Shown here in pieces: positions 1 through 64,000 of a stretch of DNA of 64,000 nucleotides (position 1 is its first letter; each line of letters opens with the position of its first letter). The stretch comes from Halobiforma lacisalsi AJ5 (GTDB lineage: Archaea; Halobacteriota; Halobacteria; Halobacteriales; Natrialbaceae), in contig NZ_CP019285.1 in the NCBI RefSeq assembly GCF_000226975.2, positions 1,922,001-1,986,000 of the forward strand, read 5' to 3'. Both the position numbers and the translations under genes were made by a program. The notes under the pieces are model-generated. The model had not been told where the DNA came from and did not search any database. It saw only the letters and a list, made by a program, of their open reading frames with translations.

Positions 1-2
1 AT

Positions 3-593
3 CGCCTGGATGCGTCGAACCAGACTGCCTCCCGTCGGCTCCAGCGCCTCGAGTCGGGCGACCTCCTCGAGCGCGACACCGTCAGCGATGGCCAGTGGGT
101 CGCGATCACCGACGACGGTGAGCGTGCGCTTCGCGCCGAGTACGAGGACTACCGCCGGGTGTTCGAGGCAGACTCGGAGGTCGACCTCGAGGGAACGATC
201 ACGAGCGGCATGGGCGAAGGTCGCCATTACATCTCGCTGTCGGGCTACCAGCGCCAGTTCGAGGACCGGCTGGGGTACGAGCCGTTTCCCGGAACGCTGA
301 ACGTCGAGCTACGCGACGACAGCGTCCGGCGTCGCAGCGCCGTCTCCTCGCTCGAGCCGGTCCCCATCGACGGCTGGGAGGACGAGGACCGGACCTACGG
401 CCCTGCGGTCTGCTATCCGGCGACGATCGAAACTGCCGACGGCGAGAGCTACGAGGGGGCACACACCATCGCGCCCGAACGCACCCACCACGACGAGGAC
501 CAGCTCGAGGTCATCGCACCCGACAGGCTCCGGGACGAACTCGGCCTCGAGGACGGGGATCACGTCACGGTCTCGGTGGGTGATCGCCGATGA
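3..593 (+). CDS. ribK: CTP-dependent riboflavin kinase, 5'-truncated by window edge
   Basis: Archaeal riboflavin kinase, which phosphorylates riboflavin to FMN using CTP rather than ATP. The gene enters the window already open; 196 residues are visible. The first ~55 visible residues look like the end of a winged-helix DNA-binding domain (R-R-L-Q-R-L-E stretch, then a beta wing). This arrangement is known in archaeal RibK, where it may also act as a regulator (family knowledge). The kinase domain follows, with a glycine-rich [11 protein letters not shown] nucleotide-binding stretch and the PGTLNVEL motif, ending VTVSVGDRR. The stop overlaps the ribB start by ATGA, so the two riboflavin genes are translationally coupled. 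The true start lies left of the window. Confidence 0.93.
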
Positions 594-1291
594 CCGGCAC
601 CGACCGCCACGCGGGGTCCAGCGGGTCGAACCCGCAGACATCGACGACCGACACCGTCGATCGCGCATTCGAGTCGCTCGATGCCGGTGATCCCGTGCTC
701 GTCCACGACGCGGCCGACCGCGAGGGCGAGACGGACCTGATTTACCACGCCGACGCCGTCTCCCCCGAGGCGGTCGCGCGCCTGCGAAACGATGCCGGCG
801 GCCTGGTCTGTGTCGCGCTCGGCCACGAGGTCGCGGAATCCTTCGAGTTGCCGTTCTACACCGAGGAGGTCGACCACCCCGCGACCGGGAGCCACGACCT
901 CGGCTACGACGAGCGGTCGTCGTTCTCGCTGACGGTCAACCACCGCGACACCTACACCGGGATCACGGACAACGACCGCTCGCGGACGATCCGTGCGCTG
1001 GGGTCGGCCGCCGCAACGCCGGAGGAGACGGCCTTCGCCGACGAGTTCCGTGTCCCCGGACACGTCCACCTGCTGAAGGCCGCGCCGGACCTGCTCGAGC
1101 AACGCGAGGGCCACACCGAACTCGGGGTCGCGCTCGCCGAGGCAGCGGCCCTCCCGCCGGCCGTCGTGGTCTGTGAGATGCTGGACGACGAAACCGGGGA
1201 GGCCCTCTCCTCCGCCGACGCCCGAGCCTACGCCGAGCGCCACGGCTTCACCTATCTCGAGGGTCGGAACATCCTCGAGCGGTTGGGCTGA
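590..1291 (+). CDS. ribB: 3,4-dihydroxy-2-butanone-4-phosphate synthase
   Basis: Converts ribulose 5-phosphate to 3,4-dihydroxy-2-butanone 4-phosphate plus formate, supplying the four-carbon unit of the riboflavin ring. The 233 residues match a stand-alone RibB without a GTP cyclohydrolase II fusion. The acidic Mg-binding loop REGETD is at residues 44-49, and the conserved basic and His-containing stretches follow ([18 protein letters not shown]). The first ~25 residues are a non-conserved Ser/Thr-rich extension, so a slightly later start cannot be excluded. The ATGA overlap with ribK fixes the start and argues for one riboflavin operon. Confidence 0.95.
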
Positions 1292-1310
1292 GATCGGCGG
1301 TCGGTAGCCG

Positions 1311-1685
1311 TCAGTCGTCGGCTTCGATTCGATCGGCCGACTGCCTGTCGGTGTTTTCTTCCGTTTCGGAGCCGGATCCGCTTCGATACACCGCATACAG
1401 CACCAACACCGCGATCGAGAAGTCGAAGCCGTGCTCGACGAGATGGTGGATCGTCATCGGTACGAGCCCGAATACCGTTCCGAGACCGACGAGCGATCGG
1501 ACTACGAGCAGCCCGAGGACGACTGTAATGAGCAGGTACCGGGTCGATCGCCGGCGGGAGTAGGCGACGACGCCACAACAGAAGAGGACCGTCGTCCCGA
1601 CGGCTGCCAGCACGATGACCCCGAGTAACACGGGTGCGAGCTGAGGGTCCAGCCATCCGATCTCGAGCGGGTTCGTGTGGGCCAT
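1311..1685 (-). CDS. small haloarchaeal membrane protein (possibly DUF7471)
   Basis: A 124-residue integral membrane protein of unknown function, recognisable as a conserved haloarchaeal family (I think DUF7471, from memory). Three hydrophobic segments are evident, at roughly residues 17-42, 51-72 and 88-108. Between them is a short basic loop YSRRRSTRY, then a GLVPMTIHHLVEHG segment whose two adjacent His are the only potential metal ligands. The C-terminus is a charged cytoplasmic tail rich in Ser and Glu. It stands alone, convergent with ribB and about 20 nt from its stop. No substrate can be inferred. Confidence 0.75.
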   Translation of the reverse strand: MAHTNPLEIGWLDPQLAPVLLGVIVLAAVGTTVLFCCGVVAYSRRRSTRYLLITVVLGLLVVRSLVGLGTVFGLVPMTIHHLVEHGFDFSIAVLVLYAVYRSGSGSETEENTDRQSADRIEADD

Positions 1686-1905
1686 TGCCGCTACCGTACA
1701 TCGGGCGGAGAGTTACGTATGTGCTTCGGTCGTGCCACTGTCTCGAGGTGGAGATGCCACTGCTGGGGCCCGTTCGGGATGGAGAAATCGGCCGGGTAGC
1801 TCGTCATTGACTGCCTGGGGTACCGAAACGAGTCGATTCGCAACGAGAAGGGATTGTGTCGCAACCGACGACAGCCGCTACGAGAACGGCATCGTGCTGG
1901 GGCCG

Positions 1906-3339
1906 TCACTCCGAGAGGTTTATCGAGAGCGCTTTGGTCTGTAGATACGAATCGAGCGCTTCTAACCCCTTCTCTCGACCGATGCCACTCTTTTTCATTC
2001 CGCCGAACGGCGTCTCCTCGGAACCGCCGAACCACTCGTTCACGTAGATGCTTCCTGCGTCGATATCGCGGGCGACCCCGAGAGCCCGTTTGATGTCTCG
2101 GGAAAAGACGCCGCCAGTGAGGCCGAACTCGACGTCGTTTGCGATCTCGATCGCCTCGTCCCGGTCCGAAAACGGGATCACCGTCAAAACCGGGCCGAAG
2201 ATCTCCTCCTGGGCGATTCGCATCTCCGGATCGACGTCGGAGAACACCGTCGGCCGAACGAAATACCCGTCGTCGTCTCCCGGCTCTCCGCCGGTCTTGA
2301 GCGTCGCTCCCTCGCTTATGCCGATGTCGATGTACTCGAGGACGGTTTCGTACTGGTCAGCGTTGTTGATCGGCCCCATTCCGGGATCTTCCGGCCCGTG
2401 TCCGAGGGGGTAAGATTCCGCCCGATCGACGATTCGCTCGACGAATTCGTCGTAGATCGACTCGTGAACGATCGCGCGGTCCGCGGCGGAACACACCTGC
2501 CCGGCGTTCGTGAAAATACCGACTGCGATCCAGAACACGGCGTCGTCGAGATCGGCGTCCGGGAGCACGATCGCCGGGTTCTTGCCACCCAACTCGAGCG
2601 TCACCGGCGTGATGTGTTCCGCCGCGGACTCCATGACGGCCTGCCCGGTCGGGACGCTGCCCGTGAAGGTGAGCACGTCGACCTCCTCGTGTGATGACAG
2701 TGCAGCACCGGGTTCCGTGCCACCGGTAACCACGTTTACGACGCCGTCGGGGACACCGGCGTCCCGGCAGAGCTCCGCGAGGTGTAACGCGGAAAGCGGT
2801 GTCGTCGGTGCCGGCTTGATAACAGCCGTGTTCCCCGCCACCAGCGCCGGCGCGAGTCCGCGAGCAGTCAGGTTGAGCGGAAAGTTCCAGGGAACGATCT
2901 GCCCGCTGACACCGTACGGTTCCCGAACCGTGAACGTGAACTGCTCGTCCTCGAGCGGAATGCTTTTTCCTTCGATCTTGTCGGCCGCTCCAGCATAGTA
3001 CTCGAAGAACCGTGCTGCACCGTCGACATCGTGGTGGGCCTGTGTCAACGGTTTCCCCTGGTCTCGGCTCTCGAGGCGTGCGAGTTCGTCTGCGTGCTCC
3101 CGAATCTGTTTCGCGATCCGGCGACCGATCCGTGCCCGCTCGGCGGGGGCTTTCGATCGCCATGAGGGAGCGGCGTCCCGTGCGGCCGATACCGCGCGGT
3201 CGATGTCCGCGGCGGTCCCTGCCGGGACCCGCGCCAGCGACTCGCCCGTCGCGGGGTCGGTCGTTGTGATCGATTCGTCGGTCGAGGCCTCGACGGATTC
3301 ACCGCCGATAAACAGGTGATAGCGTTCGTCTATTGCCAT
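1906..3339 (-). CDS. NAD(P)-dependent aldehyde dehydrogenase
   Basis: Cytosolic ALDH-superfamily enzyme of 477 residues that oxidises an aldehyde to the acid with NAD(P). All hallmarks are visible: PWNF at 150-153, the IKPAP lysine at 175, FTGS at 225-228, the general base Glu249 in LELGGKNP, and the nucleophile Cys283 in NAGQVCSAADR. The late EIFGPVL and NEWFGG...PFGGMKKSGIGRE motifs are also present. Its closest general types are succinate-semialdehyde or betaine-aldehyde dehydrogenases, but the substrate cannot be read from sequence. It is monocistronic, with a long AT-richer upstream region. The start ATG is followed directly by the conserved IGGE N-terminal strand. Confidence 0.93.
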   Translation of the reverse strand: MAIDERYHLFIGGESVEASTDESITTTDPATGESLARVPAGTAADIDRAVSAARDAAPSWRSKAPAERARIGRRIAKQIREHADELARLESRDQGKPLTQAHHDVDGAARFFEYYAGAADKIEGKSIPLEDEQFTFTVREPYGVSGQIVPWNFPLNLTARGLAPALVAGNTAVIKPAPTTPLSALHLAELCRDAGVPDGVVNVVTGGTEPGAALSSHEEVDVLTFTGSVPTGQAVMESAAEHITPVTLELGGKNPAIVLPDADLDDAVFWIAVGIFTNAGQVCSAADRAIVHESIYDEFVERIVDRAESYPLGHGPEDPGMGPINNADQYETVLEYIDIGISEGATLKTGGEPGDDDGYFVRPTVFSDVDPEMRIAQEEIFGPVLTVIPFSDRDEAIEIANDVEFGLTGGVFSRDIKRALGVARDIDAGSIYVNEWFGGSEETPFGGMKKSGIGREKGLEALDSYLQTKALSINLSE

Positions 3340-3709
3340 GGGTTCTCAACAGCGGACACGCATCGAGGGCCCTCATCGGGCGGCCACGCTGTACCGCTGC
3401 CAACAGGAGGATGCCCTATAACAGTATGTGTTCCTACGCCGACCTGTAAACCACTGGTGGTTACATTATGTGTGCTGCGTGCCGTGTTTGAACCCTGATG
3501 TGGTTGTCGGACCGGCGGAGTGAGAGCACTGTCGTCGTCGACGACCGGGGACCAGCCGCGGCGATCAGCCCCTCATCGGCCGGGGAACGGACTCCGCCCA
3601 CGGGATCTTGTATTCGGGTCATATGACCCGTTCCCAGCCATCGGGAACGAGCAAAACCCGTTATCAGTGTACCCCGGCTAGCAGGACGTAACTCACGGGT
3701 GCGATTCCA
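3340..3709. other. intergenic control region between divergent aldehyde dehydrogenase and wHTH regulator
   Basis: This stretch of 370 bp without a credible gene separates two divergently transcribed genes. It holds an imperfect dyad AACCAC-TG-GTGGTT at 3449-3462, about 110 bp upstream of the aldehyde dehydrogenase start. Two stronger palindromes at 3615-3649, upstream of the regulator, are listed separately. Long open frames crossing it have Arg/Ser/Pro-rich translations typical of shadows in high-GC DNA. Confidence 0.6.
3615..3649. promoter_or_regulatory. nested palindromic operator candidate upstream of wHTH gene
   Basis: A perfect 16-bp palindrome CGGGTCATATGACCCG lies at 3615-3630. It is immediately joined by a second dyad, CGTTCCC-N7-GGGAACG, at 3629-3649. 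The pair is 60-95 bp upstream of the regulator start at 3710 and just upstream of a weak TATA-like CGTTATC near 3659. The position suits an operator for the adjacent dimeric winged-helix protein (autoregulation) or for the divergent aldehyde dehydrogenase. Function is inference. Confidence 0.5.
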
Positions 3710-4237
3710 ATGACCAACACGCGACGACAGATCAGAACGCAAGTGCACGCAAACGCCGGCATCCACTTCAACGAACTCGTCAGGGAATCCGAGTTCGCGC
3801 CGGGACAGATCCAGTACCACGTCCGACGGCTGATCGACCGGGGCGACCTCGTCCGCGAGCAGTTCTACGGGCGCACTCACTACTACCCCCCGGAGTACGA
3901 CGAGTGGGAACGCGCCGCGCTGGCGCTGTTTCGCCGCGAGACGACTCGCGAGATCGTCGTCTACCTGATCGAAAACGAACCCGCAGCCCCGAGTGCGGTC
4001 GCTGCGGACGTCGGGATCGCCCGAAGCACGCTCGAGTACCACCTCGACCGACTCGTCGATCACGAGATCGTCACGAAACGCTACGACGACAGCAACCGTG
4101 TCACGCTGGCGCTGGCGAACCCCGAACGGACGGGCCGGTTGCTGACCGAGGTGGAGCCGACGGTGCCGGACCGGCTGATCGACCGGTTTACCCGGCTCGT
4201 CGACGAGTTGCTCGAGGGTCCGTCGACGGTCGAGTAG
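3710..4237 (+). CDS. tandem winged-helix transcriptional regulator
   Basis: A 175-residue DNA-binding protein built of two consecutive winged-helix domains. The first is at about residues 3-60 (IHFNELVRESEFAPGQIQYHVRRLIDRG, then wing residues REQFYGRTHYYPPEY). The second is at about 72-135 (REIVVYLIENEPAAPSAVAADVGIARSTLEYH, then KRYDDSNRVTLALA). The C-terminal ~40 residues form a helix that could dimerise. This layout is common in haloarchaeal ArsR/MarR-like regulators. No ligand-binding domain or Cys cluster is visible, so the signal is unknown. Perfect palindromes in its own promoter suggest autoregulation. It precedes ilvE by 176 bp, probably as a separate transcript. Confidence 0.85.
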   Translation: MTNTRRQIRTQVHANAGIHFNELVRESEFAPGQIQYHVRRLIDRGDLVREQFYGRTHYYPPEYDEWERAALALFRRETTREIVVYLIENEPAAPSAVAADVGIARSTLEYHLDRLVDHEIVTKRYDDSNRVTLALANPERTGRLLTEVEPTVPDRLIDRFTRLVDELLEGPSTVE

Positions 4238-4413
4238 GCGAGGTATCAGGGCTCGAATCGCATCCGGTACCCGTTCTCCCGTTTCTCGTTCTCCCGTTTT
4301 CGCCTTTCGTCCCGACCCGTTCGAGTCCTCGAGGGGTCGGCCGGAATCCCCACCCCCACTCGTCTTGGGAAAATCGCGAACACTTAGTACGGTGGCTTTC
4401 AACACACACCACC

Positions 4414-5343
4414 ATGGGATTCGACGAGATGGACGTCGACACGATCTGGATGGACGGGGAGTTCGTCGACTGGGACGACGCGCAGGTCCACGTGCTCACC
4501 CACGGACTTCACTACGGCAGCGGCATCTTCGAGGGTGCACGCTGTTACGACACCGCCGAGGGGCCGGCCATCTTCCGCTGGGAGGAACACCTCGAGCGGT
4601 TCTTCCAGTCGGCCAAGCCATACGAGATGGATATCGGCTTCACCAAAGCGGAACTCACCGAGGCAACTCTCGAACTCATTCGCCGCCAGGATCTGGCCTC
4701 CTGTTACATCCGACCGATCGCCTTCTACGGCTACGAGTCGCTTGGCGTCAGCCCGGGCGACTGTCCGACGAAGACCGCCATCGCCGTCTGGCCCTGGGGC
4801 ACCTACCTCGGCGAGGACGCCCTCGAGAACGGGATCGACGTGATGGTCTCCTCGTGGCGGAAACACGCCTCGAGCCAGATCCCGACCAACGCCAAGACGA
4901 CGGGGCTGTACGTCAACAGCATGCTCGCGGGCGAGGAGGCCCGCCGGAACGGCTACGCGGAGGCGATCGTCCTCAACAAGGAAGGCGACGTCGCCGAAGG
5001 TCCCGGCGAGAACATCTTCCTGGTTCGTGACGGCGAGATCTACACGCCCGGGCTCTCGGAGTCGATCCTCGACGGCATCACTCGCGACACCGTCATCGAG
5101 ATCGCGGAGGACCTGGGGTATACCGTCCACGACGACGCGTCCATTTCGCGTGGCGAACTCAACACGGCCGACGAGCTGTTCTTCACCGGCTCCGCGGCCG
5201 AGGTCACCCCCATCCGGAAGGTCGACAACGTCGTCGTCGGCGACGGCTCGCGCGGTCCGGTGACCGAGGAGATCCAGTCGCGGTTCTTCGAGGTCGTCGA
5301 GCGCGAGACCGACGCCTACGACGAGTGGTTCCAGTACGTCTGA
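4414..5343 (+). CDS. ilvE: branched-chain amino acid aminotransferase
   Basis: PLP fold-type IV aminotransferase that carries out the last step of Val, Leu and Ile synthesis. It has 309 residues, normal for the family. PLP Lys161 sits in PTNAKTTGLYVNS. EGPGENIF at 195-202 is the cofactor-binding turn, and FFTGSAAEVTPI near 256-267 binds the phosphate. The N-terminal D-x-x-W-M-D-G-E-F and THGLHYGSGIFEG stretches are classic. The frame is open far upstream, but homology begins at this ATG. A second ATG five codons later is the only serious alternative start. An AT-richer stretch just upstream (aatcgcgaacacttagtac) probably contains its promoter. Confidence 0.95.
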   Translation: MGFDEMDVDTIWMDGEFVDWDDAQVHVLTHGLHYGSGIFEGARCYDTAEGPAIFRWEEHLERFFQSAKPYEMDIGFTKAELTEATLELIRRQDLASCYIRPIAFYGYESLGVSPGDCPTKTAIAVWPWGTYLGEDALENGIDVMVSSWRKHASSQIPTNAKTTGLYVNSMLAGEEARRNGYAEAIVLNKEGDVAEGPGENIFLVRDGEIYTPGLSESILDGITRDTVIEIAEDLGYTVHDDASISRGELNTADELFFTGSAAEVTPIRKVDNVVVGDGSRGPVTEEIQSRFFEVVERETDAYDEWFQYV

Positions 5344-5404
5344 GTTGAGCGTTTCCGTCGGCTCGAGCGATACGTTTATTCTGTCAACTGTGTGACAATA
5401 TAGT

Positions 5405-5551
5405 ATGGAGATTCCGGTCGACCGTCTCGGCGTCCTCGGTATCCTCGGCGTCGTCGGAGTCTGGACGAACGAGCCCGCGCTCTACGCGCTGTTCGCCAGC
5501 GACCGGACCATTACGCTCCCGGTCGGTGACCGGGACGGCGTCTCGGAGTAA
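5405..5551 (+). CDS. small hydrophobic protein, 48 aa
   Basis: A 48-codon frame starting ATGGAGATTCCGGTCGAC. The predicted protein has a short amphipathic N-terminus, then a hydrophobic core LGVLGILGVVGVW at about residues 8-20, an ALYALF segment and an acidic C-terminus GDRDGVSE. An A/T-rich TATA-like stretch (CGTTTATTCT) lies about 33 nt upstream, compatible with a near-leaderless haloarchaeal transcript. It follows ilvE by 61 nt on the same strand. I do not recognise the family. Codon choice is GC3-rich like its neighbours, which supports a real gene. Confidence 0.55.
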   Translation: MEIPVDRLGVLGILGVVGVWTNEPALYALFASDRTITLPVGDRDGVSE

Positions 5552-5579
5552 ACGGTTCCGGTCCCGCTCTCGCTCCCGC

Positions 5580-6878
5580 TCATTCGAGTCGCAGCGGCTG
5601 TCGCTCCCCGTAGGTGAGCGTCCGCCAGACCCACTCGACGGGTCCGAACCGGAATCGGTTCAGCCAGGCGACCGACAGCGGCACCTGGATCGCCCAGATC
5701 GCCACGACGACGCCCAGCAACTCGAGCCTGCTCAACTGAGCGAACAGCCCCAGACCGTGGCCGTAGAAGATCGTCGTCGCGAGGACGGTCTGGAGCAAGT
5801 AGTTCGAGAACGCAGTGCGGCCGACGGCAGACAGCGCCGTGGTTGCGACCCCGTCCGCCGCGGCTCGACAGAGCAGCATGATCCCCGACACGTACGCCAG
5901 TGCCAGCAGCACCGACCCCCAGTAGTTGAACTGGTGGGCGAACAGGAGCACTCGGACCGTCTCCCAGCCGATCAGCCCACGGTAGCCGACGCCGGCGAGG
6001 ATCAGCGCTAGTCCGAGGGTGCCGCCGCCGACGAACAGCCGCCGGTAGAACCGCGTACTCCGCTCGTTCGAGAGGATGCCCCATTTGTAGAGGGCCATCC
6101 CGGCGATCATCAGGCCGCTGTAGATCCACAGTGACTCGAAGAGGAACCCGGCCGTCTGCAACGAGACGGCGGTCGGAACCCGGTGGTCCATCTGCTCGAG
6201 CCAGCCACCGCGGTAGGCGGTGATCTCCTCGTCGACAGTGCCCTCTGCCCCGTACCCGGCGATCATCCCCTGTTCGATTTCGGCCTGTGTCGCCGGATCC
6301 GCCGTCACGTACGCGGCGCCGCTCGCCAGGTACAGCAGCGACGGGATCGAGAACAGGATCAGTCCGAGGAGGAGCAGCCGCGTCGGCCGCCAGTTGCGCA
6401 CGAACACGACCAGCAGGCCACACACCGCGTACGCGACGAGGACGTCGCCGTACCACAGCAAGTAGGCGTGGCCGAGCCCGATCGCGAGCAGCCAGAAAAT
6501 CCGACGGAAGTGCAGCCGACGCGCCGGCTGACCCTTTCGCTCCTTCGACTCGGTAAAGAGGACGACGCCGGCCCCGAAGAGGAAGGTAAACAGCGTGACG
6601 AACTTCCGCTCGAAGAAGACGTGACTGACGAACCAGGCCGCGTAGTTCCCGCCGGAGAGGTCGCCGTACAGCGTCGGGTTGACCGTTCCGATAACCGGCA
6701 GGGCAAAGAGCCAGATGTTGACCGCGAGGATGCCCAGCAGGGCGAACCCCCTGAGGACGTCGAGACTCAGGATGCGGTCGTCGGGGTCGGTCGGTCCGCG
6801 GTCCCCGGTTCGCTCCTCGTCATCGGTTTCCGGCGGGGCGGTCCTCGAGTTCGTGGTGGGAGGATCGGCGGCAGACAT
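5580..6878 (-). CDS. DUF418 family membrane protein (YeiB-like)
   Basis: A 432-residue multi-pass membrane protein. It has a disordered acidic N-terminus of ~33 residues, then the family signature RILSLDVLRGFALLGILAVNI entering the first membrane span. About ten hydrophobic segments follow. The C-terminal DUF418 domain contains GRTAFSNYLLQT and ends near RFGPVEWVWRTLTYG, both highly typical of the YeiB/DUF418 family. The family is often proposed to transport or transfer an acyl group because it resembles acyltransferase-3 proteins (family knowledge, unproven). It is monocistronic. The N-terminal extension is unusually rich in Asp, Pro and Thr, consistent with halophilic adaptation. Confidence 0.92.
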   Translation of the reverse strand: MSAADPPTTNSRTAPPETDDEERTGDRGPTDPDDRILSLDVLRGFALLGILAVNIWLFALPVIGTVNPTLYGDLSGGNYAAWFVSHVFFERKFVTLFTFLFGAGVVLFTESKERKGQPARRLHFRRIFWLLAIGLGHAYLLWYGDVLVAYAVCGLLVVFVRNWRPTRLLLLGLILFSIPSLLYLASGAAYVTADPATQAEIEQGMIAGYGAEGTVDEEITAYRGGWLEQMDHRVPTAVSLQTAGFLFESLWIYSGLMIAGMALYKWGILSNERSTRFYRRLFVGGGTLGLALILAGVGYRGLIGWETVRVLLFAHQFNYWGSVLLALAYVSGIMLLCRAAADGVATTALSAVGRTAFSNYLLQTVLATTIFYGHGLGLFAQLSRLELLGVVVAIWAIQVPLSVAWLNRFRFGPVEWVWRTLTYGERQPLRLE

Positions 6879-6948
6879 GTCGCTCTGACAACCACAGTCG
6901 TTGGAGGACGAACATATAGGTTACCGAACCGATCGAGGACGTCGGGAG

Positions 6949-7626
6949 CTAATCGTCGTCGTCAGTTCCCTTCGCCGTTCGCTCGTCGACGACGTCGATC
7001 GGGACGCCGGCGTCCATGCCGCGCCGGTCCGCGTCGCCGAACCCTGCGCTCAGCACGCGCGTCAGCGCGTCCTCGACGTCCTCGTCGAGTTCGGTGAACC
7101 GGTCGGGGTGGACTTCGATGACAAAGCCCGTCGTGATGTTCGGCGAGGTCGGCAGGAACAGGATGTGTCGGCCGTCGTCCGTCGTCTTCCCGGTCTTGAA
7201 CGCGGTCATTCGGAGGCCGTCCCACACCTCGAGTTTGACCGGTTTCTGGAGCGATTCCTGTTCCCCCAGTGCCGTTTCGGCGGCCATCTTGGACGCGTTG
7301 TAGATCACCCGCATCACGGGGACCCGGTTGACGACGTTGTCGACGAGGCGTTCGACGAGGCCGCCGATGGTCGTCCGCATGAGATAGCCGACCGAGAAGG
7401 TGAGGATCGTCACGACGGTCAGTACGACGAGCACCCGGAGCAACTGGGCGAGTTCCTCGCGGGTCTGCTGGCTCTCGATGAGCGGATAGAGCGAATCGGC
7501 CTCGAGAATGAGGCCGGGCGTAACCCCGGCCACGAGTCCGTAGAGCCAGTAGATGACGTAGAGGGTCACGAGGATCGGGCCGAGAACGATCAACCCGCTC
7601 GCGAAGTCCCGCTTCCACGAAGCCAT
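6949..7626 (-). CDS. DUF502 family membrane protein
   Basis: A 225-residue protein with two clear membrane spans: residues ~9-32 (GLIVLGPILVTLYVIYWLYG) and ~62-85 (LLRVLVVLTVVTILTFSVGYLM). A soluble C-terminal beta-rich domain follows, carrying the DUF502 motifs IPVMRVIYNASK-type (here VPVMRVIYNASKMAAE) and LFLPTSPNITTGFVIEV. The function is unknown; homologues are widespread in bacteria and archaea. The acidic tail (DERTAKGTDDDD) is halophile-typical. It is encoded on the same strand as DUF418 and the PRODH-like gene but with separate spacers. Confidence 0.93.
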   Translation of the reverse strand: MASWKRDFASGLIVLGPILVTLYVIYWLYGLVAGVTPGLILEADSLYPLIESQQTREELAQLLRVLVVLTVVTILTFSVGYLMRTTIGGLVERLVDNVVNRVPVMRVIYNASKMAAETALGEQESLQKPVKLEVWDGLRMTAFKTGKTTDDGRHILFLPTSPNITTGFVIEVHPDRFTELDEDVEDALTRVLSAGFGDADRRGMDAGVPIDVVDERTAKGTDDDD

Positions 7627-7671
7627 GTAGGAGTCCTCTCACCAGGGGATAAAGAGCCCTTTCCTTTGCTT

Positions 7672-8508
7672 TCAACTCCCGAAGACGGCCCGGAGCGCGA
7701 ACCGGATGTTCCCCTTCCGTTCCATCATGCGCCTGTAGAAGTACGACAGCCACCGGCCGCCGTAGGGGACGTACTGGTAGACGTCGTACTCCGCGGCGAG
7801 GTCGAACTGGGCGTCGGTCCTGACCCCCATGAGCATCTGAATCTCGAAGTCCGTGCCGTGTTCCTCGTGGAGGTCGATCGCGTGCTCGATGATCGCCGGA
7901 TCGTGGCTGCCGACCCCGATGCCGCCGTCGAAGTGTTCGAACGCGTACTCGAGCAGGGCCTTCAGTTCGCGGTCGACGCGCTCGGTGTCGGTGTAGGCGA
8001 CGTCCGCGGGTTCGTCGTAGGCCCCCTTCACGAACCGGACCTTGCCGGGGACGTCGGCGAGCCGTTCGACGTCCTCGCGGGTGCGCTCGAGGTTGGCCTG
8101 GACGCAGACGCCGACGCCGCCGTCGTGTTCGCGGGCGAGTTCCTCGTAAGCGTCCAACGTTGCGTCGGTCGTCGTGTGATCCTCCATGTCGATCCAGACG
8201 AAGACGCCGTGGTCCCGGGCGGCGTCGACGATCGACTCGAGTTCCTCGCGGAAGACGTCCTCCCCGATGTCGAGACCCAGTTGGGAGGGTTTGACCGAGA
8301 TGCAAGCATCGAGGTCCGAACGGGCGATGTCGGCGACGAGCGAGCGATACTCCGCCGCGTCCGACCGGACCGGCGGGCGTTCGTCGTAGTGTTCGCCCAG
8401 CAGGTTGACGATCGCTCCGACGTCTCGCCCGTTGATCGACCGGACGTGGTCGAGCGCCTCCGCGGCGGATTCCCCGGCGACGAACCGGCTTGCGATCGGC
8501 GGGATCAT
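7672..8508 (-). CDS. proline dehydrogenase family protein
   Basis: A 278-residue (beta/alpha)8 PRODH-family flavoprotein, expected to oxidise proline to delta-1-pyrroline-5-carboxylate with FAD. Diagnostic stretches are CISVKPSQLGL, VFVWIDMEDH, VCVQANLERT, VRFVKGAYDEP with the conserved catalytic Lys, and the late YVPYGGRWLSYFYRRMMER substrate/flavin motif with two conserved Arg. Length matches the short single-domain form. The partner P5C dehydrogenase is not adjacent, although the aldehyde dehydrogenase at 1.9-3.3 kb belongs to the same wider superfamily. The start ATG is preceded by a TATA-like GTTATATGG about 25 nt upstream, so a leaderless start fits. Confidence 0.9.
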   Translation of the reverse strand: MIPPIASRFVAGESAAEALDHVRSINGRDVGAIVNLLGEHYDERPPVRSDAAEYRSLVADIARSDLDACISVKPSQLGLDIGEDVFREELESIVDAARDHGVFVWIDMEDHTTTDATLDAYEELAREHDGGVGVCVQANLERTREDVERLADVPGKVRFVKGAYDEPADVAYTDTERVDRELKALLEYAFEHFDGGIGVGSHDPAIIEHAIDLHEEHGTDFEIQMLMGVRTDAQFDLAAEYDVYQYVPYGGRWLSYFYRRMMERKGNIRFALRAVFGS

Positions 8509-8727
8509 ACTCGATACGTCGGTCGCCAGTTATATGGAATTTGGTATAGCGGCGTCGTGCGTCGACGGACGGACCCGCGCGTTCACGGGCGGCTCCGCGC
8601 TCGAGTGACGGCGGTCCTGACTGTCGCTGCCGGGGACAGGTGGGGCGGTTTCGGGCTCGAGGGCAGGAACGGAACCGGACGGACGCGACCGGTAAGCCAA
8701 AGCCCCGTCGGGCGACACGGCCACTGC

Positions 8728-9720
8728 ATGGACATGACCATGGACAGCGATCCGGACGTCGTCGTCCTCCGCGAGGGGACCGAGGGACTGTCGATGGACG
8801 CCTACGCCGAACGGCTACGCGAACGACTGCCCGGCAGCGACGTCGCGCTCGCCCGGACGCCCCGCGAAGAGCGCGAACTCGTCGCCGAGGCCCCGGTCGT
8901 CACCGGCATCGGGATCGACGAGGACCTGCTCGAGGCCGCCGACGAACTCGAGTTGTTCGCCGCCACCTCGGCGGGGACCGAGCACCTCCCCAAGGACGCG
9001 CTCGCGGCCCGCGGTGTCACCGTCACCAACGCGGGCGGGATCCACGCGCCGGGGCTCGCCGAACAGGCGCTCGGCAACATGCTGGTCTTCGCCCGCCGAC
9101 TCCACGAGGGCTGGCGACGCAAACGAAACGGCGAGTGGCGCCACTTCCAGTCGGGCGAGTTTACCGGCAGCACCGTCACCGTCCTGGGGTTGGGCTCGAT
9201 CGGGCAGGCGCTCGTCCAGCGGCTCGAGGGGTTCGACGTCGAGACGATCGGCGTCCGCTACACCCCCGAGAAGGGCGGCCCGACCGACGAGGTCGTCGGC
9301 TTCGACGAGGCGGCGATCCACGACGCCCTCGCCCGCAGCGAGTACGTCGTCGTCGCCTGCCCGCTGACCGACACGACCCGCGGGCTGATCGGCGAGGCCG
9401 AACTCGCGACGCTGCCGCCGGAAGCCGTCCTCGTCAACGTCGCCCGCGGGGGAATCGTCGACACCGACGCCCTGGTCGCGGCCTTACAGAAGAACAAGAT
9501 CCGTGGGGCCGCGCTCGACGTCACCGATCCCGAGCCGCTGCCCAACGATCACCCGCTGTGGGACCTCGAGAACTGTCTCATCACGCCCCACACGGGCGGT
9601 CACACGCCGAAACACTGGGATCGAATGGCCGACATCGTCGCGCACAATGTCGACGCGCTCGAGGCGGGCGACGGGACCGAGGCGTTCCGGAACGTCGTCG
9701 TCGCGCCCGACTCGAGCTAA
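8728..9720 (+). CDS. D-2-hydroxyacid dehydrogenase (NAD-dependent)
   Basis: A 330-residue member of the formate/glycerate dehydrogenase family that reduces 2-oxoacids to D-2-hydroxyacids. The Rossmann motif VLGLGSIG starts near residue 150. The catalytic trio is visible as Arg in VNVARGGIVD, Glu in DVTDPEPLP and His in LITPHTGGHTP. The N-terminal catalytic half is divergent, as usual (SAGTEHLPKDAL, NAGGIHAPGLAEQ). Three in-frame ATGs occur at 8728, 8734 and 8740; I took the first because homology cannot discriminate. The carS gene follows 69 nt downstream on the same strand. Confidence 0.92.
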   Translation: MDMTMDSDPDVVVLREGTEGLSMDAYAERLRERLPGSDVALARTPREERELVAEAPVVTGIGIDEDLLEAADELELFAATSAGTEHLPKDALAARGVTVTNAGGIHAPGLAEQALGNMLVFARRLHEGWRRKRNGEWRHFQSGEFTGSTVTVLGLGSIGQALVQRLEGFDVETIGVRYTPEKGGPTDEVVGFDEAAIHDALARSEYVVVACPLTDTTRGLIGEAELATLPPEAVLVNVARGGIVDTDALVAALQKNKIRGAALDVTDPEPLPNDHPLWDLENCLITPHTGGHTPKHWDRMADIVAHNVDALEAGDGTEAFRNVVVAPDSS

Positions 9721-9789
9721 CGCGAGTCGGGGCCGGCGTCGGATTCCGAACCACCGGCGATTAAGACCCGCGGGTTCGTCCCCGCGGAT

Positions 9790-10335
9790 ATGACACTACT
9801 CGAGACGGTCGTGATCGCGTTCTGGGCGATGTTGCCCGCCTACGTGCCGAACAACGCCGCGGTTCTCGCGGGGGGCGGCCAGCCCATCGACGGCGGACGA
9901 ACGTGGGGTGACGAGCGCGTCCTCGGCGACGGGAAGACCTGGCGCGGCACCGCGGCGGGGATCGCCGCCGGACTGGCGCTTGCGGGCGTGTTGACGCTGC
10001 TGGCCGACGACGTCGGCGCGGCGCTCGGGTTCGCGGTCCCGGCGTTCGAACCGCTGGCCGCGCTGGGACTGGCCGCCGGGGCGATGCTCGGCGACATCCT
10101 CGCGTCGTTCCTCAAGCGCCGCACGGGTCGCCAGCGCGGGGCAATGTTCCCCGGCCTCGACCAGCTTGACTTCGTGGTCGTCTCGCTGCCGCTCACGGCG
10201 CTGCTGGCGACCGAGTGGTTCCTCGAGTGGTTCACCTGGGACGTGATCCTCGTCGTCGTCGTGCTCACGCCCGTGTTGCACGTGACGACGAACGTGGTCG
10301 CGTACAATCTCGGGCTGAAGGACGAACCCTGGTAG
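9790..10335 (+). CDS. carS: CDP-archaeol synthase
   Basis: Integral membrane CTP transferase (DUF46) that activates unsaturated archaeol phosphate with CTP, forming CDP-archaeol for polar head-group attachment in archaeal ether-lipid synthesis. The 181 residues include about five membrane segments. The cytosolic loop carries the family signature D-G-K-T-W-R-G near residue 47, and GDILASFLKRRTGRQRGAMFPGLDQLDF near 100-127 forms the Mg/CTP site with conserved Asp and Lys. The C-terminus is TTNVVAYNLGLKDEPW. It is probably expressed on its own or with the upstream dehydrogenase. Confidence 0.95.
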   Translation: MTLLETVVIAFWAMLPAYVPNNAAVLAGGGQPIDGGRTWGDERVLGDGKTWRGTAAGIAAGLALAGVLTLLADDVGAALGFAVPAFEPLAALGLAAGAMLGDILASFLKRRTGRQRGAMFPGLDQLDFVVVSLPLTALLATEWFLEWFTWDVILVVVVLTPVLHVTTNVVAYNLGLKDEPW

Positions 10336-10360
10336 TCCGGCCGTCGCCTCTCCGTTTTTG

Positions 10361-11320
10361 CTACTCGAGCGCGTCCCGGAGATCCGTCACGGCGTCGTCG
10401 TAGGCCTCGTGGGCGCGCTCCAGGTCGATCGGGCCGCCGACCATCGAGAAGAACCCGTGGACGACGTCGTCGTAGTGGTGATGCGCGACCGGAACGCCCG
10501 CGTCCTCGAGGCGGTCGGCGTAGGCCCCGCCGTCGTCACGCAGGGGGTCGAACCCCGCGGTGACGACCGTCGCGGGCGGCAGGTCCGACAGGTCGTAGGC
10601 GCGACGAGGGAGCGCGTAGACGTTCCCCCGGTCGACCTCGTCGGCGAAGTACTGCTCGCCGAACCAGTCGACCTCGTCGGCGGTCAGGAAGTACCCCTCG
10701 GCGTTTTCCTCGTAGGCCGCGGTTGCGGTGACGTCGCCCGTGCTCGGGTAGATCAGCAACTGGTATGCCGGCTCGGGATCGCCGTGATCGCGCGCGAAAA
10801 GCGCCGTCGCGGCCGCGAGGTTCCCGCCCGCGCTGTCGCCCGCGAGGGCGATCCGATCCGGATCGGCCTCGAGGTCGGGCGCGGCCTCGGCCGCCCACTC
10901 GAGGGCGGCGTAGCAGTCCCGTAGCGCCGCGGGGAAGGGGTGTTCGGGTGCGAGCCGGTAGTCAACGCTGACGACGGGGTAGCCCGACTCGTCGGCGAGT
11001 TTCCGGCAGGTCACGTCGTGGGTCTCGAGGCCTCCGATCACCCAGCCCCCGCCGTGGAAGTAGAGGACGAGCGGTTCGTCCGCGGGCTCTGCTCGCGGCT
11101 CGTAGTACCGGATCGGCAGGTCGCCGTCCGGGCCGTCGATCGTCCGGTCCTCGACGCTCTCGAGGCCGATCTCCGCCCCGGCCCCGACCTGGAGCTGTTC
11201 GAACAGCTCTCGGGCCTCCGCGGGCGAGACCTCCTCGAAGTCGGGGACGTCGACCGACTCGTACATGCGGAGAAACGACTGCACGTCGGGGTGGGGTTCG
11301 TCGGCGCGCGGGAGTGTCAT
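10361..11320 (-). CDS. alpha/beta hydrolase, hormone-sensitive-lipase family esterase
   Basis: A 319-residue carboxylesterase. The oxyanion-hole motif HGGGW is at 89-93, the nucleophile elbow GDSAGG has Ser163, the acid Asp is in the [10 protein letters not shown] segment and the catalytic His in VVHGFFSM near 290. All are typical of the HSL/type IV esterases that hydrolyse short acyl esters. No signal peptide is present, so it is cytosolic. The frame is open further upstream, but the translation there is Arg/Ser-rich. The ATG chosen starts [13 protein letters not shown], which aligns with the family's N-terminal cap. It is divergent from pyrE across a ~100-bp shared promoter. Confidence 0.93.
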
Positions 11321-11423
11321 CGAACGAATGGTTTCGTCGCCGGCGCAAAAAGGTAGGGTTGCCGGCAGCGACGGTCGGGCCGTTCCACACCGCTTATTTC
11401 GGTGGCGCGCGCCCCTTCGAGCG

Positions 11424-11960
11424 ATGACGACCCAGGACACCCAGGACCTCATCGACGCGCTCCGGAACGCCGACGCCGTCCAGTTCGGCGAGTTCGAACT
11501 CTCCCACGGCGGCACGAGCGAGTACTACGTCGACAAGTACCTCTTCGAGACGGACCCGACCTGTCTCGAGGCCGTCGCCGAGGCCTTCGCCGACCGCGTG
11601 GGCGACGACGACAAACTCGCCGGCGTCGCGCTGGGTGCGGTTCCGCTCGCGGCGGCGACGAGCGTCGCGGCCGACGTTCCTTACGTCATCGCGCGCAAGC
11701 AGCGCAAGGAGTACGGCACCGGAAACCTGATCGAGGGTCGACTCGAGGAGGGCGAGGAGGTCGTCGTCTTAGAGGACATCGTGACGACGGGGACGAGCCT
11801 GGTCGAGGCCATCGAGGCGCTGCGCGAGGCCGGCGCGACGGTAGACCGCGCGCTCGTCGTCGTCGACCGGGAGGAGGGCGGCCGCGAGAACGTCGAGGAC
11901 GCCGACGTCGAGATGGAGTCGCTGGTGACCGCGAGCGAGTTGCTGGCCGATCGGGACTGA
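11424..11960 (+). CDS. pyrE: orotate phosphoribosyltransferase
   Basis: Transfers the ribose-5-phosphate of PRPP to orotate, giving OMP in pyrimidine synthesis. It has 178 residues. The PRPP-binding motif [13 protein letters not shown] is near residue 112, and the conserved catalytic loop Lys/Arg stretch [11 protein letters not shown] is near 92. N-terminal [18 protein letters not shown] is the substrate-binding segment in archaeal PyrE. The start follows GAGCG about 50 nt into the intergenic gap. A related but regulatory PyrE-like protein (gfcR) lies 2.7 kb downstream; this one lacks the HTH and keeps enzymatic motifs. Confidence 0.95.
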
Positions 11961-11973
11961 TCGCCGCCAGCGG

Positions 11974-12312
11974 TCACTGCCGGGCCCTGTACCGGCGGTA
12001 GACGGCTACCGAGAGTACGAGCACCAGAACCCCGCCGGCGGTCAGCGCTCCGCCGACGACCCACTGGCCCCGAAAGCCGATCAGCATCGGGCCGAGGGCC
12101 GCGGCGAACACCCCGGCATGGACGAGGACACCGACGGTGACGAACGCGAGCAGGGTCGCCCGATCGATCGACGACATTGCCGCCTCGAGGTCGTCGTCGC
12201 CGCCCGGGCCTTCGTTTCCGGACCCGTCGAACGGATCCTCGAGCGGGTCGCCGGCGAAGGGATCCTCGAACGGGTCTTCGAACGGATCGTCGTCCGATGG
12301 GTCCAGGAGCAC
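11974..12312 (-). CDS. haloarchaeal membrane protein with acidic DPFEDPF repeats
   Basis: A 112-residue protein. The N-terminal ~45 residues contain a repeated Asp-Pro-Phe-x-(Asp/Glu) pattern (DPFEDPFEDPF, DPLEDPFDG) plus Gly/Asp. Two membrane spans follow, at about residues 53-73 and 81-104, and a short basic tail YRRYRARQ ends the protein. I recall similar architecture in the haloarchaeal DUF7322 group, but the assignment is uncertain. It is convergent with pyrE (13-nt gap) and divergent from the thrS leader. The function is unknown. Confidence 0.65.
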   Translation of the reverse strand: MLLDPSDDDPFEDPFEDPFAGDPLEDPFDGSGNEGPGGDDDLEAAMSSIDRATLLAFVTVGVLVHAGVFAAALGPMLIGFRGQWVVGGALTAGGVLVLVLSVAVYRRYRARQ

Positions 12313-12390
12313 GGTGGAGTTTCTCGGCCCGTGGAGAAACCCGTTGGGCCAACAGGCCCGGGCCGTCGGGACCGCGTTCCATCACAACGC

Positions 12391-12397
12391 TTTTATT
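12391..12397 (+). promoter_or_regulatory. TATA element for thrS leader transcript
   Basis: TTTTATT in a GC-rich background, followed about 25 nt later by the first base-paired element of the thrS leader. The expected transcription start is near 12418-12422, about 155 nt before the thrS ATG. Confidence 0.55.
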
Positions 12398-12417
12398 CCG
12401 CTCGAGACTACGCGTAG

Positions 12418-12575
12418 CCACGATGGTAGGTGTCCGCTTTACAGGGGCTTTCGCCCGCTTCTAACCACTCACACCTACCGCTCGCTGTGTTTGCGATCGC
12501 GACCGCACACAGCGCGGCGGCGAGCGCGGACGCCCGACCGAACTTCTCACCGAAGTTCCCAACCTAGCTACAGCT
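12418..12575 (+). ncRNA. structured 5' leader RNA upstream of thrS (four hairpins)
   Basis: The ~158-nt leader contains consecutive perfect inverted repeats. GGTAGGTGT (12425-12433) pairs with ACACCTACC (12471-12479) and encloses a small GGGC-TTTC-GCCC hairpin (12445-12456). GCTCGC...GCTGTGT (12480-12490) pairs with ACACAGC (12507-12513) and GCGAGC (12520-12525). GAACTTC (12540-12546) pairs with GAAGTTC (12552-12558). TAGC/GCTA (12565-12576) touches the thrS start codon. A 13-codon frame MVGVRFTGAFARF (12423-12464) overlaps the first stem and has one ACA Thr codon. The layout resembles a cis-acting translation or attenuation control element, or a processed small RNA. No known riboswitch or T-box matches. 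Confidence 0.6.
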
Positions 12576-14558
12576 ATGTCAGAACCAGAACCAGAACCAG
12601 AAGCAGAACCAGAAGCAGACTCACAGGAACGGATCGCAGTAGTACTGCCCGACGGCTCCGAACTCGAGGTCGACGCCGACGCGACCGTCGAGGACTGCGC
12701 CTACGAGATCGGGCCCGGTCTCGGCAGCGACACCGTCGCCGGCAAACTCGACGGCGACCTCGTCGCCAAGGAGGAACCCGTCTACGACGGCGCGGAACTC
12801 GAGATCATCACCGACGACGGCGGCGAGGAGTACCTCCGCGTGATGCGCCACTCCGCCTCGCACTGTCTCGCCCAGGCCGTCGAGCGGCTGTACGACGCCG
12901 AGGAGGTCAAACTCGCGATCGGTCCGCCGACGGACGAGGGCTTCTACTACGACTTCGACAACCTGGACGTCGACGAGGACGACCTCGAGGAGATCGAGGC
13001 CGAGATGGAGGAGATCGTCGAGGCCGACTACGAGATCGAACGCGAGGACGTCTCGATCGAGGAGGCCGAAGAACGGCTCTCGGACGAACCCTACAAACTC
13101 GAACTACTCTCCGAGTTCGCCGACGAGAACGATCAGGTCTCGTTCTACAAGCAGGGCGAGTGGGAGGACCTCTGTGCCGGCCCGCACGTCGACTCGACGG
13201 GCGAGATCGGCGCAGTCGAACTGCTCGAGATCGCCGGCGCCTACTGGCGCGGCGACGAGGAAAACGAGATGCAGACCCGTATCTACGGCACCGCGTTCGA
13301 GGACGAGAGCGATCTCGAGGAGTTCCTCGAGCGGAAACGGGAGGCCGAGAAGCGCGACCACCGGCGGATCGGCAACGAAATGAACCTCTTCTCGATCCAG
13401 GACGTCACCGGCCCCGGCCTCCCGCTGTATCACCCGCCGGGCAAGACCGTCCTCAAGGAACTCGAGGACTTCGTCGAAGATCTGAACAAAGAGGCGGGCT
13501 ACGACTACGTCGAGACGCCCCACGTCTTCAAGACCGACCTCTGGCACCGCTCGGGCCACTACGAGAACTACGCCGACGACATGTTCATCTTCGACGTCGG
13601 CGACGACGAGTTCGGCCTGAAGCCGATGAACTGTCCGGGCCACGCCGCCATCTTCCAGGACCAGTCCTGGAGCTACCGCGATCTCCCCATTCGGTACGCC
13701 GAGAACGGCAAGGTGTATCGGAAGGAACAGCGCGGCGAACTGTCCGGCCTCTCCCGCGTCTGGGCCTTCACCATCGACGACGGCCACCTGTTCGTCCGCC
13801 CCGACCAGATCGAACAGGAGGTCGAGCAAATCATGGGGATGATCACGGACGTCCTCGAGACGTTCGACCTCGAGTACGAGATGGCGCTTGCCACCCGCCC
13901 CGAGAAGTCCGTCGGGAGCGACGAGATCTGGGAGAAAGCGGAGGACCAGCTCCGGAGCGTTCTCGAGGACCACGGCCACGAGTACGAGATCGAGGAGGGT
14001 GACGGCGCCTTCTACGGGCCGAAGATCGACTTCGCGTTCGAGGACGCGATCGGCCGCTCGTGGGACGGCCCCACGGTCCAACTCGACTTCAACATGCCCG
14101 AGCGGTTCGACCTCTCCTACGTGGGCGAGGACAACGAGGAACACCGCCCCGTGATGATCCACCGCGCGCTGTACGGCAGCTACGAGCGGTTCTTCATGAT
14201 GCTTATCGAGCACTTCGAAGGGAAGTTCCCGCTCTGGCTCGCGCCCGAACAGGTCCGCGTGCTGCCGATTTCCGACGAGAACCTCGAGTACGCCCGCGAG
14301 GTCGCGGTGGAGTTCGACGACTTCCGCGTCGAGGTCGACGACCGCGACTCCACCTTAGAGCGCAAGATCCGCGCGGCCCACGACGATCGGGTCCCCTACC
14401 AGATCATCGTCGGCGACAACGAGGAGGAGGCCGGCAACATCTCGGTGCGTGACCGCTTCGAGGACCAGGAGTACGACGTCGAGATCGAGGCGTTCAAGGA
14501 GCATCTCGAGGCCGAACGCGACGAGCAACGGTCCCAGCCCGACTTCCTGCAGGACTGA
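12576..14558 (+). CDS. thrS: threonyl-tRNA synthetase (bacterial-type, with editing domain)
   Basis: Class II aaRS that charges tRNA-Thr; 660 residues. A Pro-Glu repeat tail (residues 2-16, encoded by CCAGAA-type repeats) precedes a TGS domain (~18-82). The SAD-like editing domain follows, with zinc/hydrolytic residues H92, H96, C200 and H204 (HSASH and LCAGPH). The catalytic core includes MNCPGH with C353 and the anticodon-binding domain runs from about residue 555 to the end. Having this bacterial-type editing domain instead of the archaeal D-tyrosyl-deacylase-like domain is usual for haloarchaea. The acidic tail is an extra not needed for the fold. Expression is probably controlled through the structured leader immediately upstream. 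Confidence 0.96.
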
Positions 14559-14657
14559 CGGCGGGAGCTCACCGGCTCCGTTTCGAACCACGTTTGTGGA
14601 TACCAAACCACGCCCGGTGATCGAAATACCCATACTTGCGGAATCGTGCATACCTAT

Positions 14658-15368
14658 ATGAACCGCGCCGAGAAGGCCGCCCTCCAGTTGCGGGCGGTCG
14701 ACGTGTTGCGAATGCTCAAGGAGACCCGGACGTACGAGGAACTCGCCGAGACGACGGGGCTCCCTGCGGGCGACCTCAACCGCTATGTCAACGGCCACGT
14801 CCTCCCGGGCACGGATCGTGCCCGCGAGGTCGTCGAGGAACTCGGCCGCGAGGCGCTGGCCGGCGAACTCGACGCCCGCATCCGGGTCGACGACGAGGGG
14901 TACGTCGATAACTCCGAGACCGTCTTCGACCAGTCCTTCCTTGATCTCGTCGCGCCCGTCGTCGCCAACGGCTTCGACTTCGGCCGCCCGGACGTCGTGC
15001 TCACCGCGGCGACCGACGGAATCACCCTCGCCGCTTCGCTGGCCAGTTACTACGGGACTCGCTGTGCTTACGCGAAAAAGAGCAAGGAGACCGCCGTCGA
15101 GGAGTTCATCGAGGCCCGCGAACGGCTCCAGTCGGGGATCGAACTCACCTACTATCTTCCAGCGGGAGCCATCGACGCCGGTGAATCCGTCCTCGTCGTC
15201 GACGACCTCATTCGCTCGGGCGAGACGCAGGAACTCCTGCTCGATATCGTCGACGCCGCCGACGCCGAGGTCGCCGGCGTGTTCGCTCTCATCGCCGCCG
15301 GTAACGACGGAATCGAACGCGCCCGTGAACGTACCGACGCGCCGGTCGGCTCGCTGACGACCGTCTGA
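14658..15368 (+). CDS. gfcR: PyrE-like transcriptional regulator GfcR
   Basis: A 236-residue protein with an N-terminal HTH (residues ~5-55: VLRMLKETRTYEELAETTGLPAGDLNRYVNG) fused to a phosphoribosyltransferase fold whose PRPP motif reads VLVVDDLIRSGET. In Haloferax volcanii this orotate-phosphoribosyltransferase-like protein is GfcR, the activator of glucose/fructose degradation genes (semi-phosphorylative Entner-Doudoroff pathway). Identity here is by architecture and recollection. A GTG twelve bases upstream (14646) could also start it; the ATG giving MNRAEKAALQLRAVDV fits homologues better. It lies ~100 nt after thrS and is likely separately transcribed, with a weak GGAGC/GCTCC stem between them. 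Confidence 0.85.
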   Translation: MNRAEKAALQLRAVDVLRMLKETRTYEELAETTGLPAGDLNRYVNGHVLPGTDRAREVVEELGREALAGELDARIRVDDEGYVDNSETVFDQSFLDLVAPVVANGFDFGRPDVVLTAATDGITLAASLASYYGTRCAYAKKSKETAVEEFIEARERLQSGIELTYYLPAGAIDAGESVLVVDDLIRSGETQELLLDIVDAADAEVAGVFALIAAGNDGIERARERTDAPVGSLTTV

Positions 15369-15439
15369 AACCACGCCGCCGCCTCGATACCCGTCTTCTC
15401 CACGAGCGAGCGACCCCGTTTCGACGTTTCCAGGGACAG

Positions 15440-15892
15440 TCACCCCTCGTGTTCGGCTTCGACCGTCCCCTCCGACTCGAGTTCGTCGAACAGCGCCGAC
15501 ACCCGCTCGCGTACCTCCTCGCGGATCTCCCGGACGCGCTCGAGGTTCTCTTCACCCGGGTCCGGGAGGTCCCAGTCCCGAACGTCCACCCCGGCGTCGA
15601 GTTCCAGCGTCGAACACCCCATCGTCGCGACGCGATCGCAGGTCTCGAGCGTCTCGGTCGAGACTTCCTGGGGCGTGCGGTCCGAGAGATCGAATCCCTC
15701 TTCGGCCATCGCCTCCGCGACTACCTCGTGTACGTCGTCGGCCGGGTGGGTTCCGCCGGTGACGATCTCGAGGTCCTCGAGGCCGCGATCCGCTTTCTCG
15801 CGCTCGGCGTAGGCAGTTGCCATCTGGCTTCGTCCCGCGTTCCGGACACAGACGAAGGCGATTCGTCGACCGGAGTCCGATTCGGTGTCCAT
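15440..15892 (-). CDS. low-molecular-weight phosphatase / arsenate-reductase-like protein
   Basis: A 150-residue member of the LMW protein-tyrosine phosphatase superfamily. The P-loop CVRNAGRS near residues 15-22 is a CX5R(S) nucleophile motif, and the general-acid Asp is in the DLPDPG stretch near 110. The same fold serves tyrosine phosphatases and thiol-coupled arsenate reductases (ArsC). Further Cys residues (ETCDRV, MGCSTL) are present, so an arsenate reductase role is possible but not provable. No ars genes are adjacent. It is divergent from a ~125-bp AT-richer spacer. Confidence 0.82.
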   Translation of the reverse strand: MDTESDSGRRIAFVCVRNAGRSQMATAYAEREKADRGLEDLEIVTGGTHPADDVHEVVAEAMAEEGFDLSDRTPQEVSTETLETCDRVATMGCSTLELDAGVDVRDWDLPDPGEENLERVREIREEVRERVSALFDELESEGTVEAEHEG

Positions 15893-16018
15893 ATGCGAGA
15901 GGACGGCCGTCGCTTACCTAACGGTTCGTATGTGTGATACTGTGGGATACGTACGCACGGGTTTCTCACTGTCGGAGCGAGTGGCGACTCGATCCGGTTC
16001 GAGGACCCGGAGACGGAG

Positions 16019-16453
16019 TTACCGGACGATCGTTACCGGCACCGGCGACCGTCGGGCGACCGTCTCCGCGACGCTGCCGAGCAGAATCCGACTCGCACCC
16101 GTCCGACCGTGACTCCCGATGACGATGTGGCCGACGTCGTGTTCGCCCGCGTAATCGACGATCGACTGGGAGACGCCGCCCACGACTTGGTCCGTCTCGA
16201 TCTCCCGGTCGTACTCAGCGGCCTCCCGGCGGGCCTGCTCGAGGATGTTGTCGGCCTGGGTCTCGTGATGTTTGCGGATCTCGTCGTAGTTGGCCATCGC
16301 ACCGCCTTCGATCCCCGTCGCTGCGTAGAAGTCGCCGGGATCGAGGACGTGAATCGCAGTGATCTCGGCGTCCGGATACTCCGTGCAAGCGAACTCGAGG
16401 GCCTGAGTCGACCGTTCCGATTCGTCGACAGGAACGAGGACGTGATCGGTCAT
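16019..16453 (-). CDS. universal stress protein UspA family
   Basis: A 144-residue single-domain Usp. It starts with the first beta strand MTDHVLVPVDESERSTQALEFA and has the ATP-binding signature G-x2-G-x9-G(S) near the C-terminus (IGSHGRTGASRILLGSVAE, then PVPVTIVR). This ATP-binding subtype dimerises in the cytosol and is expressed under stress (family knowledge). A His-rich EIRKHHETQADNI helix follows strand 2. It sits alone between the phosphatase and L15e. Confidence 0.95.
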   Translation of the reverse strand: MTDHVLVPVDESERSTQALEFACTEYPDAEITAIHVLDPGDFYAATGIEGGAMANYDEIRKHHETQADNILEQARREAAEYDREIETDQVVGGVSQSIVDYAGEHDVGHIVIGSHGRTGASRILLGSVAETVARRSPVPVTIVR

Positions 16454-16556
16454 ACTCGACTGTACTCCACGTTGCCGCTTAAGTATCGGGTGTAACTACT
16501 GCTTGCCGGGAACTCCGATAAAAAACGCGATGTATAGCGACGCCGGTGAGCCGACG

Positions 16557-17147
16557 TTACTTCGCTCGACCCTGACCGCCCGTGTTGGACGGTCGGACCT
16601 TCTCGGCACCTTTGCCGCGGTTGTTCAGACCGCGGTTGTCCTTGCCCGCGTTGGTCAGCCCGCGGAAGGCACGGTTCCGGTGGGCGTCGTCGCAGATCCA
16701 GTTGAGGTCGTCGTCGTTCTCGATCGCCGGGTGGTTCGGATCCACGAGGATCACTTCGAACCACTTCTGGGAGCCGTCTTCGCCGACCCAGTAGCTGTTG
16801 AGCACCCGCAGGTTGGGGTACTTCCGGGAGACGCGCTCCTCGCCGATGCGCTGGATGTTCTTGCGCCGCCCGATGCGGTTGACACCCTGGCGCTTCGATC
16901 GGCGGCCGGCGGTGAACCGTTCCTTCCGGGCGGTCCCCTTGCGGACCGAGACCCGGGTCACGACGATGCCCTGCTTGGCCTTGTAGCCGAGTTCGCGGGC
17001 CTTGTCGAGTCGCGTCGGGCGTTCGATCCGCTCGATCGCGCCCTGTTCGCGCCATTCCTGTTTTCGCTGCCACTGCAGTTCCCCGAGTTTGCCCTCGTCG
17101 GGGTCCTTCCAGGCGTCCTTGATGTGAGAGTAGAAGCTTTTTGCCAT
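16557..17147 (-). CDS. rpl15e: 50S ribosomal protein L15e
   Basis: Large-subunit ribosomal protein present only in archaea and eukaryotes, 196 residues as expected. [14 protein letters not shown] is the canonical N-terminus, so the ATG at 17147 is preferred over one three codons upstream. Family landmarks are [50 protein letters not shown] and the basic C-terminal [26 protein letters not shown] that contacts rRNA. It appears monocistronic with a long (~485 bp) upstream spacer, which is notable for a ribosomal protein gene. Confidence 0.97.
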
Positions 17148-17632
17148 GGTTATCACCCGCGGGCGTTTCCTGGTTCAATCCCGAAGGGGATCACATCCCG
17201 ACCTGTGGCGGCGTCGGTGCCGAACAGGTGCCCGCTGGCGCCCGCGACCCAGCGAGTCGTCGAAACGTACTCAGCGGCGGTGTATAAGCGCTTCGAACCG
17301 CCCTGACCCTGTCTCGCCCTCTCGAACGGCCGGGTGAGCACCCTCCCGGCTCGACCTGTTTCGGTTCCCTCCACTGGCCCGATACTCGAGTCTCGGTTCG
17401 AGCACATGACGTTCGTTCTCGATCCGGCGGTTCAGCCCGGATACGAAGCCGGAAGCCGCCGTTTCGGTCCCCCATCGGAGCAGACCCTGACCGCAAATTT
17501 CGTATAGCTATATATGATTTATCGTTTCGAATGGCGCTCCCCGAATACGGAACACTGCTGGAGAGTATCGCATGGGTTGGACGTCTCTCCACCGAAATCC
17601 CGCCGAGCGAGAGATCAGGTCCGAAAAACCGG
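17148..17632. other. 485-bp gene-free spacer with an AT-rich promoter-like island
   Basis: I see no credible gene. The translations of open frames here are Arg/Ser/Pro-rich. Near 17490-17525 is an unusually AT-rich island (ATTTCGTATAGCTATATATG then ATTTATCG), the strongest TATA-like sequence for kilobases. It lies 24 nt before an ATG at 17531 that opens a frame antisense to the DUF302 gene. It could be a promoter for an antisense or small RNA, or a distal promoter for rpl15e on the opposite strand. Confidence 0.5.
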
Positions 17633-18118
17633 TTAACAGTCGGCTGCCTGGTCCGCGTGGGCCTCGATATTGGCCCAGACCTCCTCCATGAGTTCGCCCG
17701 TCTTGGCGACGAGTTCGTCGACCTCGCCATCGGCGTCTGCGGGCGCACATCCGAGGTCACGGATCGCCTTCGTCGCCGAGACGTGATAGACGTGTACCCC
17801 GTCGTCGGCGTCGGTCTCGTAAACCGCGGTCGTACAGGGGAGCATGCCGGCCAGCGACTGATCGATCGCGATCGCGTCGCGGGCGATCTCCGGATGACAC
17901 ATCACGAGCAGGGCCGTCCGTTCGACCTCCTCGCCGAGCATTCCCTCGATCATCCGGTCGAGATGGGTCACCTGGACCGTCTCGAAATCGGCCAGTTCGT
18001 GTTCCAACTGGACGAACGGCACCGCGTCCTCGAAGTCCATCTCCAGCGTGGTGTGTAAGGCCTCCTCCGCGGTCGGTGCAGGCAGACGATTCGCCCCGGA
18101 ATCCGTCGCGTCGCTCAT
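17633..18118 (-). CDS. DUF302 domain protein
   Basis: A 161-residue soluble protein resembling the DUF302 family. It has an acidic alpha/beta fold with LHTTLEMDFEDAVPFVQLEHELADFETVQVTHLD at its start. AMLPCTTAVYE-like (GMLPCTTAVYETD) and HVYHVSATKAIRDLG are typical of the C-terminal half. Cys residues (MCHP, PCTT, GCAP and the final DC) could bind metal or heme, but the family's role is unresolved. The start used, MSDATDSG, is in-frame after a non-conserved open stretch. It is monocistronic, reading toward rpl15e. Confidence 0.85.
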   Translation of the reverse strand: MSDATDSGANRLPAPTAEEALHTTLEMDFEDAVPFVQLEHELADFETVQVTHLDRMIEGMLGEEVERTALLVMCHPEIARDAIAIDQSLAGMLPCTTAVYETDADDGVHVYHVSATKAIRDLGCAPADADGEVDELVAKTGELMEEVWANIEAHADQAADC

Positions 18119-18218
18119 GAGGTATCGTCCGCTCCGGGGATGCAAAAACGTGCGGGCGTCGGGGCCTCCCTCTCGAGTCGGCGTCCTGGCTCGATCGCGA
18201 CGATCTGAACGGCGGTCG

Positions 18219-19133
18219 TTACGCGAACTCCGCGACGGTCTCGAACGTCCCCGAGGCGATCGCGTCGGCGACCTCGTCGCTCGAGAGATCCTCAGAAGCC
18301 GGCACTTCCCTGGGGTATTTCCTGCGGAAGTAGCCGATCGCGTTGCCGACGTCCCGGGCGAGGAATTCGTCGGCGTTCTCGTGGTCTGTCGGGACGGCCT
18401 GAGGCCAGTCGAAGACCGTCACGCCTGATTCGTCGACGAAGACGTTGTACTCGCTCATGTCCGCGTGAACGTAGCCACCCTCGTAGGCACGTGCGATCTC
18501 GGAAAGGAGCAGATCGAGGACGTCTACCACCTGCTCTGACTCGAGTTTCGTCCGCGAGAGCTCGACGCCGTCCATCTTCTCCATGACGATGGCGTGGCGG
18601 TTCTGGTCGATCGGCTGCGGGACCGAGACGTCTGGGTATAGCTCCTCTAGGATCTCGTACTCGCGCTCGGCGGCCTTCCGGGCGGTGTACATCCAGGAGA
18701 CGTGTTCCTTGTCCGATGCGTAATCGCGTTCCTTGTGGACCTCTCGGAAGTTCGTATAGCCCTCGCGGTGATACTTCAGCGCCAGCGGTTTGTAGGAGCG
18801 AACCTCGTAGACGTCGCTCTCTTTGCCAACGCCCAGCGGCGAGCCGAACTCGCCGATCGTATCACGCTGGACCAGCGCTCGCAGCGCCAGGGCGTCGTAC
18901 CCCTCGAACTGGAGGGTATAGCCCTCGTACTGGATCGTTTTCTTCTCGACGAGCCCGCGCTTGAGACAGCGCTCGAGCCGGTACTCGACCTCTTCGTCCG
19001 TCATGTCGGCGAATTTCGGGAGCTTCTCCCGCTGCACCCACTCGGAGAACCGCATCCCCTGTTCGACCCCCGAAAGGAGATAGAAGTCGGCTTCCTCGAG
19101 TTCGGGGAGAAGCTCGGCGACGTTCCGCACCAT
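18219..19133 (-). CDS. rio2: RIO2-type serine/threonine protein kinase
   Basis: Atypical protein kinase needed for small-subunit ribosome maturation in archaea and eukaryotes. It has 304 residues. The Rio2-specific N-terminal winged helix is at about residues 8-80. The kinase domain follows, with flexible-loop signature GVGKESDVYE (101-110), catalytic Lys120 in LALKYHREG, catalytic loop HADMSEYN (223-230; Asp225, Asn230) and metal-binding Asp242 in FDWPQAV. All catalytic residues are intact. It is adjacent to the tyrosine recombinase gene, but with an 87-nt spacer and no functional link. Confidence 0.96.
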   Translation of the reverse strand: MVRNVAELLPELEEADFYLLSGVEQGMRFSEWVQREKLPKFADMTDEEVEYRLERCLKRGLVEKKTIQYEGYTLQFEGYDALALRALVQRDTIGEFGSPLGVGKESDVYEVRSYKPLALKYHREGYTNFREVHKERDYASDKEHVSWMYTARKAAEREYEILEELYPDVSVPQPIDQNRHAIVMEKMDGVELSRTKLESEQVVDVLDLLLSEIARAYEGGYVHADMSEYNVFVDESGVTVFDWPQAVPTDHENADEFLARDVGNAIGYFRRKYPREVPASEDLSSDEVADAIASGTFETVAEFA

Positions 19134-19220
19134 GACGCGGAGTAGCCGTCCGGTACGTAAAAACGTCGTGACCCGCGGGGGACCTCGAGCGGCCCTCCGA
19201 ATTCGCTCTCGAGACGGCGA

Positions 19221-20447
19221 TCAGCCCTCGAAAACCTCCGCCAGTTGCTCTCGCATGAACTCCCGGCGGTACTGGCGCCGTTCCTCCTCCGAGAGGTAGT
19301 TCTTCATGACGACCGAGGAGTCGGAACTGCCCTGTTCGGCGGCGATCACGTCCAGGTTTTCCCGGAGGTTCTTCATCGCCTGGTTGTAGGTAGTGTACCA
19401 GAACCGCCGCCCCATCTTCGAGGTCGGAAGGTCGCCCTGCACGCGGACGCCGGCGTCCTCGGCGAGTCGCTGGAACCGCGCCTGGACCGTCTCGCCCGTA
19501 ATGTGGCCGCTCGCGGAGCGACTCGAGGGGAACAGGTATCCCGACCACCCGGAGTCTTCGTCGAGTTGCTCGATCCGGGCGGCTAGCTTCGACGTGCCGT
19601 AGATCAACGCGACCGTTCCCGGCCCGTTCTTTCGTTCGTCCCCGAACGCGATATGGGGGTCGTCGCCCTCGAGGACCAGTTGCGAGGTGTGTAACGCGGC
19701 GACCTCGTTTCGACGCAACCCCCAGGCACAGAGCGCGAGGACGACCAGTTCCTCGCTCTGGGAGTCGGCGGCGTCGTCCAGTCGACTTACCTGTCGGCCC
19801 GTGAGCGCGGCGTTGTCCGGCTCCTCGCGGGACCAGTTGTACTCCTCGTCGATTCGTTCGACGGGGTTGAACGCGGCTTTGGCCCGCCGCTCGAGGTGTT
19901 CGTAGAACTGGCCCACGTCGCTGAGATACCGGAGCTTCGAGGCGTCGGTCCCGAGTTCGTAGTTGAGTTCGTCGAAGACGACCAGTGCACGCCGGATCTC
20001 GTCGCTCTCGTTGGCCGGATCGGCGGCACGGTCGACGAGATTCGCCTCCTCGTGGACCTCCCGGTAGATCCGGGCGTAGGTCGCGAGCCGGGACTGTTTG
20101 GTCTGGACGGTCGAGGTAGCGAGTTGCCGCCGTCGCTCGAGCGTTTCCAGGTACGACTCGAGCTCGTCGATGGTGGACTCGTCTTCGATCCCCCACTGGT
20201 AGGACGCCGACGACTCGGGTTCCTCGTAGCCGACCGTTGCCAGGAAATCGGTCAGCGTCATGTCGTGGTGTTCCCGCAGGGCGTAGGCAATCCCGGAGTA
20301 ACCGGCGTCGGCGACCTGCCGGTAGGAGGGCCGTTCCGTGAGGTCGACCCCGGAACGCTCGAGGTCGGGTTCGATCTTCTCGGCCCAGAACGACTGGAGT
20401 TCTTCTAGGGACATCCGTGACCAGCGGATCGTTTGGCCGCCGCTCAT
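19221..20447 (-). CDS. tyrosine-recombinase/integrase-like protein
   Basis: A 408-residue protein with a core-binding SAM-like N-terminal half (~90-205) and a divergent catalytic half. The visible catalytic landmarks are Arg246 in WGLRRNEVAAL, Lys273 in the DERKNGPG hairpin, Arg347/348 in KMGRRFWYTTYNQAM and Tyr384 in VVMKNYLSEEER. The usual box-II His-x-x-Arg lacks the His. It is plausibly a specialised chromosomal recombinase or an old integrase. It is translationally coupled (ATGA) to a 68-aa protein upstream, and both border a gene-poor stretch at 20.65-22.15 kb, which hints at an acquired module. No flanking att repeat was found by eye. Confidence 0.82.
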   Translation of the reverse strand: MSGGQTIRWSRMSLEELQSFWAEKIEPDLERSGVDLTERPSYRQVADAGYSGIAYALREHHDMTLTDFLATVGYEEPESSASYQWGIEDESTIDELESYLETLERRRQLATSTVQTKQSRLATYARIYREVHEEANLVDRAADPANESDEIRRALVVFDELNYELGTDASKLRYLSDVGQFYEHLERRAKAAFNPVERIDEEYNWSREEPDNAALTGRQVSRLDDAADSQSEELVVLALCAWGLRRNEVAALHTSQLVLEGDDPHIAFGDERKNGPGTVALIYGTSKLAARIEQLDEDSGWSGYLFPSSRSASGHITGETVQARFQRLAEDAGVRVQGDLPTSKMGRRFWYTTYNQAMKNLRENLDVIAAEQGSSDSSVVMKNYLSEEERRQYRREFMREQLAEVFEG

Positions 20448-20650
20448 CGGTACCTCTCACCGACGGCCGTCTCGAGGAGTTTGCTGATCGGTGCTCGCTC
20501 TCTCGGCAGCGTGGCCCGATCCCCCATGGATCCGGGTCGCCGGACCGAAATTGGATGGCCGTTTTCACCGGTTCGACCCCAGGGGTCGTGTCCGTATTCG
20601 ACGACTTCTGACGCCGGTTCTTCGACCCGGACTGATTCGTTGCTCGTCAT
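20444..20650 (-). CDS. 68-aa protein coupled to the recombinase
   Basis: A small acidic/basic protein of 68 residues, MTSNESVRVEEPASEVVEY..., with no recognised domain. Its stop TGA overlaps the recombinase ATG by one ATGA, a strong sign of translational coupling and the main reason to accept it. It has a central Gly/Pro-rich segment and a basic amphipathic C-terminus (RAPISKLLETAVGERYR) that could be a helix. It may be a recombination directionality or assembly partner; this is inference from context only. A promoter with AGTAGTTTTACGTGA-like AT content lies just upstream. Confidence 0.6.
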   Translation of the reverse strand: MTSNESVRVEEPASEVVEYGHDPWGRTGENGHPISVRRPGSMGDRATLPRERAPISKLLETAVGERYR

Positions 20651-22150
20651 CTCCTACCCTCTCGTAGCTATGACAGTCACGTAAAACTACTGCTTAATCG
20701 GTTGTCGTGTAGTGGACAAACGACTCAAGCAGCAGTTCTGAGAAAAAGGCAAAATACCTCTATTGGGGTCTGTAGGGCCCGATTTCTGGAATATTGGTGG
20801 TTGGTGATCCTGGGTCGAGTGACGGGTCGTCGGGATTTCCTTCGCCACTTGCAGTCAGTGGTGCCGGTCGTCACAGGCGGTCGAGAGCGTGAGCGGCAGG
20901 AGCACTCCAGCAGATATCCAATTTGCTGGGGGACGGAACGGTCGCCACCACCGACGTCGGCACCGGCACGCGGGTCACCCGAGGTCGGTCGGGAATCGCC
21001 TCGAGCAAGCGCGGTGTCCGCGATGCCCGGGTACGCGGGGACAATCGATGAGGTACCGACGGAAAGGGTGACTACAGTCGCCCCCTCGAACGGCAGAGGT
21101 CGGACGTGCTGGTGCGAACTGTGCTAACGCGTGGTATCGGCCGGTGGGCTTCGAGAAACGGCTCGAGATCGTTGCGGACCGATACCTCGGGGGGGTTCGG
21201 AGACGTCGAGGCCACTGGCGGATCGGCAACGGCTCGTTGCGAAAGCGTGCGTCGGTCGGTCTACGGAGAGGCCGTCAAGACCGGCCGGTCGACGGTGGAA
21301 GGCTGGGAATTGTCGCTTTCCGTCGGACGTCCGCCCGCGTCGTCGGAGTAATCAAAGCACGATTTCGTCTCGAGCGACTACTCGAACCGGTGGGGCCGTT
21401 CCATCGGTACGGCCGAACGGAAACGCGGTCGAGATGGACAGCTCGAAATTCCGTCCATCGTTGACGATCACGACGTCGTCGGAGCGGCCCAGGGGCTTTC
21501 GGTGCCCGTTCGTGGATCACAGGAGCCTCCTCGGCCGGATGAGGTTCGACCGCCCACCAGTAACTCGTCGGACACAAAGACGGAGTTCGTTTCGTCCCGA
21601 GTTCCGTTCGCACCGTTGCCCGACTCCGTATAGGGCGATTTCCGTTCCTGGAGTCGAGGACGGGGAGAGATCTCACCCTTGGTCGCCGTTACGGTGCCGC
21701 TCGAGGTCCGGACCGATGTTCGTCCCGATACGAGAGCGTCCCCTCCCGGGAAGTACCGTGGTACACGTCTGGTGGATGAGCCGGGAAACGGGTCCCGGGG
21801 TTGGGGGCTCCGTTTGCTTCGTGACGGGTCCGGCGCCGGCTTTCGACGGTCCTTCTCGGCCCCCGCTGTGGCTGTCGCTCTCTCTCTCTCTCTTGCTCTC
21901 TCGAGTGCTGTGTTTCGAGCGGCCGTCGGGAACTCGCCTCGACAGCCAGGAGACGAATAAACTAATTAGAGCTATATCTTTTCGTGCCCCCGTCGAAGAC
22001 TAGTTTGACGAGGAAACTACCCGGAGAGTACTTCCGGGGCAGAATCACTCCGGTCCCGTATCAACCGACCGCGTGCGGGGACCGAGCACCGCATATGCAA
22101 CCGTTGGCGTGTTCGGCGTGCGGACGACCGGGAAGCCACGAGGCCGTTCA
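20651..22150. other. 1.5-kb gene-poor region of atypical composition
   Basis: No convincing coding region on either strand. All open frames give Arg/Ser/Pro-rich translations without family features, and codon third-position bias is lost. Notable elements are a (CT)8 run at 21878-21893 within a longer CT-rich tract to about 21903, and an AT-rich patch near 21957-21980 (ATAAACTAATTAGAGCTATATC) that looks like a promoter but leads into no gene. Together with the recombinase on one side and an accessory lipoprotein on the other, this looks like decayed mobile or strain-specific DNA. Confidence 0.5.
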
Positions 22151-23263
22151 TTACGGCATGCATTCGTCCCACCGACACTCTTCGACGGGCATCGTCGACT
22201 CGAACACCGTCCGCGATCGTCCATCGGAAGCTTCCACGACCACTGCGACCTCATCCCCCGGGTACGCAGATCGAACGCTGACACTATTCGCATTCCCATC
22301 GTCCGTGATCGGGAATTCAACCTCGCCGTTCCCGTTGCCGGTCGCCCAAATCAACTTCTCTTCGCCGTTCACGAGCACACGAATCTCCTCGAACTCGTCG
22401 CTCGTCAGTGCGTAATTTCTGTACGTCACGTCTGCGTCGAGCCGGAGATGTAACCACGGATCGTTCGGATGCTCGGGCTTCCACGTCGCAGTGACCTCTA
22501 ACCCCGTCTCGAACGGAATTGGGATACGATGGCTCTGCCCGAACGTCGTGTGCGAATTCTCACTGAAAATCGCTTGTCGCCGACCCGGACGATCCGGTAC
22601 CGACGTGACGTGCAGAAATGAGAGTAACCCGAAATCAACGGTTTCAGTCGTAAACGATGCAGTTTCGTCGCCAGAAACCGCTACCAGCGTTGTATTGCCA
22701 CGTTCCTCAGCTACCCATCGTAGGTCCCTCGTCATCGACTCCGTTTCCGTCCACGCCCACCACCACCGGTGATCGGATTCCGGCGGATTTCGGACCACCA
22801 CCAACGCTTCGTCTTCATCCGTAGAAAGAACGTCTTCACGATCCCCGCTTGGAAACGGGTCGATCACCCAGTGGGTATCCTCGTACCGGCGAACGTGGGC
22901 TTTCTCGGTGGCTATCTCCTCTTTTACACGCTTGTCTTCTGGGACAGTATATTCACCTACGGATATCGGCGATTCGAGCCAGTTATCCGTATCGTAGATG
23001 TATTCGACCGTTTGACCACGCGAGACGTCTTTCCCGTTTCTGCGCTCTCCATCGACCAACAAGTACGCTTCGGGTTCACGTGTAGAGAATATGGGATCCA
23101 CATCGGGCGGAGATGTTCCCTGGACATGCAGGCGGTCTGTGATAGACGACCAATGGAATCCGACGGTGTAATGGCGAGGACCATCGCTGGAAAGGGTGGT
23201 GCAGCCAGCCAGTCCAGCGCCGGCAGCGATACCGAGTCCGGCAAGCAGGGAACGACGCTTCAT
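22151..23263 (-). CDS. predicted lipoprotein, function unknown
   Basis: A 370-residue exported protein. It begins MKRRSLLAGLGIAAGAGLAGC: twin arginines, a hydrophobic core and lipobox LAGC with Cys21, the haloarchaeal Tat-lipoprotein pattern. The mature part is Trp- and Tyr-rich and beta-dominated, with a DHRWWWAWTETESMTRDL segment and a C-terminal Ig-like stretch ending EECRWDECMP with two Cys. I recognise no family. Codon use is noticeably less GC3-rich than that of neighbours (many ttc/tat/gaa/cgt mixes), in keeping with the atypical region beside it and suggesting acquisition by transfer. Confidence 0.75.
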   Translation of the reverse strand: MKRRSLLAGLGIAAGAGLAGCTTLSSDGPRHYTVGFHWSSITDRLHVQGTSPPDVDPIFSTREPEAYLLVDGERRNGKDVSRGQTVEYIYDTDNWLESPISVGEYTVPEDKRVKEEIATEKAHVRRYEDTHWVIDPFPSGDREDVLSTDEDEALVVVRNPPESDHRWWWAWTETESMTRDLRWVAEERGNTTLVAVSGDETASFTTETVDFGLLSFLHVTSVPDRPGRRQAIFSENSHTTFGQSHRIPIPFETGLEVTATWKPEHPNDPWLHLRLDADVTYRNYALTSDEFEEIRVLVNGEEKLIWATGNGNGEVEFPITDDGNANSVSVRSAYPGDEVAVVVEASDGRSRTVFESTMPVEECRWDECMP

Positions 23264-23632
23264 CGTACTCCTCGAGGTTCAGACTGATCGGACTTATTCC
23301 CCGCCATTGTTCTCAACGCTGACATCACGTGTAACGGAGTAAGGAGCCGCTCCAACCGGTTGCGAACTACACCTCCCGTACTGACCGATCGTGAACGTAT
23401 CCGAACCCCTAGTCCTCAATTAAGAACCGTTATCGTTATGAGCTGATAAACTGTGCGAAAGGGAGTGAAACCCCTCGAGGACCGGGTCGTCGGATCGACC
23501 GGTCACACGACGAGTGAACACGGAGAATTCCCGAGGGTGGGAGTCCAGCCACCTTCGACCGCCTGCGGTCGGGAGTTACGAGGTCGGGATCCCATCGGAA
23601 TCGATTTCCACGTTGCTCGCATGAGGTCGACC
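23264..23632. other. intergenic spacer before lipoate ligase
   Basis: A 369-bp spacer between two divergent genes. An AT-rich tract at 23415-23450 (CAATTAAGAACCG and GTTATGAGCTGATAAAC) is the likely promoter zone. The remaining ~180 bp up to the ligase ATG is open in the ligase frame, but its translation is not protein-like. No RNA structure was evident. Confidence 0.45.
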
Positions 23633-24481
23633 ATGACGGAACTCGCCGACCGCGAGTGGCGATTGATCCGGGACGACCCCCGTGATGGGGCCACCCAGAT
23701 GGCGCTCGAGGAGATCGCCGCCGAGCGCGCCCTCGAGGACGACGTCCGGACGGTCCGGGTCTACTCGTGGGAGCCGAGTACGCTCTCGCTCGGCTACCGC
23801 CAGGATGCCGCCTCGGTCGACTGGGAGTACTGCGATCGCGAGGGGATCGACGTCACCCGGCGACAGACCGGCGGCGGCGGCATCTACCACGATCGGTACG
23901 CCGACATCTCCTATACGATCGTCGCGCCCGCGGACGAGGTGCCCGGCGACCTGATGGACTGTTACGCCCTGTTTTGCGAACCGATCCTCGAGGCGTTCGA
24001 CCGAATGGGCGTCGACGCGGACTTCGCGGGGGCCGAGCAGGCGTCGATCTACTACCCCTCGTGCTACCTGCGGGACATCAACCCGGCCCACGACGTCGTC
24101 GCCCCGGCGAGCGTAGAAGGCGAAGCGGGCAAGATCAGCGGCAACGCCCAGTACCGCCAGCGCGACGTCGTCATCCAGCACGGATCGTTGAGCTACGACC
24201 TCGAGCCCGAACGCCACGTCGGCGTCTTCGACCCCGAAGACGACCTCGAACCGGAGACGTTCGTCGACCGCGTCACGAGCATCAGCGAGCAGGCCGGGAT
24301 CGACCGGGAGGAGGCGGTCGAGACCCTCGGGGACGCGCTGGCCGACTGGTGTGACGCCCACGAGGGCGAGTGGCGCGCGGACGAACTCGAGCGGGCCGAC
24401 GACCTCGCGGAGCGCAAGTATGGAACCGACGCGTGGGTTCGTGACCGCGAGGTTCTCGAGGCGGCCGGCAGGGAACGGTAG
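23633..24481 (+). CDS. lplA: lipoate-protein ligase A family protein
   Basis: A 282-residue member of the biotin/lipoate ligase family, predicted to attach lipoate (or octanoate) to the E2 or GcvH lysine through a lipoyl-AMP intermediate. Landmarks are SLGYRQDAASVDW, RRQTGGGGIYHD (glycine-rich acyl-binding loop), GEAGKISGNAQYR with the conserved catalytic Lys, and VVIQHGSLSYDL. The C-terminal ~70 residues (ERADDLAERKYGTDAWV) resemble the accessory domain, so the enzyme may be complete in one chain, unlike archaea that split it as LplA/LplB. An in-frame ATG 12 nt upstream is the alternative start. Confidence 0.88.
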   Translation: MTELADREWRLIRDDPRDGATQMALEEIAAERALEDDVRTVRVYSWEPSTLSLGYRQDAASVDWEYCDREGIDVTRRQTGGGGIYHDRYADISYTIVAPADEVPGDLMDCYALFCEPILEAFDRMGVDADFAGAEQASIYYPSCYLRDINPAHDVVAPASVEGEAGKISGNAQYRQRDVVIQHGSLSYDLEPERHVGVFDPEDDLEPETFVDRVTSISEQAGIDREEAVETLGDALADWCDAHEGEWRADELERADDLAERKYGTDAWVRDREVLEAAGRER

Positions 24482-24712
24482 CGCCCCCGAAGCCAGCGTT
24501 AGAGCGTCGACTCGCGAACGCCAATGCGCTCGAGAGCGGTCCGTCCGGTGACCGTACTCGCTGGTGTGTTTGTCATCCGCTCCCGCCACCCTGGACATAC
24601 TCGGGCGAGTCGGCAGGCACGGCTCTACGGCAGATCTCGGTCCTGTACGGGGATCGGGGCCCCGTCCGCCGCCTTCGAAGTACCTTTCATCGCTCGGTAC
24701 TGATACCGGGCC

Positions 24713-25585
24713 ATGAACGTCGGAGCACACGTCTCGATCTCCGGGTCGCGCGTCTCTTCGGACGACGAAACGCCGCCGTACGACGATATCCGCAACGCGG
24801 TCCACCGCCAGCGGGCCTTCGGCGGCAACTGCGGACAGATCTTCACCACCTCGCCGCAGGTCTGGGCCCAGCCCGAGATCAGCGCCGAGGCCGCCGACGG
24901 GTTCCGCGAGGAGAGCGACGAACTGCTCGAGGGGCCGTGGGTAATCCACTCCTCGTATCTGGTCAATCTCTGTACGCCGAAGGAGGATCTACGCCGGAAA
25001 TCGAAAGAGAGCATGCAGGCTGAACTCGACGCCGCGGACAAACTGGGGATTCCCTACGTCAACGTCCACCTCGGTGCCCACACCGGGGCTGGCGTCGAGG
25101 GCGGCCTGGACAACGCCGCGGGCGTCATCGACGACCTCGACGTGCCGGAGGGCGTCCAGATCCTCATCGAGTCCGACGCCGGCAGCGGCACGAAACTCGG
25201 CGGCGAGTTCGAACACCTCGCGGGGATCATCGACCGCACCGAGACCGATATCGGCATCTGCATCGACACGGCTCACACGCTCGTCGCGGGCAACGACCTG
25301 ACGACGCCCGAAGCCGTCGACGAGACGGTCGGGCGGTTCGACGACGAGGTCGGGCTGGAGTACCTCGAGTACATCCACCTCAACGACTCGAAACACGACG
25401 TCGGCACGCACAAGGACGAACACGCCCACATCGGCGAGGGCTACATCGGCGAAGACGGCATGCAGGCGATCGTCAACCATCCCGATCTGCGGGACCTGCC
25501 GTTCGCGCTCGAGACGCCGACCGAGGACGGCCGCGGCTTCGCCTGGAACATCGAGAAGGTCAAAGAACTGCGCGACGACGTCTGA
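24713..25585 (+). CDS. nfo: endonuclease IV (AP endonuclease)
   Basis: Zn-dependent apurinic/apyrimidinic endonuclease of base-excision repair, 290 residues, with an AP-endonuclease-2 TIM barrel. Metal-site motifs are visible: [57 protein letters not shown] and a late FALETPT, giving the three-zinc His/Asp/Glu set. The start [11 protein letters not shown] is canonical. A short CGGTA/TACCG stem (24695-24708) lies 4 nt before the ATG. The product is cytosolic and the gene monocistronic. Confidence 0.96.
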
Positions 25586-25600
25586 TCGGCTCGGCGGACA

Positions 25601-26341
25601 CTAGACCGGTCGAGCGCGAACACAGAGGGTATCGGGCCGGCTCATCGCCTGCTCGTACCGGTCCGGCTGGTGGGCTTCGTACTCCTCCTGCGGTCGAGCC
25701 TCCCGGAACTCGGAGACGGCGAACCCGCTTTCGGCGAGTGCGTTGACGACCTCCCCCACGGGACGGTAGTAGGATTCGATGCGGGCGTCGGTCGACCCCC
25801 ACTCGACGACGTACCCCTCCGTTTCGTAGTAACTCTCGAGGTCCTCCCGGTGATTCAGGTAGCGCCGGAGCGGATGGACGGTGCTGAACACCAGTATTCC
25901 GTCGGGCCGCAGCACCCGTTCAAATTCCGAGAAGACCGGCCGCCACTCCTCGACGTGATCGAGGACGAGATTGCTGAAGACGAGGTCGACGCTCCCGTCG
26001 GCCGCGAACTCGAGTCGCTCCGTCAGGTCGCCCCGATGGAACGTCACCTCGTCTCCACAGCGTTCCCGGGCGGCCTCGAGGGCCTCGGTGCTCGCGTCGA
26101 CCCCGACGACGGACGCGCCGCGTTCGGCGAACCACGCCGCGTAGTGGCCGACGCCACAGCCCGCGTCGAGGACCGTTCGACCGTCGACCTCCGGCAGCAG
26201 GGGTCGGACGGCGGGCCAGACGTAGTGTCGCTGGTAGTGGCTGTCCGCCCACGGACTCTCCCACCGCTCGAGGCCGTCGGCGTCGGCCGCGAGTTGTTCG
26301 TATCCCGCCTCCGTGATCCTGCCGTCCGCGTCGTCGGTCAT
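25601..26341 (-). CDS. class I SAM-dependent methyltransferase
   Basis: A 246-residue methyltransferase of the UbiE/Methyltransf_11 type. SAM motif I VLDAGCGVGHYA is near residue 67, motif II VVGVDAST near 88, motif III DLVFSNLVLDHVEEW near 130, and LRPDGILVFST is post-motif III. The C-terminus (EARPQEEYEAHQPDRYEQAMSRPDTLCVRARP) is a substrate-recognition tail found in a subgroup of haloarchaeal enzymes. The substrate is unknown. It is convergent with nfo, 15 nt apart. The ATG used is preceded by eight codons of a less likely extension. Confidence 0.88.
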   Translation of the reverse strand: MTDDADGRITEAGYEQLAADADGLERWESPWADSHYQRHYVWPAVRPLLPEVDGRTVLDAGCGVGHYAAWFAERGASVVGVDASTEALEAARERCGDEVTFHRGDLTERLEFAADGSVDLVFSNLVLDHVEEWRPVFSEFERVLRPDGILVFSTVHPLRRYLNHREDLESYYETEGYVVEWGSTDARIESYYRPVGEVVNALAESGFAVSEFREARPQEEYEAHQPDRYEQAMSRPDTLCVRARPV

Positions 26342-26554
26342 TCCGAGCGAACTACATCGTCGCAAGGACGGATCGACTGATATAGTTTCTGCGTAGGGCC
26401 GGAGTTCCGGCTGTTCGCGGCGACACGTCGCGTTCGTGCTCGTGCTCGTTCTCGCACTCGCACTCGTGGTCGTGGTCGTGCTCGAGGGGCGCGACGACCG
26501 GCACGAAGGCGAAGAACCGACCCGTTTTTACTCGAGACCGTCCAACGACAGCGC

Positions 26555-27355
26555 GTGCGCGAGTTCTCGGAAGACTACCTCCGGCGGACCCGTCGGGGGA
26601 TGTGGGACGACTCCCGCGAGGCCCTCGAGTCGCTCGACCTCGAGTCCCGCGACCGGATCCTCGACGTCGGCTGTGGCACCGGCGAGTTGAGCCGCGTGCT
26701 CGCGGCCGAATCGCCAGCCGACGCCGAGGTGATCGGCTGCGACGCCGATCCGGCCCTGCTCGAGGTCGCCGGCGAGCGGGTGGCCGTCGTGGCCGGCGAC
26801 GCCTATCAGTTGCCGTTCCCCGACGACGCCTTCGACCTGGTGGTCTGCCAGGCGCTGTTGATCAACCTGCCCGAGCCCGCGGCGGCGATCACGGAGTTTT
26901 CGCGGGTCTCCTCGGACCTGGTCGCGGCCGTCGAACCCGACAACGCCGCCGTCTCGATCGACTCGAGCGTCGACGCCGAGGGCGCCCTCGAACGGCGGGC
27001 CCGTCGGGCCTACCTGGACGGCGTCGAGACCGACGTCACGCTCGGGGCCGACGCCCGCGAGGCCTTCGAGGCCGCCGGGCTCGAGGTCCTCGAGACCCGT
27101 CGCTACGACCACGTTCGCCGGGTTGAACCGCCATACGACGAGGGGGCGGTCGTCGCTGCGCGCCGGAAGGCGACGGGAGCCGGGTTGGCCGACGACCGGA
27201 AGACGATGCTCTCCGGGGGACTGACCGAACGCGAGTACGACCAACTCCGGAGCGAGTGGCGCCGGATGGGCCGAAACGTCGTCGCCCAGATGGAGGCCCG
27301 CGAGTACGAACGCGAGGAGACCGTTCCGTTCTTCGTCACCGTCGGACGCGTCTAA
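26555..27355 (+). CDS. class I SAM-dependent methyltransferase (GTG start)
   Basis: A 266-residue Methyltransf_25-type enzyme: RILDVGCGTGELSRVL (motif I), EVIGCDADPALLE (II), DLVVCQALLINLPEP (III). Uncommonly, it carries a ~110-residue C-terminal extension after the Rossmann domain, of helical character and ending VPFFVTVGRV. The start is GTG (Val), placed 25-30 nt after a TTTTTA TATA-like element, the spacing of a leaderless transcript. The upstream 60 bp is a low-complexity CTCG/GTGG repeat tract (26430-26486). The end overlaps the convergent downstream gene by 4 nt. Confidence 0.86.
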   Translation: MREFSEDYLRRTRRGMWDDSREALESLDLESRDRILDVGCGTGELSRVLAAESPADAEVIGCDADPALLEVAGERVAVVAGDAYQLPFPDDAFDLVVCQALLINLPEPAAAITEFSRVSSDLVAAVEPDNAAVSIDSSVDAEGALERRARRAYLDGVETDVTLGADAREAFEAAGLEVLETRRYDHVRRVEPPYDEGAVVAARRKATGAGLADDRKTMLSGGLTEREYDQLRSEWRRMGRNVVAQMEAREYEREETVPFFVTVGRV

Positions 27356-27621
27356 TCCGCCGAGTCGCTTCGGTCGGGTCCACCGCCGTCGCCGTTATCG
27401 GTATCGTCGCCGTCACCATCCTCCGCGTCCTTCCCGAGCAGGGAGACGTAGATGCCGATCAGGCCGGCGGTGACGACGATCAGGCCCGTCACGAGATCCA
27501 GGGACCCGGCGAGCGCGAGCGCCGATCCGGTCATCACCAGCGCGACGTTCGCGAGCAGCGCGAGCCGGGGCGAACGGAGTCGCTCGAGGATGGCCGCGGT
27601 GGAAACCGTCAGCAGTGGCAT
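27352..27621 (-). CDS. small two-span membrane protein with acidic tail
   Basis: An 89-residue protein with two hydrophobic segments (about residues 18-38 and 43-62) separated by a short polar turn. A strongly acidic Gly/Asp-rich tail follows (KDAEDGDGDDTDNGDGG...). The N-terminal RLRSPRLAL could be cytoplasmic. The frame is open nine codons further, but MPLLTVSTAAILERL is the better start. It is convergent with the methyltransferase (4-nt overlap of stops) and divergent from the ABC transporter. The family is not recognised. Confidence 0.6.
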   Translation of the reverse strand: MPLLTVSTAAILERLRSPRLALLANVALVMTGSALALAGSLDLVTGLIVVTAGLIGIYVSLLGKDAEDGDGDDTDNGDGGGPDRSDSAD

Positions 27622-27772
27622 ACGGATACCCACCGACGGCGGGATCAAAGTTCTTCGTATCCCTCGCTATGTCCAACAGCGGAACGGGTCGTCTCCAGTC
27701 CCGAGGGACGGCGGGGCAACCTGGATCGAACCGGCCGCGCGTTCTATATGTACTCCGAACGAACAGTTCGAT

Positions 27773-28870
27773 ATGGCTGCGATCGAACTCGAAGGGGTTT
27801 CGAAGGACTACGGGGAGGTCCTCGCCGTCGACGATGTCAGCTTCGACGTCGAGGAGGGGGAAATCTTCGGCTACCTCGGGCCGAACGGTGCCGGCAAGAC
27901 GACGACGATCCGCGCGCTGCTGGGCCTCATCTCACCGACCGCGGGGACGGCCCGGGTGCTCGGGCGCGAGGTAACCGACGAGCGCGCCCTGATCGAAGCC
28001 AAGCGACGGATCGGCTACCTGCCGGACAGTCCGGCGTTCGACGAATCGGTGACGGGAAGGGAAATCGTCGACCTCCACGCCCGGATCAAAGGCGACGAAC
28101 GCAGCGAGGAACTCCTCGAGTTGTTCGAGCCGCCGCTCTCCCGGAAGATCCGGGACTACTCCCACGGGAACGTCAAGAAGCTCGGGCTGGTGACGGCGTT
28201 CATGCACGATCCCGACCTGGTGATTCTGGACGAACCGACGGGCGGGCTCGACCCGCTGATGAAACAGCGCTTCGCCGAATTCCTTCGGGACGAGAAAGCG
28301 CGGGGTGTGACGGTGTTTCTCTCCTCGCACATCCTGGGGGAGGTACGACGGCTCTGCGACCGGGTGGGGATCATCCGGAACGGCCGACTCGTCACCGTCG
28401 AGCCGGTCGAGGCCCTGCTCGACAGGAGCGGCAAGGTGGTACGGCTGCGGGCCGCGGAGCCGATCCCGCGGTCGGCCCTGGACCTCGAGGGGGTCTACGA
28501 CCTCGAGACGAGCCTGTCGGGGGGCGGAGACGCCTCCAGTGGGCCACGGTCGGGGGCGGAACCGGGTCGAGCGGGCGACGGCCCCAGCGATTCAGGGGTC
28601 ACCACCGAAGCGACCGTCGAGGGAGAGCGCCGGTCCGGGTCGGAGACGACGGCCGAGTCAGCGGCCGCGTTCACCGAGTGTACGTTCACCTTCACCGGTG
28701 ACGTCAACGCCCTGCTCGAGCGCGTGCGCGAGTACCGGTTGCTCGACCTCACGATCGAGGAGGCGCCCCTCGAGGACGTGTTCCTGCGGTTCTACGGCGA
28801 GGGCGATGGTGACGGTGACGGAGACAGCGACGGCGACGGCGACGGTGACGGGGGTGGGACGGATGCTTGA
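27773..28870 (+). CDS. ABC transporter ATP-binding protein
   Basis: ATPase of an ABC-2 exporter, 365 residues. Walker A GPNGAGKT is at 36-43 and Walker B LVILDEP at 149-155 with catalytic Glu154. The signature motif is atypical, YSHGNVKK in place of LSGGQ, as in several haloarchaeal drug/polymer exporters. H-loop SSHIL follows. After residue ~235 there is a Ser/Gly/Glu low-complexity insert, then a small alpha/beta domain, and finally a (Gly-Asp)n tail encoded by a 6-bp repeat (28800-28857). The gene overlaps the permease by 8 nt (ATGCTTGA). The start ATG lies ~25 nt after TTCTATATG. Confidence 0.93.
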   Translation: MAAIELEGVSKDYGEVLAVDDVSFDVEEGEIFGYLGPNGAGKTTTIRALLGLISPTAGTARVLGREVTDERALIEAKRRIGYLPDSPAFDESVTGREIVDLHARIKGDERSEELLELFEPPLSRKIRDYSHGNVKKLGLVTAFMHDPDLVILDEPTGGLDPLMKQRFAEFLRDEKARGVTVFLSSHILGEVRRLCDRVGIIRNGRLVTVEPVEALLDRSGKVVRLRAAEPIPRSALDLEGVYDLETSLSGGGDASSGPRSGAEPGRAGDGPSDSGVTTEATVEGERRSGSETTAESAAAFTECTFTFTGDVNALLERVREYRLLDLTIEEAPLEDVFLRFYGEGDGDGDGDSDGDGDGDGGGTDA

Positions 28871-29651
28871 ACTGGCCCGGTTCGACGGCCGAAACCGCTT
28901 GCGGGGAAGCATCTACCTCTCGATCGCCATGGCGGCGCTCGCGGCGCTGATGGTCTGGGTGTTCCCGTCCTACAGCGACGCGTTCGGCGGCGACGAGCAG
29001 ATCCTCGAGGCCATGCCGGAGGTGATGATCCGGATGTTCGACATCCAGACGTTCACCAGCCTCGAGGGGTTCCTGGTGTTCGAACTCTACGTCTTCGGCT
29101 GGATCATCCTGCTCGGCCTCTATCTCGCGTACCTCGGCGCGGGGACGATCGCCGACGACGTCGAGCGGGGTCGTATGGACATCGTCCTCTCGATGCCACT
29201 CTCGCGAGCCCGGGTCCTCCTCGAGCGATACACGGTGCTCGCGGTCCCGATCGTCGCGGTCAACGTCCTCACCCCGATCGTCGTCTACGTCGGCGGTCAG
29301 TTGATCGACGAACCGATCCCCGCGGTGGACGTGCTCGCGGTTCACCTGCTGTCGATCCCCTACCTGTTCGTCTGTGGCGCGATCGGGCTGGCGGCGTCGG
29401 TGGCCGCCGACCGGGTCGGGATCGCACAGCGGATCGCCATCGGTGCCACGTTCGGGCTGTTCCTGATCGAGTCGATGGTCGTCGACACCGACTACGAGCG
29501 ATTCGGCGCGATCTCGCCGACCCGGTACTACGACCCCGGAGAGATCCTGCTCGAGGGGACCTACGATCTCGGAAACGTGGCGGTCCTGTTCGCGATGGGG
29601 CTCGTCCTCGTCCTCGCGAGTTACCTCTGGTTCAAACGGGCCGACATCTAG
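28863..29651 (+). CDS. ABC-2 type permease
   Basis: A 262-residue membrane subunit with six predicted spans, starting MLELARFDGRNRLRG, a typical cytoplasmic amphipathic entry helix. The central ADDVERGRMDIVLSMPLSRARVLLERY is the coupling-helix signature shared by NosY/ABC-2 permeases (hydrophobic spans flank it). The C-terminus ends LASYLWFKRADI. Its start lies inside the end of the ATPase gene, so the two are translationally coupled and form one exporter; the substrate is unknown. The stop overlaps the convergent Bat-like gene by 4 nt. Confidence 0.93.
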   Translation: MLELARFDGRNRLRGSIYLSIAMAALAALMVWVFPSYSDAFGGDEQILEAMPEVMIRMFDIQTFTSLEGFLVFELYVFGWIILLGLYLAYLGAGTIADDVERGRMDIVLSMPLSRARVLLERYTVLAVPIVAVNVLTPIVVYVGGQLIDEPIPAVDVLAVHLLSIPYLFVCGAIGLAASVAADRVGIAQRIAIGATFGLFLIESMVVDTDYERFGAISPTRYYDPGEILLEGTYDLGNVAVLFAMGLVLVLASYLWFKRADI

Positions 29652-30298
29652 TCCCTGGACTCCGCGAGCAACGTGTTCTCGATCAACGTCGACACGCCGC
29701 GGCGAAACCGTTCCGAAGCCGCGTTCGACGAGATACCCACCCGTTCGCCGAGTTCCGCGAGCGTACACGACCGCGGAACGTCGAGATAGCCGGTTTCGAC
29801 GGCCGCCTCGAGAAGTTCGCGCTGGCGCTCCGTCGTGCCGTACTGTGAGCGAGCGGCCCCCTCGCGTCGCTCGTACAGTCGCTCGAGTTCGACCTCGATG
29901 TCCCGTCGCGTACAGAAGGCTCGGAACTCCTCGAGCGCATCGTAATCCGGAAATGAAACGCGGAACTTCCAGCCGTCACGATCCGCCGTTACGTCCTCCA
30001 GCACGATCGCCCGATCGACGATGATCGGGTAGACGCTCGAGCGGTGTCCGGCCTCCGTCAGTTCGATCCGGTAGAGACGGCGCCGGTCGAGCGACGTCAT
30101 TCGGGACGCCTCCGTGACGGTCCGATCGTTCTCGAGTCGTGTCTCGAGGGGTTCGAAATCGTCTGTCTCGAACCAGACGAGCATCTGGTGGATGCCCTCT
30201 TCCGTGAGGTCGGACTGGACCCACTCGAGTTCGGCCGGCGACTGTGACAGCGTCTCCTCCAGGATCGGATAGTCGATCACGAACGTGGCGAGCAACAC
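29648..30298 (-). CDS. Bat-type (bacterio-opsin activator) HTH regulator
   Basis: A 216-residue transcription regulator. The N-terminal ~145 residues form a beta-rich sensor region of unknown ligand, and the C-terminal HTH_10 domain (about 155-211) reads TERQRELLEAAVETGYLDVPRSCTL-type, then AELGERVGISSNAASERFRRG. That is diagnostic of the haloarchaeal bacterioopsin-activator family. No GAF/PAS domain is present. Convergent with the ABC exporter, it could regulate it, but that is only proximity. Confidence 0.93.
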   Translation of the reverse strand: MLLATFVIDYPILEETLSQSPAELEWVQSDLTEEGIHQMLVWFETDDFEPLETRLENDRTVTEASRMTSLDRRRLYRIELTEAGHRSSVYPIIVDRAIVLEDVTADRDGWKFRVSFPDYDALEEFRAFCTRRDIEVELERLYERREGAARSQYGTTERQRELLEAAVETGYLDVPRSCTLAELGERVGISSNAASERFRRGVSTLIENTLLAESRD

Positions 30299-30421
30299 GG
30301 TAACTCCCTGCCGGCAGTAGGGCCGGTCGGCCTACGCATCTTGTGGCCGCGGTCGCCGGGGATTATAAAGGCGTGAATATCGAGGCCGTCCTGCTATTTG
30401 TCCGACACCTAACTATTGAAT

Positions 30422-30838
30422 ATGGGGTATCCAAACGATACGGGTGGGGCGGACACGATCGGTCGACGACTGGACTTGCTCGCGGATCGCCGCCGACGGG
30501 AGCTCTGCCAGTACCTGTACACGACCGACCGATCGGAGTTTACCGCTTCGGAGCTGGCCGAGCAACTCTCGGGGAGCGAGGGGAGTGAGGGGAGTGAGGG
30601 GAGTGAGGGGAGTGAGGGGAAGCCCCGATCGGCCGGCGTCGCGACCCTCGAGCGGAACCTGCGACACGTTCACCTCCCGAAACTGGACGACGCCGGCGTC
30701 ATCGAATACGATCCGACGGCGGGACGACTCGTCGCGAACGACCGCCGGGTCGGGGCGCTGTTCGACGTCCTCGAGACCGTGACCGAAGGCGTCGACGACG
30801 GGGCCGCCGACCCCGACACCGGCGCCGCGGCCGAGTAA
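30422..30838 (+). CDS. small HTH protein with in-gene GSE repeat (DUF7344-like)
   Basis: A 138-residue protein resembling the haloarchaeal DUF7344 group of single winged-helix proteins. DTIGRRLDLLADRRRRELCQYLY is the first helix pair and TASELAEQLSG the recognition region. It continues after an insert with ATLERNLRHVHLPKLDDAGVIEYDPTAGRL, typical of the domain's second half. The insert is five GSE tripeptides encoded by tandem 9-bp units placed inside the domain, between the two helix-turn halves. A TTG six bases upstream is an unlikely alternative start. The regulated gene is unknown. Confidence 0.78.
   Translation: MGYPNDTGGADTIGRRLDLLADRRRRELCQYLYTTDRSEFTASELAEQLSGSEGSEGSEGSEGSEGKPRSAGVATLERNLRHVHLPKLDDAGVIEYDPTAGRLVANDRRVGALFDVLETVTEGVDDGAADPDTGAAAE
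30572..30616 (+). repeat. in-frame 9-bp tandem repeat (5 units)
   Basis: Five head-to-tail units of GGGAG(C/T)GAG, each encoding Gly-Ser-Glu, inside the coding region at 30422-30838. The last four are identical in sequence, implying recent slippage. Copy-number change would lengthen or shorten a loop in the HTH domain without changing frame. Confidence 0.9.
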
Positions 30839-30843
30839 AGCGC

Positions 30844-31545
30844 CTACACCACGTCGCCCCGAACCGTCACGCCCTCCTGCTTTTCGCGCCAGGCGTGGAG
30901 TTCCCGGGCCGCTTCGGTCGCCTCGGCTTCCTCCATGCCGAGCATCTCGAGGGCCGCCGACAGCGTCGGGAGCGCGAGTTCGCTCTCCCGGAGTTTGCGG
31001 AACGCCTCGTCGCTGCGGACGCCGTCGGCCCACAGACAGACGCCCCGGGGATCCAGCAGTTGGGTGTAGTCGTCCCGCAGTTGTGCACCGCGCAGGCGCT
31101 GGGTGACGTTGTCCTCGAAGGAGGCGTTGCAGACCTCGAGGTGGATCGGGTCGGACTCGTCGTCCTGGAGCAGGTGGGCGGCCAGGCACTTCTCGGGGGC
31201 GGCGTGGCCGGCGGCGTTGGCCCGGAGATATTCGGGGTACTCCTCGGCCCAGTCGGCCCGGACGGATTTGCCGACGCCCTCGATACCGTGGGAGTTCCGG
31301 AAGCGTGTTTCGGGGTCTTCTTCGTCGCCGTCTGCCCCCGCGGTTCCCGCCGGTCCGGGGCTGTCGTCCCGCATCAGGATGTCCTTGGTCAGGTAGACGT
31401 CCAGTCGCTCCACCGGATCGAGCCCCAGCGCGACGTCCCCGAAGGCCCACACCTCCCGGACCGGGACCGGCATACGGTCGCGTTCGACGGTGTCGACCAG
31501 CTCCTCGAGCCGGTCGACCGCTTCCGCGCGGTCGAATCCATTCAT
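30844..31545 (-). CDS. conserved haloarchaeal protein (possibly DUF7095)
   Basis: A 233-residue soluble acidic protein that I recognise as a widespread haloarchaeal family, catalogued I believe as DUF7095. Features are VPVREVWAFGDVALGLDPVERLDVYLTKDI (nucleotidyltransferase-like strand pattern with GD...LDVYL), VGKSVRADWAEEYPEYLRANAAGHAAPEKCLAAHLL, and the end LHAWREKQEGVTVRGDVV. The GxxGLD...D spacing recalls a minimal nucleotidyltransferase fold, but that is a guess. A ~25-residue Gly/Asp-rich loop (about 58-77) is extra. It is convergent with the HTH gene, 5 nt apart. Confidence 0.75.
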   Translation of the reverse strand: MNGFDRAEAVDRLEELVDTVERDRMPVPVREVWAFGDVALGLDPVERLDVYLTKDILMRDDSPGPAGTAGADGDEEDPETRFRNSHGIEGVGKSVRADWAEEYPEYLRANAAGHAAPEKCLAAHLLQDDESDPIHLEVCNASFEDNVTQRLRGAQLRDDYTQLLDPRGVCLWADGVRSDEAFRKLRESELALPTLSAALEMLGMEEAEATEAARELHAWREKQEGVTVRGDVV

Positions 31546-31637
31546 TGCCGGGTGTGGGGTCTCGAGGCGCAAAACGGTTTCTTCGTCCGGAACTCGCCGA
31601 CTCGTGCGCGACGTGGCTCGGCGAGCGGGGCAGTGGC

Positions 31638-32111
31638 TCAGACCGCTTTCTCCCGATCCGTCGTCACGTAAACGGTCTTTCGCACCGTCGCGTGGACCGT
31701 ACCCTCGTCGTCGACGAGGTCGACGGTGAAGTGGCGGTCGATCGCGTCGGTCCCGTCGGCCGCCAGTTCCGCCCGGATCGCGTCGATCTCCTCGTCGGTG
31801 AGCCGGAAAGTCGCGTACAGCGTGTCCCTCCCGGGCTTCTTGAACCGGATCTCGGCTTCCTTGTCCCAGACGACGTAGCCGTCGCCGAGCGTCTTCAGCA
31901 ACATCATCATGTAGAAGGGGTCGACCGCGGCGTACATGCTGCCGCCGAAGGTCGTCCCGACGTAGTTCCGCGTCCGCCAGGTGTGAGGGAGTTTGACCCG
32001 AATCTCCTGCCAGTCGGGCGCGATGTACGTGACGCGGCCTCCGGTCCCCCGGTAGGCGGGAAAGAGGTTGAACCCGAGCCGGTAGAGCCGCGCGCGCAGC
32101 GCATCGAACAT
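31638..32111 (-). CDS. DUF4442 / hotdog-fold thioesterase-like protein
   Basis: A 157-residue single hotdog-domain protein of the DUF4442 (PaaI-related) type, expected to hydrolyse acyl-CoA thioesters. Landmarks are YRGTGGRVTYIAPDWQEIRVKLPHTWRTRNYVGTTFGGSMYAAVDPF, where the GG-S-x-Y-A-A segment caps the active site, and a second half VVWDKEAEIRFKKPGRDTL...HFTVDLVDDEG. The frame is open 29 codons upstream, but MFDALRARLYRLGFNLFPAY matches the family N-terminus. The substrate is unknown. Confidence 0.82.
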   Translation of the reverse strand: MFDALRARLYRLGFNLFPAYRGTGGRVTYIAPDWQEIRVKLPHTWRTRNYVGTTFGGSMYAAVDPFYMMMLLKTLGDGYVVWDKEAEIRFKKPGRDTLYATFRLTDEEIDAIRAELAADGTDAIDRHFTVDLVDDEGTVHATVRKTVYVTTDREKAV

Positions 32112-32247
32112 GCCTCGAGTCGCGCTCGACGGGTGAAAACGGTTGCCAAACGCCGGGTCCGTGGTCGATCGTTGGCCGTACTCGGTCCGGTGTGTCACTT
32201 CCTGTCAAGAGAGCAGGTTTTTGTCGGTCCCCGTCGAACATCGGCGT

Positions 32248-32967
32248 ATGAGACACCGCGTCTTCAACGAGGACGGCGACGAGGAGCTCGTCTTCGTCAT
32301 GGGCTGGGGAAACCGCTGGACCCACGAGAACGTCGGCTGGCTCATCGGCGAACTCACCGACGCCGGCTACCGGGTCCACGCCTTCGAACTCCCGACGAAC
32401 GTCGAGGACTTCAAGACCGATTGGCTCGAGCCGATCGCCGAGTACGTCCTCGACCTGGACGAGTATCAGTTGCTCGCCCACAGCGCGGGCGCGCTCGTCG
32501 CCCAGGCGCTCGACGGCGCGGACAACCACGTCTACCTGAGCCCCTGGTGGGGGTACGGCGACGCCTATCCCGACCTCTTCCTCGAGGCCGTCTCGCAACT
32601 CCCGACGGCGTTCCCGTTCCTCCCGGTCGCCGAAATGGGGCGGGAGGAACTGGGGGAGCGGGCGACCGACCACCAGCTCTCGACGCTCCCGCGGTGGGTC
32701 TCTCCCGCGTTCGTCCGCGAAACTCGCCACGCACAGGAGGACCTGCTGACGATCGACCACGATGCGGTCGTCTTCTGTTCGCTCCGGGACCCGGTCATCG
32801 ACCTGGCGCCGATCGGCGAGCGCGTTCCCGCCGAGCACGTCGTCCTCTACGATGGCGGGCACGAACTGTTCTCCTCGGCGACCCGCGAGCGGTACGTCGA
32901 CCTCCTGCTCGAGGCGCTCGAGGAGGGCGCACCGGCCGTCGAGGACCGGCCGCGCGTGCCCGCCTGA
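32248..32967 (+). CDS. alpha/beta hydrolase
   Basis: A 239-residue single-domain hydrolase. Strand-turn VFVMGWGNRWTHENVGWLI supplies the oxyanion-hole region, nucleophile elbow AHSAGAL carries the Ser near residue 82, and VFCSLRDPVIDLAP carries the acid Asp. The catalytic His is in DGGHELFSS near 211. Residues around the elbow differ from lipases (AHSAG instead of GxSxG), as in the serine-hydrolase RBBP9-like and thioesterase-like groups. Start ATG at CGGCGTATGAGACACC. It is divergent from the DUF4442 gene. Confidence 0.83.
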   Translation: MRHRVFNEDGDEELVFVMGWGNRWTHENVGWLIGELTDAGYRVHAFELPTNVEDFKTDWLEPIAEYVLDLDEYQLLAHSAGALVAQALDGADNHVYLSPWWGYGDAYPDLFLEAVSQLPTAFPFLPVAEMGREELGERATDHQLSTLPRWVSPAFVRETRHAQEDLLTIDHDAVVFCSLRDPVIDLAPIGERVPAEHVVLYDGGHELFSSATRERYVDLLLEALEEGAPAVEDRPRVPA

Positions 32968-33025
32968 TCCCGCCGCTGGAATCCAGACGAAACCGTCATG
33001 GGTGCCCGTCGACAACGACCCGGTG

Positions 33026-33985
33026 ATGGATTGTAACCGGTGTGACGAGGAGGCGGTCATGCACGCCGCCTACTCGGGTCAGCACCTCTGTGCGGACCAC
33101 TTCCGCGAGTCGGTCGAGAAGCGGGTACGCCGTCGGGTCCGCCGCGACGACCTCGTCCCGCAGGACGCGACCCCCGAGGACCCGGAGACGTGGGTGATCG
33201 GGCTCTCCGGCGGCAAGGACAGCGTCGTTCTCACAAAAATTCTCCACGACACGTTCGCCGAGGACCCCCGAATCGAACTCGTCGGGCTGACCATCCACGA
33301 GGGGATCGAGGGCTACCGCGACAAGTCGGTCGACGCCTGCGTCGATCTCTCCCGGGACCTGGGCATCCGGCACGAACTCGTCTCCTACGCCGAGGAGTTC
33401 GGCATCGAGATGGACGACGTCGTCGAGGACGACCCCGAGAACATGGCCGCCTGCGCCTACTGCGGCGTCTTCCGGCGGGACGTCCTCTCGCGGTACGCCG
33501 ACGACCTCGAGGCCGACCTCCTGTTGACGGGCCACAACCTCGACGACGAGGCCCAGACTGCCCTGATGAACTTCCTCGAGGGCGACGTCGAACAGATCGC
33601 CAAACACTTCGATGCGAGCCTCGGTCCCCTCTCCGAGCGCGAGGACCAGGAGGAGTTCGTCCCGCGGGCGAAGCCGCTGCGGGACGTCCCCGAGAAGGAG
33701 GTCGCCCTCTATGCCCACCTCGAGGATCTCCCTGCACACATCACCGAGTGTCCCCACTCGAGTGAGGCCTATCGGGCGGAAATCCAGCAGTTGTTGTACG
33801 ATCTCGAGGAGAACCATCCCGGAACGCGACACTCGATCCTCTCGGGGTACGAGGAACTGGCAGGCATCGCCGCCGAGCGCTACGGCGGGGACGACGGCGC
33901 CGACCTGCGGGAGTGTTCCGAGTGCGGGTCGACGACGACCCGCGAGGTCTGTCGGAAGTGCTCGCTGCTCGAGTCGCTCGCCTGA
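33026..33985 (+). CDS. ncsA: tRNA 2-thiolation protein NcsA (Ncs6/TtuA family)
   Basis: Adenylating sulfur transferase that, with the ubiquitin-like SAMP2, thiolates U34 of Lys/Glu/Gln tRNAs in haloarchaea. It has 319 residues. The N-terminal zinc ribbon has C3, C6 and C22 plus nearby His. The PP-loop SGGKDS is at 61-66, the paired Cys ENMAACAYCG near 140 is the catalytic/iron-sulfur region, and the C-terminal zinc motif is CSECG...CRKC. TGHNLDDEAQTALMNFL and HITECPHS are typical of the TIGR00269 group. It complements elp3 at 43.1-44.7 kb in building modified U34, although they are not adjacent. Confidence 0.94.
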   Translation: MDCNRCDEEAVMHAAYSGQHLCADHFRESVEKRVRRRVRRDDLVPQDATPEDPETWVIGLSGGKDSVVLTKILHDTFAEDPRIELVGLTIHEGIEGYRDKSVDACVDLSRDLGIRHELVSYAEEFGIEMDDVVEDDPENMAACAYCGVFRRDVLSRYADDLEADLLLTGHNLDDEAQTALMNFLEGDVEQIAKHFDASLGPLSEREDQEEFVPRAKPLRDVPEKEVALYAHLEDLPAHITECPHSSEAYRAEIQQLLYDLEENHPGTRHSILSGYEELAGIAAERYGGDDGADLRECSECGSTTTREVCRKCSLLESLA

Positions 33986-34072
33986 GACGGTATCCGTTTC
34001 GCTCGCTTCTCCGCCGTACGTAGAACGCGTCGTACGCAGCAAGCGTCGGGAGCGTCGGCTCCGTCCGACGTC

Positions 34073-34888
34073 CTACTCGCTCCCCAACCGCCGTCGCGCC
34101 ACCTCGAGGTCCGCCGGCGTGTTGACGTTCAGGTGCCACCCCTCGAGTTCGACGCCGACGTACCGCCGTCGGTCGACCAGCGACTCGAGGGCGTCGGCGA
34201 GTTCGTACTCGTCGCCGTCGCTGTCGGCCCGGGAGACGCCGAGAAAGGCCTCGAGCAACGCTGCAGTGTCGTGGATCTGGACGCCCGCGGCGACGTAAGC
34301 GGCGTCGTCTTCTCCCCCAGTCGACTCGCCGACCGACGCGTCGATCGCCCGGACGGTACCATCGCTCGCGAGGTCGCAGTAAGCCGTCGCCTCGGCTTCG
34401 TTCCTCGAGACGCGATCGAGCAGAAGAACGCCGTCGACGCCCGACTCGCGGTGACGGTCGACCAGCCGCGAGAGGTCGCAGTCGTCGGCGAAGACGTTGT
34501 CGCCGTTGACGAGGACGACGTCTTCGGGAACGGACGGCGGAAGCGAGATCGCACCGGGGTCGCTCCCCCACCCGGCCCCCATCGGGGGCAACGTCGCGTC
34601 GTACCCGTCGACGACCGCCCGGCGAACCGCGTGGGCGAGCCCCTGCCGTTCGCGTTGCACCGCGTACGTGATCGGCACGCCCGCGATCGACTCGCCGACG
34701 CGGTTGACGATCGCCTCGCGACGGTATCCGACCACGACGACGAACCGGTCGACGCCAGCGTCGACGAGTCGCCGAAGCGACCGCTCGAGCATCGGCTCGC
34801 CGCCGACCTCGAGCAGCGGCTTCGGCGTCTCGTCCGTATACGGCCGTAAACGAGTTCCGCGACCGGCTGCGAAGACGAACGCGTGCAT
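34073..34888 (-). CDS. sugar-phosphate nucleotidyltransferase
   Basis: A 271-residue NTP-transferase that makes an NDP-sugar from a sugar 1-phosphate. It has N-terminal signature AAGRGTRLRPYTDETPKPLLEVGGEPML and the later VLVNGDNVFADDCDLSRL (Mg-binding Asp). The C-terminal region ends WHLNVNTPADLEVARRRL. A non-conserved loop (about 100-122, GYDATLPPMGAGWGSDPGA) and SVGESTGGEDD are insertions. It resembles the haloarchaeal AglF/glucose-1-phosphate thymidylyltransferase group that feeds surface-glycan synthesis; the exact sugar cannot be told. Confidence 0.88.
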   Translation of the reverse strand: MHAFVFAAGRGTRLRPYTDETPKPLLEVGGEPMLERSLRRLVDAGVDRFVVVVGYRREAIVNRVGESIAGVPITYAVQRERQGLAHAVRRAVVDGYDATLPPMGAGWGSDPGAISLPPSVPEDVVLVNGDNVFADDCDLSRLVDRHRESGVDGVLLLDRVSRNEAEATAYCDLASDGTVRAIDASVGESTGGEDDAAYVAAGVQIHDTAALLEAFLGVSRADSDGDEYELADALESLVDRRRYVGVELEGWHLNVNTPADLEVARRRLGSE

Positions 34889-34997
34889 TCTCGAGTCCGA
34901 GTGAAAGACCGGTCTCCGCGGTTACGAACGTTCGGATCGAATTCGCTTCGAGAATCGGAACACGGATCGAACGCAGAAAGCGCCGACCGCGGTCCGG

Positions 34998-36278
34998 TTA
35001 CCGGATCACGTCGACGCCGTTTTGCTGTTCGATCTCCTCGCGACCACCGTCGCTCTGGGCACCGAAGCCGGTCTTCGAACTCGAGCGGGATCGGGATCGG
35101 GATCCGGATCCGGATCCGGATCGGGAGCCGGAACGCGAACTCGAGCCTCCGGAACCGCCGGTCGCACCGACCTCCTCGACGTTGTTGCTCGCGTCGAAGT
35201 CGGCCTCGTCGAGCCCTTCGATGCTCGCACGCGACTTATCGGCCTGCTTCTGGGTCGTGGGACCCAGGACCTGTGCCGACTGGACGCCGGTCATGATCGC
35301 CATCACGCGGACCTTACCCTTGTAGTCCTCCTGGATACGCGCGCCCCAGATGACGTTCGCCGAGGCCTCGAGGCGCTCGGTGATGTTGTCGGCGATACCC
35401 TCGGCCTCCTTCAGCGTGAGGTCGGGGCCGCCCGTGATGTGGACCAGCCCGCCGGACGCGCCGCGGTAGTCGACGTCCAGCAGCGGGTGGTTCATCGCGT
35501 CCTTGACGACCTCGTCGGTCTTGTTCTTGTCCTGGGTCTCGCCGACCAGCATGACGGCGACGCCGCCCTGGTTCATGATCGTGGACATGTCGGCGTAGTC
35601 CAGGTTGATCAGGGACGGCTGGGTGATCGTCTCCGAGATGCCCTTGACGGTCTCGGCGATGATCTGGTCCATCACCGAGAACGCCTTCCCGATCGGCAGG
35701 TTCGGGACGTAGTCGAGCAGCCGGTTGTTGTCCAGTACGATGATCGAGTCGGCCTGTTCGCGAAGCTTCTCCAGGCCCTCCTCTGCCTTTACGGTGCGGG
35801 CACGCTCGACGTTGAACGGCGTCGAGACCATCCCCACGACGATCGCTCCCTGTTCCTTGGCGATCTCCGACACGACGGGAGCGGCACCCGTCCCGGTACC
35901 GCCACCCATGCCGGCAGTGACGAACACGAGGTCCGCATCCCCCAGCACTTCCTTGATCGTTCCCTGGGCCATCTCGGTGGCGCGCTCGCCCATCGACGGG
36001 TCGCCCCCGGCGCCGAGCCCGTTGGTCAGGGATTTGCCGACGAGGATCTTCGTGTCGGCCTCGATCATCTTCAGGTGCTGTTTGTCCGTGTTGATCGCGA
36101 CCGTGTCCGCACCGTCGACGCCGATGTTGTACAGCCGGTTGATGGTGTTGTTGCCCGCACCGCCGCAGCCGACGATGACGATGCGCGGATCGCCGAACTC
36201 GTCGTCGTCGAGATCGACGTCCATCTCGCGGGCCTCCTGCTCGGCGTTGTCGAGGGCGTCCTGAACGATATCCTGCAT
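34998..36278 (-). CDS. ftsZ2: cell division protein FtsZ2
   Basis: Tubulin-like GTPase of the haloarchaeal division ring, 426 residues. GTP-binding [13 protein letters not shown] is near 37-50, tubulin signature GGGTGTGAA at 125-133, and the T7 synergy loop [10 protein letters not shown] is near 225. The conserved N-terminus [13 protein letters not shown] and tail ENGxDVIR-type (QQNGVDVIR) identify the FtsZ2 paralogue, which is needed for constriction. The linker before the tail is a Ser-Arg/Ser-Gly repeat encoded by GGATCC/GGATCG units. It is in an operon, with the cdrS stop only 2 nt before its ATG. Confidence 0.97.
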
Positions 36279-36280
36279 CG

Positions 36281-36460
36281 TTACACCTTCGCCCAGTTGC
36301 GTTTGCGGGCTTGATCGGTCTGCCCGTCGTACTCCTCGTTAATCATTTCGCGCACGGCCGACCGGATCGCCTCGCTCCGGTTCGGGAACTCTCCCGAGTC
36401 GACCAGTTGCTCGACCTCTTCGATCTGCTGTTTCGGAATTCGCAGTGTCACACGCTCCAT
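36281..36460 (-). CDS. cdrS: ribbon-helix-helix regulator CdrS
   Basis: A 59-residue RHH DNA-binding protein, [19 protein letters not shown].... Strand TLRIP, helix 1 [14 protein letters not shown] and helix 2 [18 protein letters not shown] form the fold, followed by a short basic tail ending RKRNWAKV. In Halobacterium and Haloferax this gene is cdrS, a regulator of division genes including the downstream ftsZ2, and position and sequence match. Its stop is 2 nt before the ftsZ2 start. Five GTCTTAC/GTAAGAC sites lie between this gene and cdrL and are candidate operators. Confidence 0.93.
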
Positions 36461-36479
36461 GGTTGTATTCCCCGTTGAG

Positions 36480-36650
36480 GTAAGACGGCGGCGCGACCCT
36501 GTCTGACGCGCGTGTCTTACACCGGAAACGCCCGCGAGCGGGCGAATTTCTCCGTTTCGTGTCCGCTGTAAGACGACCGTCTTACGCGAATAAAGCGATA
36601 ACTGCCCAACGTAATAAAAGTTCCGGCGATCCGAACGGTCAGTGTCTTAC
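36480..36650. promoter_or_regulatory. cluster of five GTCTTAC/GTAAGAC sites between cdrL and cdrS
   Basis: In the 208-bp gap between the cdrL stop and cdrS start, the 7-mer GTAAGAC or its complement GTCTTAC occurs five times: 36480-36486, 36514-36520, 36568-36574, 36579-36585 and 36644-36650. Two of them form a perfect inverted repeat, GTAAGAC-GACC-GTCTTAC (36568-36585). A sixth copy lies at 37763-37769, downstream of the tRNA. Spaced half-sites are what ribbon-helix-helix dimers bind, so CdrS and/or CdrL autoregulation is the natural reading (inference). Confidence 0.6.
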
Positions 36651-36668
36651 GACTGTTCGGATGTATGA

Positions 36669-37391
36669 CTAGCCGGACTCGAGGACGTCCGCGGACGGCG
36701 TCCGACGGCCGCAGCTCGGGCAGAACGCCCAGTCCGATCGGAGTTCGTCGCCACAGTCGCAGAACAGCCGCCGGGAAGCCTTCTCCCCGCAATTGGGACA
36801 GTAAACGTGGTCGTCGTCGACGGATTCCCCACACTGTCCACAGGTCGTGCCGGCGTCGTCCCGGCTGCGGTCCGGATCGCGGCCGGGCGCCCGCGTTCGC
36901 CCGTCCGTTTCCCGGCTCGGCTCCGAATTCGGTTCTGCGACCCGATCGCCGTCTCCCTCCGACGAACCGGACGCCGTCCGAACCCCATCCCCCTCGAGCG
37001 AGATGGTGATGTTGACGTCGCGAGCGTCCGACTCCGGCGCTGGAGCCCTCGAGCGGTGCGGCGTGGCGTGTCCTCCGCCCCAACCGCTGGGATGGAAGCC
37101 GAACCGCGGGCCCCGACCGCGTGGAGCCGGCTCGCGGTCCCGTTCCCCGGACGGTGTAAGACGCTCGAACCGCTCGGCCAGTACCTCGTCTACGCGCTCG
37201 CGCACGAGGTCGTCGATCGCCGCGCCGTCGCGTTCCGCGTTCTCCGAGCTGTCTGGGGTGTCCGAAGCGGCCGAGTCGCTCGAGTCGAGATACGACCGGA
37301 GCGCCTCCCGCATCGCTTCGCTCTTGGAGAGTTCGAGGTCCTCGAGCTCGTCGACGAGCTCGTCCTCGGCGCGGAACGTGATCTTACTCAT
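36669..37391 (-). CDS. cdrL: RHH plus zinc-ribbon regulator CdrL
   Basis: A 240-residue protein with an N-terminal ribbon-helix-helix domain (MSKITFRAEDELVDELEDLELSKSEAMREALRSYL, ~1-36) and a long acidic, Gly/Ser/Pro-rich linker of ~145 residues with a dimer-like helix DLVRERVDEVLAERFERL near 66. Two C-terminal zinc ribbons follow (CGQCGESV...YCPNCG and FCDCGDELRS...FCPSCGRR). Position directly before cdrS-ftsZ2 and architecture match CdrL of Halobacterium/Haloferax, linked to division control. The start is fixed by the RHH strand. The linker is longer and more repetitive than the fold needs. Confidence 0.85.
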   Translation of the reverse strand: MSKITFRAEDELVDELEDLELSKSEAMREALRSYLDSSDSAASDTPDSSENAERDGAAIDDLVRERVDEVLAERFERLTPSGERDREPAPRGRGPRFGFHPSGWGGGHATPHRSRAPAPESDARDVNITISLEGDGVRTASGSSEGDGDRVAEPNSEPSRETDGRTRAPGRDPDRSRDDAGTTCGQCGESVDDDHVYCPNCGEKASRRLFCDCGDELRSDWAFCPSCGRRTPSADVLESG

Positions 37392-37517
37392 TCCCGTATG
37401 GTACCGTGTTGACACTCCCCCTATATCAATCATGCTGCTAGTCGGCCGGATGGCGGGCAGGCGGCCGATTCGAATGATAACCCTTATATTGTCCTCGGCG
37501 GTTACGTGTGAGTGCGA

Positions 37518-37591
37518 CCGCCCTTAGCTCAGACTGGTAGAGCAGTCGACTGTAGATCGACTTGCCCCCCGTTCAAATCGGGGAGGGCGGA
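37518..37591 (+). tRNA. tRNA-Tyr (GTA anticodon)
   Basis: A 74-nt tRNA with acceptor arm CCGCCCT/AGGGCGG, D arm GCTC...GAGC, anticodon arm GTCGA-CTGTAGA-TCGAC with anticodon GTA, T arm CCCCG-TTCAAAT-CGGGG, and discriminator A. CCA is not encoded, as usual in haloarchaea. The C1-G72 pair suits archaeal tRNA-Tyr recognition. Its 3' 23 bp are duplicated at 37682-37704. Confidence 0.96.
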
Positions 37592-37608
37592 TTTTCTCCG
37601 AAAATCCG
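37588..37608 (+). terminator. hairpin immediately after tRNA-Tyr (possible terminator/processing element)
   Basis: CGGATTTT (37588-37595), loop CTCCG, AAAATCCG (37601-37608) form a perfect 8-bp stem whose first three bases are the tRNA 3' end. Formation would compete with the acceptor stem. It may act as a 3' processing or termination element; function is inferred. Confidence 0.4.
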
Positions 37609-37681
37609 ACCGACACGATTTGAGCTTGTGAGTCGCAGCCCCGGAACGGCGCTTTGCGCCGCATGCCCGGAACGTCTCACT

Positions 37682-37704
37682 CCGTTCAAATCGGGGAGGG
37701 CGGA
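37682..37704 (+). repeat. duplicated tRNA-Tyr 3' end (att scar)
   Basis: CCGTTCAAATCGGGGAGGGC plus GGA, an exact 23-bp copy of the tRNA-Tyr 3' end (37569-37591), recurs 113 bp downstream. It spans the T loop, T-arm 3' strand and acceptor 3' strand, the usual core of tyrosine-integrase attachment sites at tRNA genes. The 90 bp between the copies contains a CGGCGC-TTT-GCGCCG hairpin (37647-37661) flanked by CCCGGAACG direct repeats (37640-37648, 37666-37674) and no gene. This looks like the remnant of an excised or decayed integrative element. Confidence 0.8.
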
Positions 37705-37871
37705 CTCGTTTTCCAACCGTTTCGTACCGAACAGTCGCTTGGCGACAGTGCTCGAGCACGACGTCTTACACGTTTCCGACGAAACTGCGTGTCCGGTTTC
37801 TCCCCGACCGGGGCGATATAATATATGCACCTCGAGAGCGGGGGGAGTCGGTCCCTTTCTCGAGAAGCCGA

Positions 37872-38237
37872 TTACCACGTCCCGACGACGTACGGCCCGT
37901 CGACCACCTCGAATCGATCGACGTCGAAGGTGCAGCAGCTGTCGGTCCCGCGAGCACTGGTGAGGCGTTCTCGAACGCGACTCCCGAATCCTTCCTCTTT
38001 CTCCTCCCCAAGCGGTTCGTCGAGGTGGAGCGTCAGCCGACAGTCGACGGCGACCGCCAACCCTTCGTCGCCGGCGTCGACCTCGCCGAGTTCGAGCACG
38101 TCGGCGAAGCGGACGACGTCGATCGACTCGAGCGCGTCCGCCGCGCCGACGGCCAGTTCGTCGCCGCGGTCGACGGGGACGTCGACGCACAGTGTTCCGT
38201 CGACGTGGAGTTCGGTAACGGTGTCGCGGCCGGACAT
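37872..38237 (-). CDS. hypothetical acidic protein
   Basis: A 121-residue protein with strong halophile composition, MSGRDTVTELHVDGTLCVDVPVDRGDEL.... It has alternating hydrophobic/Asp strands suggesting a beta-sandwich, a helix LGEEKEEGFGSRVRERLTSA and a double Cys TDSCCTFDVDRF near 105 followed by VVDGPYVVGTW. I do not recognise the family, though the pattern (small domain, terminal CC) recurs in haloarchaeal uncharacterised proteins. Codon usage is coding-like. It stands alone between the att scar and the TenA pair. Confidence 0.68.
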   Translation of the reverse strand: MSGRDTVTELHVDGTLCVDVPVDRGDELAVGAADALESIDVVRFADVLELGEVDAGDEGLAVAVDCRLTLHLDEPLGEEKEEGFGSRVRERLTSARGTDSCCTFDVDRFEVVDGPYVVGTW

Positions 38238-38333
38238 GGACGACCGTACGCACACGAGGGTCTCGAGTCGAGGTGGCGGGGATCGGAGTCGAATGGCGAC
38301 TTCCCTCGAGTCGCCGATCGGATCTCGGAGGCG

Positions 38334-39134
38334 TTATCCGCTCGACGATGCGTCCGCGTTTTCCGCGGTACCGTGTTCGTACGCTTCGTCGAAGAACGCG
38401 ACCTCAAGGGCGACGGTTCGCCGGAACAGTCGCTCGACGCGACGCTGTCGACGCGGCGAGAGGGCGGGACCGACAGCGTCGAGTTCGCCCCGGAGCCAGT
38501 CGACGAACTCCCGGAACCCCGCGACGGCGTGGAGGTCGATCCACTCGGCGTAGTAGAACGGCAGATCGGCTCCCGCGCTCGGCGGCTCACTTTCGGGGTC
38601 GCCGTCGGTCGTGGCGACGGTCGTCGCCCACTCCTCGTAGATCCACTCGGCGGGGACGAGCACCGCGAGCGTCTCCGCGTAGCCGCCCTCGTGGGCCGCA
38701 CGGCCGAGCAGGTCGACGAAGGCGGCCGTCGTCTCGGTGCGTTCTGGATCGGTCCACTCCGAGTCGGGAACCTCGAGCGCGTCGAACGACCGCCGGAAGT
38801 AGTCGTCCTCGTCGTCGGTGATCGTGTCGAGGAACTCGATCAGCGGCCGTTTCGATCCCATATCGGGGGCTTGCCCGACGGCGTGGCCGAACGTCCCGAC
38901 GAGTTCGTCGACGAACGCGTAGTCCTGGACGAGGTAGGCAGCGTAGGCGTCCTCGGAGAGGGTCCCCGCGCCGAGTTCGTCGGTGAACGGATGCTCGACG
39001 GCGGCGGACCAGGTCGGTTCCGCACGGTCGCGCAGCCAGTCGGTGAACCGCGGATCGTCGGTATCGGCGTCGGTGGCGTACGCCTCGTACGCGTCGGGGA
39101 CGTCCCTCTCTTCGTCCGTTTCGTCCGTCGTCAC
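38334..39134 (-). CDS. TenA_E-type thiaminase-II family protein (GTG start)
   Basis: A 266-residue TenA/PQQC-fold protein of the Cys-less TenA_E class. QDYAFVDELVG carries Asp71 (equivalent to Asp44 of TenA), but the position of catalytic Cys135 is occupied in VLVPAEWIYEEWA by Ala162-Glu163, and the whole protein lacks Cys. The C-terminal EVAFFDEAYEH supplies the other Glu. TenA_E proteins are linked to thiamin-pyrimidine salvage with a Glu in place of Cys (family knowledge). An N-terminal acidic tail (~28 residues) is extra. GTG overlaps the stop of the TenA_C gene (GTGA), so the pair is coupled. Confidence 0.87.
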   Translation of the reverse strand: MTTDETDEERDVPDAYEAYATDADTDDPRFTDWLRDRAEPTWSAAVEHPFTDELGAGTLSEDAYAAYLVQDYAFVDELVGTFGHAVGQAPDMGSKRPLIEFLDTITDDEDDYFRRSFDALEVPDSEWTDPERTETTAAFVDLLGRAAHEGGYAETLAVLVPAEWIYEEWATTVATTDGDPESEPPSAGADLPFYYAEWIDLHAVAGFREFVDWLRGELDAVGPALSPRRQRRVERLFRRTVALEVAFFDEAYEHGTAENADASSSG

Positions 39135-39796
39135 AGGTCCCACCCCTCGAGCGTGTACGCCATCTCCCAGAATCGGTACTCGAGTTTGGCGCTCGTGAGG
39201 AACGCCTCCCGCATCGCGTCGTGCTCGCCGGGGAACCGCGCTCCACAGTCGTCGACGAACTCGCGACACCACGCCGTCGCCTCACGGAACTCCTCGCTCG
39301 TGTACATCTCGATGAAGGGGGCGTACGGGTTTTCCTCGAGGTCGTCGGCGAGATCGGTCATGTGTTCGGCGACGTCGAGATACCCCTGCATACACGGATA
39401 GAGCGCGCCGGCGATCTCCGCGAGCGATCCCTCGTGGGCCGTCCGCACGAGGAAGTTCGTGTAGGCGACGCAGGTCGGAGCTTTCTCGACTGCCTCGAGT
39501 TCCTCGCGGCTGATCCCGTAGTCGGCGGCGAACTCGCGGTGCAGATCCATCTCGTGATCCAGCACCTCGTGGGCGACGCCCAGCAGGTGGGTCATCGTCT
39601 CCTCGTCGCGGGCTTTCGTCCCCGCAATCGAGAACAGCCGCGCGTAGTCGAGCAAGTACCGGTAGTCCTGTTTCACCCAGTGTTCGAACGCCGCCTCGTC
39701 GAGGGTGCCGGCGGCGAGTTCTCGGACGAACGGGTGATCCTTCTGTGCCTTCCAGACGTGTTCGCCCTCTTCGAGGAGGCGGTCACTAAACGCCAT
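39131..39796 (-). CDS. tenA: thiaminase II / TenA_C
   Basis: A 221-residue aminopyrimidine aminohydrolase of thiamin salvage. The catalytic set matches Bacillus TenA numbering: Asp44 in VKQDYRYLLDY, Cys135 in ALYPCMQGYL, and Glu206 in LEYRFWEMAY. It is the standard Cys-dependent class, in contrast to its coupled partner downstream. The start MAFSDRLLEEGEHVW is about 28 nt downstream of TATTATA (39824-39830), so it is leaderless. The pair TenA_C-TenA_E in one overlapping operon suggests complementary substrates in pyrimidine salvage. No TPP riboswitch is visible upstream. Confidence 0.93.
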   Translation of the reverse strand: MAFSDRLLEEGEHVWKAQKDHPFVRELAAGTLDEAAFEHWVKQDYRYLLDYARLFSIAGTKARDEETMTHLLGVAHEVLDHEMDLHREFAADYGISREELEAVEKAPTCVAYTNFLVRTAHEGSLAEIAGALYPCMQGYLDVAEHMTDLADDLEENPYAPFIEMYTSEEFREATAWCREFVDDCGARFPGEHDAMREAFLTSAKLEYRFWEMAYTLEGWDL

Positions 39797-39823
39797 CTGT
39801 ACTCGCACGGACGGCCCGCTCCG

Positions 39824-39853
39824 TATTATAACTGGATGGTATAAGCTTATTTT
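39824..39853. promoter_or_regulatory. divergent promoter between tenA pair and ZIP transporter
   Basis: TATTATA (39824-39830) is 28 nt from the tenA start and fits a leaderless promoter on the minus strand. A perfect palindrome ATAAGCTTAT (39841-39850) overlaps TTATTTTAG (39848-39856), the likely TATA for the ZIP gene 60 nt downstream. The two promoters are back to back. Confidence 0.5.
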
Positions 39854-39914
39854 AGGAGCGAGCTGGTGGGGCGTCGAAAGTGGCGCTTTTGTTCGCTCGC
39901 GATAACAGTTCACC

Positions 39915-40733
39915 GTGTCGACTTCCGAGATCGCAGTCGTCGTCGGCGTCGCGCTGCTTGCAGGGTGTGCCACGGGAATCGGCGCGATCCCCACGCTGTA
40001 CGCGGACCGCGTGAGTCACCGCGTCTACGACAGCGCGGTCGGCTTCGCCGCCGGGATCATGATCGGCGCGGCGGTCTTCGCCCTGATCGTCCCTGGCCTC
40101 GAGTACGGGTCGCCGATAGAGATCGTCGTCGGACTCGCGCTGGGAACGCTTTTCCTGCTCGTCGTCAACGCGTGGCTTCCGCACCTGCATCTCGACGATC
40201 CCGACGAGCCGAACCAGCCGCTCGAGGGGACGGGGCTGCTCCGGACCGACGGCGTGAACGGGCAACGGCTCGCGGTGGAGGACGACATGCGTCGTGCACT
40301 GCTCGTGGGGAGCGCGGTCACGATCCACAACGTCCCCGAGGGGCTGGCCGTCGGCATCGCCTTCGGGAGCGGTGAGGCCGGACTGGGGTTCGCCATCGCG
40401 ACCGCGATCGCGGTCCAGAACGTCCCCGACGGGTTCGCGATGGCCGTTCCGGCCTCCCGTGCGGGCATCTCCGACGCGAAGACGCTCCTCTATACGACCC
40501 TCTCGGGCGGCGTCCCGGAACCGATCGCTGCCGCCGTCGGATTCTCGCTGGTCGCGGTCGTCACCGGGCTCTTCCCCGTCGCGGCCGGGTTCGCCGCGGG
40601 CGCGATGATCGCCGTCGTCTTCCGCGAGTTGATCCCCTCGAGCCACGGGCACGGCTACGCCGACACGGCGACGGCGACGTTCGTCGCCGGCTTCGCGGTC
40701 ATGCTCGTGGTGGATACGGTGCTCGCGGTCTGA
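39915..40733 (+). CDS. ZIP family divalent metal transporter (GTG start)
   Basis: A 272-residue, eight-span transporter that imports divalent metals such as zinc. Metal-binding ZIP motifs are SAVTIHNVPEGLAVG in span 4 and IAVQNVPDGFAMAV in span 5. FRELIPSSHGHG in span 6/7 adds His ligands, and a His-containing loop PHLHLDDPDE is present. The start is GTG in CACCGTGTCGACTTC, predicted from the hydrophobic first span SEIAVVVGVALLAGC. A later ATG would remove that span. Specificity cannot be told. Confidence 0.93.
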   Translation: MSTSEIAVVVGVALLAGCATGIGAIPTLYADRVSHRVYDSAVGFAAGIMIGAAVFALIVPGLEYGSPIEIVVGLALGTLFLLVVNAWLPHLHLDDPDEPNQPLEGTGLLRTDGVNGQRLAVEDDMRRALLVGSAVTIHNVPEGLAVGIAFGSGEAGLGFAIATAIAVQNVPDGFAMAVPASRAGISDAKTLLYTTLSGGVPEPIAAAVGFSLVAVVTGLFPVAAGFAAGAMIAVVFRELIPSSHGHGYADTATATFVAGFAVMLVVDTVLAV

Positions 40734-40811
40734 GTGTTCGGTGGCGGACGAACGGCTCGCAGCCGGGGCCGTCACGGTGGCTTTTTCCCGGAGATCGGGC
40801 AACGCTCGAGC

Positions 40812-41582
40812 ATGACCGTCGTCACTGACCTCCGGGACCGCGAGCCGATCGTCGGCACCTGGCTCACGCTGGCTGCTCCCGCCGTCGCCGAGGCCAGCGC
40901 CCGCCTCGAGTTCGACGTCGCCGTGATCGACCGCGAACACACCGCGCTCTCGCTCGAGACGGTGACCGAGATGGCCCGCGCGATAGACGCCGCCGGAACC
41001 GACACCGAGGCGTTCGTCCGGGTCTCCGAGAACGATCCGACCGAAATCAAGCGCGTCCTCGACGCGGGAGTCGCCGGCGTCATGGCACCGATGATCGACA
41101 CCCCCGAGCAAGCCCGTGAACTCGTCGCCGCGACGCGCTACCCGCCCGAGGGCGTCCGCGGCGTCGGCATCGCCCGGGGGACGGGCTACGGCGACGCGGT
41201 TTCCGAGGCCGTCGCGGACGCGAACGACGAAATCGTCACCATCGCCCAGATCGAGACCCGCGACGGCCTCACAAACGTCGAGGAGATCGCGGCGGTCGAC
41301 GGCCTCGACGCGCTGTTCGTCGGTCCCGCGGATCTGTCGGCCGCGCTCGGGAACTTCGGGGAGTTCGAGGACGAGGCGTTCCAGGAGGCCGTCGACCGCG
41401 TCCTCGAGGCCGGCCACGCGGTCGACAAACCCGTGGCGACGATCGCCCTCGAGCCCGCAGACGTGGGGCGGTGGCTCGAGCAGGGGTTCGACGCCGTGGT
41501 GGCCGGCGTCGACGTCGACTACGTGCTCTCCGGCGGTCGAGACGCGAAGAACGCGTTCGAGGAAGCGGTCGAAACGCGGTAG
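40812..41582 (+). CDS. HpcH/HpaI aldolase / citrate-lyase-like protein
   Basis: A 256-residue class II aldolase of the HpcH/HpaI family, acting on 2-oxo-acid/pyruvate substrates. It has WLTLAAPAVAEASARLEFDVAVIDREHTALS (family opening), AGVAGVMAPMIDTPEQA, RGVGIARGTGYGD, the Glu in IAQIETRDGLTN and FVGPADLSAALGN (metal-binding Asp). No operon partner helps with the substrate. Its stop is directly followed by the convergent subtilase stop (no gap). Confidence 0.9.
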   Translation: MTVVTDLRDREPIVGTWLTLAAPAVAEASARLEFDVAVIDREHTALSLETVTEMARAIDAAGTDTEAFVRVSENDPTEIKRVLDAGVAGVMAPMIDTPEQARELVAATRYPPEGVRGVGIARGTGYGDAVSEAVADANDEIVTIAQIETRDGLTNVEEIAAVDGLDALFVGPADLSAALGNFGEFEDEAFQEAVDRVLEAGHAVDKPVATIALEPADVGRWLEQGFDAVVAGVDVDYVLSGGRDAKNAFEEAVETR

Positions 41583-42875
41583 CTACTCGAGGTTTTCGAC
41601 CGTGTATTCCGCGTTGATGCGACCAGCACCGAGTTCCGCGTCGCTCTGGCCGTCGGCGTACTCCGCACCGGCTTTGATCGCGGTTTCGACCTGTTGGGCG
41701 GTCGTTTCGGGCTCGAGTTCGCGCACGAGGGCGGCCAGCCCGGCGACCTGCGGTGCGGCCATCGACGTGCCGGCGAAGTAGGCGTACTGGGTCCCGTACA
41801 CGTCCTCGGGAACCGACGAGAGCACGAGGTTCGTCGGGTACGGCCACTCGGTGTCGTCGGACAGGGTCTTCTCGAGCGTCTCATACCCGCCGCCGGGTGC
41901 GCCGACGTCGACTTGTCCAGTGCCGTAGTTCGAGTAGAAGACCAGTTCGTCGTTCGGTCCGGTCGCGCTGATGCTCATCGTCCCCGGAACCCCGTTGGGC
42001 GTCGAGAAGTGACCGCCCTGGAGGTCGTACGCGTCGTTACCGGCGCTGGCGGTGACGACTGTCCCCTGGGCGACGGCGTTCTGGTAGACCGGCGTCAGCA
42101 CGCCGCGGTAGCCGCCCGCGTTGTACTGGGGCGGGAGCGGCGGCGTCCCGAGGCTCAGGTTCGCGACGTCCGCACCCATCTCGGCCGCGTAGGTGACCGC
42201 GTTCAGGATGTCTTCAGTCGTCGTCGTCAGCACCGGGTCCTCGTCCGGGTCCTCGGGCTCGACGTAGTAGAACACCTGCAAGGAGACGAGTTCGGCGTCC
42301 GGTGCCGTGCCGACGATGCCGTTCTCACCCGTCCCGGCTGCGATGCCGGCGACGTGAGTCCCGTGGCCGTAGGGATCACCGTCGTACCCCTCGATCTCCC
42401 CGAACTTGAATTTCTTACTCTTCTCCGTGTCGAGGTTCTCGAGGTCCGGATGCTCGGCGACCCCCGTGTCGATGATCGCGATGGTCCGATCCTCTCCCGT
42501 CGCGTGCTTGTGTGCAGGCAGGACGTCCGTGACCTGCTTGTCCCACTGGAGCTCGTAGAACTCCGGCCCATCCGCATCGACTTCGGATTCGACGAGTTCG
42601 GGTTCCTCGAGTTCGATCCTGGCGTTCGGAACCGCGTGTGTGACGCCGTCGATCTCCTCGAGGTCGGCGGCGTCTGTCGCCCCGAGTACCGAGTAGAGTC
42701 GTCCGTCGACGATTTCGGTTTTGATTTCGTACCCCGATCCCTCCAGTCGGCTCCGAACGTCGCTCTCGCTTGCGACGAGGTGCAACCCGTCGTCCGTCGC
42801 CGAAACCGTACTGATCGCCCCCAGTGCTAGCGTTCCCGCAGCGGCCTGTCGGATGAACGTTCTTCGTTCCATCAT
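41583..42875 (-). CDS. subtilisin-like serine protease (halolysin family)
   Basis: A 430-residue secreted protease with a Tat-type signal MMERRTFIRQAAAGTLALGAIS. The inhibitor I9-like propeptide (~32-105) precedes the S8 catalytic domain with the triad Asp136 (IIDTGV), His171 (GHGTHVAG) and Ser371 (GTSMAAP), plus oxyanion Asn280 (SAGND). There is no C-terminal extension, unlike classic halolysins, and calcium-site residues are hard to judge. Met1 or Met2 may start the gene. It is exported folded and active at high salt (family knowledge). Confidence 0.94.
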   Translation of the reverse strand: MMERRTFIRQAAAGTLALGAISTVSATDDGLHLVASESDVRSRLEGSGYEIKTEIVDGRLYSVLGATDAADLEEIDGVTHAVPNARIELEEPELVESEVDADGPEFYELQWDKQVTDVLPAHKHATGEDRTIAIIDTGVAEHPDLENLDTEKSKKFKFGEIEGYDGDPYGHGTHVAGIAAGTGENGIVGTAPDAELVSLQVFYYVEPEDPDEDPVLTTTTEDILNAVTYAAEMGADVANLSLGTPPLPPQYNAGGYRGVLTPVYQNAVAQGTVVTASAGNDAYDLQGGHFSTPNGVPGTMSISATGPNDELVFYSNYGTGQVDVGAPGGGYETLEKTLSDDTEWPYPTNLVLSSVPEDVYGTQYAYFAGTSMAAPQVAGLAALVRELEPETTAQQVETAIKAGAEYADGQSDAELGAGRINAEYTVENLE

Positions 42876-43062
42876 ATGTGACGTACCGCGTGATGGTATA
42901 CCATCACGCAATACTGATAACCCAACAATCCATTATTTAATTATTTTGGAACAGTCTCGCGAGTCTAACGGTAGCGGCTCGAGTAAAGAAATCGCCCGAC
43001 TGGACGCTGGCGGTGCTCGGCGATCGAATCGGTAGAAAAGTACGCCCGGATCGGGGACTGCC

Positions 43063-44739
43063 TCAGAGCCGCTTGCTCACGTACGGGCCGTCCTGGTGGT
43101 AGCCCAGCTTCTCGCGGTAGTACTCGCGGGCGCCGATGCCCGAGATGACGCTCAACTTGTCGTAGCCGGCGTCGGCGGCGAGCGCCTCCGCTCGCTCCAT
43201 CAGGCGCCGGCCGTACCCCTTGTGCTGGTGCTGGCCGGAGCCGGGTTCGCCGTCGTCCACCGCGACCTCGCTCCCGTACACGTGGAGTTCGCGCACCAGG
43301 GCGGCGTTCTCGAGTTCCGGACGCACGGGGTCCGACGGGAACCGCAGCCGACAGAAGCCGATCAGGAGGTCCCGATCGAAGTCCTCGAAGGAGATGAAGT
43401 GTTCCGTGCCGCCACAGGAGTCGTAGGTCATCACGTCGAGTTCCACGTCCTCGGGCTCCTCGTCGTTCATCCCGGCCTCGCGACAGCGGATGCAGTCACA
43501 GGACCAGCCGTGGTCTTCCATCCGCTGGCGGGCGAGTTGCCGGAGGTTCGACTTCCAGACGCCCGCGTCGATGAAGTCCGCGGGGATGTCCCGCTGGACG
43601 CGCTGGAGCCGGGTGTACCGGGGGATCATGTCCTTGATCTCGGCGATCAGCTCCGCGGCCTCCTCGTTGCCAAGCGGTTCGAACTCGCCTTTGTGCCACC
43701 AGTCGTAGGTCGCCGTTCCCCGGACGATCAGCGTCGGGTAGATCTTCAGGTAGTCGGGCTTCCACTGTTCCTCCTCGAACAGCCGGCGGAAGTCCTCGAG
43801 ACACATCTCCTTGGACATCCCGGGCTGACCAGGCATCATGTGGAAGCCGACCTTGAACGCGGCGTCGCGCAGCCGCTGGTTGGCGTCTATCGAGGCCTGG
43901 ACGCCGTGTCCGCGGTGCATCTCGCGGTTGATACGCTCGTAGGTGGTCTGGACGCCGACCTCGACTTTCGTCCCGCCCAGATCGAGCATCCGGTCGATCT
44001 GTTCGGGGTCACACCAGTCGGGCTTGGTCTCGAACGTGGTTCCGATGTTGCGGACGTCCGCGGTCTCGTTTTCCGCGATCACGTCTTCCAGATACCGGAA
44101 CTCGTACTCCTCGGGATCCTGCGCGAAGCTCTCGCCCTCGGCTGGTTCGGGTTCCTTGTCGACGTCGTAGTCGTTCATCGCCTCGAGGGCGCGCTTGACG
44201 AACCACTCCTGGTAGTCGTGGCTCCGGGCGGTCATCGTCCCGCCCATCAGGATCAGTTCGACCTTGTCGACGGGGTGGCCGATCTCGCGCAGTTGCTCCA
44301 GCCGGAGCGTGACCTGCCCGTAGGGGTCGTAATCGTTCTGGACCCCGCGGGCGGCCGCCGGCTCCTCGCCGGTGTAGCTCTGCGAGGAGGAGAATTCGGA
44401 GTCGGGTCCGCCGGGACAGTACAGACACTTCCCGTGGGGACACCGTTCGGGGGAGGTCATGATCGCGACCGGGGAGACGCCCGAGGCGGTACGGACGGGT
44501 TTGCGCTGGAGCACCGCCTCGAGGTCCTCGCGGTGCTCTTTGGGCGCGTAGTCGAGCAGTTCGGAGTTTTTCGGCACCTTGGGTGCCGAGTGTTCCGAGC
44601 AAGCCTCGAGCTTGGCTTTCTCGACCTCGTCGCGCTCGATCTCGCCCGCGAGGATCCGGTCGACTAGCGTCTCACAGACCTGCTGAAACGCTTCGGTTTC
44701 CGTCGGGTCGGTGTCGGATTCGGGCGTCTCGGTGCTCAC
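43063..44739 (-). CDS. elp3: archaeal Elp3 (radical-SAM tRNA U34 carboxymethyl/acetyl-transferase)
   Basis: tRNA-uridine 34 modifying enzyme that installs the cm5U-type side chain, 558 residues. The radical-SAM cluster has C100, C105 and C108 in RCPHGKCLYCPGG. The SAM/acceptor region includes ILMGGTMTARSHDYQEWFV and VEVGVQTTYERINREMHRGH. The middle zinc motif is SCDCIRC, and the C-terminal GNAT acetyltransferase carries RELHVYGSE and QHKGYGRRLMERAE. Haloarchaea have Elp3 alone without other Elongator subunits. It cooperates with NcsA thiolation at the same nucleotide (family knowledge). Confidence 0.96.
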   Translation of the reverse strand: MSTETPESDTDPTETEAFQQVCETLVDRILAGEIERDEVEKAKLEACSEHSAPKVPKNSELLDYAPKEHREDLEAVLQRKPVRTASGVSPVAIMTSPERCPHGKCLYCPGGPDSEFSSSQSYTGEEPAAARGVQNDYDPYGQVTLRLEQLREIGHPVDKVELILMGGTMTARSHDYQEWFVKRALEAMNDYDVDKEPEPAEGESFAQDPEEYEFRYLEDVIAENETADVRNIGTTFETKPDWCDPEQIDRMLDLGGTKVEVGVQTTYERINREMHRGHGVQASIDANQRLRDAAFKVGFHMMPGQPGMSKEMCLEDFRRLFEEEQWKPDYLKIYPTLIVRGTATYDWWHKGEFEPLGNEEAAELIAEIKDMIPRYTRLQRVQRDIPADFIDAGVWKSNLRQLARQRMEDHGWSCDCIRCREAGMNDEEPEDVELDVMTYDSCGGTEHFISFEDFDRDLLIGFCRLRFPSDPVRPELENAALVRELHVYGSEVAVDDGEPGSGQHQHKGYGRRLMERAEALAADAGYDKLSVISGIGAREYYREKLGYHQDGPYVSKRL

Positions 44740-44849
44740 TACAGGATTCTGGTCGCCCGCGGCGAATAAGCGTGTCGGACGCGTACGCTGCGTGCGCCGA
44801 TCGTCCGACGATCGTACGGACTGCGGTGACAGCGAGACTCGGGTCGACC

Positions 44850-45419
44850 TCAGACGGCGACGAACTCGGAGAGGTCGTCGCTTCCGGACTCCGCGTCCTC
44901 GAACGTGTAGACCGTCAGGGGATCGTCACCCGGCAGCCCCATACCCGGCGCGTGCCGTGGCATGCCGGGAATCGTGATCCCGGCGACCGCCGGCTCCGCC
45001 GCGAACAGCGCCTCGACCGCCTGGAGCGGGACGTGTCCCTCCACGAGGTAGTCGCCGAACTCGACGGTGTGACAGCTCCGGGCCTCCGCGGGGACCGAGA
45101 GATCGGTCTTGACGGCTCCGAGTTCGTCGGTCGTCTCGACGCGGACGTCGAACCCGTTGTCCTCGAGGTAGGCGACGTACTCGGAACAGCAGCCACAGGA
45201 CGGGTCGTGATGCTGGACGACCTCGTCGACCGGGACCGATCCATCCCACGACCAGTCGTCGCCGACCGGAGCGGCCGAGACGGTTCCGGGTTCGTCGCCG
45301 TCACTGTCGCCGTCACTGTCGCCGTCACCGTTTCCGCCGCCGATACAGCCGCTCGCCCCGACGAACGCGGCCGCCGCGCCGAGCGAGCACAGCCGACGAC
45401 GCGTCAGTGAGCCGTCCAT
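44850..45419 (-). CDS. DUF411 lipoprotein (Cys-rich, possible copper handling)
   Basis: A 189-residue predicted lipoprotein with three arginines then hydrophobic CSLGAAAAFVGASGC (lipobox Cys25), a Gly-Asp linker GDGDSDGDSDGD, and the DUF411 domain. The domain opens VPVDEVVQHHDPSCGCCSEYVAYL (His-His and CxCC metal-binding-like), and has SCHTVEFGDYLVEGHVPLQAVEALF and GITIPGMPRHAPGM with Met/His. DUF411 members often sit beside copper genes, hinting at extracytoplasmic copper binding; here no copper gene is adjacent. The final 20 residues are acidic. Confidence 0.85.
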   Translation of the reverse strand: MDGSLTRRRLCSLGAAAAFVGASGCIGGGNGDGDSDGDSDGDEPGTVSAAPVGDDWSWDGSVPVDEVVQHHDPSCGCCSEYVAYLEDNGFDVRVETTDELGAVKTDLSVPAEARSCHTVEFGDYLVEGHVPLQAVEALFAAEPAVAGITIPGMPRHAPGMGLPGDDPLTVYTFEDAESGSDDLSEFVAV

Positions 45420-45566
45420 GGACGGACGTAGCGACCGGCGACACATAACCGTTCCCGGACCGCTCGCTCGAGCGACGCCGATCGGGGGATGGCGGCGGGC
45501 CAGCGACGCGCGGCTTGAAAGCTCTCCTACAAGAGTTAAATCACGCCCGTGTGTAGGAAAAAAGAC

Positions 45567-47975
45567 GTGACACCGGAGTCGTCGATCGTCCTCGCGGCCG
45601 TCGTGTTGCCGTTCCTAGTCGCGGGGCTGACGCCCCTGTTGTACCGAGCTCTCGGCGAACGCGTCGGGTACGCGGGCGCCGCGGTCGCGGCCCTCTGTTT
45701 CGGTCTGCTGGCCACGCAGTACGGAACCGAGGGGATCGTCGAAGTCGCCTGGATCCCGTCGCTCGAGATCGCATTACAGTTCTACGTCGACGGCTGGGGA
45801 CTTCTGTTCGCCTCGCTTGCGTCCGGCATCGGGACGCTGATCTTCCTCTACTCCCCGTCGTATATGCACGGCGAGACGGGCCTGGCCAGGTTCTACACCG
45901 CGTTGCTCGCTTTCATGGGATCGATCGTCGGCGTCGCCCTGGCGGCGAACCTGATCGCGATTTTCGTCTTCTGGGAACTCACTAGCCTCTGTTCGTTCGT
46001 GCTGATCGGCCACCACACCGGGGACGAAGACTCTCAGTACGCCGCCCGGATGGCCATGTTCGTCACCGTCGGCGGCGGCCTCTTCTTGCTTGTCGGCTTC
46101 CTCCTGCTGTCGATCGTCGCCGGGGACGTCCTGGGCCCGGCGGCCGCGTTCGACCTGACCGCGATGCTCGAGAACCCCGACGCGATGGAGTCAGGGCTGC
46201 GCGATCGGGGGTTCTTCCTGCCGGTGCTGGGCCTGCTGGCTATCGGCGCGGGCACCAAGTCCGCGCAGGTGCCGGTCCACTTCTGGCTGCCGAACGCGAT
46301 GGCCGCGCCGACGCCCGTCTCCGCGTTCCTCCACTCGGCGACGATGGTGAAAGTCGGCGTCTACTTCCTCGGTCGCGTCCGGCCGCTGCTGGTCGGCGTC
46401 GAGTGGCTCCTCCTGTTCGCGACGGTCGGGCTAGCGACGATGACCGTCTGTGCGCTGCTCGCGGTCGCCGCGACCGACATCAAGGAACTGCTCGCGTACT
46501 CGACGGCGAGCCACCTCGGCCTGATGGTCGCCGGCTTCGGCTTCACCTCGATTTACGGGGCCGAGACGGGCGTCTTCCACCTGCTGAACCACGCGCTGTT
46601 CAAGGCCGCCCTCTTCCTGATCGCCGGGATCGTCGCCCACGAGGCCGGCTCCCGGAAACTCTCGGAACTGGGCGGGCTCCGGCGAGACCTGCCGATCACC
46701 GCGGCGATGACCGTCGTCGTCGCGCTCTCGATGGGCGGGATTCCGCCGTTCAACGGCTTCTACTCGAAGGAACTCCTGTTCGAGGCCGCCCTCGAGGCGA
46801 GCCACTACCACGACATCGGCGCGCTCGGCTGGATCTACCCGGCCGTCGCGGTCTTCGGGAGCATCTTCACTGTGCTGTATTCGTTGCGATTCCTCTCGCT
46901 GTTCTTCGGCGAGCGGCCCGAGGAACTCGGCGAGATCCACCGGCCCGCGATCCCGCTGGTGGCGGCGCCGGCCGTCCTGACGGTGCTCGCGGCCGTCGTC
47001 AGCGTCGACCCCGAACTCGCGGTTCGCGCCGCCGTCCAGTCCGGCGTCGACGCGACCGCGGTCGATCCCCACGAGATGCACGTCGGCCTCCCGACCGAGT
47101 ACTCGACGCCCGTCGGGATGAGCGCCGTCGCTATCGTCGGCGGCCTGGTCGCGTACCCCTTCTACGACCGGCTTCACACGGGGATCCAAACGATCCCGCG
47201 TGCGGTCCCGCCCGCGAGCCCGTCCTGGTGGTACGGGTCGCTCGTCGACGTCCTGCCGCGGGCCGGCGCGGGGCTCGCCGCTCGCGTCCACAACGGGCTG
47301 TTGCGGACCTACGCGACGTGGACGCTCGCCGCCACCGCCGCGTTCGCACTTGCCGGGTTCGCCGCGACGGGAATGATCTCGGCGACCGGACTGGGGTTCG
47401 AGATCCCCATCGCGGTCGCGCTCGTACTGGTCGTCGCGGTCGCCGCGGGCCTTGCGGTCGCGACCTCGGAAACCCACGTCGCCGGCGTGCTCACCCTCTC
47501 GATCCTGGGCTTTATGGTCGCCATCTTTTACATCCTCGCGAGCGCGCCAGACCTCGCGCTGACACAACTGGTCGTCGAGACGCTCGTCCTGCTGATCTTC
47601 CTGCTCGTCATCGAGGAGATCCCCGAGTTCGACGAGAGTCTCGGCAGGACCGCCCGCGACGCCGTCCTCTCGGTCGCCGTCGGCGCGACCGTCTTCGTCA
47701 CGGTGCTGGTCGCGACCGACTCGAGGCCCGGCGGCACCACTGACGTCGCCCGCTACTACGCCACCCGGGCCGTCCCCGAGGGCGGCGGGACCAACATCGT
47801 CAACGTCACGCTCGTGGACTTCCGGGGGTTCGACACGCTCGGCGAACTGGCGGTCGTCGCGCTTGCTGCCATCTCGATCCTGACGCTGATCGTCATGCGA
47901 TCCAGTCGCGGTATCGAACCGGGGACCGAATCCGGACCCGAAACCGAAGCCACCGACGGAGGTGACGACGAATGA
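45567..47975 (+). CDS. mrpA: Mrp Na+/H+ antiporter subunit A
   Basis: First gene of a complete mrpA-G operon. It has 802 residues and about 20 membrane spans. The NuoL-like half has the proton-channel Glu in FWELTSLCSFVLIGHH and the Lys in GTKSAQVPVHFWLPNAM. The C-terminal domain is the MrpA-specific extension with APDLALTQLVVETLVLLIFLLVIEEIPEF (MbhD/E-like). The start is GTG at 45567 (MTPESSIVL), ~28 nt after GTTAAATCA. An upstream GTG (45549) is possible but adds CRKKD. The Mrp complex exchanges cytosolic Na+ for H+ using seven subunits. Confidence 0.94.
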   Translation: MTPESSIVLAAVVLPFLVAGLTPLLYRALGERVGYAGAAVAALCFGLLATQYGTEGIVEVAWIPSLEIALQFYVDGWGLLFASLASGIGTLIFLYSPSYMHGETGLARFYTALLAFMGSIVGVALAANLIAIFVFWELTSLCSFVLIGHHTGDEDSQYAARMAMFVTVGGGLFLLVGFLLLSIVAGDVLGPAAAFDLTAMLENPDAMESGLRDRGFFLPVLGLLAIGAGTKSAQVPVHFWLPNAMAAPTPVSAFLHSATMVKVGVYFLGRVRPLLVGVEWLLLFATVGLATMTVCALLAVAATDIKELLAYSTASHLGLMVAGFGFTSIYGAETGVFHLLNHALFKAALFLIAGIVAHEAGSRKLSELGGLRRDLPITAAMTVVVALSMGGIPPFNGFYSKELLFEAALEASHYHDIGALGWIYPAVAVFGSIFTVLYSLRFLSLFFGERPEELGEIHRPAIPLVAAPAVLTVLAAVVSVDPELAVRAAVQSGVDATAVDPHEMHVGLPTEYSTPVGMSAVAIVGGLVAYPFYDRLHTGIQTIPRAVPPASPSWWYGSLVDVLPRAGAGLAARVHNGLLRTYATWTLAATAAFALAGFAATGMISATGLGFEIPIAVALVLVVAVAAGLAVATSETHVAGVLTLSILGFMVAIFYILASAPDLALTQLVVETLVLLIFLLVIEEIPEFDESLGRTARDAVLSVAVGATVFVTVLVATDSRPGGTTDVARYYATRAVPEGGGTNIVNVTLVDFRGFDTLGELAVVALAAISILTLIVMRSSRGIEPGTESGPETEATDGGDDE

Positions 47976-48103
47976 GCCGCTACCGACGCCACGCACACGC
48001 CACGCTCGTATCGACGCGAAAGGGACGAATCCCGACGCTGCTCGCTCGAGTCCGCGCCCCGACCATACTCGAGGGAACGAGAACCCGAGGTGATCGCCGA
48101 TGA
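47972..48103 (+). CDS. 43-codon basic ORF bridging mrpA and mrpB
   Basis: A small open frame, MSRYRRHAHATLVSTRKGR..., with 11 Arg and 1 Lys, unlike the acidic proteins around it. Its ATG overlaps the mrpA stop by ATGA and its TGA overlaps the mrpB ATG the same way, filling the whole spacer. This geometry would let ribosomes pass from A to B by coupling. It may be a translated coupling peptide rather than a functional protein, or chance in GC-rich DNA. No family known. Confidence 0.35.
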   Translation: MSRYRRHAHATLVSTRKGRIPTLLARVRAPTILEGTRTRGDRR

Positions 48104-48564
48104 CCACCGTCATCATGCGCACGACCGCGCGCGTGATCGTTCCGATCATCCTCGTGGTCGCCGTCACGCTGTTCGTGGAGGGACACAACCTCCCCGGCGG
48201 CGGGTTCATCGGCGGCGTGCTCACGACGACGGCCTTCGCCGTCATCTATCTCGCCTTCGGGCTGGACTTCCTCGAGCGGGGCGTCCTCGGACGCGACGTC
48301 GAACCCGGCAAGGAACCCTCGCGGGACCGCGTCGTCGTTGCCTACCGCCGGCTGTTCGAGTACGGCCTCGCGATCGCCGTCCTCAGCGGCCTCGTGCCGC
48401 TGCTGTTCGATCGGCCCTTCCTCACACAGACGTTCGTCGAGTTCGAGGGCGTGCCGATCTACGACCACGTCGAACTGGCGAGCGCGGTCGCGTTCGATCT
48501 GGGGGTCTACTGCGTCGTCGTCGGCGGCCTCCTGACGATCCTCTCGGTGGTGGGTGCCGAATGA
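48100..48564 (+). CDS. mrpB: Mrp Na+/H+ antiporter subunit B
   Basis: A 154-residue membrane subunit with four spans, starting MTTVIMRTTARVIVPIILV. The motif GHNLPGGGFIGGVLTTTAFAVIYLAFG is diagnostic for MnhB/MrpB. The gene starts within the stop of the bridging ORF (ATGA) and overlaps mrpC likewise. The loop SRDRVVVAYRRLFEYG connects spans. Confidence 0.94.
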   Translation: MTTVIMRTTARVIVPIILVVAVTLFVEGHNLPGGGFIGGVLTTTAFAVIYLAFGLDFLERGVLGRDVEPGKEPSRDRVVVAYRRLFEYGLAIAVLSGLVPLLFDRPFLTQTFVEFEGVPIYDHVELASAVAFDLGVYCVVVGGLLTILSVVGAE

Positions 48565-48923
48565 CGGGCGTCATCCTCGCCGGGGTGATCGGCGCGCTGT
48601 TTGCCCTCGGGACGTTCCTGCTCCTGCGCCGGGATCTGATCCGGGTCGTCTGGGGGCTGGCGATCATCAGCCAGGCGGCAAACGTCTACCTACTCGCAAT
48701 GGGCGGGGTCGCCGAGGGGACCGCCGAGACGGTCCCCGTGCTCGAGGGCCACGGCCACGAGGTCCACGTGCCGATGGCCGTGGCCGACCCGCTCGTCCAG
48801 GCGCTCGTGTTGACCGCCATCGTCATCGGGTTCGGGATGACCGCGTTCGCGCTCGTGCTCTCCTACCGGGTGTACGAGGAACACGGCACGCTCGACGTCT
48901 CGAAACTGGGTGATCGGGAATGA
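48561..48923 (+). CDS. mrpC: Mrp Na+/H+ antiporter subunit C
   Basis: A 120-residue NuoK-like subunit of three spans: MTGVILAGVIGALFALGTFLLL, RVVWGLAIISQAANVYLLAMGG and the last DPLVQALVLTAIVIGFGMTAFALVLSYRVY. The final element, with the DPLxQALVLTAIVI core, is a family hallmark. A His-rich loop (HGHEVHVP) lies between spans 2 and 3. It is coupled by ATGA to both neighbours. Confidence 0.94.
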   Translation: MTGVILAGVIGALFALGTFLLLRRDLIRVVWGLAIISQAANVYLLAMGGVAEGTAETVPVLEGHGHEVHVPMAVADPLVQALVLTAIVIGFGMTAFALVLSYRVYEEHGTLDVSKLGDRE

Positions 48924-50620
48924 TCGGATCGGTGTCCGCGACGGCGCTTGCGGCGTCGCCGCCCGTCGCCGAATCGCAACTCGTGATCGCACCGCTTTTG
49001 ATCGTCCTCGTGGCGGCCGTCGGGAGCCTGCTGTTCGGGCGCTGGACGCGCGCACGGATCGGCGTCAGCCTCCTCGGCGGCGCGGCCTACGCGGCCGCGG
49101 TCGCCGCGATCGACTGGTACATCGTCCTCGCGCCGGACGCGCCGGGGGCCGCGACCTACCAGGTCGGCGACTGGCCCGCTCCGTTCGGCATCACGCTCGT
49201 CGCGGACGGCCTGTCGGCGTTCATGCTGACGATGGTCGCCATCCTGGGAGTCGCGTCGCTCGTCTTCTCGACGCGTGTACTGCCCGAAATCGACCGGCGT
49301 AGCTACTATTTCCCGCTCTTTCACTTCCTGGCGCTCGGCGTCACCGGGGCCTTTCTCACCGGCGACCTGTTCAACCTGTTCGTCTGGTTCGAGGTGATGT
49401 TGATGGCGAGTTACATCTTCGTGGCCTACTACGGCGGCCCCCAGCACACCCGCGCCGCGTTCTGGTACGTCGCGCTCAACCTGCTCGCCAGTGCGGTCTT
49501 CCTGCTCGCCGTCGGCGGGATCTACGCGACGACGGGCACGCTCAACATGGCCGACCTCTCGAGGCGGCTGGCCGACCCCGCGGCCTACGGGATCGATCCC
49601 CGCTCGGTGCTCGGCCTCTACGGGCTGCTCCTGTCGGTGTTCGCGATCAAGGCCGGACTCGTTCCCTTCCAGTTCTGGATCCCGACGGCCTACCGGGCCG
49701 CGCCGCCCCAGATCACCGCGCTGCTGGCCGGCGCGACGAAGAAGGTCGGGATCTACGCGATCATCCGGCTCTCCTTTACCGTCTTCGCGGACGCACCGGT
49801 CGCCGTCGACCTCACGGTGCCGGGGACGGGCCTCGCCATCGCCGGCGACTCCCCGCTTCCCTTCGTCGGGGCCGTCCTGTTCGTCATGGCCGCCGCGAGC
49901 ATCCTCGTCGGCGGCCTCGGGGCGGTCGGCCGGGAGTCGATCGAGGGCGTGCTCGCGTACTCGAGCATCGGCCAGGTCGGCTTCATCGCCGTCCCGGTCG
50001 CTATCGCCGCGACGACGACGAGCGCCGAGTTGCGCCAGTTCGCGATCGTCGCCGCGCTCGTGTACGCGCTCAACCACACGCTCGCGAAGGGGCTGCTCTT
50101 CCTGGCGGTCGGCGCGGTCAGGTCCGCGACCGGGACGAGCAGTCTGTCCGACCTCGGCGGCCTTGCGGGGCGGTCGCCCCCGCTGGCGATCTCGTTTTTC
50201 GTCGGCGCGCTCGCGCTCGTCGGTATCCCGCCGCTATCGGGCTTTTTCGGCAAGTTCCTCGTTTTCGACGCGGCCGCCCGCGCCGAGGCGCCGTCCGTCC
50301 TCGCGCTCCTGCTTGCCGGCTCGCTGTTGACGATCGCGTACGCGACCCGGACCTGGAACCGGAGCTTCTGGGGCGCTCGCACGGCCGCCGTCGAGGAGGC
50401 GACGACCGACAGTGTCCAGTTGGCAGTTCTGGGCGTCCTCGCGGCCGCCATCATCGCGGTCGGGGTCGGCTTCGAGCCGGTCTACGAGTTCGCCGACGCT
50501 GCAGCGGAGGCCGCGCTGGATGCCGACGCCTACGTCGACGCCGTCGATCCGGCCGACGCGAGCGACGTCGACCTCGAGGCAGGGGGCGAAGGCGGCGAGA
50601 CCGGAGGTGAGCACGAATGA
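48920..50620 (+). CDS. mrpD: Mrp Na+/H+ antiporter subunit D
   Basis: A 566-residue NuoN/M-like proton channel subunit with ~14 spans. Glu in NLFVWFEVMLMASYIF and Lys in AIKAGLVPFQFWIPTAYRAAP are the conserved ion-path residues. The Lys-rich turn GATKKVGIYAIIRL follows. The C-terminal ~60 residues are soluble and acidic (ADAAAEAALDADAYVDAVDPADASDVDLEAGGEGG), a halophile-specific tail. Confidence 0.94.
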   Translation: MIGSVSATALAASPPVAESQLVIAPLLIVLVAAVGSLLFGRWTRARIGVSLLGGAAYAAAVAAIDWYIVLAPDAPGAATYQVGDWPAPFGITLVADGLSAFMLTMVAILGVASLVFSTRVLPEIDRRSYYFPLFHFLALGVTGAFLTGDLFNLFVWFEVMLMASYIFVAYYGGPQHTRAAFWYVALNLLASAVFLLAVGGIYATTGTLNMADLSRRLADPAAYGIDPRSVLGLYGLLLSVFAIKAGLVPFQFWIPTAYRAAPPQITALLAGATKKVGIYAIIRLSFTVFADAPVAVDLTVPGTGLAIAGDSPLPFVGAVLFVMAAASILVGGLGAVGRESIEGVLAYSSIGQVGFIAVPVAIAATTTSAELRQFAIVAALVYALNHTLAKGLLFLAVGAVRSATGTSSLSDLGGLAGRSPPLAISFFVGALALVGIPPLSGFFGKFLVFDAAARAEAPSVLALLLAGSLLTIAYATRTWNRSFWGARTAAVEEATTDSVQLAVLGVLAAAIIAVGVGFEPVYEFADAAAEAALDADAYVDAVDPADASDVDLEAGGEGGETGGEHE

Positions 50621-51219
50621 AGGTCCGAACCTGGCCCGTCGCCGGGGTCGTCTTCGCCGTCCTGTGGATCTTCGTCCGTGGGATCGAACTCGAGTCGATG
50701 ACGCTGCTCGGTCAGTTCCTCGAGGGGCTCGTCGTCGGCTTACCGATCGCGTTCGTCTTCCGCCGGCTCTACGCGAAGCGGATCACCGTCTCGCGCGGAC
50801 GACGCGTGAAACCCGCCGTGCTCTATCTGCTGGCGTTCGGGTGGGAGGTCCTCCGGGCGAACGTCGACATGGTCTATCGAGTGGTCGCACCCAGTATGCC
50901 GATCGAGCCCGAGGTCGTCCTCGTCCCGCTGCGGGCCGAGACCGACCTCGCGATCACGCTGCTTGCAAACAGCGTCACCCTCACGCCCGGAACCGTCGCG
51001 CTGGACTACGACGAAGACGTAAACGCCCTGTACGTCCACGCGGTCGACGGCCGCGACCCCGCGGCGATCGTCGCCCCGATCCGACGGTGGGAGGACTACG
51101 CCCTCGAGATCTTCGACGAGGACGCCACGCCCGAAGATCCGGCCCGGGAGTTCGTCGTCTCGGGCGGGGAAAGGGACAAACCGGAGGCCGACGAACGCGC
51201 AGGTGGGTACGATGAGTGA
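50617..51219 (+). CDS. mrpE: Mrp Na+/H+ antiporter subunit E
   Basis: A 200-residue subunit with two N-terminal membrane spans (VAGVVFAVLWIFVRG, LLGQFLEGLVVGLPIAFVF) and a soluble C-terminal domain. Family segments are LYLLAFGWEVLRANVDMVYRVVAP, ETDLAITLLANSVTLTPGTVALDYD and the late RRWEDYALEIFDED. The start overlaps the mrpD stop (ATGA). Its tail extends past the family's usual ~160 residues with an acidic stretch. Confidence 0.93.
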   Translation: MKVRTWPVAGVVFAVLWIFVRGIELESMTLLGQFLEGLVVGLPIAFVFRRLYAKRITVSRGRRVKPAVLYLLAFGWEVLRANVDMVYRVVAPSMPIEPEVVLVPLRAETDLAITLLANSVTLTPGTVALDYDEDVNALYVHAVDGRDPAAIVAPIRRWEDYALEIFDEDATPEDPAREFVVSGGERDKPEADERAGGYDE

Positions 51220-51505
51220 GGCCACCGATCCGGCCGTCCTCGAGACGACGATCCGGGCCGCGATCGTCGTCGTCAGCGCGCTCTGTGTCTTTTGCAGCTA
51301 CCGGGTGATCCGCGGCCCGACGGATCCGGACCGGGTGGTCGCGCTCGATGCCATCGCGACGAACGTGGTTGCGATCGCGGTGCTGTTCGCGATCCAGACC
51401 GACCGCGGACTCTTCCTCACCGTTAGCCTGGTGCTCGCGATCATCGCCTTCATCGCGACCGTGGCTGTCGCCAAGTTCGTCACGGAAGGGGAGGTGATCC
51501 AATGA
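51212..51505 (+). CDS. mrpF: Mrp Na+/H+ antiporter subunit F
   Basis: A 97-residue subunit with three spans: RAAIVVVSALCVFCSYRVI, VALDAIATNVVAIAVLFAIQT and LTVSLVLAIIAFIATVAVAKFV. GPTDPDRVVALDAIATN is the diagnostic MnhF motif. Its ATG lies 8 nt inside mrpE (ATGAGTGA), so MSEATDPAV is the preferred start. Confidence 0.93.
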   Translation: MSEATDPAVLETTIRAAIVVVSALCVFCSYRVIRGPTDPDRVVALDAIATNVVAIAVLFAIQTDRGLFLTVSLVLAIIAFIATVAVAKFVTEGEVIQ

Positions 51506-51930
51506 TCCGAGCTAGCCTCGTGATCGCGCTCGTCCTCGTCGGGGTCTTCTTCCTGACGGTCGGCACGATCGGCCTGCTCCGACTGCCGAACGTCTACAAC
51601 CGGATGCACGCCACGAGCAAGCCCACGACTCTGGGAACTGCCGCGATTTTCCTCGCGGGATTCGTCCAGTTCGGCCCCGGCGGCGAGGGACTGACGGCGC
51701 TTGTCGGTGCCGTCTTCCTGTTTCTGACCGTCCCCACCGGCGCACACATGATCGCCCGCGCGGCCGAGCGCATCGGGGTGCCGTTCCTGGGAAGCGTCAC
51801 CTGGCCCGACGCCTCGCAGTTGGCTCGCGAGGAAGAACTGCGAGCGGACGCGGAACGCGGTGCCGAGACGGATGCCGAACGGCAGCCCGAAGCGGGTCCC
51901 GGCCCCGATCCGGCCGCCGACGAGGGCTGA
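51502..51930 (+). CDS. mrpG: Mrp Na+/H+ antiporter subunit G
   Basis: A 142-residue last subunit with three spans. VGTIGLLRLPNVYNRMHATSKPTTLGTAAIF is the conserved MnhG segment with LPD/N-type loop, and EGLTALVGAVFLFLTVPTGAHMIARAAERIGVP follows. It is coupled to mrpF by ATGA and ends with a long Glu/Ala-rich tail (~35 residues) not found in bacterial MrpG. No further gene follows in the operon. Confidence 0.93.
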   Translation: MIRASLVIALVLVGVFFLTVGTIGLLRLPNVYNRMHATSKPTTLGTAAIFLAGFVQFGPGGEGLTALVGAVFLFLTVPTGAHMIARAAERIGVPFLGSVTWPDASQLAREEELRADAERGAETDAERQPEAGPGPDPAADEG

Positions 51931-51979
51931 CGCCCCTCTCGAGAACGAGGTCCTTCGACGCTTCGATACCGACTCGTGG

Positions 51980-52522
51980 TTACTCCGTCTCGAGTTCCCG
52001 GTCGGTTCGCTCCCGTTCGCCGTCGCGGTCGTGGTCGTGGTCGTGGTCGCGATTGTGATCCCGGTCGCGTGCCCACGCCTCCGCGTCCTCGAGCGTCTCC
52101 GTCTCCAGCAGTCGCTCGAGTTTGCGCTCGAACCCCTCGTCGGTCAACTCGCCGGCCGCGTAGCGCTCCCGGAGGGTTTCGAGCGCCTCTCGAGAATCGG
52201 CTTCGAATCCGGAGGGGGCGTCCCCCGATCGACGTCGGTCGCGCTGGCGCTCGGACTCGCCCTGGCGTTCACCGCTCGTCCAGTCGTCGACCCACTCCTC
52301 GCGATCGGCTTCGTCGCCAAAGAGGATCGCAACCGTCGGCACGACGACGATGTAGCCGACGAGCAAGGCGGCGAGCCACCAGCTCTGTCCCGTAAACATG
52401 GCGCCGAGCCACAGGCCTGTCACGAGCATCGATGCGATTCCCGTCGCGTTTTCGCGGAGATCGGCCGTTCGGCCGCGGTCGTGTTCGCGGTCGCGTCTGT
52501 CGGTTTCCTCGCCGAGTCCCAT
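51980..52522 (-). CDS. SHOCT-domain membrane protein
   Basis: A 180-residue protein. The acidic/basic N-terminus (~25 residues) precedes two membrane spans (about 29-50 and 54-72, IASMLVTGLWLGAMF and WWLAALLVGYIVVVPTVAILFG). A charged linker leads to the SHOCT domain ALETLRERYAAGELTDEGFERKLERLLETE at ~117-147. The tail has a His-Asp repeat DHNRDHDHDHDRDGERER encoded by a GTGGTC-type repeat (52025-52060). SHOCT domains bind partners or membrane-associated factors; the role is unknown. It is convergent with mrpG. Confidence 0.85.
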   Translation of the reverse strand: MGLGEETDRRDREHDRGRTADLRENATGIASMLVTGLWLGAMFTGQSWWLAALLVGYIVVVPTVAILFGDEADREEWVDDWTSGERQGESERQRDRRRSGDAPSGFEADSREALETLRERYAAGELTDEGFERKLERLLETETLEDAEAWARDRDHNRDHDHDHDRDGERERTDRELETE

Positions 52523-52652
52523 ACCGATCGTGTCGGAACGTAGATGAATATAGCTTGTCGCCGCCGAGCGTCGACGGATCGCTACGGCGGGTGCTGTGTG
52601 GGCGGTGGGGGAGCAGGTGGGCAGGTGAGCAGGTGGCGGAGAAGTGCGCGTC

Positions 52653-54878
52653 TTACGCGAGCGTCGACTCGAGTGCCTCGAGCGCAGCCTCGCGGACGGC
52701 CTCCCGTTCGCCGGGGAGGAACTCGATGTGACCGTCCTGACCGCCGACGACGCGGACGCCGGCGTCGGTCGCCGCGTCGGCGATGGCGTCGCCGAACTCG
52801 CGGACGTCGATCGAGTCGATGGGGCGGACGTGCAGTTCGTCGTCGGCCAGACCGAAGACGGCGAACGGCTCCGCCGCGTCGCGACGGCGGTACAGCGCGT
52901 CCAGCAGCAGCGTCGTCGTCGGGAAGTCGAAGCGGTGAGTAAACGCCGTCGTGTCGAGTACGGCGACGGTGACGTCACCGACCCGTTCGGTCGTCAGGTT
53001 CTCCCGTGCGGTCTCGAGTTCCGTCTCGAGTTTCGCGCGGAACTGCTCGGAGACGTGGGCGGCGAGTTCGCCGTCGGCGTCCCGGCCGTCGTCGCCCGCG
53101 GCGCCGTCGCCGAACAGCAGGTCGGCGACCAGTTCGCGCTTGTCCTTGTACGACTGGTAGTAGGCCTCGAGCGCGACGGCCTCGCGGCGCTCGGAGAGGC
53201 CGGTCTCGTCGAAGCCGGCGTCGGCGGCGAGGTCGAGGTAGGCCTCGGGGGCGTCCTCCCAGTAGCTGACCGCCGGGAGGTGCTCGAGGTCGGCCCGGAC
53301 CTCGTCGTTGACGTGGGCGCCGACGTTGGCGGCGAGCGCCGTCGAGGTGAGGTCGGTCACGTCCACGCCGGTGAGCGACGGCGCGACGGCGACCGAGACG
53401 GCCTCGGCGACGGCGTCGTCCGCACGGCTGTCGTCGACGACGACCGCGTTGGCGTCGTACAGCGAGAGCAGTTCGTAGCCGTCGACCGACTCCTCGGTGG
53501 AGCCGGCGTCGACGAGCACGATCAGGGGGAACTGCTCGCCGTGGCGCTCGCGGGCCTCGAGCATCGAGGTGACGTCGTCGGTCGCGGCGTCCATGTCGTA
53601 GACGCGACCGTCGAGCGGCCGGCGCTCGAAGTAGTGGTACTCGGCGTCCTCGCGGGTGTGCTTCTCGCGGATCAGCGGGAGGACCGCGCGCTCGATGGCG
53701 GCGCCGGCGACGTAGCCGTCCGCGGTCGCGCTGTGGCGGACGACGATCGGTCGGGCCTCCATGACCGCACGCCGGATCGCGGTCGCGGCGTCGCCGACTT
53801 CGTCGGAGACGGCGGCGACGGCGTCGTGATCGGCAAGCAGGTCGATCTCGGCGGGTCGAGCCTCGCGCTCGATCGCGGTCTCGAGGCGGTCGACGACGGT
53901 TTCGCGTTCCTCGTCGGTGAGCACCTCGAGCGCCTCGGTCTCGATCTGGAGTTCGCCGTGATGGCGTTCGACCTCGCCCTCGAGGGCCACGACGTCGCCG
54001 ACCTCGACGCTCGGGTAGGCGCGGACGCCGGCCTCCTCGAAGGCGGCACACTCGACGCTCCCGGCCTCGTCGCTCAGTTCGAAGACCGTCGGGCCGCTGG
54101 TCTGTCGGACCCCGGTGATCTCGCCCTCGAGTCGGACGACGGTACCGACCTGGCCGTCGATCGTGTCGACGGTGGTCCGCTTGAGCGCGGCGTCGGTGTC
54201 GGCGGTCGGCTCGGCGTCGGCCGCGTCGTCGGTCGCCGCGGTCGACCCGCTCGCGCTCGCTTCGGCCGTGACGGTGCCGCCCGATCCGGCGGCGACCGCG
54301 TCGGTCGTGCTCGCGCCGGACGGGACCTCCTCGTCGCTCGGGCCGGTGTCGTCGGCCGCAGTCTGGAGGTCGCCGGCGGTGGGTTCGTCCGGTTCCGCCG
54401 CTTCGGTGGGTTCGGATTCGCTCGCGTCAGCTCCGTCTTCGGCATCGGAGGTGTCGGAGGCGTCGGAGGCGTCCGAGGCATCGCTCTCGTCCTCGACCGC
54501 TTCCGGACGTACCTCGTCGTCGCCCGTGTCGATCAGCTTCCCGCGGAACTCGCGTTCGCGCTGGCGGATCGACCAGCCGAGGTCGACGTTGCCGTTGTCG
54601 CGGACGTCGAGCACCTGGACGAAGACCTCGTCGCCGGGCTCCCAGTCGAGGCTTTCGAGTCGTTGGTCGAGTTCGCTTCTGTGCAACAGGCCAGTGACGT
54701 GGTCGCCGACGTCGACGAAGACGCCGAAGTCGGCGTAGCCGTCGACGGTACCCCGGTAGTAGCGGCCGGGGGTGAGTTCCGAGGCGGACGTTCCGCGAAA
54801 TTCGAAAACGGCGTCCTCCTCGTGACTCTCGCAGATTTCTCCGTCGACAGCTGTGCCACAGATGATACAGTTACCCAT
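52653..54878 (-). CDS. DHH/RecJ-like protein with S1 and OB domains, catalytic residues lost
   Basis: A 741-residue multi-domain nucleic-acid protein. An N-terminal zinc knuckle has C4, C7, C16 and H19. S1 RNA-binding domain ~35-107 (GYADFGVFVDVGDHVTGLLH). A long acidic repeat linker ~118-235 contains (SDA)n. OB-fold ~243-322 (TVVRLEGEITGVRQTSG). The RecJ/DHH core starts ~345. Canonical HADADG is replaced by SATADG (residues 383-388) and DHH by DDS (482/483/484), while DAGS keeps Asp457. Nuclease activity is therefore doubtful. In archaea such RecJ relatives join GINS/CMG or act on RNA (family knowledge). It is probably co-transcribed with the small gene upstream. Confidence 0.85.
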   Translation of the reverse strand: MGNCIICGTAVDGEICESHEEDAVFEFRGTSASELTPGRYYRGTVDGYADFGVFVDVGDHVTGLLHRSELDQRLESLDWEPGDEVFVQVLDVRDNGNVDLGWSIRQREREFRGKLIDTGDDEVRPEAVEDESDASDASDASDTSDAEDGADASESEPTEAAEPDEPTAGDLQTAADDTGPSDEEVPSGASTTDAVAAGSGGTVTAEASASGSTAATDDAADAEPTADTDAALKRTTVDTIDGQVGTVVRLEGEITGVRQTSGPTVFELSDEAGSVECAAFEEAGVRAYPSVEVGDVVALEGEVERHHGELQIETEALEVLTDEERETVVDRLETAIEREARPAEIDLLADHDAVAAVSDEVGDAATAIRRAVMEARPIVVRHSATADGYVAGAAIERAVLPLIREKHTREDAEYHYFERRPLDGRVYDMDAATDDVTSMLEARERHGEQFPLIVLVDAGSTEESVDGYELLSLYDANAVVVDDSRADDAVAEAVSVAVAPSLTGVDVTDLTSTALAANVGAHVNDEVRADLEHLPAVSYWEDAPEAYLDLAADAGFDETGLSERREAVALEAYYQSYKDKRELVADLLFGDGAAGDDGRDADGELAAHVSEQFRAKLETELETARENLTTERVGDVTVAVLDTTAFTHRFDFPTTTLLLDALYRRRDAAEPFAVFGLADDELHVRPIDSIDVREFGDAIADAATDAGVRVVGGQDGHIEFLPGEREAVREAALEALESTLA

Positions 54879-54958
54879 CTACTCGATTGAAGCAGGTTCG
54901 CCCTAAAACGGTTGTCGAAATGCGTTCGTCCTCTCGGCCCGGCGGACCGACACCGGAT

Positions 54959-55222
54959 TCAGTCGAACACCGACGAGTCCTCCTCGAGTTCGTCGATGTC
55001 GTCGGTGAGTTTCCGGACGTCCTCGGGGAACAGCGAGACCTGGATCTCGTTGCCGTCGTCGTCCTCGAAAACGAGTTTGACCCGCTTGTCGCCGAACTCC
55101 CGTGCCTCGACGTCGTCGACGTCGAACAGCTTCGCGGTTGCCGACTTGTTCTTGGGGCCGACGTTCTTGATCGATCCGTCGTTGAGCTCGACCATGAAGT
55201 CCTCGAGGGTCAGTGCGAGCAT
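54959..55222 (-). CDS. small acidic haloarchaeal protein
   Basis: An 87-residue protein beginning MLALTLEDFMVELNDGSIKNVGPKN. A mostly beta core is suggested by alternating strands (RVKLVFEDDDGNEIQVSLFPED) and ends in a helix EDVRKLTDDIDELEEDS. I recognise it as a recurring haloarchaeal uncharacterised protein, but have no function. It is upstream of the S1/RecJ-like gene in the same direction with an 80-nt gap, so it may share its transcript. The reading frame upstream is open, but the ATG chosen begins the conserved part. Confidence 0.72.
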   Translation of the reverse strand: MLALTLEDFMVELNDGSIKNVGPKNKSATAKLFDVDDVEAREFGDKRVKLVFEDDDGNEIQVSLFPEDVRKLTDDIDELEEDSSVFD

Positions 55223-55636
55223 AGTCGGAGTACGGACCCGGGGTAAAAAACGGCACGGCATCGACGACGATGGTCGCCGGAGTGCTGGTCCGATGGGACG
55301 GGAGTACGATACTACGCCCGGAGCCGGCGATCGCTGCCGTCGTACCGCTCACCGAGCGAAGCGGCGCGACGAGCCCTTCGGGGGACGTGCGCCGACTTCT
55401 CGCCCTCGCTCGGCTCGAGTTCGATCGCGTTCGCGACCGGACCGCACGCGTGGTGTGTCAGGGCGCCTGCGGCCGGCTATCGATGTGAGCGGCGAACCCA
55501 TAAGTGTTGGTGACCGTACATTCCAGTGACGGCGACGCGACGGCGGTTTTCGTGCCGACCCGGGACGGTTGCGTGAGGGCGAGCGAGTCGCGCCCGTATA
55601 CATTTAAGGTATCTTCGAACCAACAGTTCGGACGCT
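55223..55636. other. intergenic spacer between divergent genes
   Basis: A 414-bp spacer without a credible gene. A TATA-like ATTTAAG at about 55602-55608 serves the hydrolase start at 55637. An inverted repeat CGAAC-CAACA-GTTCG (55617-55631) lies between them, near the transcription start, and could be an operator. Frames crossing the rest are not protein-like. Confidence 0.5.
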
Positions 55637-56350
55637 ATGGAACTCACCTGGCACGGTCACTCGACGTGGCACGTTACGGTCGGCGACACGGATTTGCTGA
55701 TCGACCCGTTCTTCGACAACCCGAAGACCGATCTCGAGCCGTCGGACGTCGAGACGCCCGACTGCGTCCTGTTGACCCACGGGCACGCGGACCACATCGC
55801 CCACGCCGGCGAGTTCTCCGACGCGACGCTGGTCGCGACGCCGGAACTGGTCTCGTACTGCGAGGACGAGTTCGGTTTCGAGGATGCCGTCGGCGGCATG
55901 GGGATGAACCTCGGCGGCACCGTCGAGTGCGGCGACGCCTACGTCACCATGGTCCGGGCGGACCACACCAACGGGATCATGACCGAGTACGACGTCGACG
56001 CCGGGATGCCAGCCGGGTTCGTCATCTCGGACGAACATCCCCACGACGCCGGCCCCGACGCCACGACCCTGTACAACGCCGGCGACACGGCGCTGATGAG
56101 CGAGATGCGCGACGTGATCGGCGACTACCTCGAACCCGACGCGGCGATCGTTCCGATCGGCGATCACTTCACCATGGGAACTCAGCAGGCCGCGGTCGCG
56201 GTCGACTGGCTCGACGTCGACCACGCGCTCCCGCAGCACTACGACACGTTCCCGCCGATCGAGACCGACCCCGAGGAGTTCGCCGAGTACGTCGACGACG
56301 CCGAGGTCCACATCCTCGAGGGCGACGAGTCGATCGAACTCGAGAGTTGA
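55637..56350 (+). CDS. metal-dependent hydrolase, UPF0173 (metallo-beta-lactamase fold)
   Basis: A 237-residue MBL-fold protein. THGHADHI supplies H48, H50, D52 and H53. Other sites are [10 protein letters not shown] (His), [10 protein letters not shown] (Asp) and the late [22 protein letters not shown] of UPF0173. Two metal ions are expected, with hydrolase activity on an unknown ester or phosphoester. Start [13 protein letters not shown] is canonical. It is monocistronic. Confidence 0.93.
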
Positions 56351-56439
56351 GGCGACGTCGACGCGGCCCGGGCCGGAACGGATAGTCCGCGAATCGTTTC
56401 TGAGCGTTTTCGAGACGAGTTCGTTTCGGGGGTGGAGCC

Positions 56440-56487
56440 GATCCAATGCGATCCAATGCGATCCGATGCGATCCGATGCGATCCGAT
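56440..56487 (+). repeat. 10-bp tandem repeat ATCC(A/G)ATGCG, 4.7 copies
   Basis: ATCCAATGCG twice then ATCCGATGCG twice, followed by ATCCGAT, in the intergenic gap before osmC. One transition distinguishes the two pairs, which points to duplication within the array. No coding role is seen. Confidence 0.9.
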
Positions 56488-56643
56488 CTTGATCGGCGTC
56501 GAACCCCTCGAGGGTGATCCGAGGAAACGCATCGACGATCGAGCCCCCTCGACGTAACGTCCGGTCGGTGTTTCTCAGCTAGCTGGACGGTATCCTCCGG
56601 GAGAACAACGTTTACACGGGCGGCCGTAGACGTCACGACTGCC

Positions 56644-57039
56644 ATGTCGAAAGACGTCACCACCGTCTCCGAGGAAGGCTACAGCGCGACGAACGAGATC
56701 CGCGACTTCGAGACGACCATCGACGCCAACGGCGAGGACGCGCCCGACACACTCGAGGCGCTGCTCGCGGCCTACGGTTCCTGTTACGTCCCCGCGCTCC
56801 GGGTCGGCGGGCAACAGCGCGGCGAGGAGGACCTCGGGAAGATCGAGATCGAGTCGACGGGCGAACTCAACGACGACGACAAACTCGAGTCGGTCCACTT
56901 CGACATCCGTGTCGAGGCCGACGTCGACGACGAGACCGGCGAGGAGATCATCGAGCGCGCGTTCGAACTCTGCAAGGTCCACGACGCGCTGAAAGAGAGC
57001 CTCCACGCGGAGACGACCTTCGAGGGCGACGCGTTCTAA
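56644..57039 (+). CDS. OsmC family peroxiredoxin-like protein
   Basis: A 131-residue OsmC/Ohr-fold protein that reduces hydroperoxides with two Cys: C47 in AAYGSCYVPAL and C110 in ERAFELCKVHDAL, spaced as in the family. DTLEALLAAYGSC is the typical entry to the central helix. Length is near the ~140-residue norm. The gene ends in TAA directly at the left end of the IS element, whose insertion did not disrupt it. Confidence 0.93.
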   Translation: MSKDVTTVSEEGYSATNEIRDFETTIDANGEDAPDTLEALLAAYGSCYVPALRVGGQQRGEEDLGKIEIESTGELNDDDKLESVHFDIRVEADVDDETGEEIIERAFELCKVHDALKESLHAETTFEGDAF

Positions 57040-57058
57040 ATGAAAAGCAGCGCGAGTT

Positions 57059-57080
57059 CCCCGCCCCACCGTGGGCGGGG
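57059..57080 (+). repeat. left-end hairpin of the IS element
   Basis: Ten base pairs (CCCCGCCCAC with GTGGGCGGGG, one bulged C), located ~20 nt inside the left end, just beyond the tnpA stop. It is the expected single-strand hairpin recognised by Y1 transposases. Confidence 0.7.
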
Positions 57081-57090
57081 GTGAAGCGCG

Positions 57091-57495
57091 TCACTCCGGC
57101 GCGTGTTCCGTCTCTTCGATATACCGTTCAACCACTTCTTCCGACACTGCTCCCGTCGTCCCAACGTAGTATCCGACCTTCCAGAACCCGCCTCCCCAGA
57201 AATACGACTCCCGAATCTCGGGATACCGCTCCAGCAAGTGCTTTCCAGAGTACGACTTGAATTGCCGAGCGATGTTCGCAGGGCTGTACTTCGGGTCTGT
57301 TTTCACGAACAGGTGAACGTGGTCATCCGCAATCTCCAACGCCAGAATCTCGTGACCGAAGTGATCAGCAGTCTCACCAAACAACTCTTGAACGTCGTCT
57401 TCCACTACATCGAGAACCGAGTGTCGATACTGAGCGGGATCGGAGATCCCGCGAGGTACGCAAAGCTTCGCTTTGCTTGACTTCGGACACCACAC
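57091..57495 (-). CDS. tnpA: IS200-type Y1 transposase TnpA, likely defective
   Basis: HUH single-strand transposase. Recognisable are HVH in ADDHVHLFVKTDP (metal site), FKSYSGKHLLERYPEIRESYFWGGGFW and the catalytic Tyr region YYVGTTGAVSEEVVERYIEETEHAPE. Family homology continues 18 codons above the GTG used here (EYRSHAHSVSSCKYHFV, strand 1), but no ATG/GTG/TTG exists between it and an in-frame TAA at 57567. ATA stands where the family has ATG (57549). A 17-residue insertion (57430-57480) splits the conserved CPK-YRHSVL. Product is probably inactive or poorly made; C-terminal half intact. Confidence 0.8.
   Translation of the reverse strand: MWCPKSSKAKLCVPRGISDPAQYRHSVLDVVEDDVQELFGETADHFGHEILALEIADDHVHLFVKTDPKYSPANIARQFKSYSGKHLLERYPEIRESYFWGGGFWKVGYYVGTTGAVSEEVVERYIEETEHAPE
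57430..57480. repeat. 51-bp two-hairpin insertion inside tnpA
   Basis: Between the codons for CPK and YRHSVL, which are adjacent in other IS200/IS605 TnpA proteins, lie 51 in-frame bp. They comprise GCGGGATC-GGA-GATCCCGC (57434-57452) and GCAAAGC-TTC-GCTTTGC (57460-57476). Both are perfect stems with 3-nt loops. The length is a multiple of three and keeps the frame. It looks like a small palindromic element that inserted in the transposase. Confidence 0.6.
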
Positions 57496-57593
57496 GAAGT
57501 GATACTTGCAGGAACTAACCGAATGTGCGTGACTCCGATACTCTTCTATCCCTAATCCCTGTATTTATGATGTGTTAGAACGATTGTCAAAAT

Positions 57594-58898
57594 ATGGGTG
57601 AAGAAGCCACGAAGACGATTCAGATGCGCCTTCACATAGCGTCTGGTGAACGGTCGTGGCTTCACGACGCCCGCCTCGCATCACGCGAGATATTCAACCA
57701 AACCATCCGCCTCACACAACAAGGGCACACGCGCACCGAGATACAGCAGGAAGTTGACCGCGACGACTTCTTGCGAAACAACAAGTGCGCGGTCGTCGGC
57801 AAAGCCCTCCAAACGTGGGACTCCTACCAGTCACTCCTTGACTGGTGGGAGAACCACGACGATTCAGATGGAGGCAAGCCGACACCACCGAGTACGGACA
57901 AATCTGGTGCGTACCCGCTCGTGATGGCGCACACGGAAGGCTACCGCCTCACCGTGGACGACGATACGAACCGCGTCCAAGTCCGAATCAGCCCGAAACC
58001 ATACAAGAAGGTCACTGGTCACCTGCGCGGTGAACCGGATGCGATGGACGAACTTCGAGACGCCATCACGTCGGATGGGGTGGATGTGGGGCAGGCTGAA
58101 CTCCTGTACCGCGATGGCGTGTACTACCTACACGTCACGGTCACACGCGAGTTCGACGTGCCCGAACCCGGCACCGCTGATACTGTGGTCGGCGTGGACA
58201 TCAACGAGCGAAACGTCGCTCTCACCGCCCTCGACCGCGAGACGATGCGGACGAAGGGAACACTCGTTCTCGACTACGGACGGGTTAAGCAGGAACGCCA
58301 ACGCTACCATACCATCACCACTCGCTGTCAGGAACATGGCAAGACAAGCATCCACCAGAAACTCGGTGACAAGGAAGAACGCTTCACCGAGTGGGTGTTG
58401 CACCGTCTCTCCCGTGCTGTCGTGGAGTTCGCGGAACAGTTCTCGAACCCGGTTATCGTGTTCGAGGATATGAGCGGTATCCGCGATGAAATCAAGTACG
58501 GGACGTATATGAACCGCCGATTGCACAAACTCCCGTTCCACAAGTTCGAGACGTTCGTGTCGTACAAGGCAACGTGGCGGGAGATTCCCACGGACACGGT
58601 TGATGCCTATTACAACTCGAAGACGTGTTCGTGCTGTGGCGAGCGTGGGTATCGACAGGGACGGCGGTTCCGCTGTACGAATGATGGGTGTGACGTGGTG
58701 CAAGACCACGCCGACCGGAATGCATCGGTGAACATCGCGTGGCGCGAGAAGGTGAAACTCGACGGTAACACGACGAATTACCGGACTCACAAAACCCAGC
58801 CGCAAGTGCGGTTGGTGCGTCTGTCCGGGTCGGGGCGTGTAAACCGCCCAACCTCATCCCGCTCGCTTGCCGAGCAGGGAGTACTAGCGTACGGCTGA
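57594..58898 (+). CDS. tnpB: TnpB, RNA-guided endonuclease of IS605 family
   Basis: A 434-residue TnpB with all RuvC-like catalytic residues: Asp202 in VGVDINERNVAL, Glu291 in VIVFEDMSGIR and Asp374 in DHADRNASVNIA. The zinc ribbon CSCCG...CTNDGCD (C345, C348, C361, C366) is inserted before RuvC-III, as normal. N-terminal WED/REC-like domain precedes. TnpB proteins are guided by RNA from the element's right end to cleave DNA next to a motif, the ancestors of Cas12. ATG at 57594 lies 99 nt from the tnpA GTG. The C-terminus ends LAEQGVLAYG, beside the right end. Confidence 0.93.
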   Translation: MGEEATKTIQMRLHIASGERSWLHDARLASREIFNQTIRLTQQGHTRTEIQQEVDRDDFLRNNKCAVVGKALQTWDSYQSLLDWWENHDDSDGGKPTPPSTDKSGAYPLVMAHTEGYRLTVDDDTNRVQVRISPKPYKKVTGHLRGEPDAMDELRDAITSDGVDVGQAELLYRDGVYYLHVTVTREFDVPEPGTADTVVGVDINERNVALTALDRETMRTKGTLVLDYGRVKQERQRYHTITTRCQEHGKTSIHQKLGDKEERFTEWVLHRLSRAVVEFAEQFSNPVIVFEDMSGIRDEIKYGTYMNRRLHKLPFHKFETFVSYKATWREIPTDTVDAYYNSKTCSCCGERGYRQGRRFRCTNDGCDVVQDHADRNASVNIAWREKVKLDGNTTNYRTHKTQPQVRLVRLSGSGRVNRPTSSRSLAEQGVLAYG

Positions 58899-58942
58899 GG
58901 GAATTACAAAAGCCTCGGGCCACCGCGCCCGAGGTTGTTTAC
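58790..58942 (+). ncRNA. candidate omega-RNA (reRNA) at the right end of the IS element
   Basis: TnpB guide RNAs overlap the end of tnpB and the right end of the element. The 3' border is the CCTCGGGC/GCCCGAGG hairpin (58913-58934) and TTTAC. The 20-nt sequence right after it (GGGTCCCGGGGTTCGGTTCG) would be the guide. The extent of the RNA is inferred, not read directly. Confidence 0.45.
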
Positions 58943-59404
58943 GGGTCCCGGGGTTCGGTTCGACTCGTCGTTTCGGTTTGGTTCTATCGTCGCGTGCTCG
59001 AGTTCGCCCAGTTTTCGACTGTCCGACTCCGTAAGCGGCGGCTCTCGGCTGTCGGAACTCGATCGGGTCGACCGTATCGCTCGATCCTGGCTCGCACAGT
59101 CGAAAGCCCGGGGAGGGAACCACGGGGCCGCGGAAGCCAGCCGACGCCGACCGGTGGCGACGGTCCGGCCGTCGGTCCCGTCGGTCCCGTCGGTCCCGTC
59201 GGTCTGGGGTGGGGTGGAGTGGGGTGAACTCAGCGGAAGGTGGTTCAGCGGAACGTTCGGCTGGGGATGAACCGAAACGCCCGCTGCATTCGTGTATCCA
59301 ACGGCTCCCATAATATCGGTGATGCCAAAATACGTTGGTGGGTTCGAGCGCGCGGCGCGGGACCGAGAGGCAGGTTCAAGGAACTGCTCGAGACAGGACC
59401 TGAC
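58943..59404. other. gene-free spacer with short tandem repeats
   Basis: After the IS right end no gene is evident for ~460 bp. It contains four tandem copies of GTCGGTCCC-type 9-mers (59171-59206), followed by a G-rich GGGGT/GGAGT tract to about 59226. A complementary frame reads as a TDG repeat, but the rest of it is Arg/Pro/Ser-rich and not credible. Possible promoter for the next gene near 59320-59335 (CATAATATCGGTGATG). Confidence 0.55.
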
Positions 59405-59908
59405 ATGTTACGATCCTTCGAAGGTTCCGAGCCGGACGTCGCCGACACCGCCCACGTCGACGAGACGGCCGTCGTCATCGGCGACGTCGTCCTCGAGGCG
59501 GACGCGAGCGTCTGGCCCAACGCGACGCTGCGCGGCGATCACGGCCGGATCGTGGTCGGCGAGGGTGCGAACGTCCAGGACAACGCCGTGCTCCACGAGG
59601 ACGCCGAACTCGAGTCCTCGGCGACGGTCGGACACAGCGCGATCGCCCACGACGCCACGGTCGGAGAGCGCGCGCTCGTCGGCATGAACGCGGTCGTCCT
59701 CGACGGTGCCCGCGTCGGTGAGGGGGCGGTCGTCGCGGCTGGAAGCGTCGTCACCGAGGGGACCGAGGTGCCGCCGTCGACGCTGGTCGCGGGCTCGCCC
59801 GCGGAACCGAAAGGCGAAGTCGACGACCCGCGGCTCGAGGCGACGGCCGATCGGTACGTCGAACTGGCGACGCGCCACGAGGAGGGGTCCGAACGGCTGG
59901 ACGGATAG
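59405..59908 (+). CDS. gamma-carbonic anhydrase family protein
   Basis: A 167-residue left-handed beta-helix of hexapeptide repeats. Putative zinc ligands H64 (AVLHED), H77 (VGHSA) and H82 (AHDA) have the gamma-CA spacing. RGDHGRIVVGEGANVQDNAVLH is the family signature and NAVVLDGARVGEGAVVAAGSVV the C-terminal coil. Either a carbonic anhydrase or a related hexapeptide transferase. The start MLRSFEGSEPDV is chosen because upstream translation is not conserved. Confidence 0.92.
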   Translation: MLRSFEGSEPDVADTAHVDETAVVIGDVVLEADASVWPNATLRGDHGRIVVGEGANVQDNAVLHEDAELESSATVGHSAIAHDATVGERALVGMNAVVLDGARVGEGAVVAAGSVVTEGTEVPPSTLVAGSPAEPKGEVDDPRLEATADRYVELATRHEEGSERLDG

Positions 59909-60024
59909 CCGCTCCGGTCGGACTGGCGGGCTCGTGGCTTGGCGGTCCCCGCGGAGTCGGGGATCGGTCGGAGACGAGTCGAGGATGGGAAACGCTGATA
60001 CAGCGGCCGGCCGAATCGACGGTC

Positions 60025-60522
60025 ATGAGCGACAAGCCGTGGACCGACCGGATCGTCGGCGAGCGGATGACCGTCGATCAGGAGTTCTCCTCCCGGGTTC
60101 GGGACTCGCAGTTCTCGAACCAGCAGTGGAGCCTGATCATGACGGCCACGGAGTTCGAGATCGAGCGCGCAGACGACCCCGAAAACGCGCGACTCGTCGC
60201 GGACACCGAGCAGGTCGAACAGATCATCCCCGAACTCGAGAACGTCCAGTCCGGGATGGGTGCGATGGGTGGTCCCGGGGGAGGCGGAGGCGCCGGCCCG
60301 GGAGCGGGCGGTGGCGATTCCTCCGGCGGCCTCGTCGACTCGATCAAGGGCGCGCTCGGACTCGGCGGTCGCGGTTCCGGACCCGGCTCCGGCGGCGATC
60401 ACGACGAGAAACTGGCGGCGGCAGAACGGCTCACCCAGGAGTACGCAGACGAACTCCAGTCACACCTCGAGGACAACGGCCGCTGGGAGTCGGTTCGGGA
60501 GGCCGCGGCCGAGAGCGAATAG
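60025..60522 (+). CDS. DUF5799 family protein
   Basis: A 165-residue haloarchaeal protein, MSDKPWTDRIVGERMTVDQEF. The conserved N-terminal half contains SNQQWSLIMTATEFEIERADDPENARLVADTEQV. A Gly-rich, low-complexity middle (GGPGGGGGAGPGAGGG) and another glycine patch GGRGSGPGSGG divide it from helix-rich C-terminus LAAAERLTQEYADELQSHLE. I recognise it as DUF5799. Function unknown. Confidence 0.88.
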   Translation: MSDKPWTDRIVGERMTVDQEFSSRVRDSQFSNQQWSLIMTATEFEIERADDPENARLVADTEQVEQIIPELENVQSGMGAMGGPGGGGGAGPGAGGGDSSGGLVDSIKGALGLGGRGSGPGSGGDHDEKLAAAERLTQEYADELQSHLEDNGRWESVREAAAESE

Positions 60523-60601
60523 CGGCCGCTGCCGGCTCCAGGTCAGGTTAGGTCGGGCCAGGTTCCGACTCCGTGTGAACGACGGGCGACGGGAACCGAC
60601 G

Positions 60602-60745
60602 TCAGTCGCCGGCCCGAAACAGGGTGTACTCGCTGGTCTCGTAGATGTTGATCAGTTCGTTGACCAGCTCGTCGTAGGACTCGTCCTCGACGCGCAGTGC
60701 GTCCAGCCGCTCGATGGTCTCCTCCTCGAGTTCGACGGTCGGCAT
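60602..60745 (-). CDS. 47-aa antitoxin-like protein (possibly DUF7557)
   Basis: A 47-residue protein, MPTVELEEETIERLDALRVED.... A short strand TVEL followed by two helices (EETIERLDALR, DESYDELVNELINIY) is a ribbon-helix-helix-like pattern shared with VapB-type antitoxins and the haloarchaeal DUF7557 family (from memory). No toxin gene is next to it. Conserved elsewhere in haloarchaea, so likely a solo regulator. Confidence 0.8.
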   Translation of the reverse strand: MPTVELEEETIERLDALRVEDESYDELVNELINIYETSEYTLFRAGD

Positions 60746-60907
60746 ACGTGAGAGTTCGACGGCGATGGGCAAAAGCGCCACGGGGATTTCAGGGGCCGTC
60801 CCGACGGGCGACGATCGGGGATGAACGCGACGCCGTCCGTGTCTGACCGCTCACCCTTACGACTGCAAGTCACAGCACCTTTAGGCACGGTTCCCGACCG
60901 TCAGTGT

Positions 60908-61192
60908 ATGACCGACGTAAACACGGTTACCGTTTCGATCGAAGCCGACGACTCCACTGACGAAGTCACCATCCCCGCCGGACTCCTCGACCTCGTCGCG
61001 GAGGGCGACCAGACCACCGCCGAGACGATCGGCGACGTCGCCCTGCTGTCGTTCGCCAGCCGCGCCCACCACGTCGTCCACCACGGCGAGGGCAGCGACG
61101 AGGAACTCGAGGCCCAGGAAGAACGCGTCATGGAGCTGTTCGAGGAGCGCTTCGGCGTGACGTTCGGCGAAGCGACCGGGCACCAGCACTGA
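60908..61192 (+). CDS. small haloarchaeal protein (possibly DUF7545)
   Basis: A 94-residue acidic protein, MTDVNTVTVSIEADDSTDEVTIPAGLLDLVAEGDQTTAETIGDVALL. C-terminal FASRAHHVVHHGEGSDEELEAQEERVMELFEERFG and TGHQH add five His residues. I believe this is DUF7545; the function is unknown. The start follows CCGTCAGTGT at a leaderless-type distance from CTTTAGGC. Confidence 0.72.
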   Translation: MTDVNTVTVSIEADDSTDEVTIPAGLLDLVAEGDQTTAETIGDVALLSFASRAHHVVHHGEGSDEELEAQEERVMELFEERFGVTFGEATGHQH

Positions 61193-61276
61193 ACTGCCGA
61201 ACTGAACTGCCGGACTGAACCCCGCTAACGGAGTTGCGGTTCGACCTGATCCTTTTCGACTGACCGAGGGGGAGAG

Positions 61277-64000
61277 CTACGGTGCCGTGCCGGTCGATTC
61301 GATCCCCGCGCCGGGGTCGTCTCCGATCTGTATTCCGTTTTCGTCGCCGACGAACTCGTCGCCGTCGTTACCGCCGTCACCGCCGACTCCCGCACCGATA
61401 CCGTTCCCGTCGGTTCCGCCGCCGTCGTCCGTTCCGATCCCCGCATCGCCCGTATCGGTCGGCGCCTCGAGCGTTACCGTCGTCTCGACGGTCTCGTTGT
61501 CCGTCGAGATCGTCGCCGTGTACGCACCCGGTTCCAGGTCCGCCGTCTCGGCTGTCAGCGACACCGTCGCCGCGTTGCCGGCCTCGAGTTCGAGCGGCGG
61601 CTCCGTCGCGTCGACGACGGTTCCGTCGAGGGCCAGTTCGACCGTCTGCGCGCCGGCTCGCTCGCCGACGTTGGCGACCGTCGCCTCGAACAGGAGGTCT
61701 TCCCCCTGTTCGACCGGCGCGTTCGTCGCGAGCATTTCGAAAACGAACTGCTCGGGTTCCTCGTCGAAGTCGGCGATCTCCCCTGCGGGGTCGGTCTCGG
61801 CGACGAACACCTCGTCGTAGTCGTAGATGCTCATATCGGCGGTCCAGACGAGTCGCTCGTCCTCCGTCTCGGGCGTCCACTCGACCGTGAACGTCCCCTC
61901 GCCGGGCGCGAGTTCCTCGAGCGGCTCGTCCTCGGTCGCGCCCTCGAGTTCGCTCCGGACGAGCACGGGCGCGTCGTTGGGGTTCTCGTAGCCGAAGGTC
62001 ACGTCGATCGTCGGCGGCTCGTCGCCCTCGCCGTCGTCGACGACGGTCGTCTCCGCCACGAACGTCGACGGGAGCTCCGGGCGGGTCTCCTCGATACACT
62101 CCTCGCCCTCCGGGTTGGGGTGGTCGATCCCCGCGACCGGGAACGCTTCGGGCGAGGTGATGCCCGTGATGGCGGTCCCGTAACTGCCGTAGTCGCCGAC
62201 GGCCACCATCACCTCGTCGTCGGCGGTACGTGTGATCCGGTCGTCGGCTTCCCCGTCGACCTCGAAGACGATCGTTCCCGTGAACGGCGCCTCGACGTCC
62301 TCACCGACCGTCACGAAGTCCTCGGCGATCGTGTTGCCGAACCCGCCGAGCGTGTAGAACCCGGTGCTGGCCGCGATGGAGTCGCCCTCCTCGAAAGAGT
62401 CGCTGACCTCGGCGCGGCGACAGTCGACGAATTCGACCTCGAACCCCTCGTCGAGGGTGTACTCGAACGTCTCGTTGGCGAGGACGTCACCGTCGGTCGC
62501 GTCGATCACCGCCGCCTCGAGCGTCGCGTCCGCCTCGAGGGGGTCGTCGAGGTCGATCGTCTCGTTCTCGAGGGATTCGTCGGCCGGGAAGGGGTCGGTT
62601 TCGACGAGTGGGTCGTCACCGGCAGCGTCCGCCTCGGCGACCGTGAGCGCGTAGTCGACGGTGGCGTTCGCGGCCTCTATCGTCACGGTCTCGCCGTCAC
62701 CGCGCTGATCGGTGACCGTGAGGTTCGCGTCCGGCGCGGGTTCCGGCGGTTCGGGTTCGGGTTCGGGTTCGGGCTCGGTGTCGTCTTCGACGGTGTACTC
62801 GATCGACTCGGTCGCCAGCGCCTCGTCGTCCGCGGCGTCCCGGACAGAGACGTCCACCGTCGCGTTCTCCTCGAGCGGCGGCTCGAGCGCGAGCGAGAGG
62901 TCCTCGACCGGTTCGCCGGCCGCGAAGACGTCGCTGTCGACGCGCTCGCCGTTGTACTGGGCGCTGACGAGGTAGTCGACGGTGGCGTTGGCCTCGTCGA
63001 CGGTCAGCGTCTCGCCGTCGCCGGCCTGGTCGGTGACGGAAAGGGTGGCTTCCGGCTCGGGTTCGGGTTCCGGTTCGTCCGCTTCGACCGTCACGAACGC
63101 CCCATCGAGGACCGGTCCGCCACCGTCGGAGACGTACGGTTCGTCGTCCTCGCCGTCGCTCTCGACGTAGCGGAACGTCTCGTCGTCGGTCGTGTCGTGG
63201 TGGACGACGGCGACGAGCGGACGGCTCTCCTCGAGCGGTTCGTCGAACTCCACGGTCACGTTCTCGTGACCTCCGGGCTCGAGGTACGCCGACGCGCCAA
63301 GCACGGCGTCGGGATCGGCGTCGACCGTGACCCCGTCGTAGACCGCGACGAAGCCGCCCTCGGAGAGTTCGACCGAGTCGATCACGACGCTGTCGCCGTC
63401 GGACTCCTGGTCGTCGAACGAGATCGTCGCCTCGCCCTCGCGTTCGTCGATTCGCTCGATGCGCTGGACGACCTCCACTTCGACGTACTGGACGAGCACG
63501 GTCGGATCGGCGGTTCCCTCGTCGACCGCGTAGGCGGTCGCGTCGGCCGCGGTCTCGGCCGTCACCCGCTGGAGTTGCGAGACGCTGATGCGCTGGGACT
63601 GCACCGCGCGGGCGGTCTCCTGGCTCGCGCTCGTCGCGGCGACCTGGATCTGTTCGACGGTCGCCTCCTGGTACTGAGAGAGCGCGCCGGTCGCGCTTCC
63701 GCTGGCGAGTCGCTGCACCTGCACGACGTCGACGACCTGTTTCTGGAGCACCGCGCCCTCGCCGGCGCCGGCCGCGGCGGCCTGGATCGCCTCGACCTCG
63801 ACGACCTGATACTGGACCGCCGACTCGACGGCCCCTTTCGCGGCCCCCGTCGCGGCGGATTGGATCTGCGTGATCGACACCTCCTGACGCTGGACGAGCG
63901 TCCCGCGGGCGCCCCCGTCCGCGGCGGCCTGGATCTGCTCGACCGTCGCCTCCTGGCGCTGGATCGCGCCCTTCGCCGCCCCGAACGACGCCTCCTGGAT
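61277..64000 (-). CDS. large repeat-containing surface/secreted protein, N-terminus beyond window
   Basis: 907 residues are visible; the frame runs off the right edge, so start and any signal peptide are missing. The N-terminal visible ~170 residues are imperfect 23-26-residue repeats of Q-x-V-x-x-I-Q-x-A-A-x-G-A-x-x-G-A (amphipathic, Gln/Ala). Next comes a beta domain like DUF7282 (SVVIDSVELSEGGFVAVYDG). Two repeated Pro-Glu linkers and paired LSVTDQ-x-GDGETLT / LTVTDQRGDGETVT domains follow. Later a CARDB-like stretch (LLFEATVANVGERAGAQTV, AATVSLTAETADLEPGAYTATI) leads to a Gly/Asp-rich tail. No PGF-CTERM anchor or final membrane span is visible, suggesting secretion. Confidence 0.8.
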   Translation of the reverse strand: MQEASFGAAKGAIQRQEATVEQIQAAADGGARGTLVQRQEVSITQIQSAATGAAKGAVESAVQYQVVEVEAIQAAAAGAGEGAVLQKQVVDVVQVQRLASGSATGALSQYQEATVEQIQVAATSASQETARAVQSQRISVSQLQRVTAETAADATAYAVDEGTADPTVLVQYVEVEVVQRIERIDEREGEATISFDDQESDGDSVVIDSVELSEGGFVAVYDGVTVDADPDAVLGASAYLEPGGHENVTVEFDEPLEESRPLVAVVHHDTTDDETFRYVESDGEDDEPYVSDGGGPVLDGAFVTVEADEPEPEPEPEATLSVTDQAGDGETLTVDEANATVDYLVSAQYNGERVDSDVFAAGEPVEDLSLALEPPLEENATVDVSVRDAADDEALATESIEYTVEDDTEPEPEPEPEPPEPAPDANLTVTDQRGDGETVTIEAANATVDYALTVAEADAAGDDPLVETDPFPADESLENETIDLDDPLEADATLEAAVIDATDGDVLANETFEYTLDEGFEVEFVDCRRAEVSDSFEEGDSIAASTGFYTLGGFGNTIAEDFVTVGEDVEAPFTGTIVFEVDGEADDRITRTADDEVMVAVGDYGSYGTAITGITSPEAFPVAGIDHPNPEGEECIEETRPELPSTFVAETTVVDDGEGDEPPTIDVTFGYENPNDAPVLVRSELEGATEDEPLEELAPGEGTFTVEWTPETEDERLVWTADMSIYDYDEVFVAETDPAGEIADFDEEPEQFVFEMLATNAPVEQGEDLLFEATVANVGERAGAQTVELALDGTVVDATEPPLELEAGNAATVSLTAETADLEPGAYTATISTDNETVETTVTLEAPTDTGDAGIGTDDGGGTDGNGIGAGVGGDGGNDGDEFVGDENGIQIGDDPGAGIESTGTAP

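Follow-up and report, generated by a model that had tools for sequence, protein, structure and literature searches.

The window, a stretch of 64,000 nucleotides from Halobiforma lacisalsi AJ5, contains the threonyl-tRNA synthetase gene thrS, which an earlier sequence-only reading had placed correctly (the ORF at 12576-14558 is the strong ThrRS match), and upstream of it a structured leader with a short upstream open reading frame (uORF; Table 1). The ThrRS relatives and leader motif matches of the window are all Halobacteria, mostly Natrialbaceae, and sampled haloarchaeal families are labelled below by f numbers, that of the window being f1. The TATA-like element reported earlier at 12391-12397 is present as CTTTTAT at 12390-12396. 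In 80 of 97 leader readings, drawn from about 91 loci of which a few were read twice, the distance from a TATA-like pentamer down to the uORF ATG is 31-33 bp; in the window it is 32 bp. Other haloarchaea provide an internal ruler for this spacing: in most sampled f4, f5, f12, f14 and f17 genomes thrS has no leader and is itself leaderless, its start following the TATA box by about 25 bp. The uORF ATG shows this spacing too, which places it at the leaderless position. The 5′ end of the thrS mRNA is probably at the uORF ATG or a few nucleotides before it. No Shine-Dalgarno sequence precedes thrS in f1. Two further elements could be regulator sites or an extended BRE: CTACGCGTAG (12402-12423), a near-palindrome between the TATA box and the start, and CATCACAA, a conserved block on the upstream side of the TATA box. 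Elsewhere in the window, Rfam matches the eL15-Euryarchaeota ribosomal protein leader (17167-17228, minus strand) and the sot2652 sense overlapping transcript (58777-58962, plus strand).

Table 1. Features of the thrS leader region, in positions of the window.
Feature	Position	Strand	Remarks
Promoter: CATCACAACG upstream part and TATA-like CTTTTAT (12390-12396)	12380-12396	+	Kept in relatives
uORF (leader peptide) MVGVRFTGAFARF, stop TAA at 12462-12464	12423-12464	+	13 codons; leaderless position; conserved frame
Arm A, last base of start codon to codon 5	12425-12437	+	Pairs with B or C; covariation
Thr codon 7 (ACA), proposed sensor codon	12441-12443	+	ACA in 97/97 leader readings
Hairpin P2 within uORF (GGGC/GCCC)	12445-12456	+	86.9% of cells paired
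Arm B, just past uORF stop	12471-12479	+	Pairs with 12425-12433, perfect in window; helix 83.5% of cells paired
Hairpin P3 (CGCTCGC/GCGAGCG and CGCTGTGT/ACACAGCG)	12479-12526	+	Similar in most family relatives by eye; not universal
Arm C	12526-12534	+	Pairs with 12429-12437; excludes A:B; codon-5 covariation
Hairpin P4 (GAACTTC/GAAGTTC)	12540-12558	+	Restricted to a subset of the window's family
thrS (threonyl-tRNA synthetase; controlled gene)	12576-14558	+	Strong ThrRS match, 660 aa

Leader peptides of this kind comprise 10-18 residues across haloarchaea, with the Thr codon fixed at position 7. Because our search patterns demanded AC at codon 7, the fair count of the Thr codon is that from loci retrieved through homology of the ThrRS protein: all 40 such thrS loci, which belong to the haloarchaeal families f1, f7 and f10, have a uORF with Thr, encoded by ACA every time, including one (L017) with a replaced N-terminus and the same RFT...ARF end. 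The uORF also occurs in parts of f3, f4, f5 and f17. Genomes of f17 (G090, G147, G190 and others) have two thrS genes, ~68-70% and ~59-60% identical to that of the window, and in those read the leader mostly stands before the second. An exact IUPAC scan for ATGGYAGGTGNCYRYTTTACA across the GTDB contig collection (about 85,000 prokaryote species) returned 81 stretches, all haloarchaeal by title; in 80 of 80 checked, thrS is directly downstream and the uORF stop falls within 20 codons. The window holds one occurrence, with none expected.

Differences in uORF length between species amount to whole codons, and relocations of the start are likewise in frame: two lineages have ACG at the usual ATG with an ATG one codon upstream (ATGACG), and other species begin ATGATG. 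Among 30 distinct 13-codon versions, codons 12-13 vary mainly at the third, synonymous position. At locus L117 the Thr codon is retained despite the loss of Phe6 and a largely changed arm A, together with which arm B has changed (GGCAGAA/TTCTGCC). The conservation of frame, start and stop argues that the uORF is a short translated leader ORF, and Thr at codon 7 in all of them that it carries the codon of the regulated amino acid. ACA accounts for 3.5% of Thr codons, and TTT for 5.4% of Phe codons, within the thrS genes; this rarity points to selection on the uORF at the nucleotide level or for rare codons. No synonymous variant of the TTTACA block occurs, and some of its conservation could thus be due to a bound factor; a conserved internal-loop motif facing it was considered and discarded, its 3′ side being variable. 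At L033 (G086:C20:121434-122034) the uORF stop codon is the site of an insertion that has inverted repeats; here the uORF is longer by 4 codons, arm B is shifted downstream, and 127 nt rather than the usual 60 or so separate the stop from thrS.

The leader is predicted to fold at -64.7 kcal/mol, compared with -50.6 kcal/mol for shuffles (z -3.3). The sequence-only reading had described it as four hairpins, and the repeats of the first three regions are mostly there: the perfect inverted repeat 12425-12433/12471-12479 enclosing, within 12445-12456, a GGGC/GCCC repeat (12445-12448/12453-12456); the region joining 12480-12490 to 12507-12525, in which 12483-12490 pairs with 12507-12514 and 12479-12485 with 12520-12526; and GAACTTC/GAAGTTC at 12540-12546/12552-12558. 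The fourth (12565-12576, TAGCTACAGCTA), said to touch the ATG, is trivial and lacks conservation: in relatives the region around the start is open and CA-rich. That description overlooked the uORF and also a competing partner for the first arm. Bases 12429-12437 can pair with 12526-12534, and the minimum-energy fold favours this helix over 12425-12433/12471-12479 (A:C -17.0 and A:B -14.7 kcal/mol in the window). Arm C lies ~60 nt beyond arm B, and A:C is seen in f1.

A covariation test on the leaders of relatives, proposed with the original hairpins, proved positive for A:B, P2 and A:C, and comparison across relatives thus backs the earlier view of a conserved cis-acting thrS leader. For A:B plus P2 in 58 sequences, 84.4% of cells are paired against 37-47% in slid controls, and 8 pairs have changed on both sides (0/500 shuffles); arms A and B from the same leader pair at -15.5 kcal/mol as against -12.4 kcal/mol for swapped arms (p=0.001). 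Within f1, codon 5 and arm C change in step: CGC goes with GCGGAC in 28/32, CGT with ACGGAC in 7/9 and TGC with GCAGAC in 8/9 (chi-square p about 4e-12, uncorrected for kinship). Since CGT with ACGGAC recurs across three genera, and two genera share TGC with GCAGAC, these combinations do not go back to one event, with the same proviso on kinship. In f1, A:B and A:C are mutually exclusive, and the position of a ribosome could choose between them.

The earlier remark that no archaeal counterpart was known has to be revised, as haloarchaeal pheS and trpS carry the same kind of leader. In most sampled haloarchaeal families pheS is preceded by a uORF of 24-29 residues at the leaderless position; many of these peptides begin MASE or MAAE, and most end in a Phe cluster, a GFGFFF-like run such as GFGFFFAA. 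At the first Phe codon, arm A (CCGAATCCC) pairs with arm B (GGGATTCGG), and the arms covary. The second type of trpS has a leaderless uORF containing WRW and a covarying A:B stem around it; the versions in Haloferax mediterranei and larsenii are 23 aa each (2703 and 2728 Da). Among the uORFs in long 5′-UTRs listed from dRNA-seq of H. volcanii, on transcripts with mapped starts (Babski et al., 2016; PMC4983044), trpS (HVO_A0127) is preceded by one of 23 aa and 2743 Da, and pheS (HVO_2948) by one of 26 aa; the list carries no remark on cognate codons or structure and does not include thrS. We infer from length, mass and gene that the former is the WRW peptide, and very likely both belong to the same leader class. 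In the sampled Haloferacaceae-like family f5, thrS is mostly leaderless. Conserved stretches were also seen downstream, GGAACCGCTAACTGACC before pheS in the Phe-cluster leaders L141-L170 and a GCTCMCTCGCTTTCTC-like stretch in the WRW trpS leaders L211-L220 and L404-L406. The motif counts for thrS and pheS did not support a 3′ module common to thrS, pheS and trpS leaders, and a B:C alternation in trpS is present in some leaders and not obvious by eye in Haloferax. Conserved uORFs of this kind were not found before tyrS, trpS type 1, ileS, leuS, valS, serS, proS, glyS, alaS, aspS-like or hisS in a scan of ATG starts that took the first ATG per ORF, a result that counts where starts were found, some loci being uninformative.

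Taken together, the comparisons lead us to propose, with a probability of roughly three in four, that the thrS leader senses Thr-tRNA through a ribosome translating the leader ORF, in the manner of a cognate-codon attenuator. A ribosome would load leaderlessly once the 5′ end has emerged. Arm A, which includes codons 2-5, could pair with B after the stop or, in f1, with the more distant C. In the presence of charged Thr-tRNA the ribosome would pass codon 7 and reach the stop, masking B and freeing A, so that A:C could form or, once the ribosome is released, A:B. If Thr-tRNA is scarce, the ribosome is expected to stall at codon 7 and cover arm A, and neither helix could then form. Because a waiting ribosome covers A and one at the stop codon covers B, there would be three states, which fits cognate-codon attenuation. 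The leader would in this way read the charging of tRNA-Thr, and threonine shortage would be expected to raise thrS expression. Of the signals suggested by the sequence-only reading, threonine supply is plausible, with a ribosome on a Thr-codon leader peptide as the likely sensor, and temperature or salt finds no support. The thrS leader has a single Thr codon, which counts against attenuation, since bacterial leader peptides usually hold several codons of the regulated amino acid.

A second point against the proposal is that folding with ribosome masks (crude footprints, 37 °C, no high salt) predicts no uniform output across clades. In f1 nearly every state is predicted to leave the thrS start open; stalling would close the start in f7, g82 and L117, and would open it, relative to the stop-codon state, in two genomes of f10 and one of f17. 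Sequestration of a Shine-Dalgarno sequence by B was set aside as a general output, appearing only in the clades that have such a sequence and in the unexpected direction. In four f17 leaders (L071, L102, L110 and L119) arm A (GTGACT or GTGGCT) could mask the thrS start directly, as it is complementary to AGTCACAACC, which immediately precedes the ATG. A tentative variant of attenuation, which we regard as possible for a minority of the probability, is classical transcription termination, with A:B followed by a T-rich stretch as a terminator, the formation of which a stalled ribosome would block. The direction would suit a starvation response, TTCTC or TTTTC lies at most 45 nt from the stop in most non-f1 leaders, and both T stretches and some hairpins can serve as termination sites in haloarchaea (PMC7237163). 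Against this, TTCTC or TTTTC occurs in just 8/55 f1 leaders, and a T5 tract in none of them, which makes a plain haloarchaeal terminator less likely.

Two explanations dispense with threonine sensing by the uORF or altogether, and we consider both unlikely, and to the same degree. In one, ThrRS or some other protein binds the RNA as an operator, with GGTAGGTGTCCGCTTTACAGG as the putative binding site and no sensing role for the uORF. Such an operator would account for a leader specific to thrS and for first 21 nucleotides that are conserved as nucleotides, rare codons GTA, TTT and ACA included; it would not account for the conserved reading frame, the stop before B, the in-frame start relocations or the cognate codons that pheS and trpS leaders hold in turn, and the leader offers neither a tRNA-like fold nor an anticodon-like loop. 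In the other, a constitutive uORF tunes thrS translation or mRNA stability through a 5′-terminal stem cap or reinitiation. A 5′-end A:B helix could indeed block leaderless reinitiation or 5′ exonucleases, and the mask models, with no uniform switch, are compatible with this; left unexplained is why the universally kept residue matches the gene, with Thr at thrS, Phe at pheS and Trp at trpS. Arrest by the nascent peptide, stalling its own ribosome on free threonine or another ligand, is highly improbable: the C-terminal ARF* is kept through synonymous changes in f1, but outside it the C-terminus is unconserved (ARN, ART, PTH, RAP, GPL and others). Chance hairpins in an ordinary structured 5′-UTR form easily in GC-rich DNA, and many haloarchaeal thrS genes are leaderless, but covariation, thrS specificity and frame conservation refute this reading as far as sequence comparison can.

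The bacterial models invoked by the sequence-only reading, a T-box or a tRNA-like operator, also fall away. Rfam gave no T-box or other meaningful match on the leader, hence no T-box with specifier and antiterminator; ARAGORN found no tRNA, and the P2 loops hold no conserved anticodon-like triplet, leaving no tRNA-like fold with a Thr anticodon mimic. The likeness to the T-box thrS leaders of Firmicutes is a thrS 5′ leader thought to respond to tRNA-Thr charging, here with a uORF that is predicted to be translated; that to the E. coli thrS translational operator is a structured thrS leader, here unrelated in sequence and equipped with a uORF. As in translational attenuators such as ermCL-ermC, the position of a ribosome on the uORF could alter pairing near the main start, whereas the haloarchaeal thrS leader involves no antibiotic or peptide arrest, and f1 leaders have no Shine-Dalgarno sequence and show little change in the start region in models. 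The closest parallels are the bacterial leader-peptide attenuators (pheM-pheST, trpL, thrL and hisL), with which the haloarchaeal leaders share a short cognate-codon leader ORF, rival arm pairings and an aminoacyl-tRNA synthetase (aaRS) gene downstream. They differ in that the leader ORF is archaeal and at the leaderless position, that the thrS leader has one Thr codon preceded by arm A, and that the family of the window has no recognised terminator.

Attenuation through the translation of leader peptides is textbook bacterial regulation. The kind of mechanism proposed here is therefore known, and what would be new, provisionally, is its occurrence in archaea and in leaderless form. We think it probable, with somewhat less assurance than for thrS alone, that haloarchaea possess a class of leaderless leader-peptide attenuators at thrS, pheS and trpS, in which the leader ORF would be initiated without a Shine-Dalgarno sequence and, for thrS in the family of the window, competing pairings at the extreme 5′ end of the mRNA would form the switch; this would be the first documented case of ribosome-mediated cognate-codon attenuation in Archaea. 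A search of the open-access literature found no archaeal aaRS attenuator, and novelty is claimed provisionally on that basis. In PMC10219788, uORFs are said in general terms to act in archaea too, in statements that give no aaRS attenuator as a case. If the proposal is correct, it would explain uORFs already mapped in H. volcanii, and Haloferax pheS and trpS, together with Natrinema thrS, would offer model species ready for testing. It would also link leaderless translation with gene control in archaea, and would raise the question of whether the mechanism had an independent origin in Archaea.
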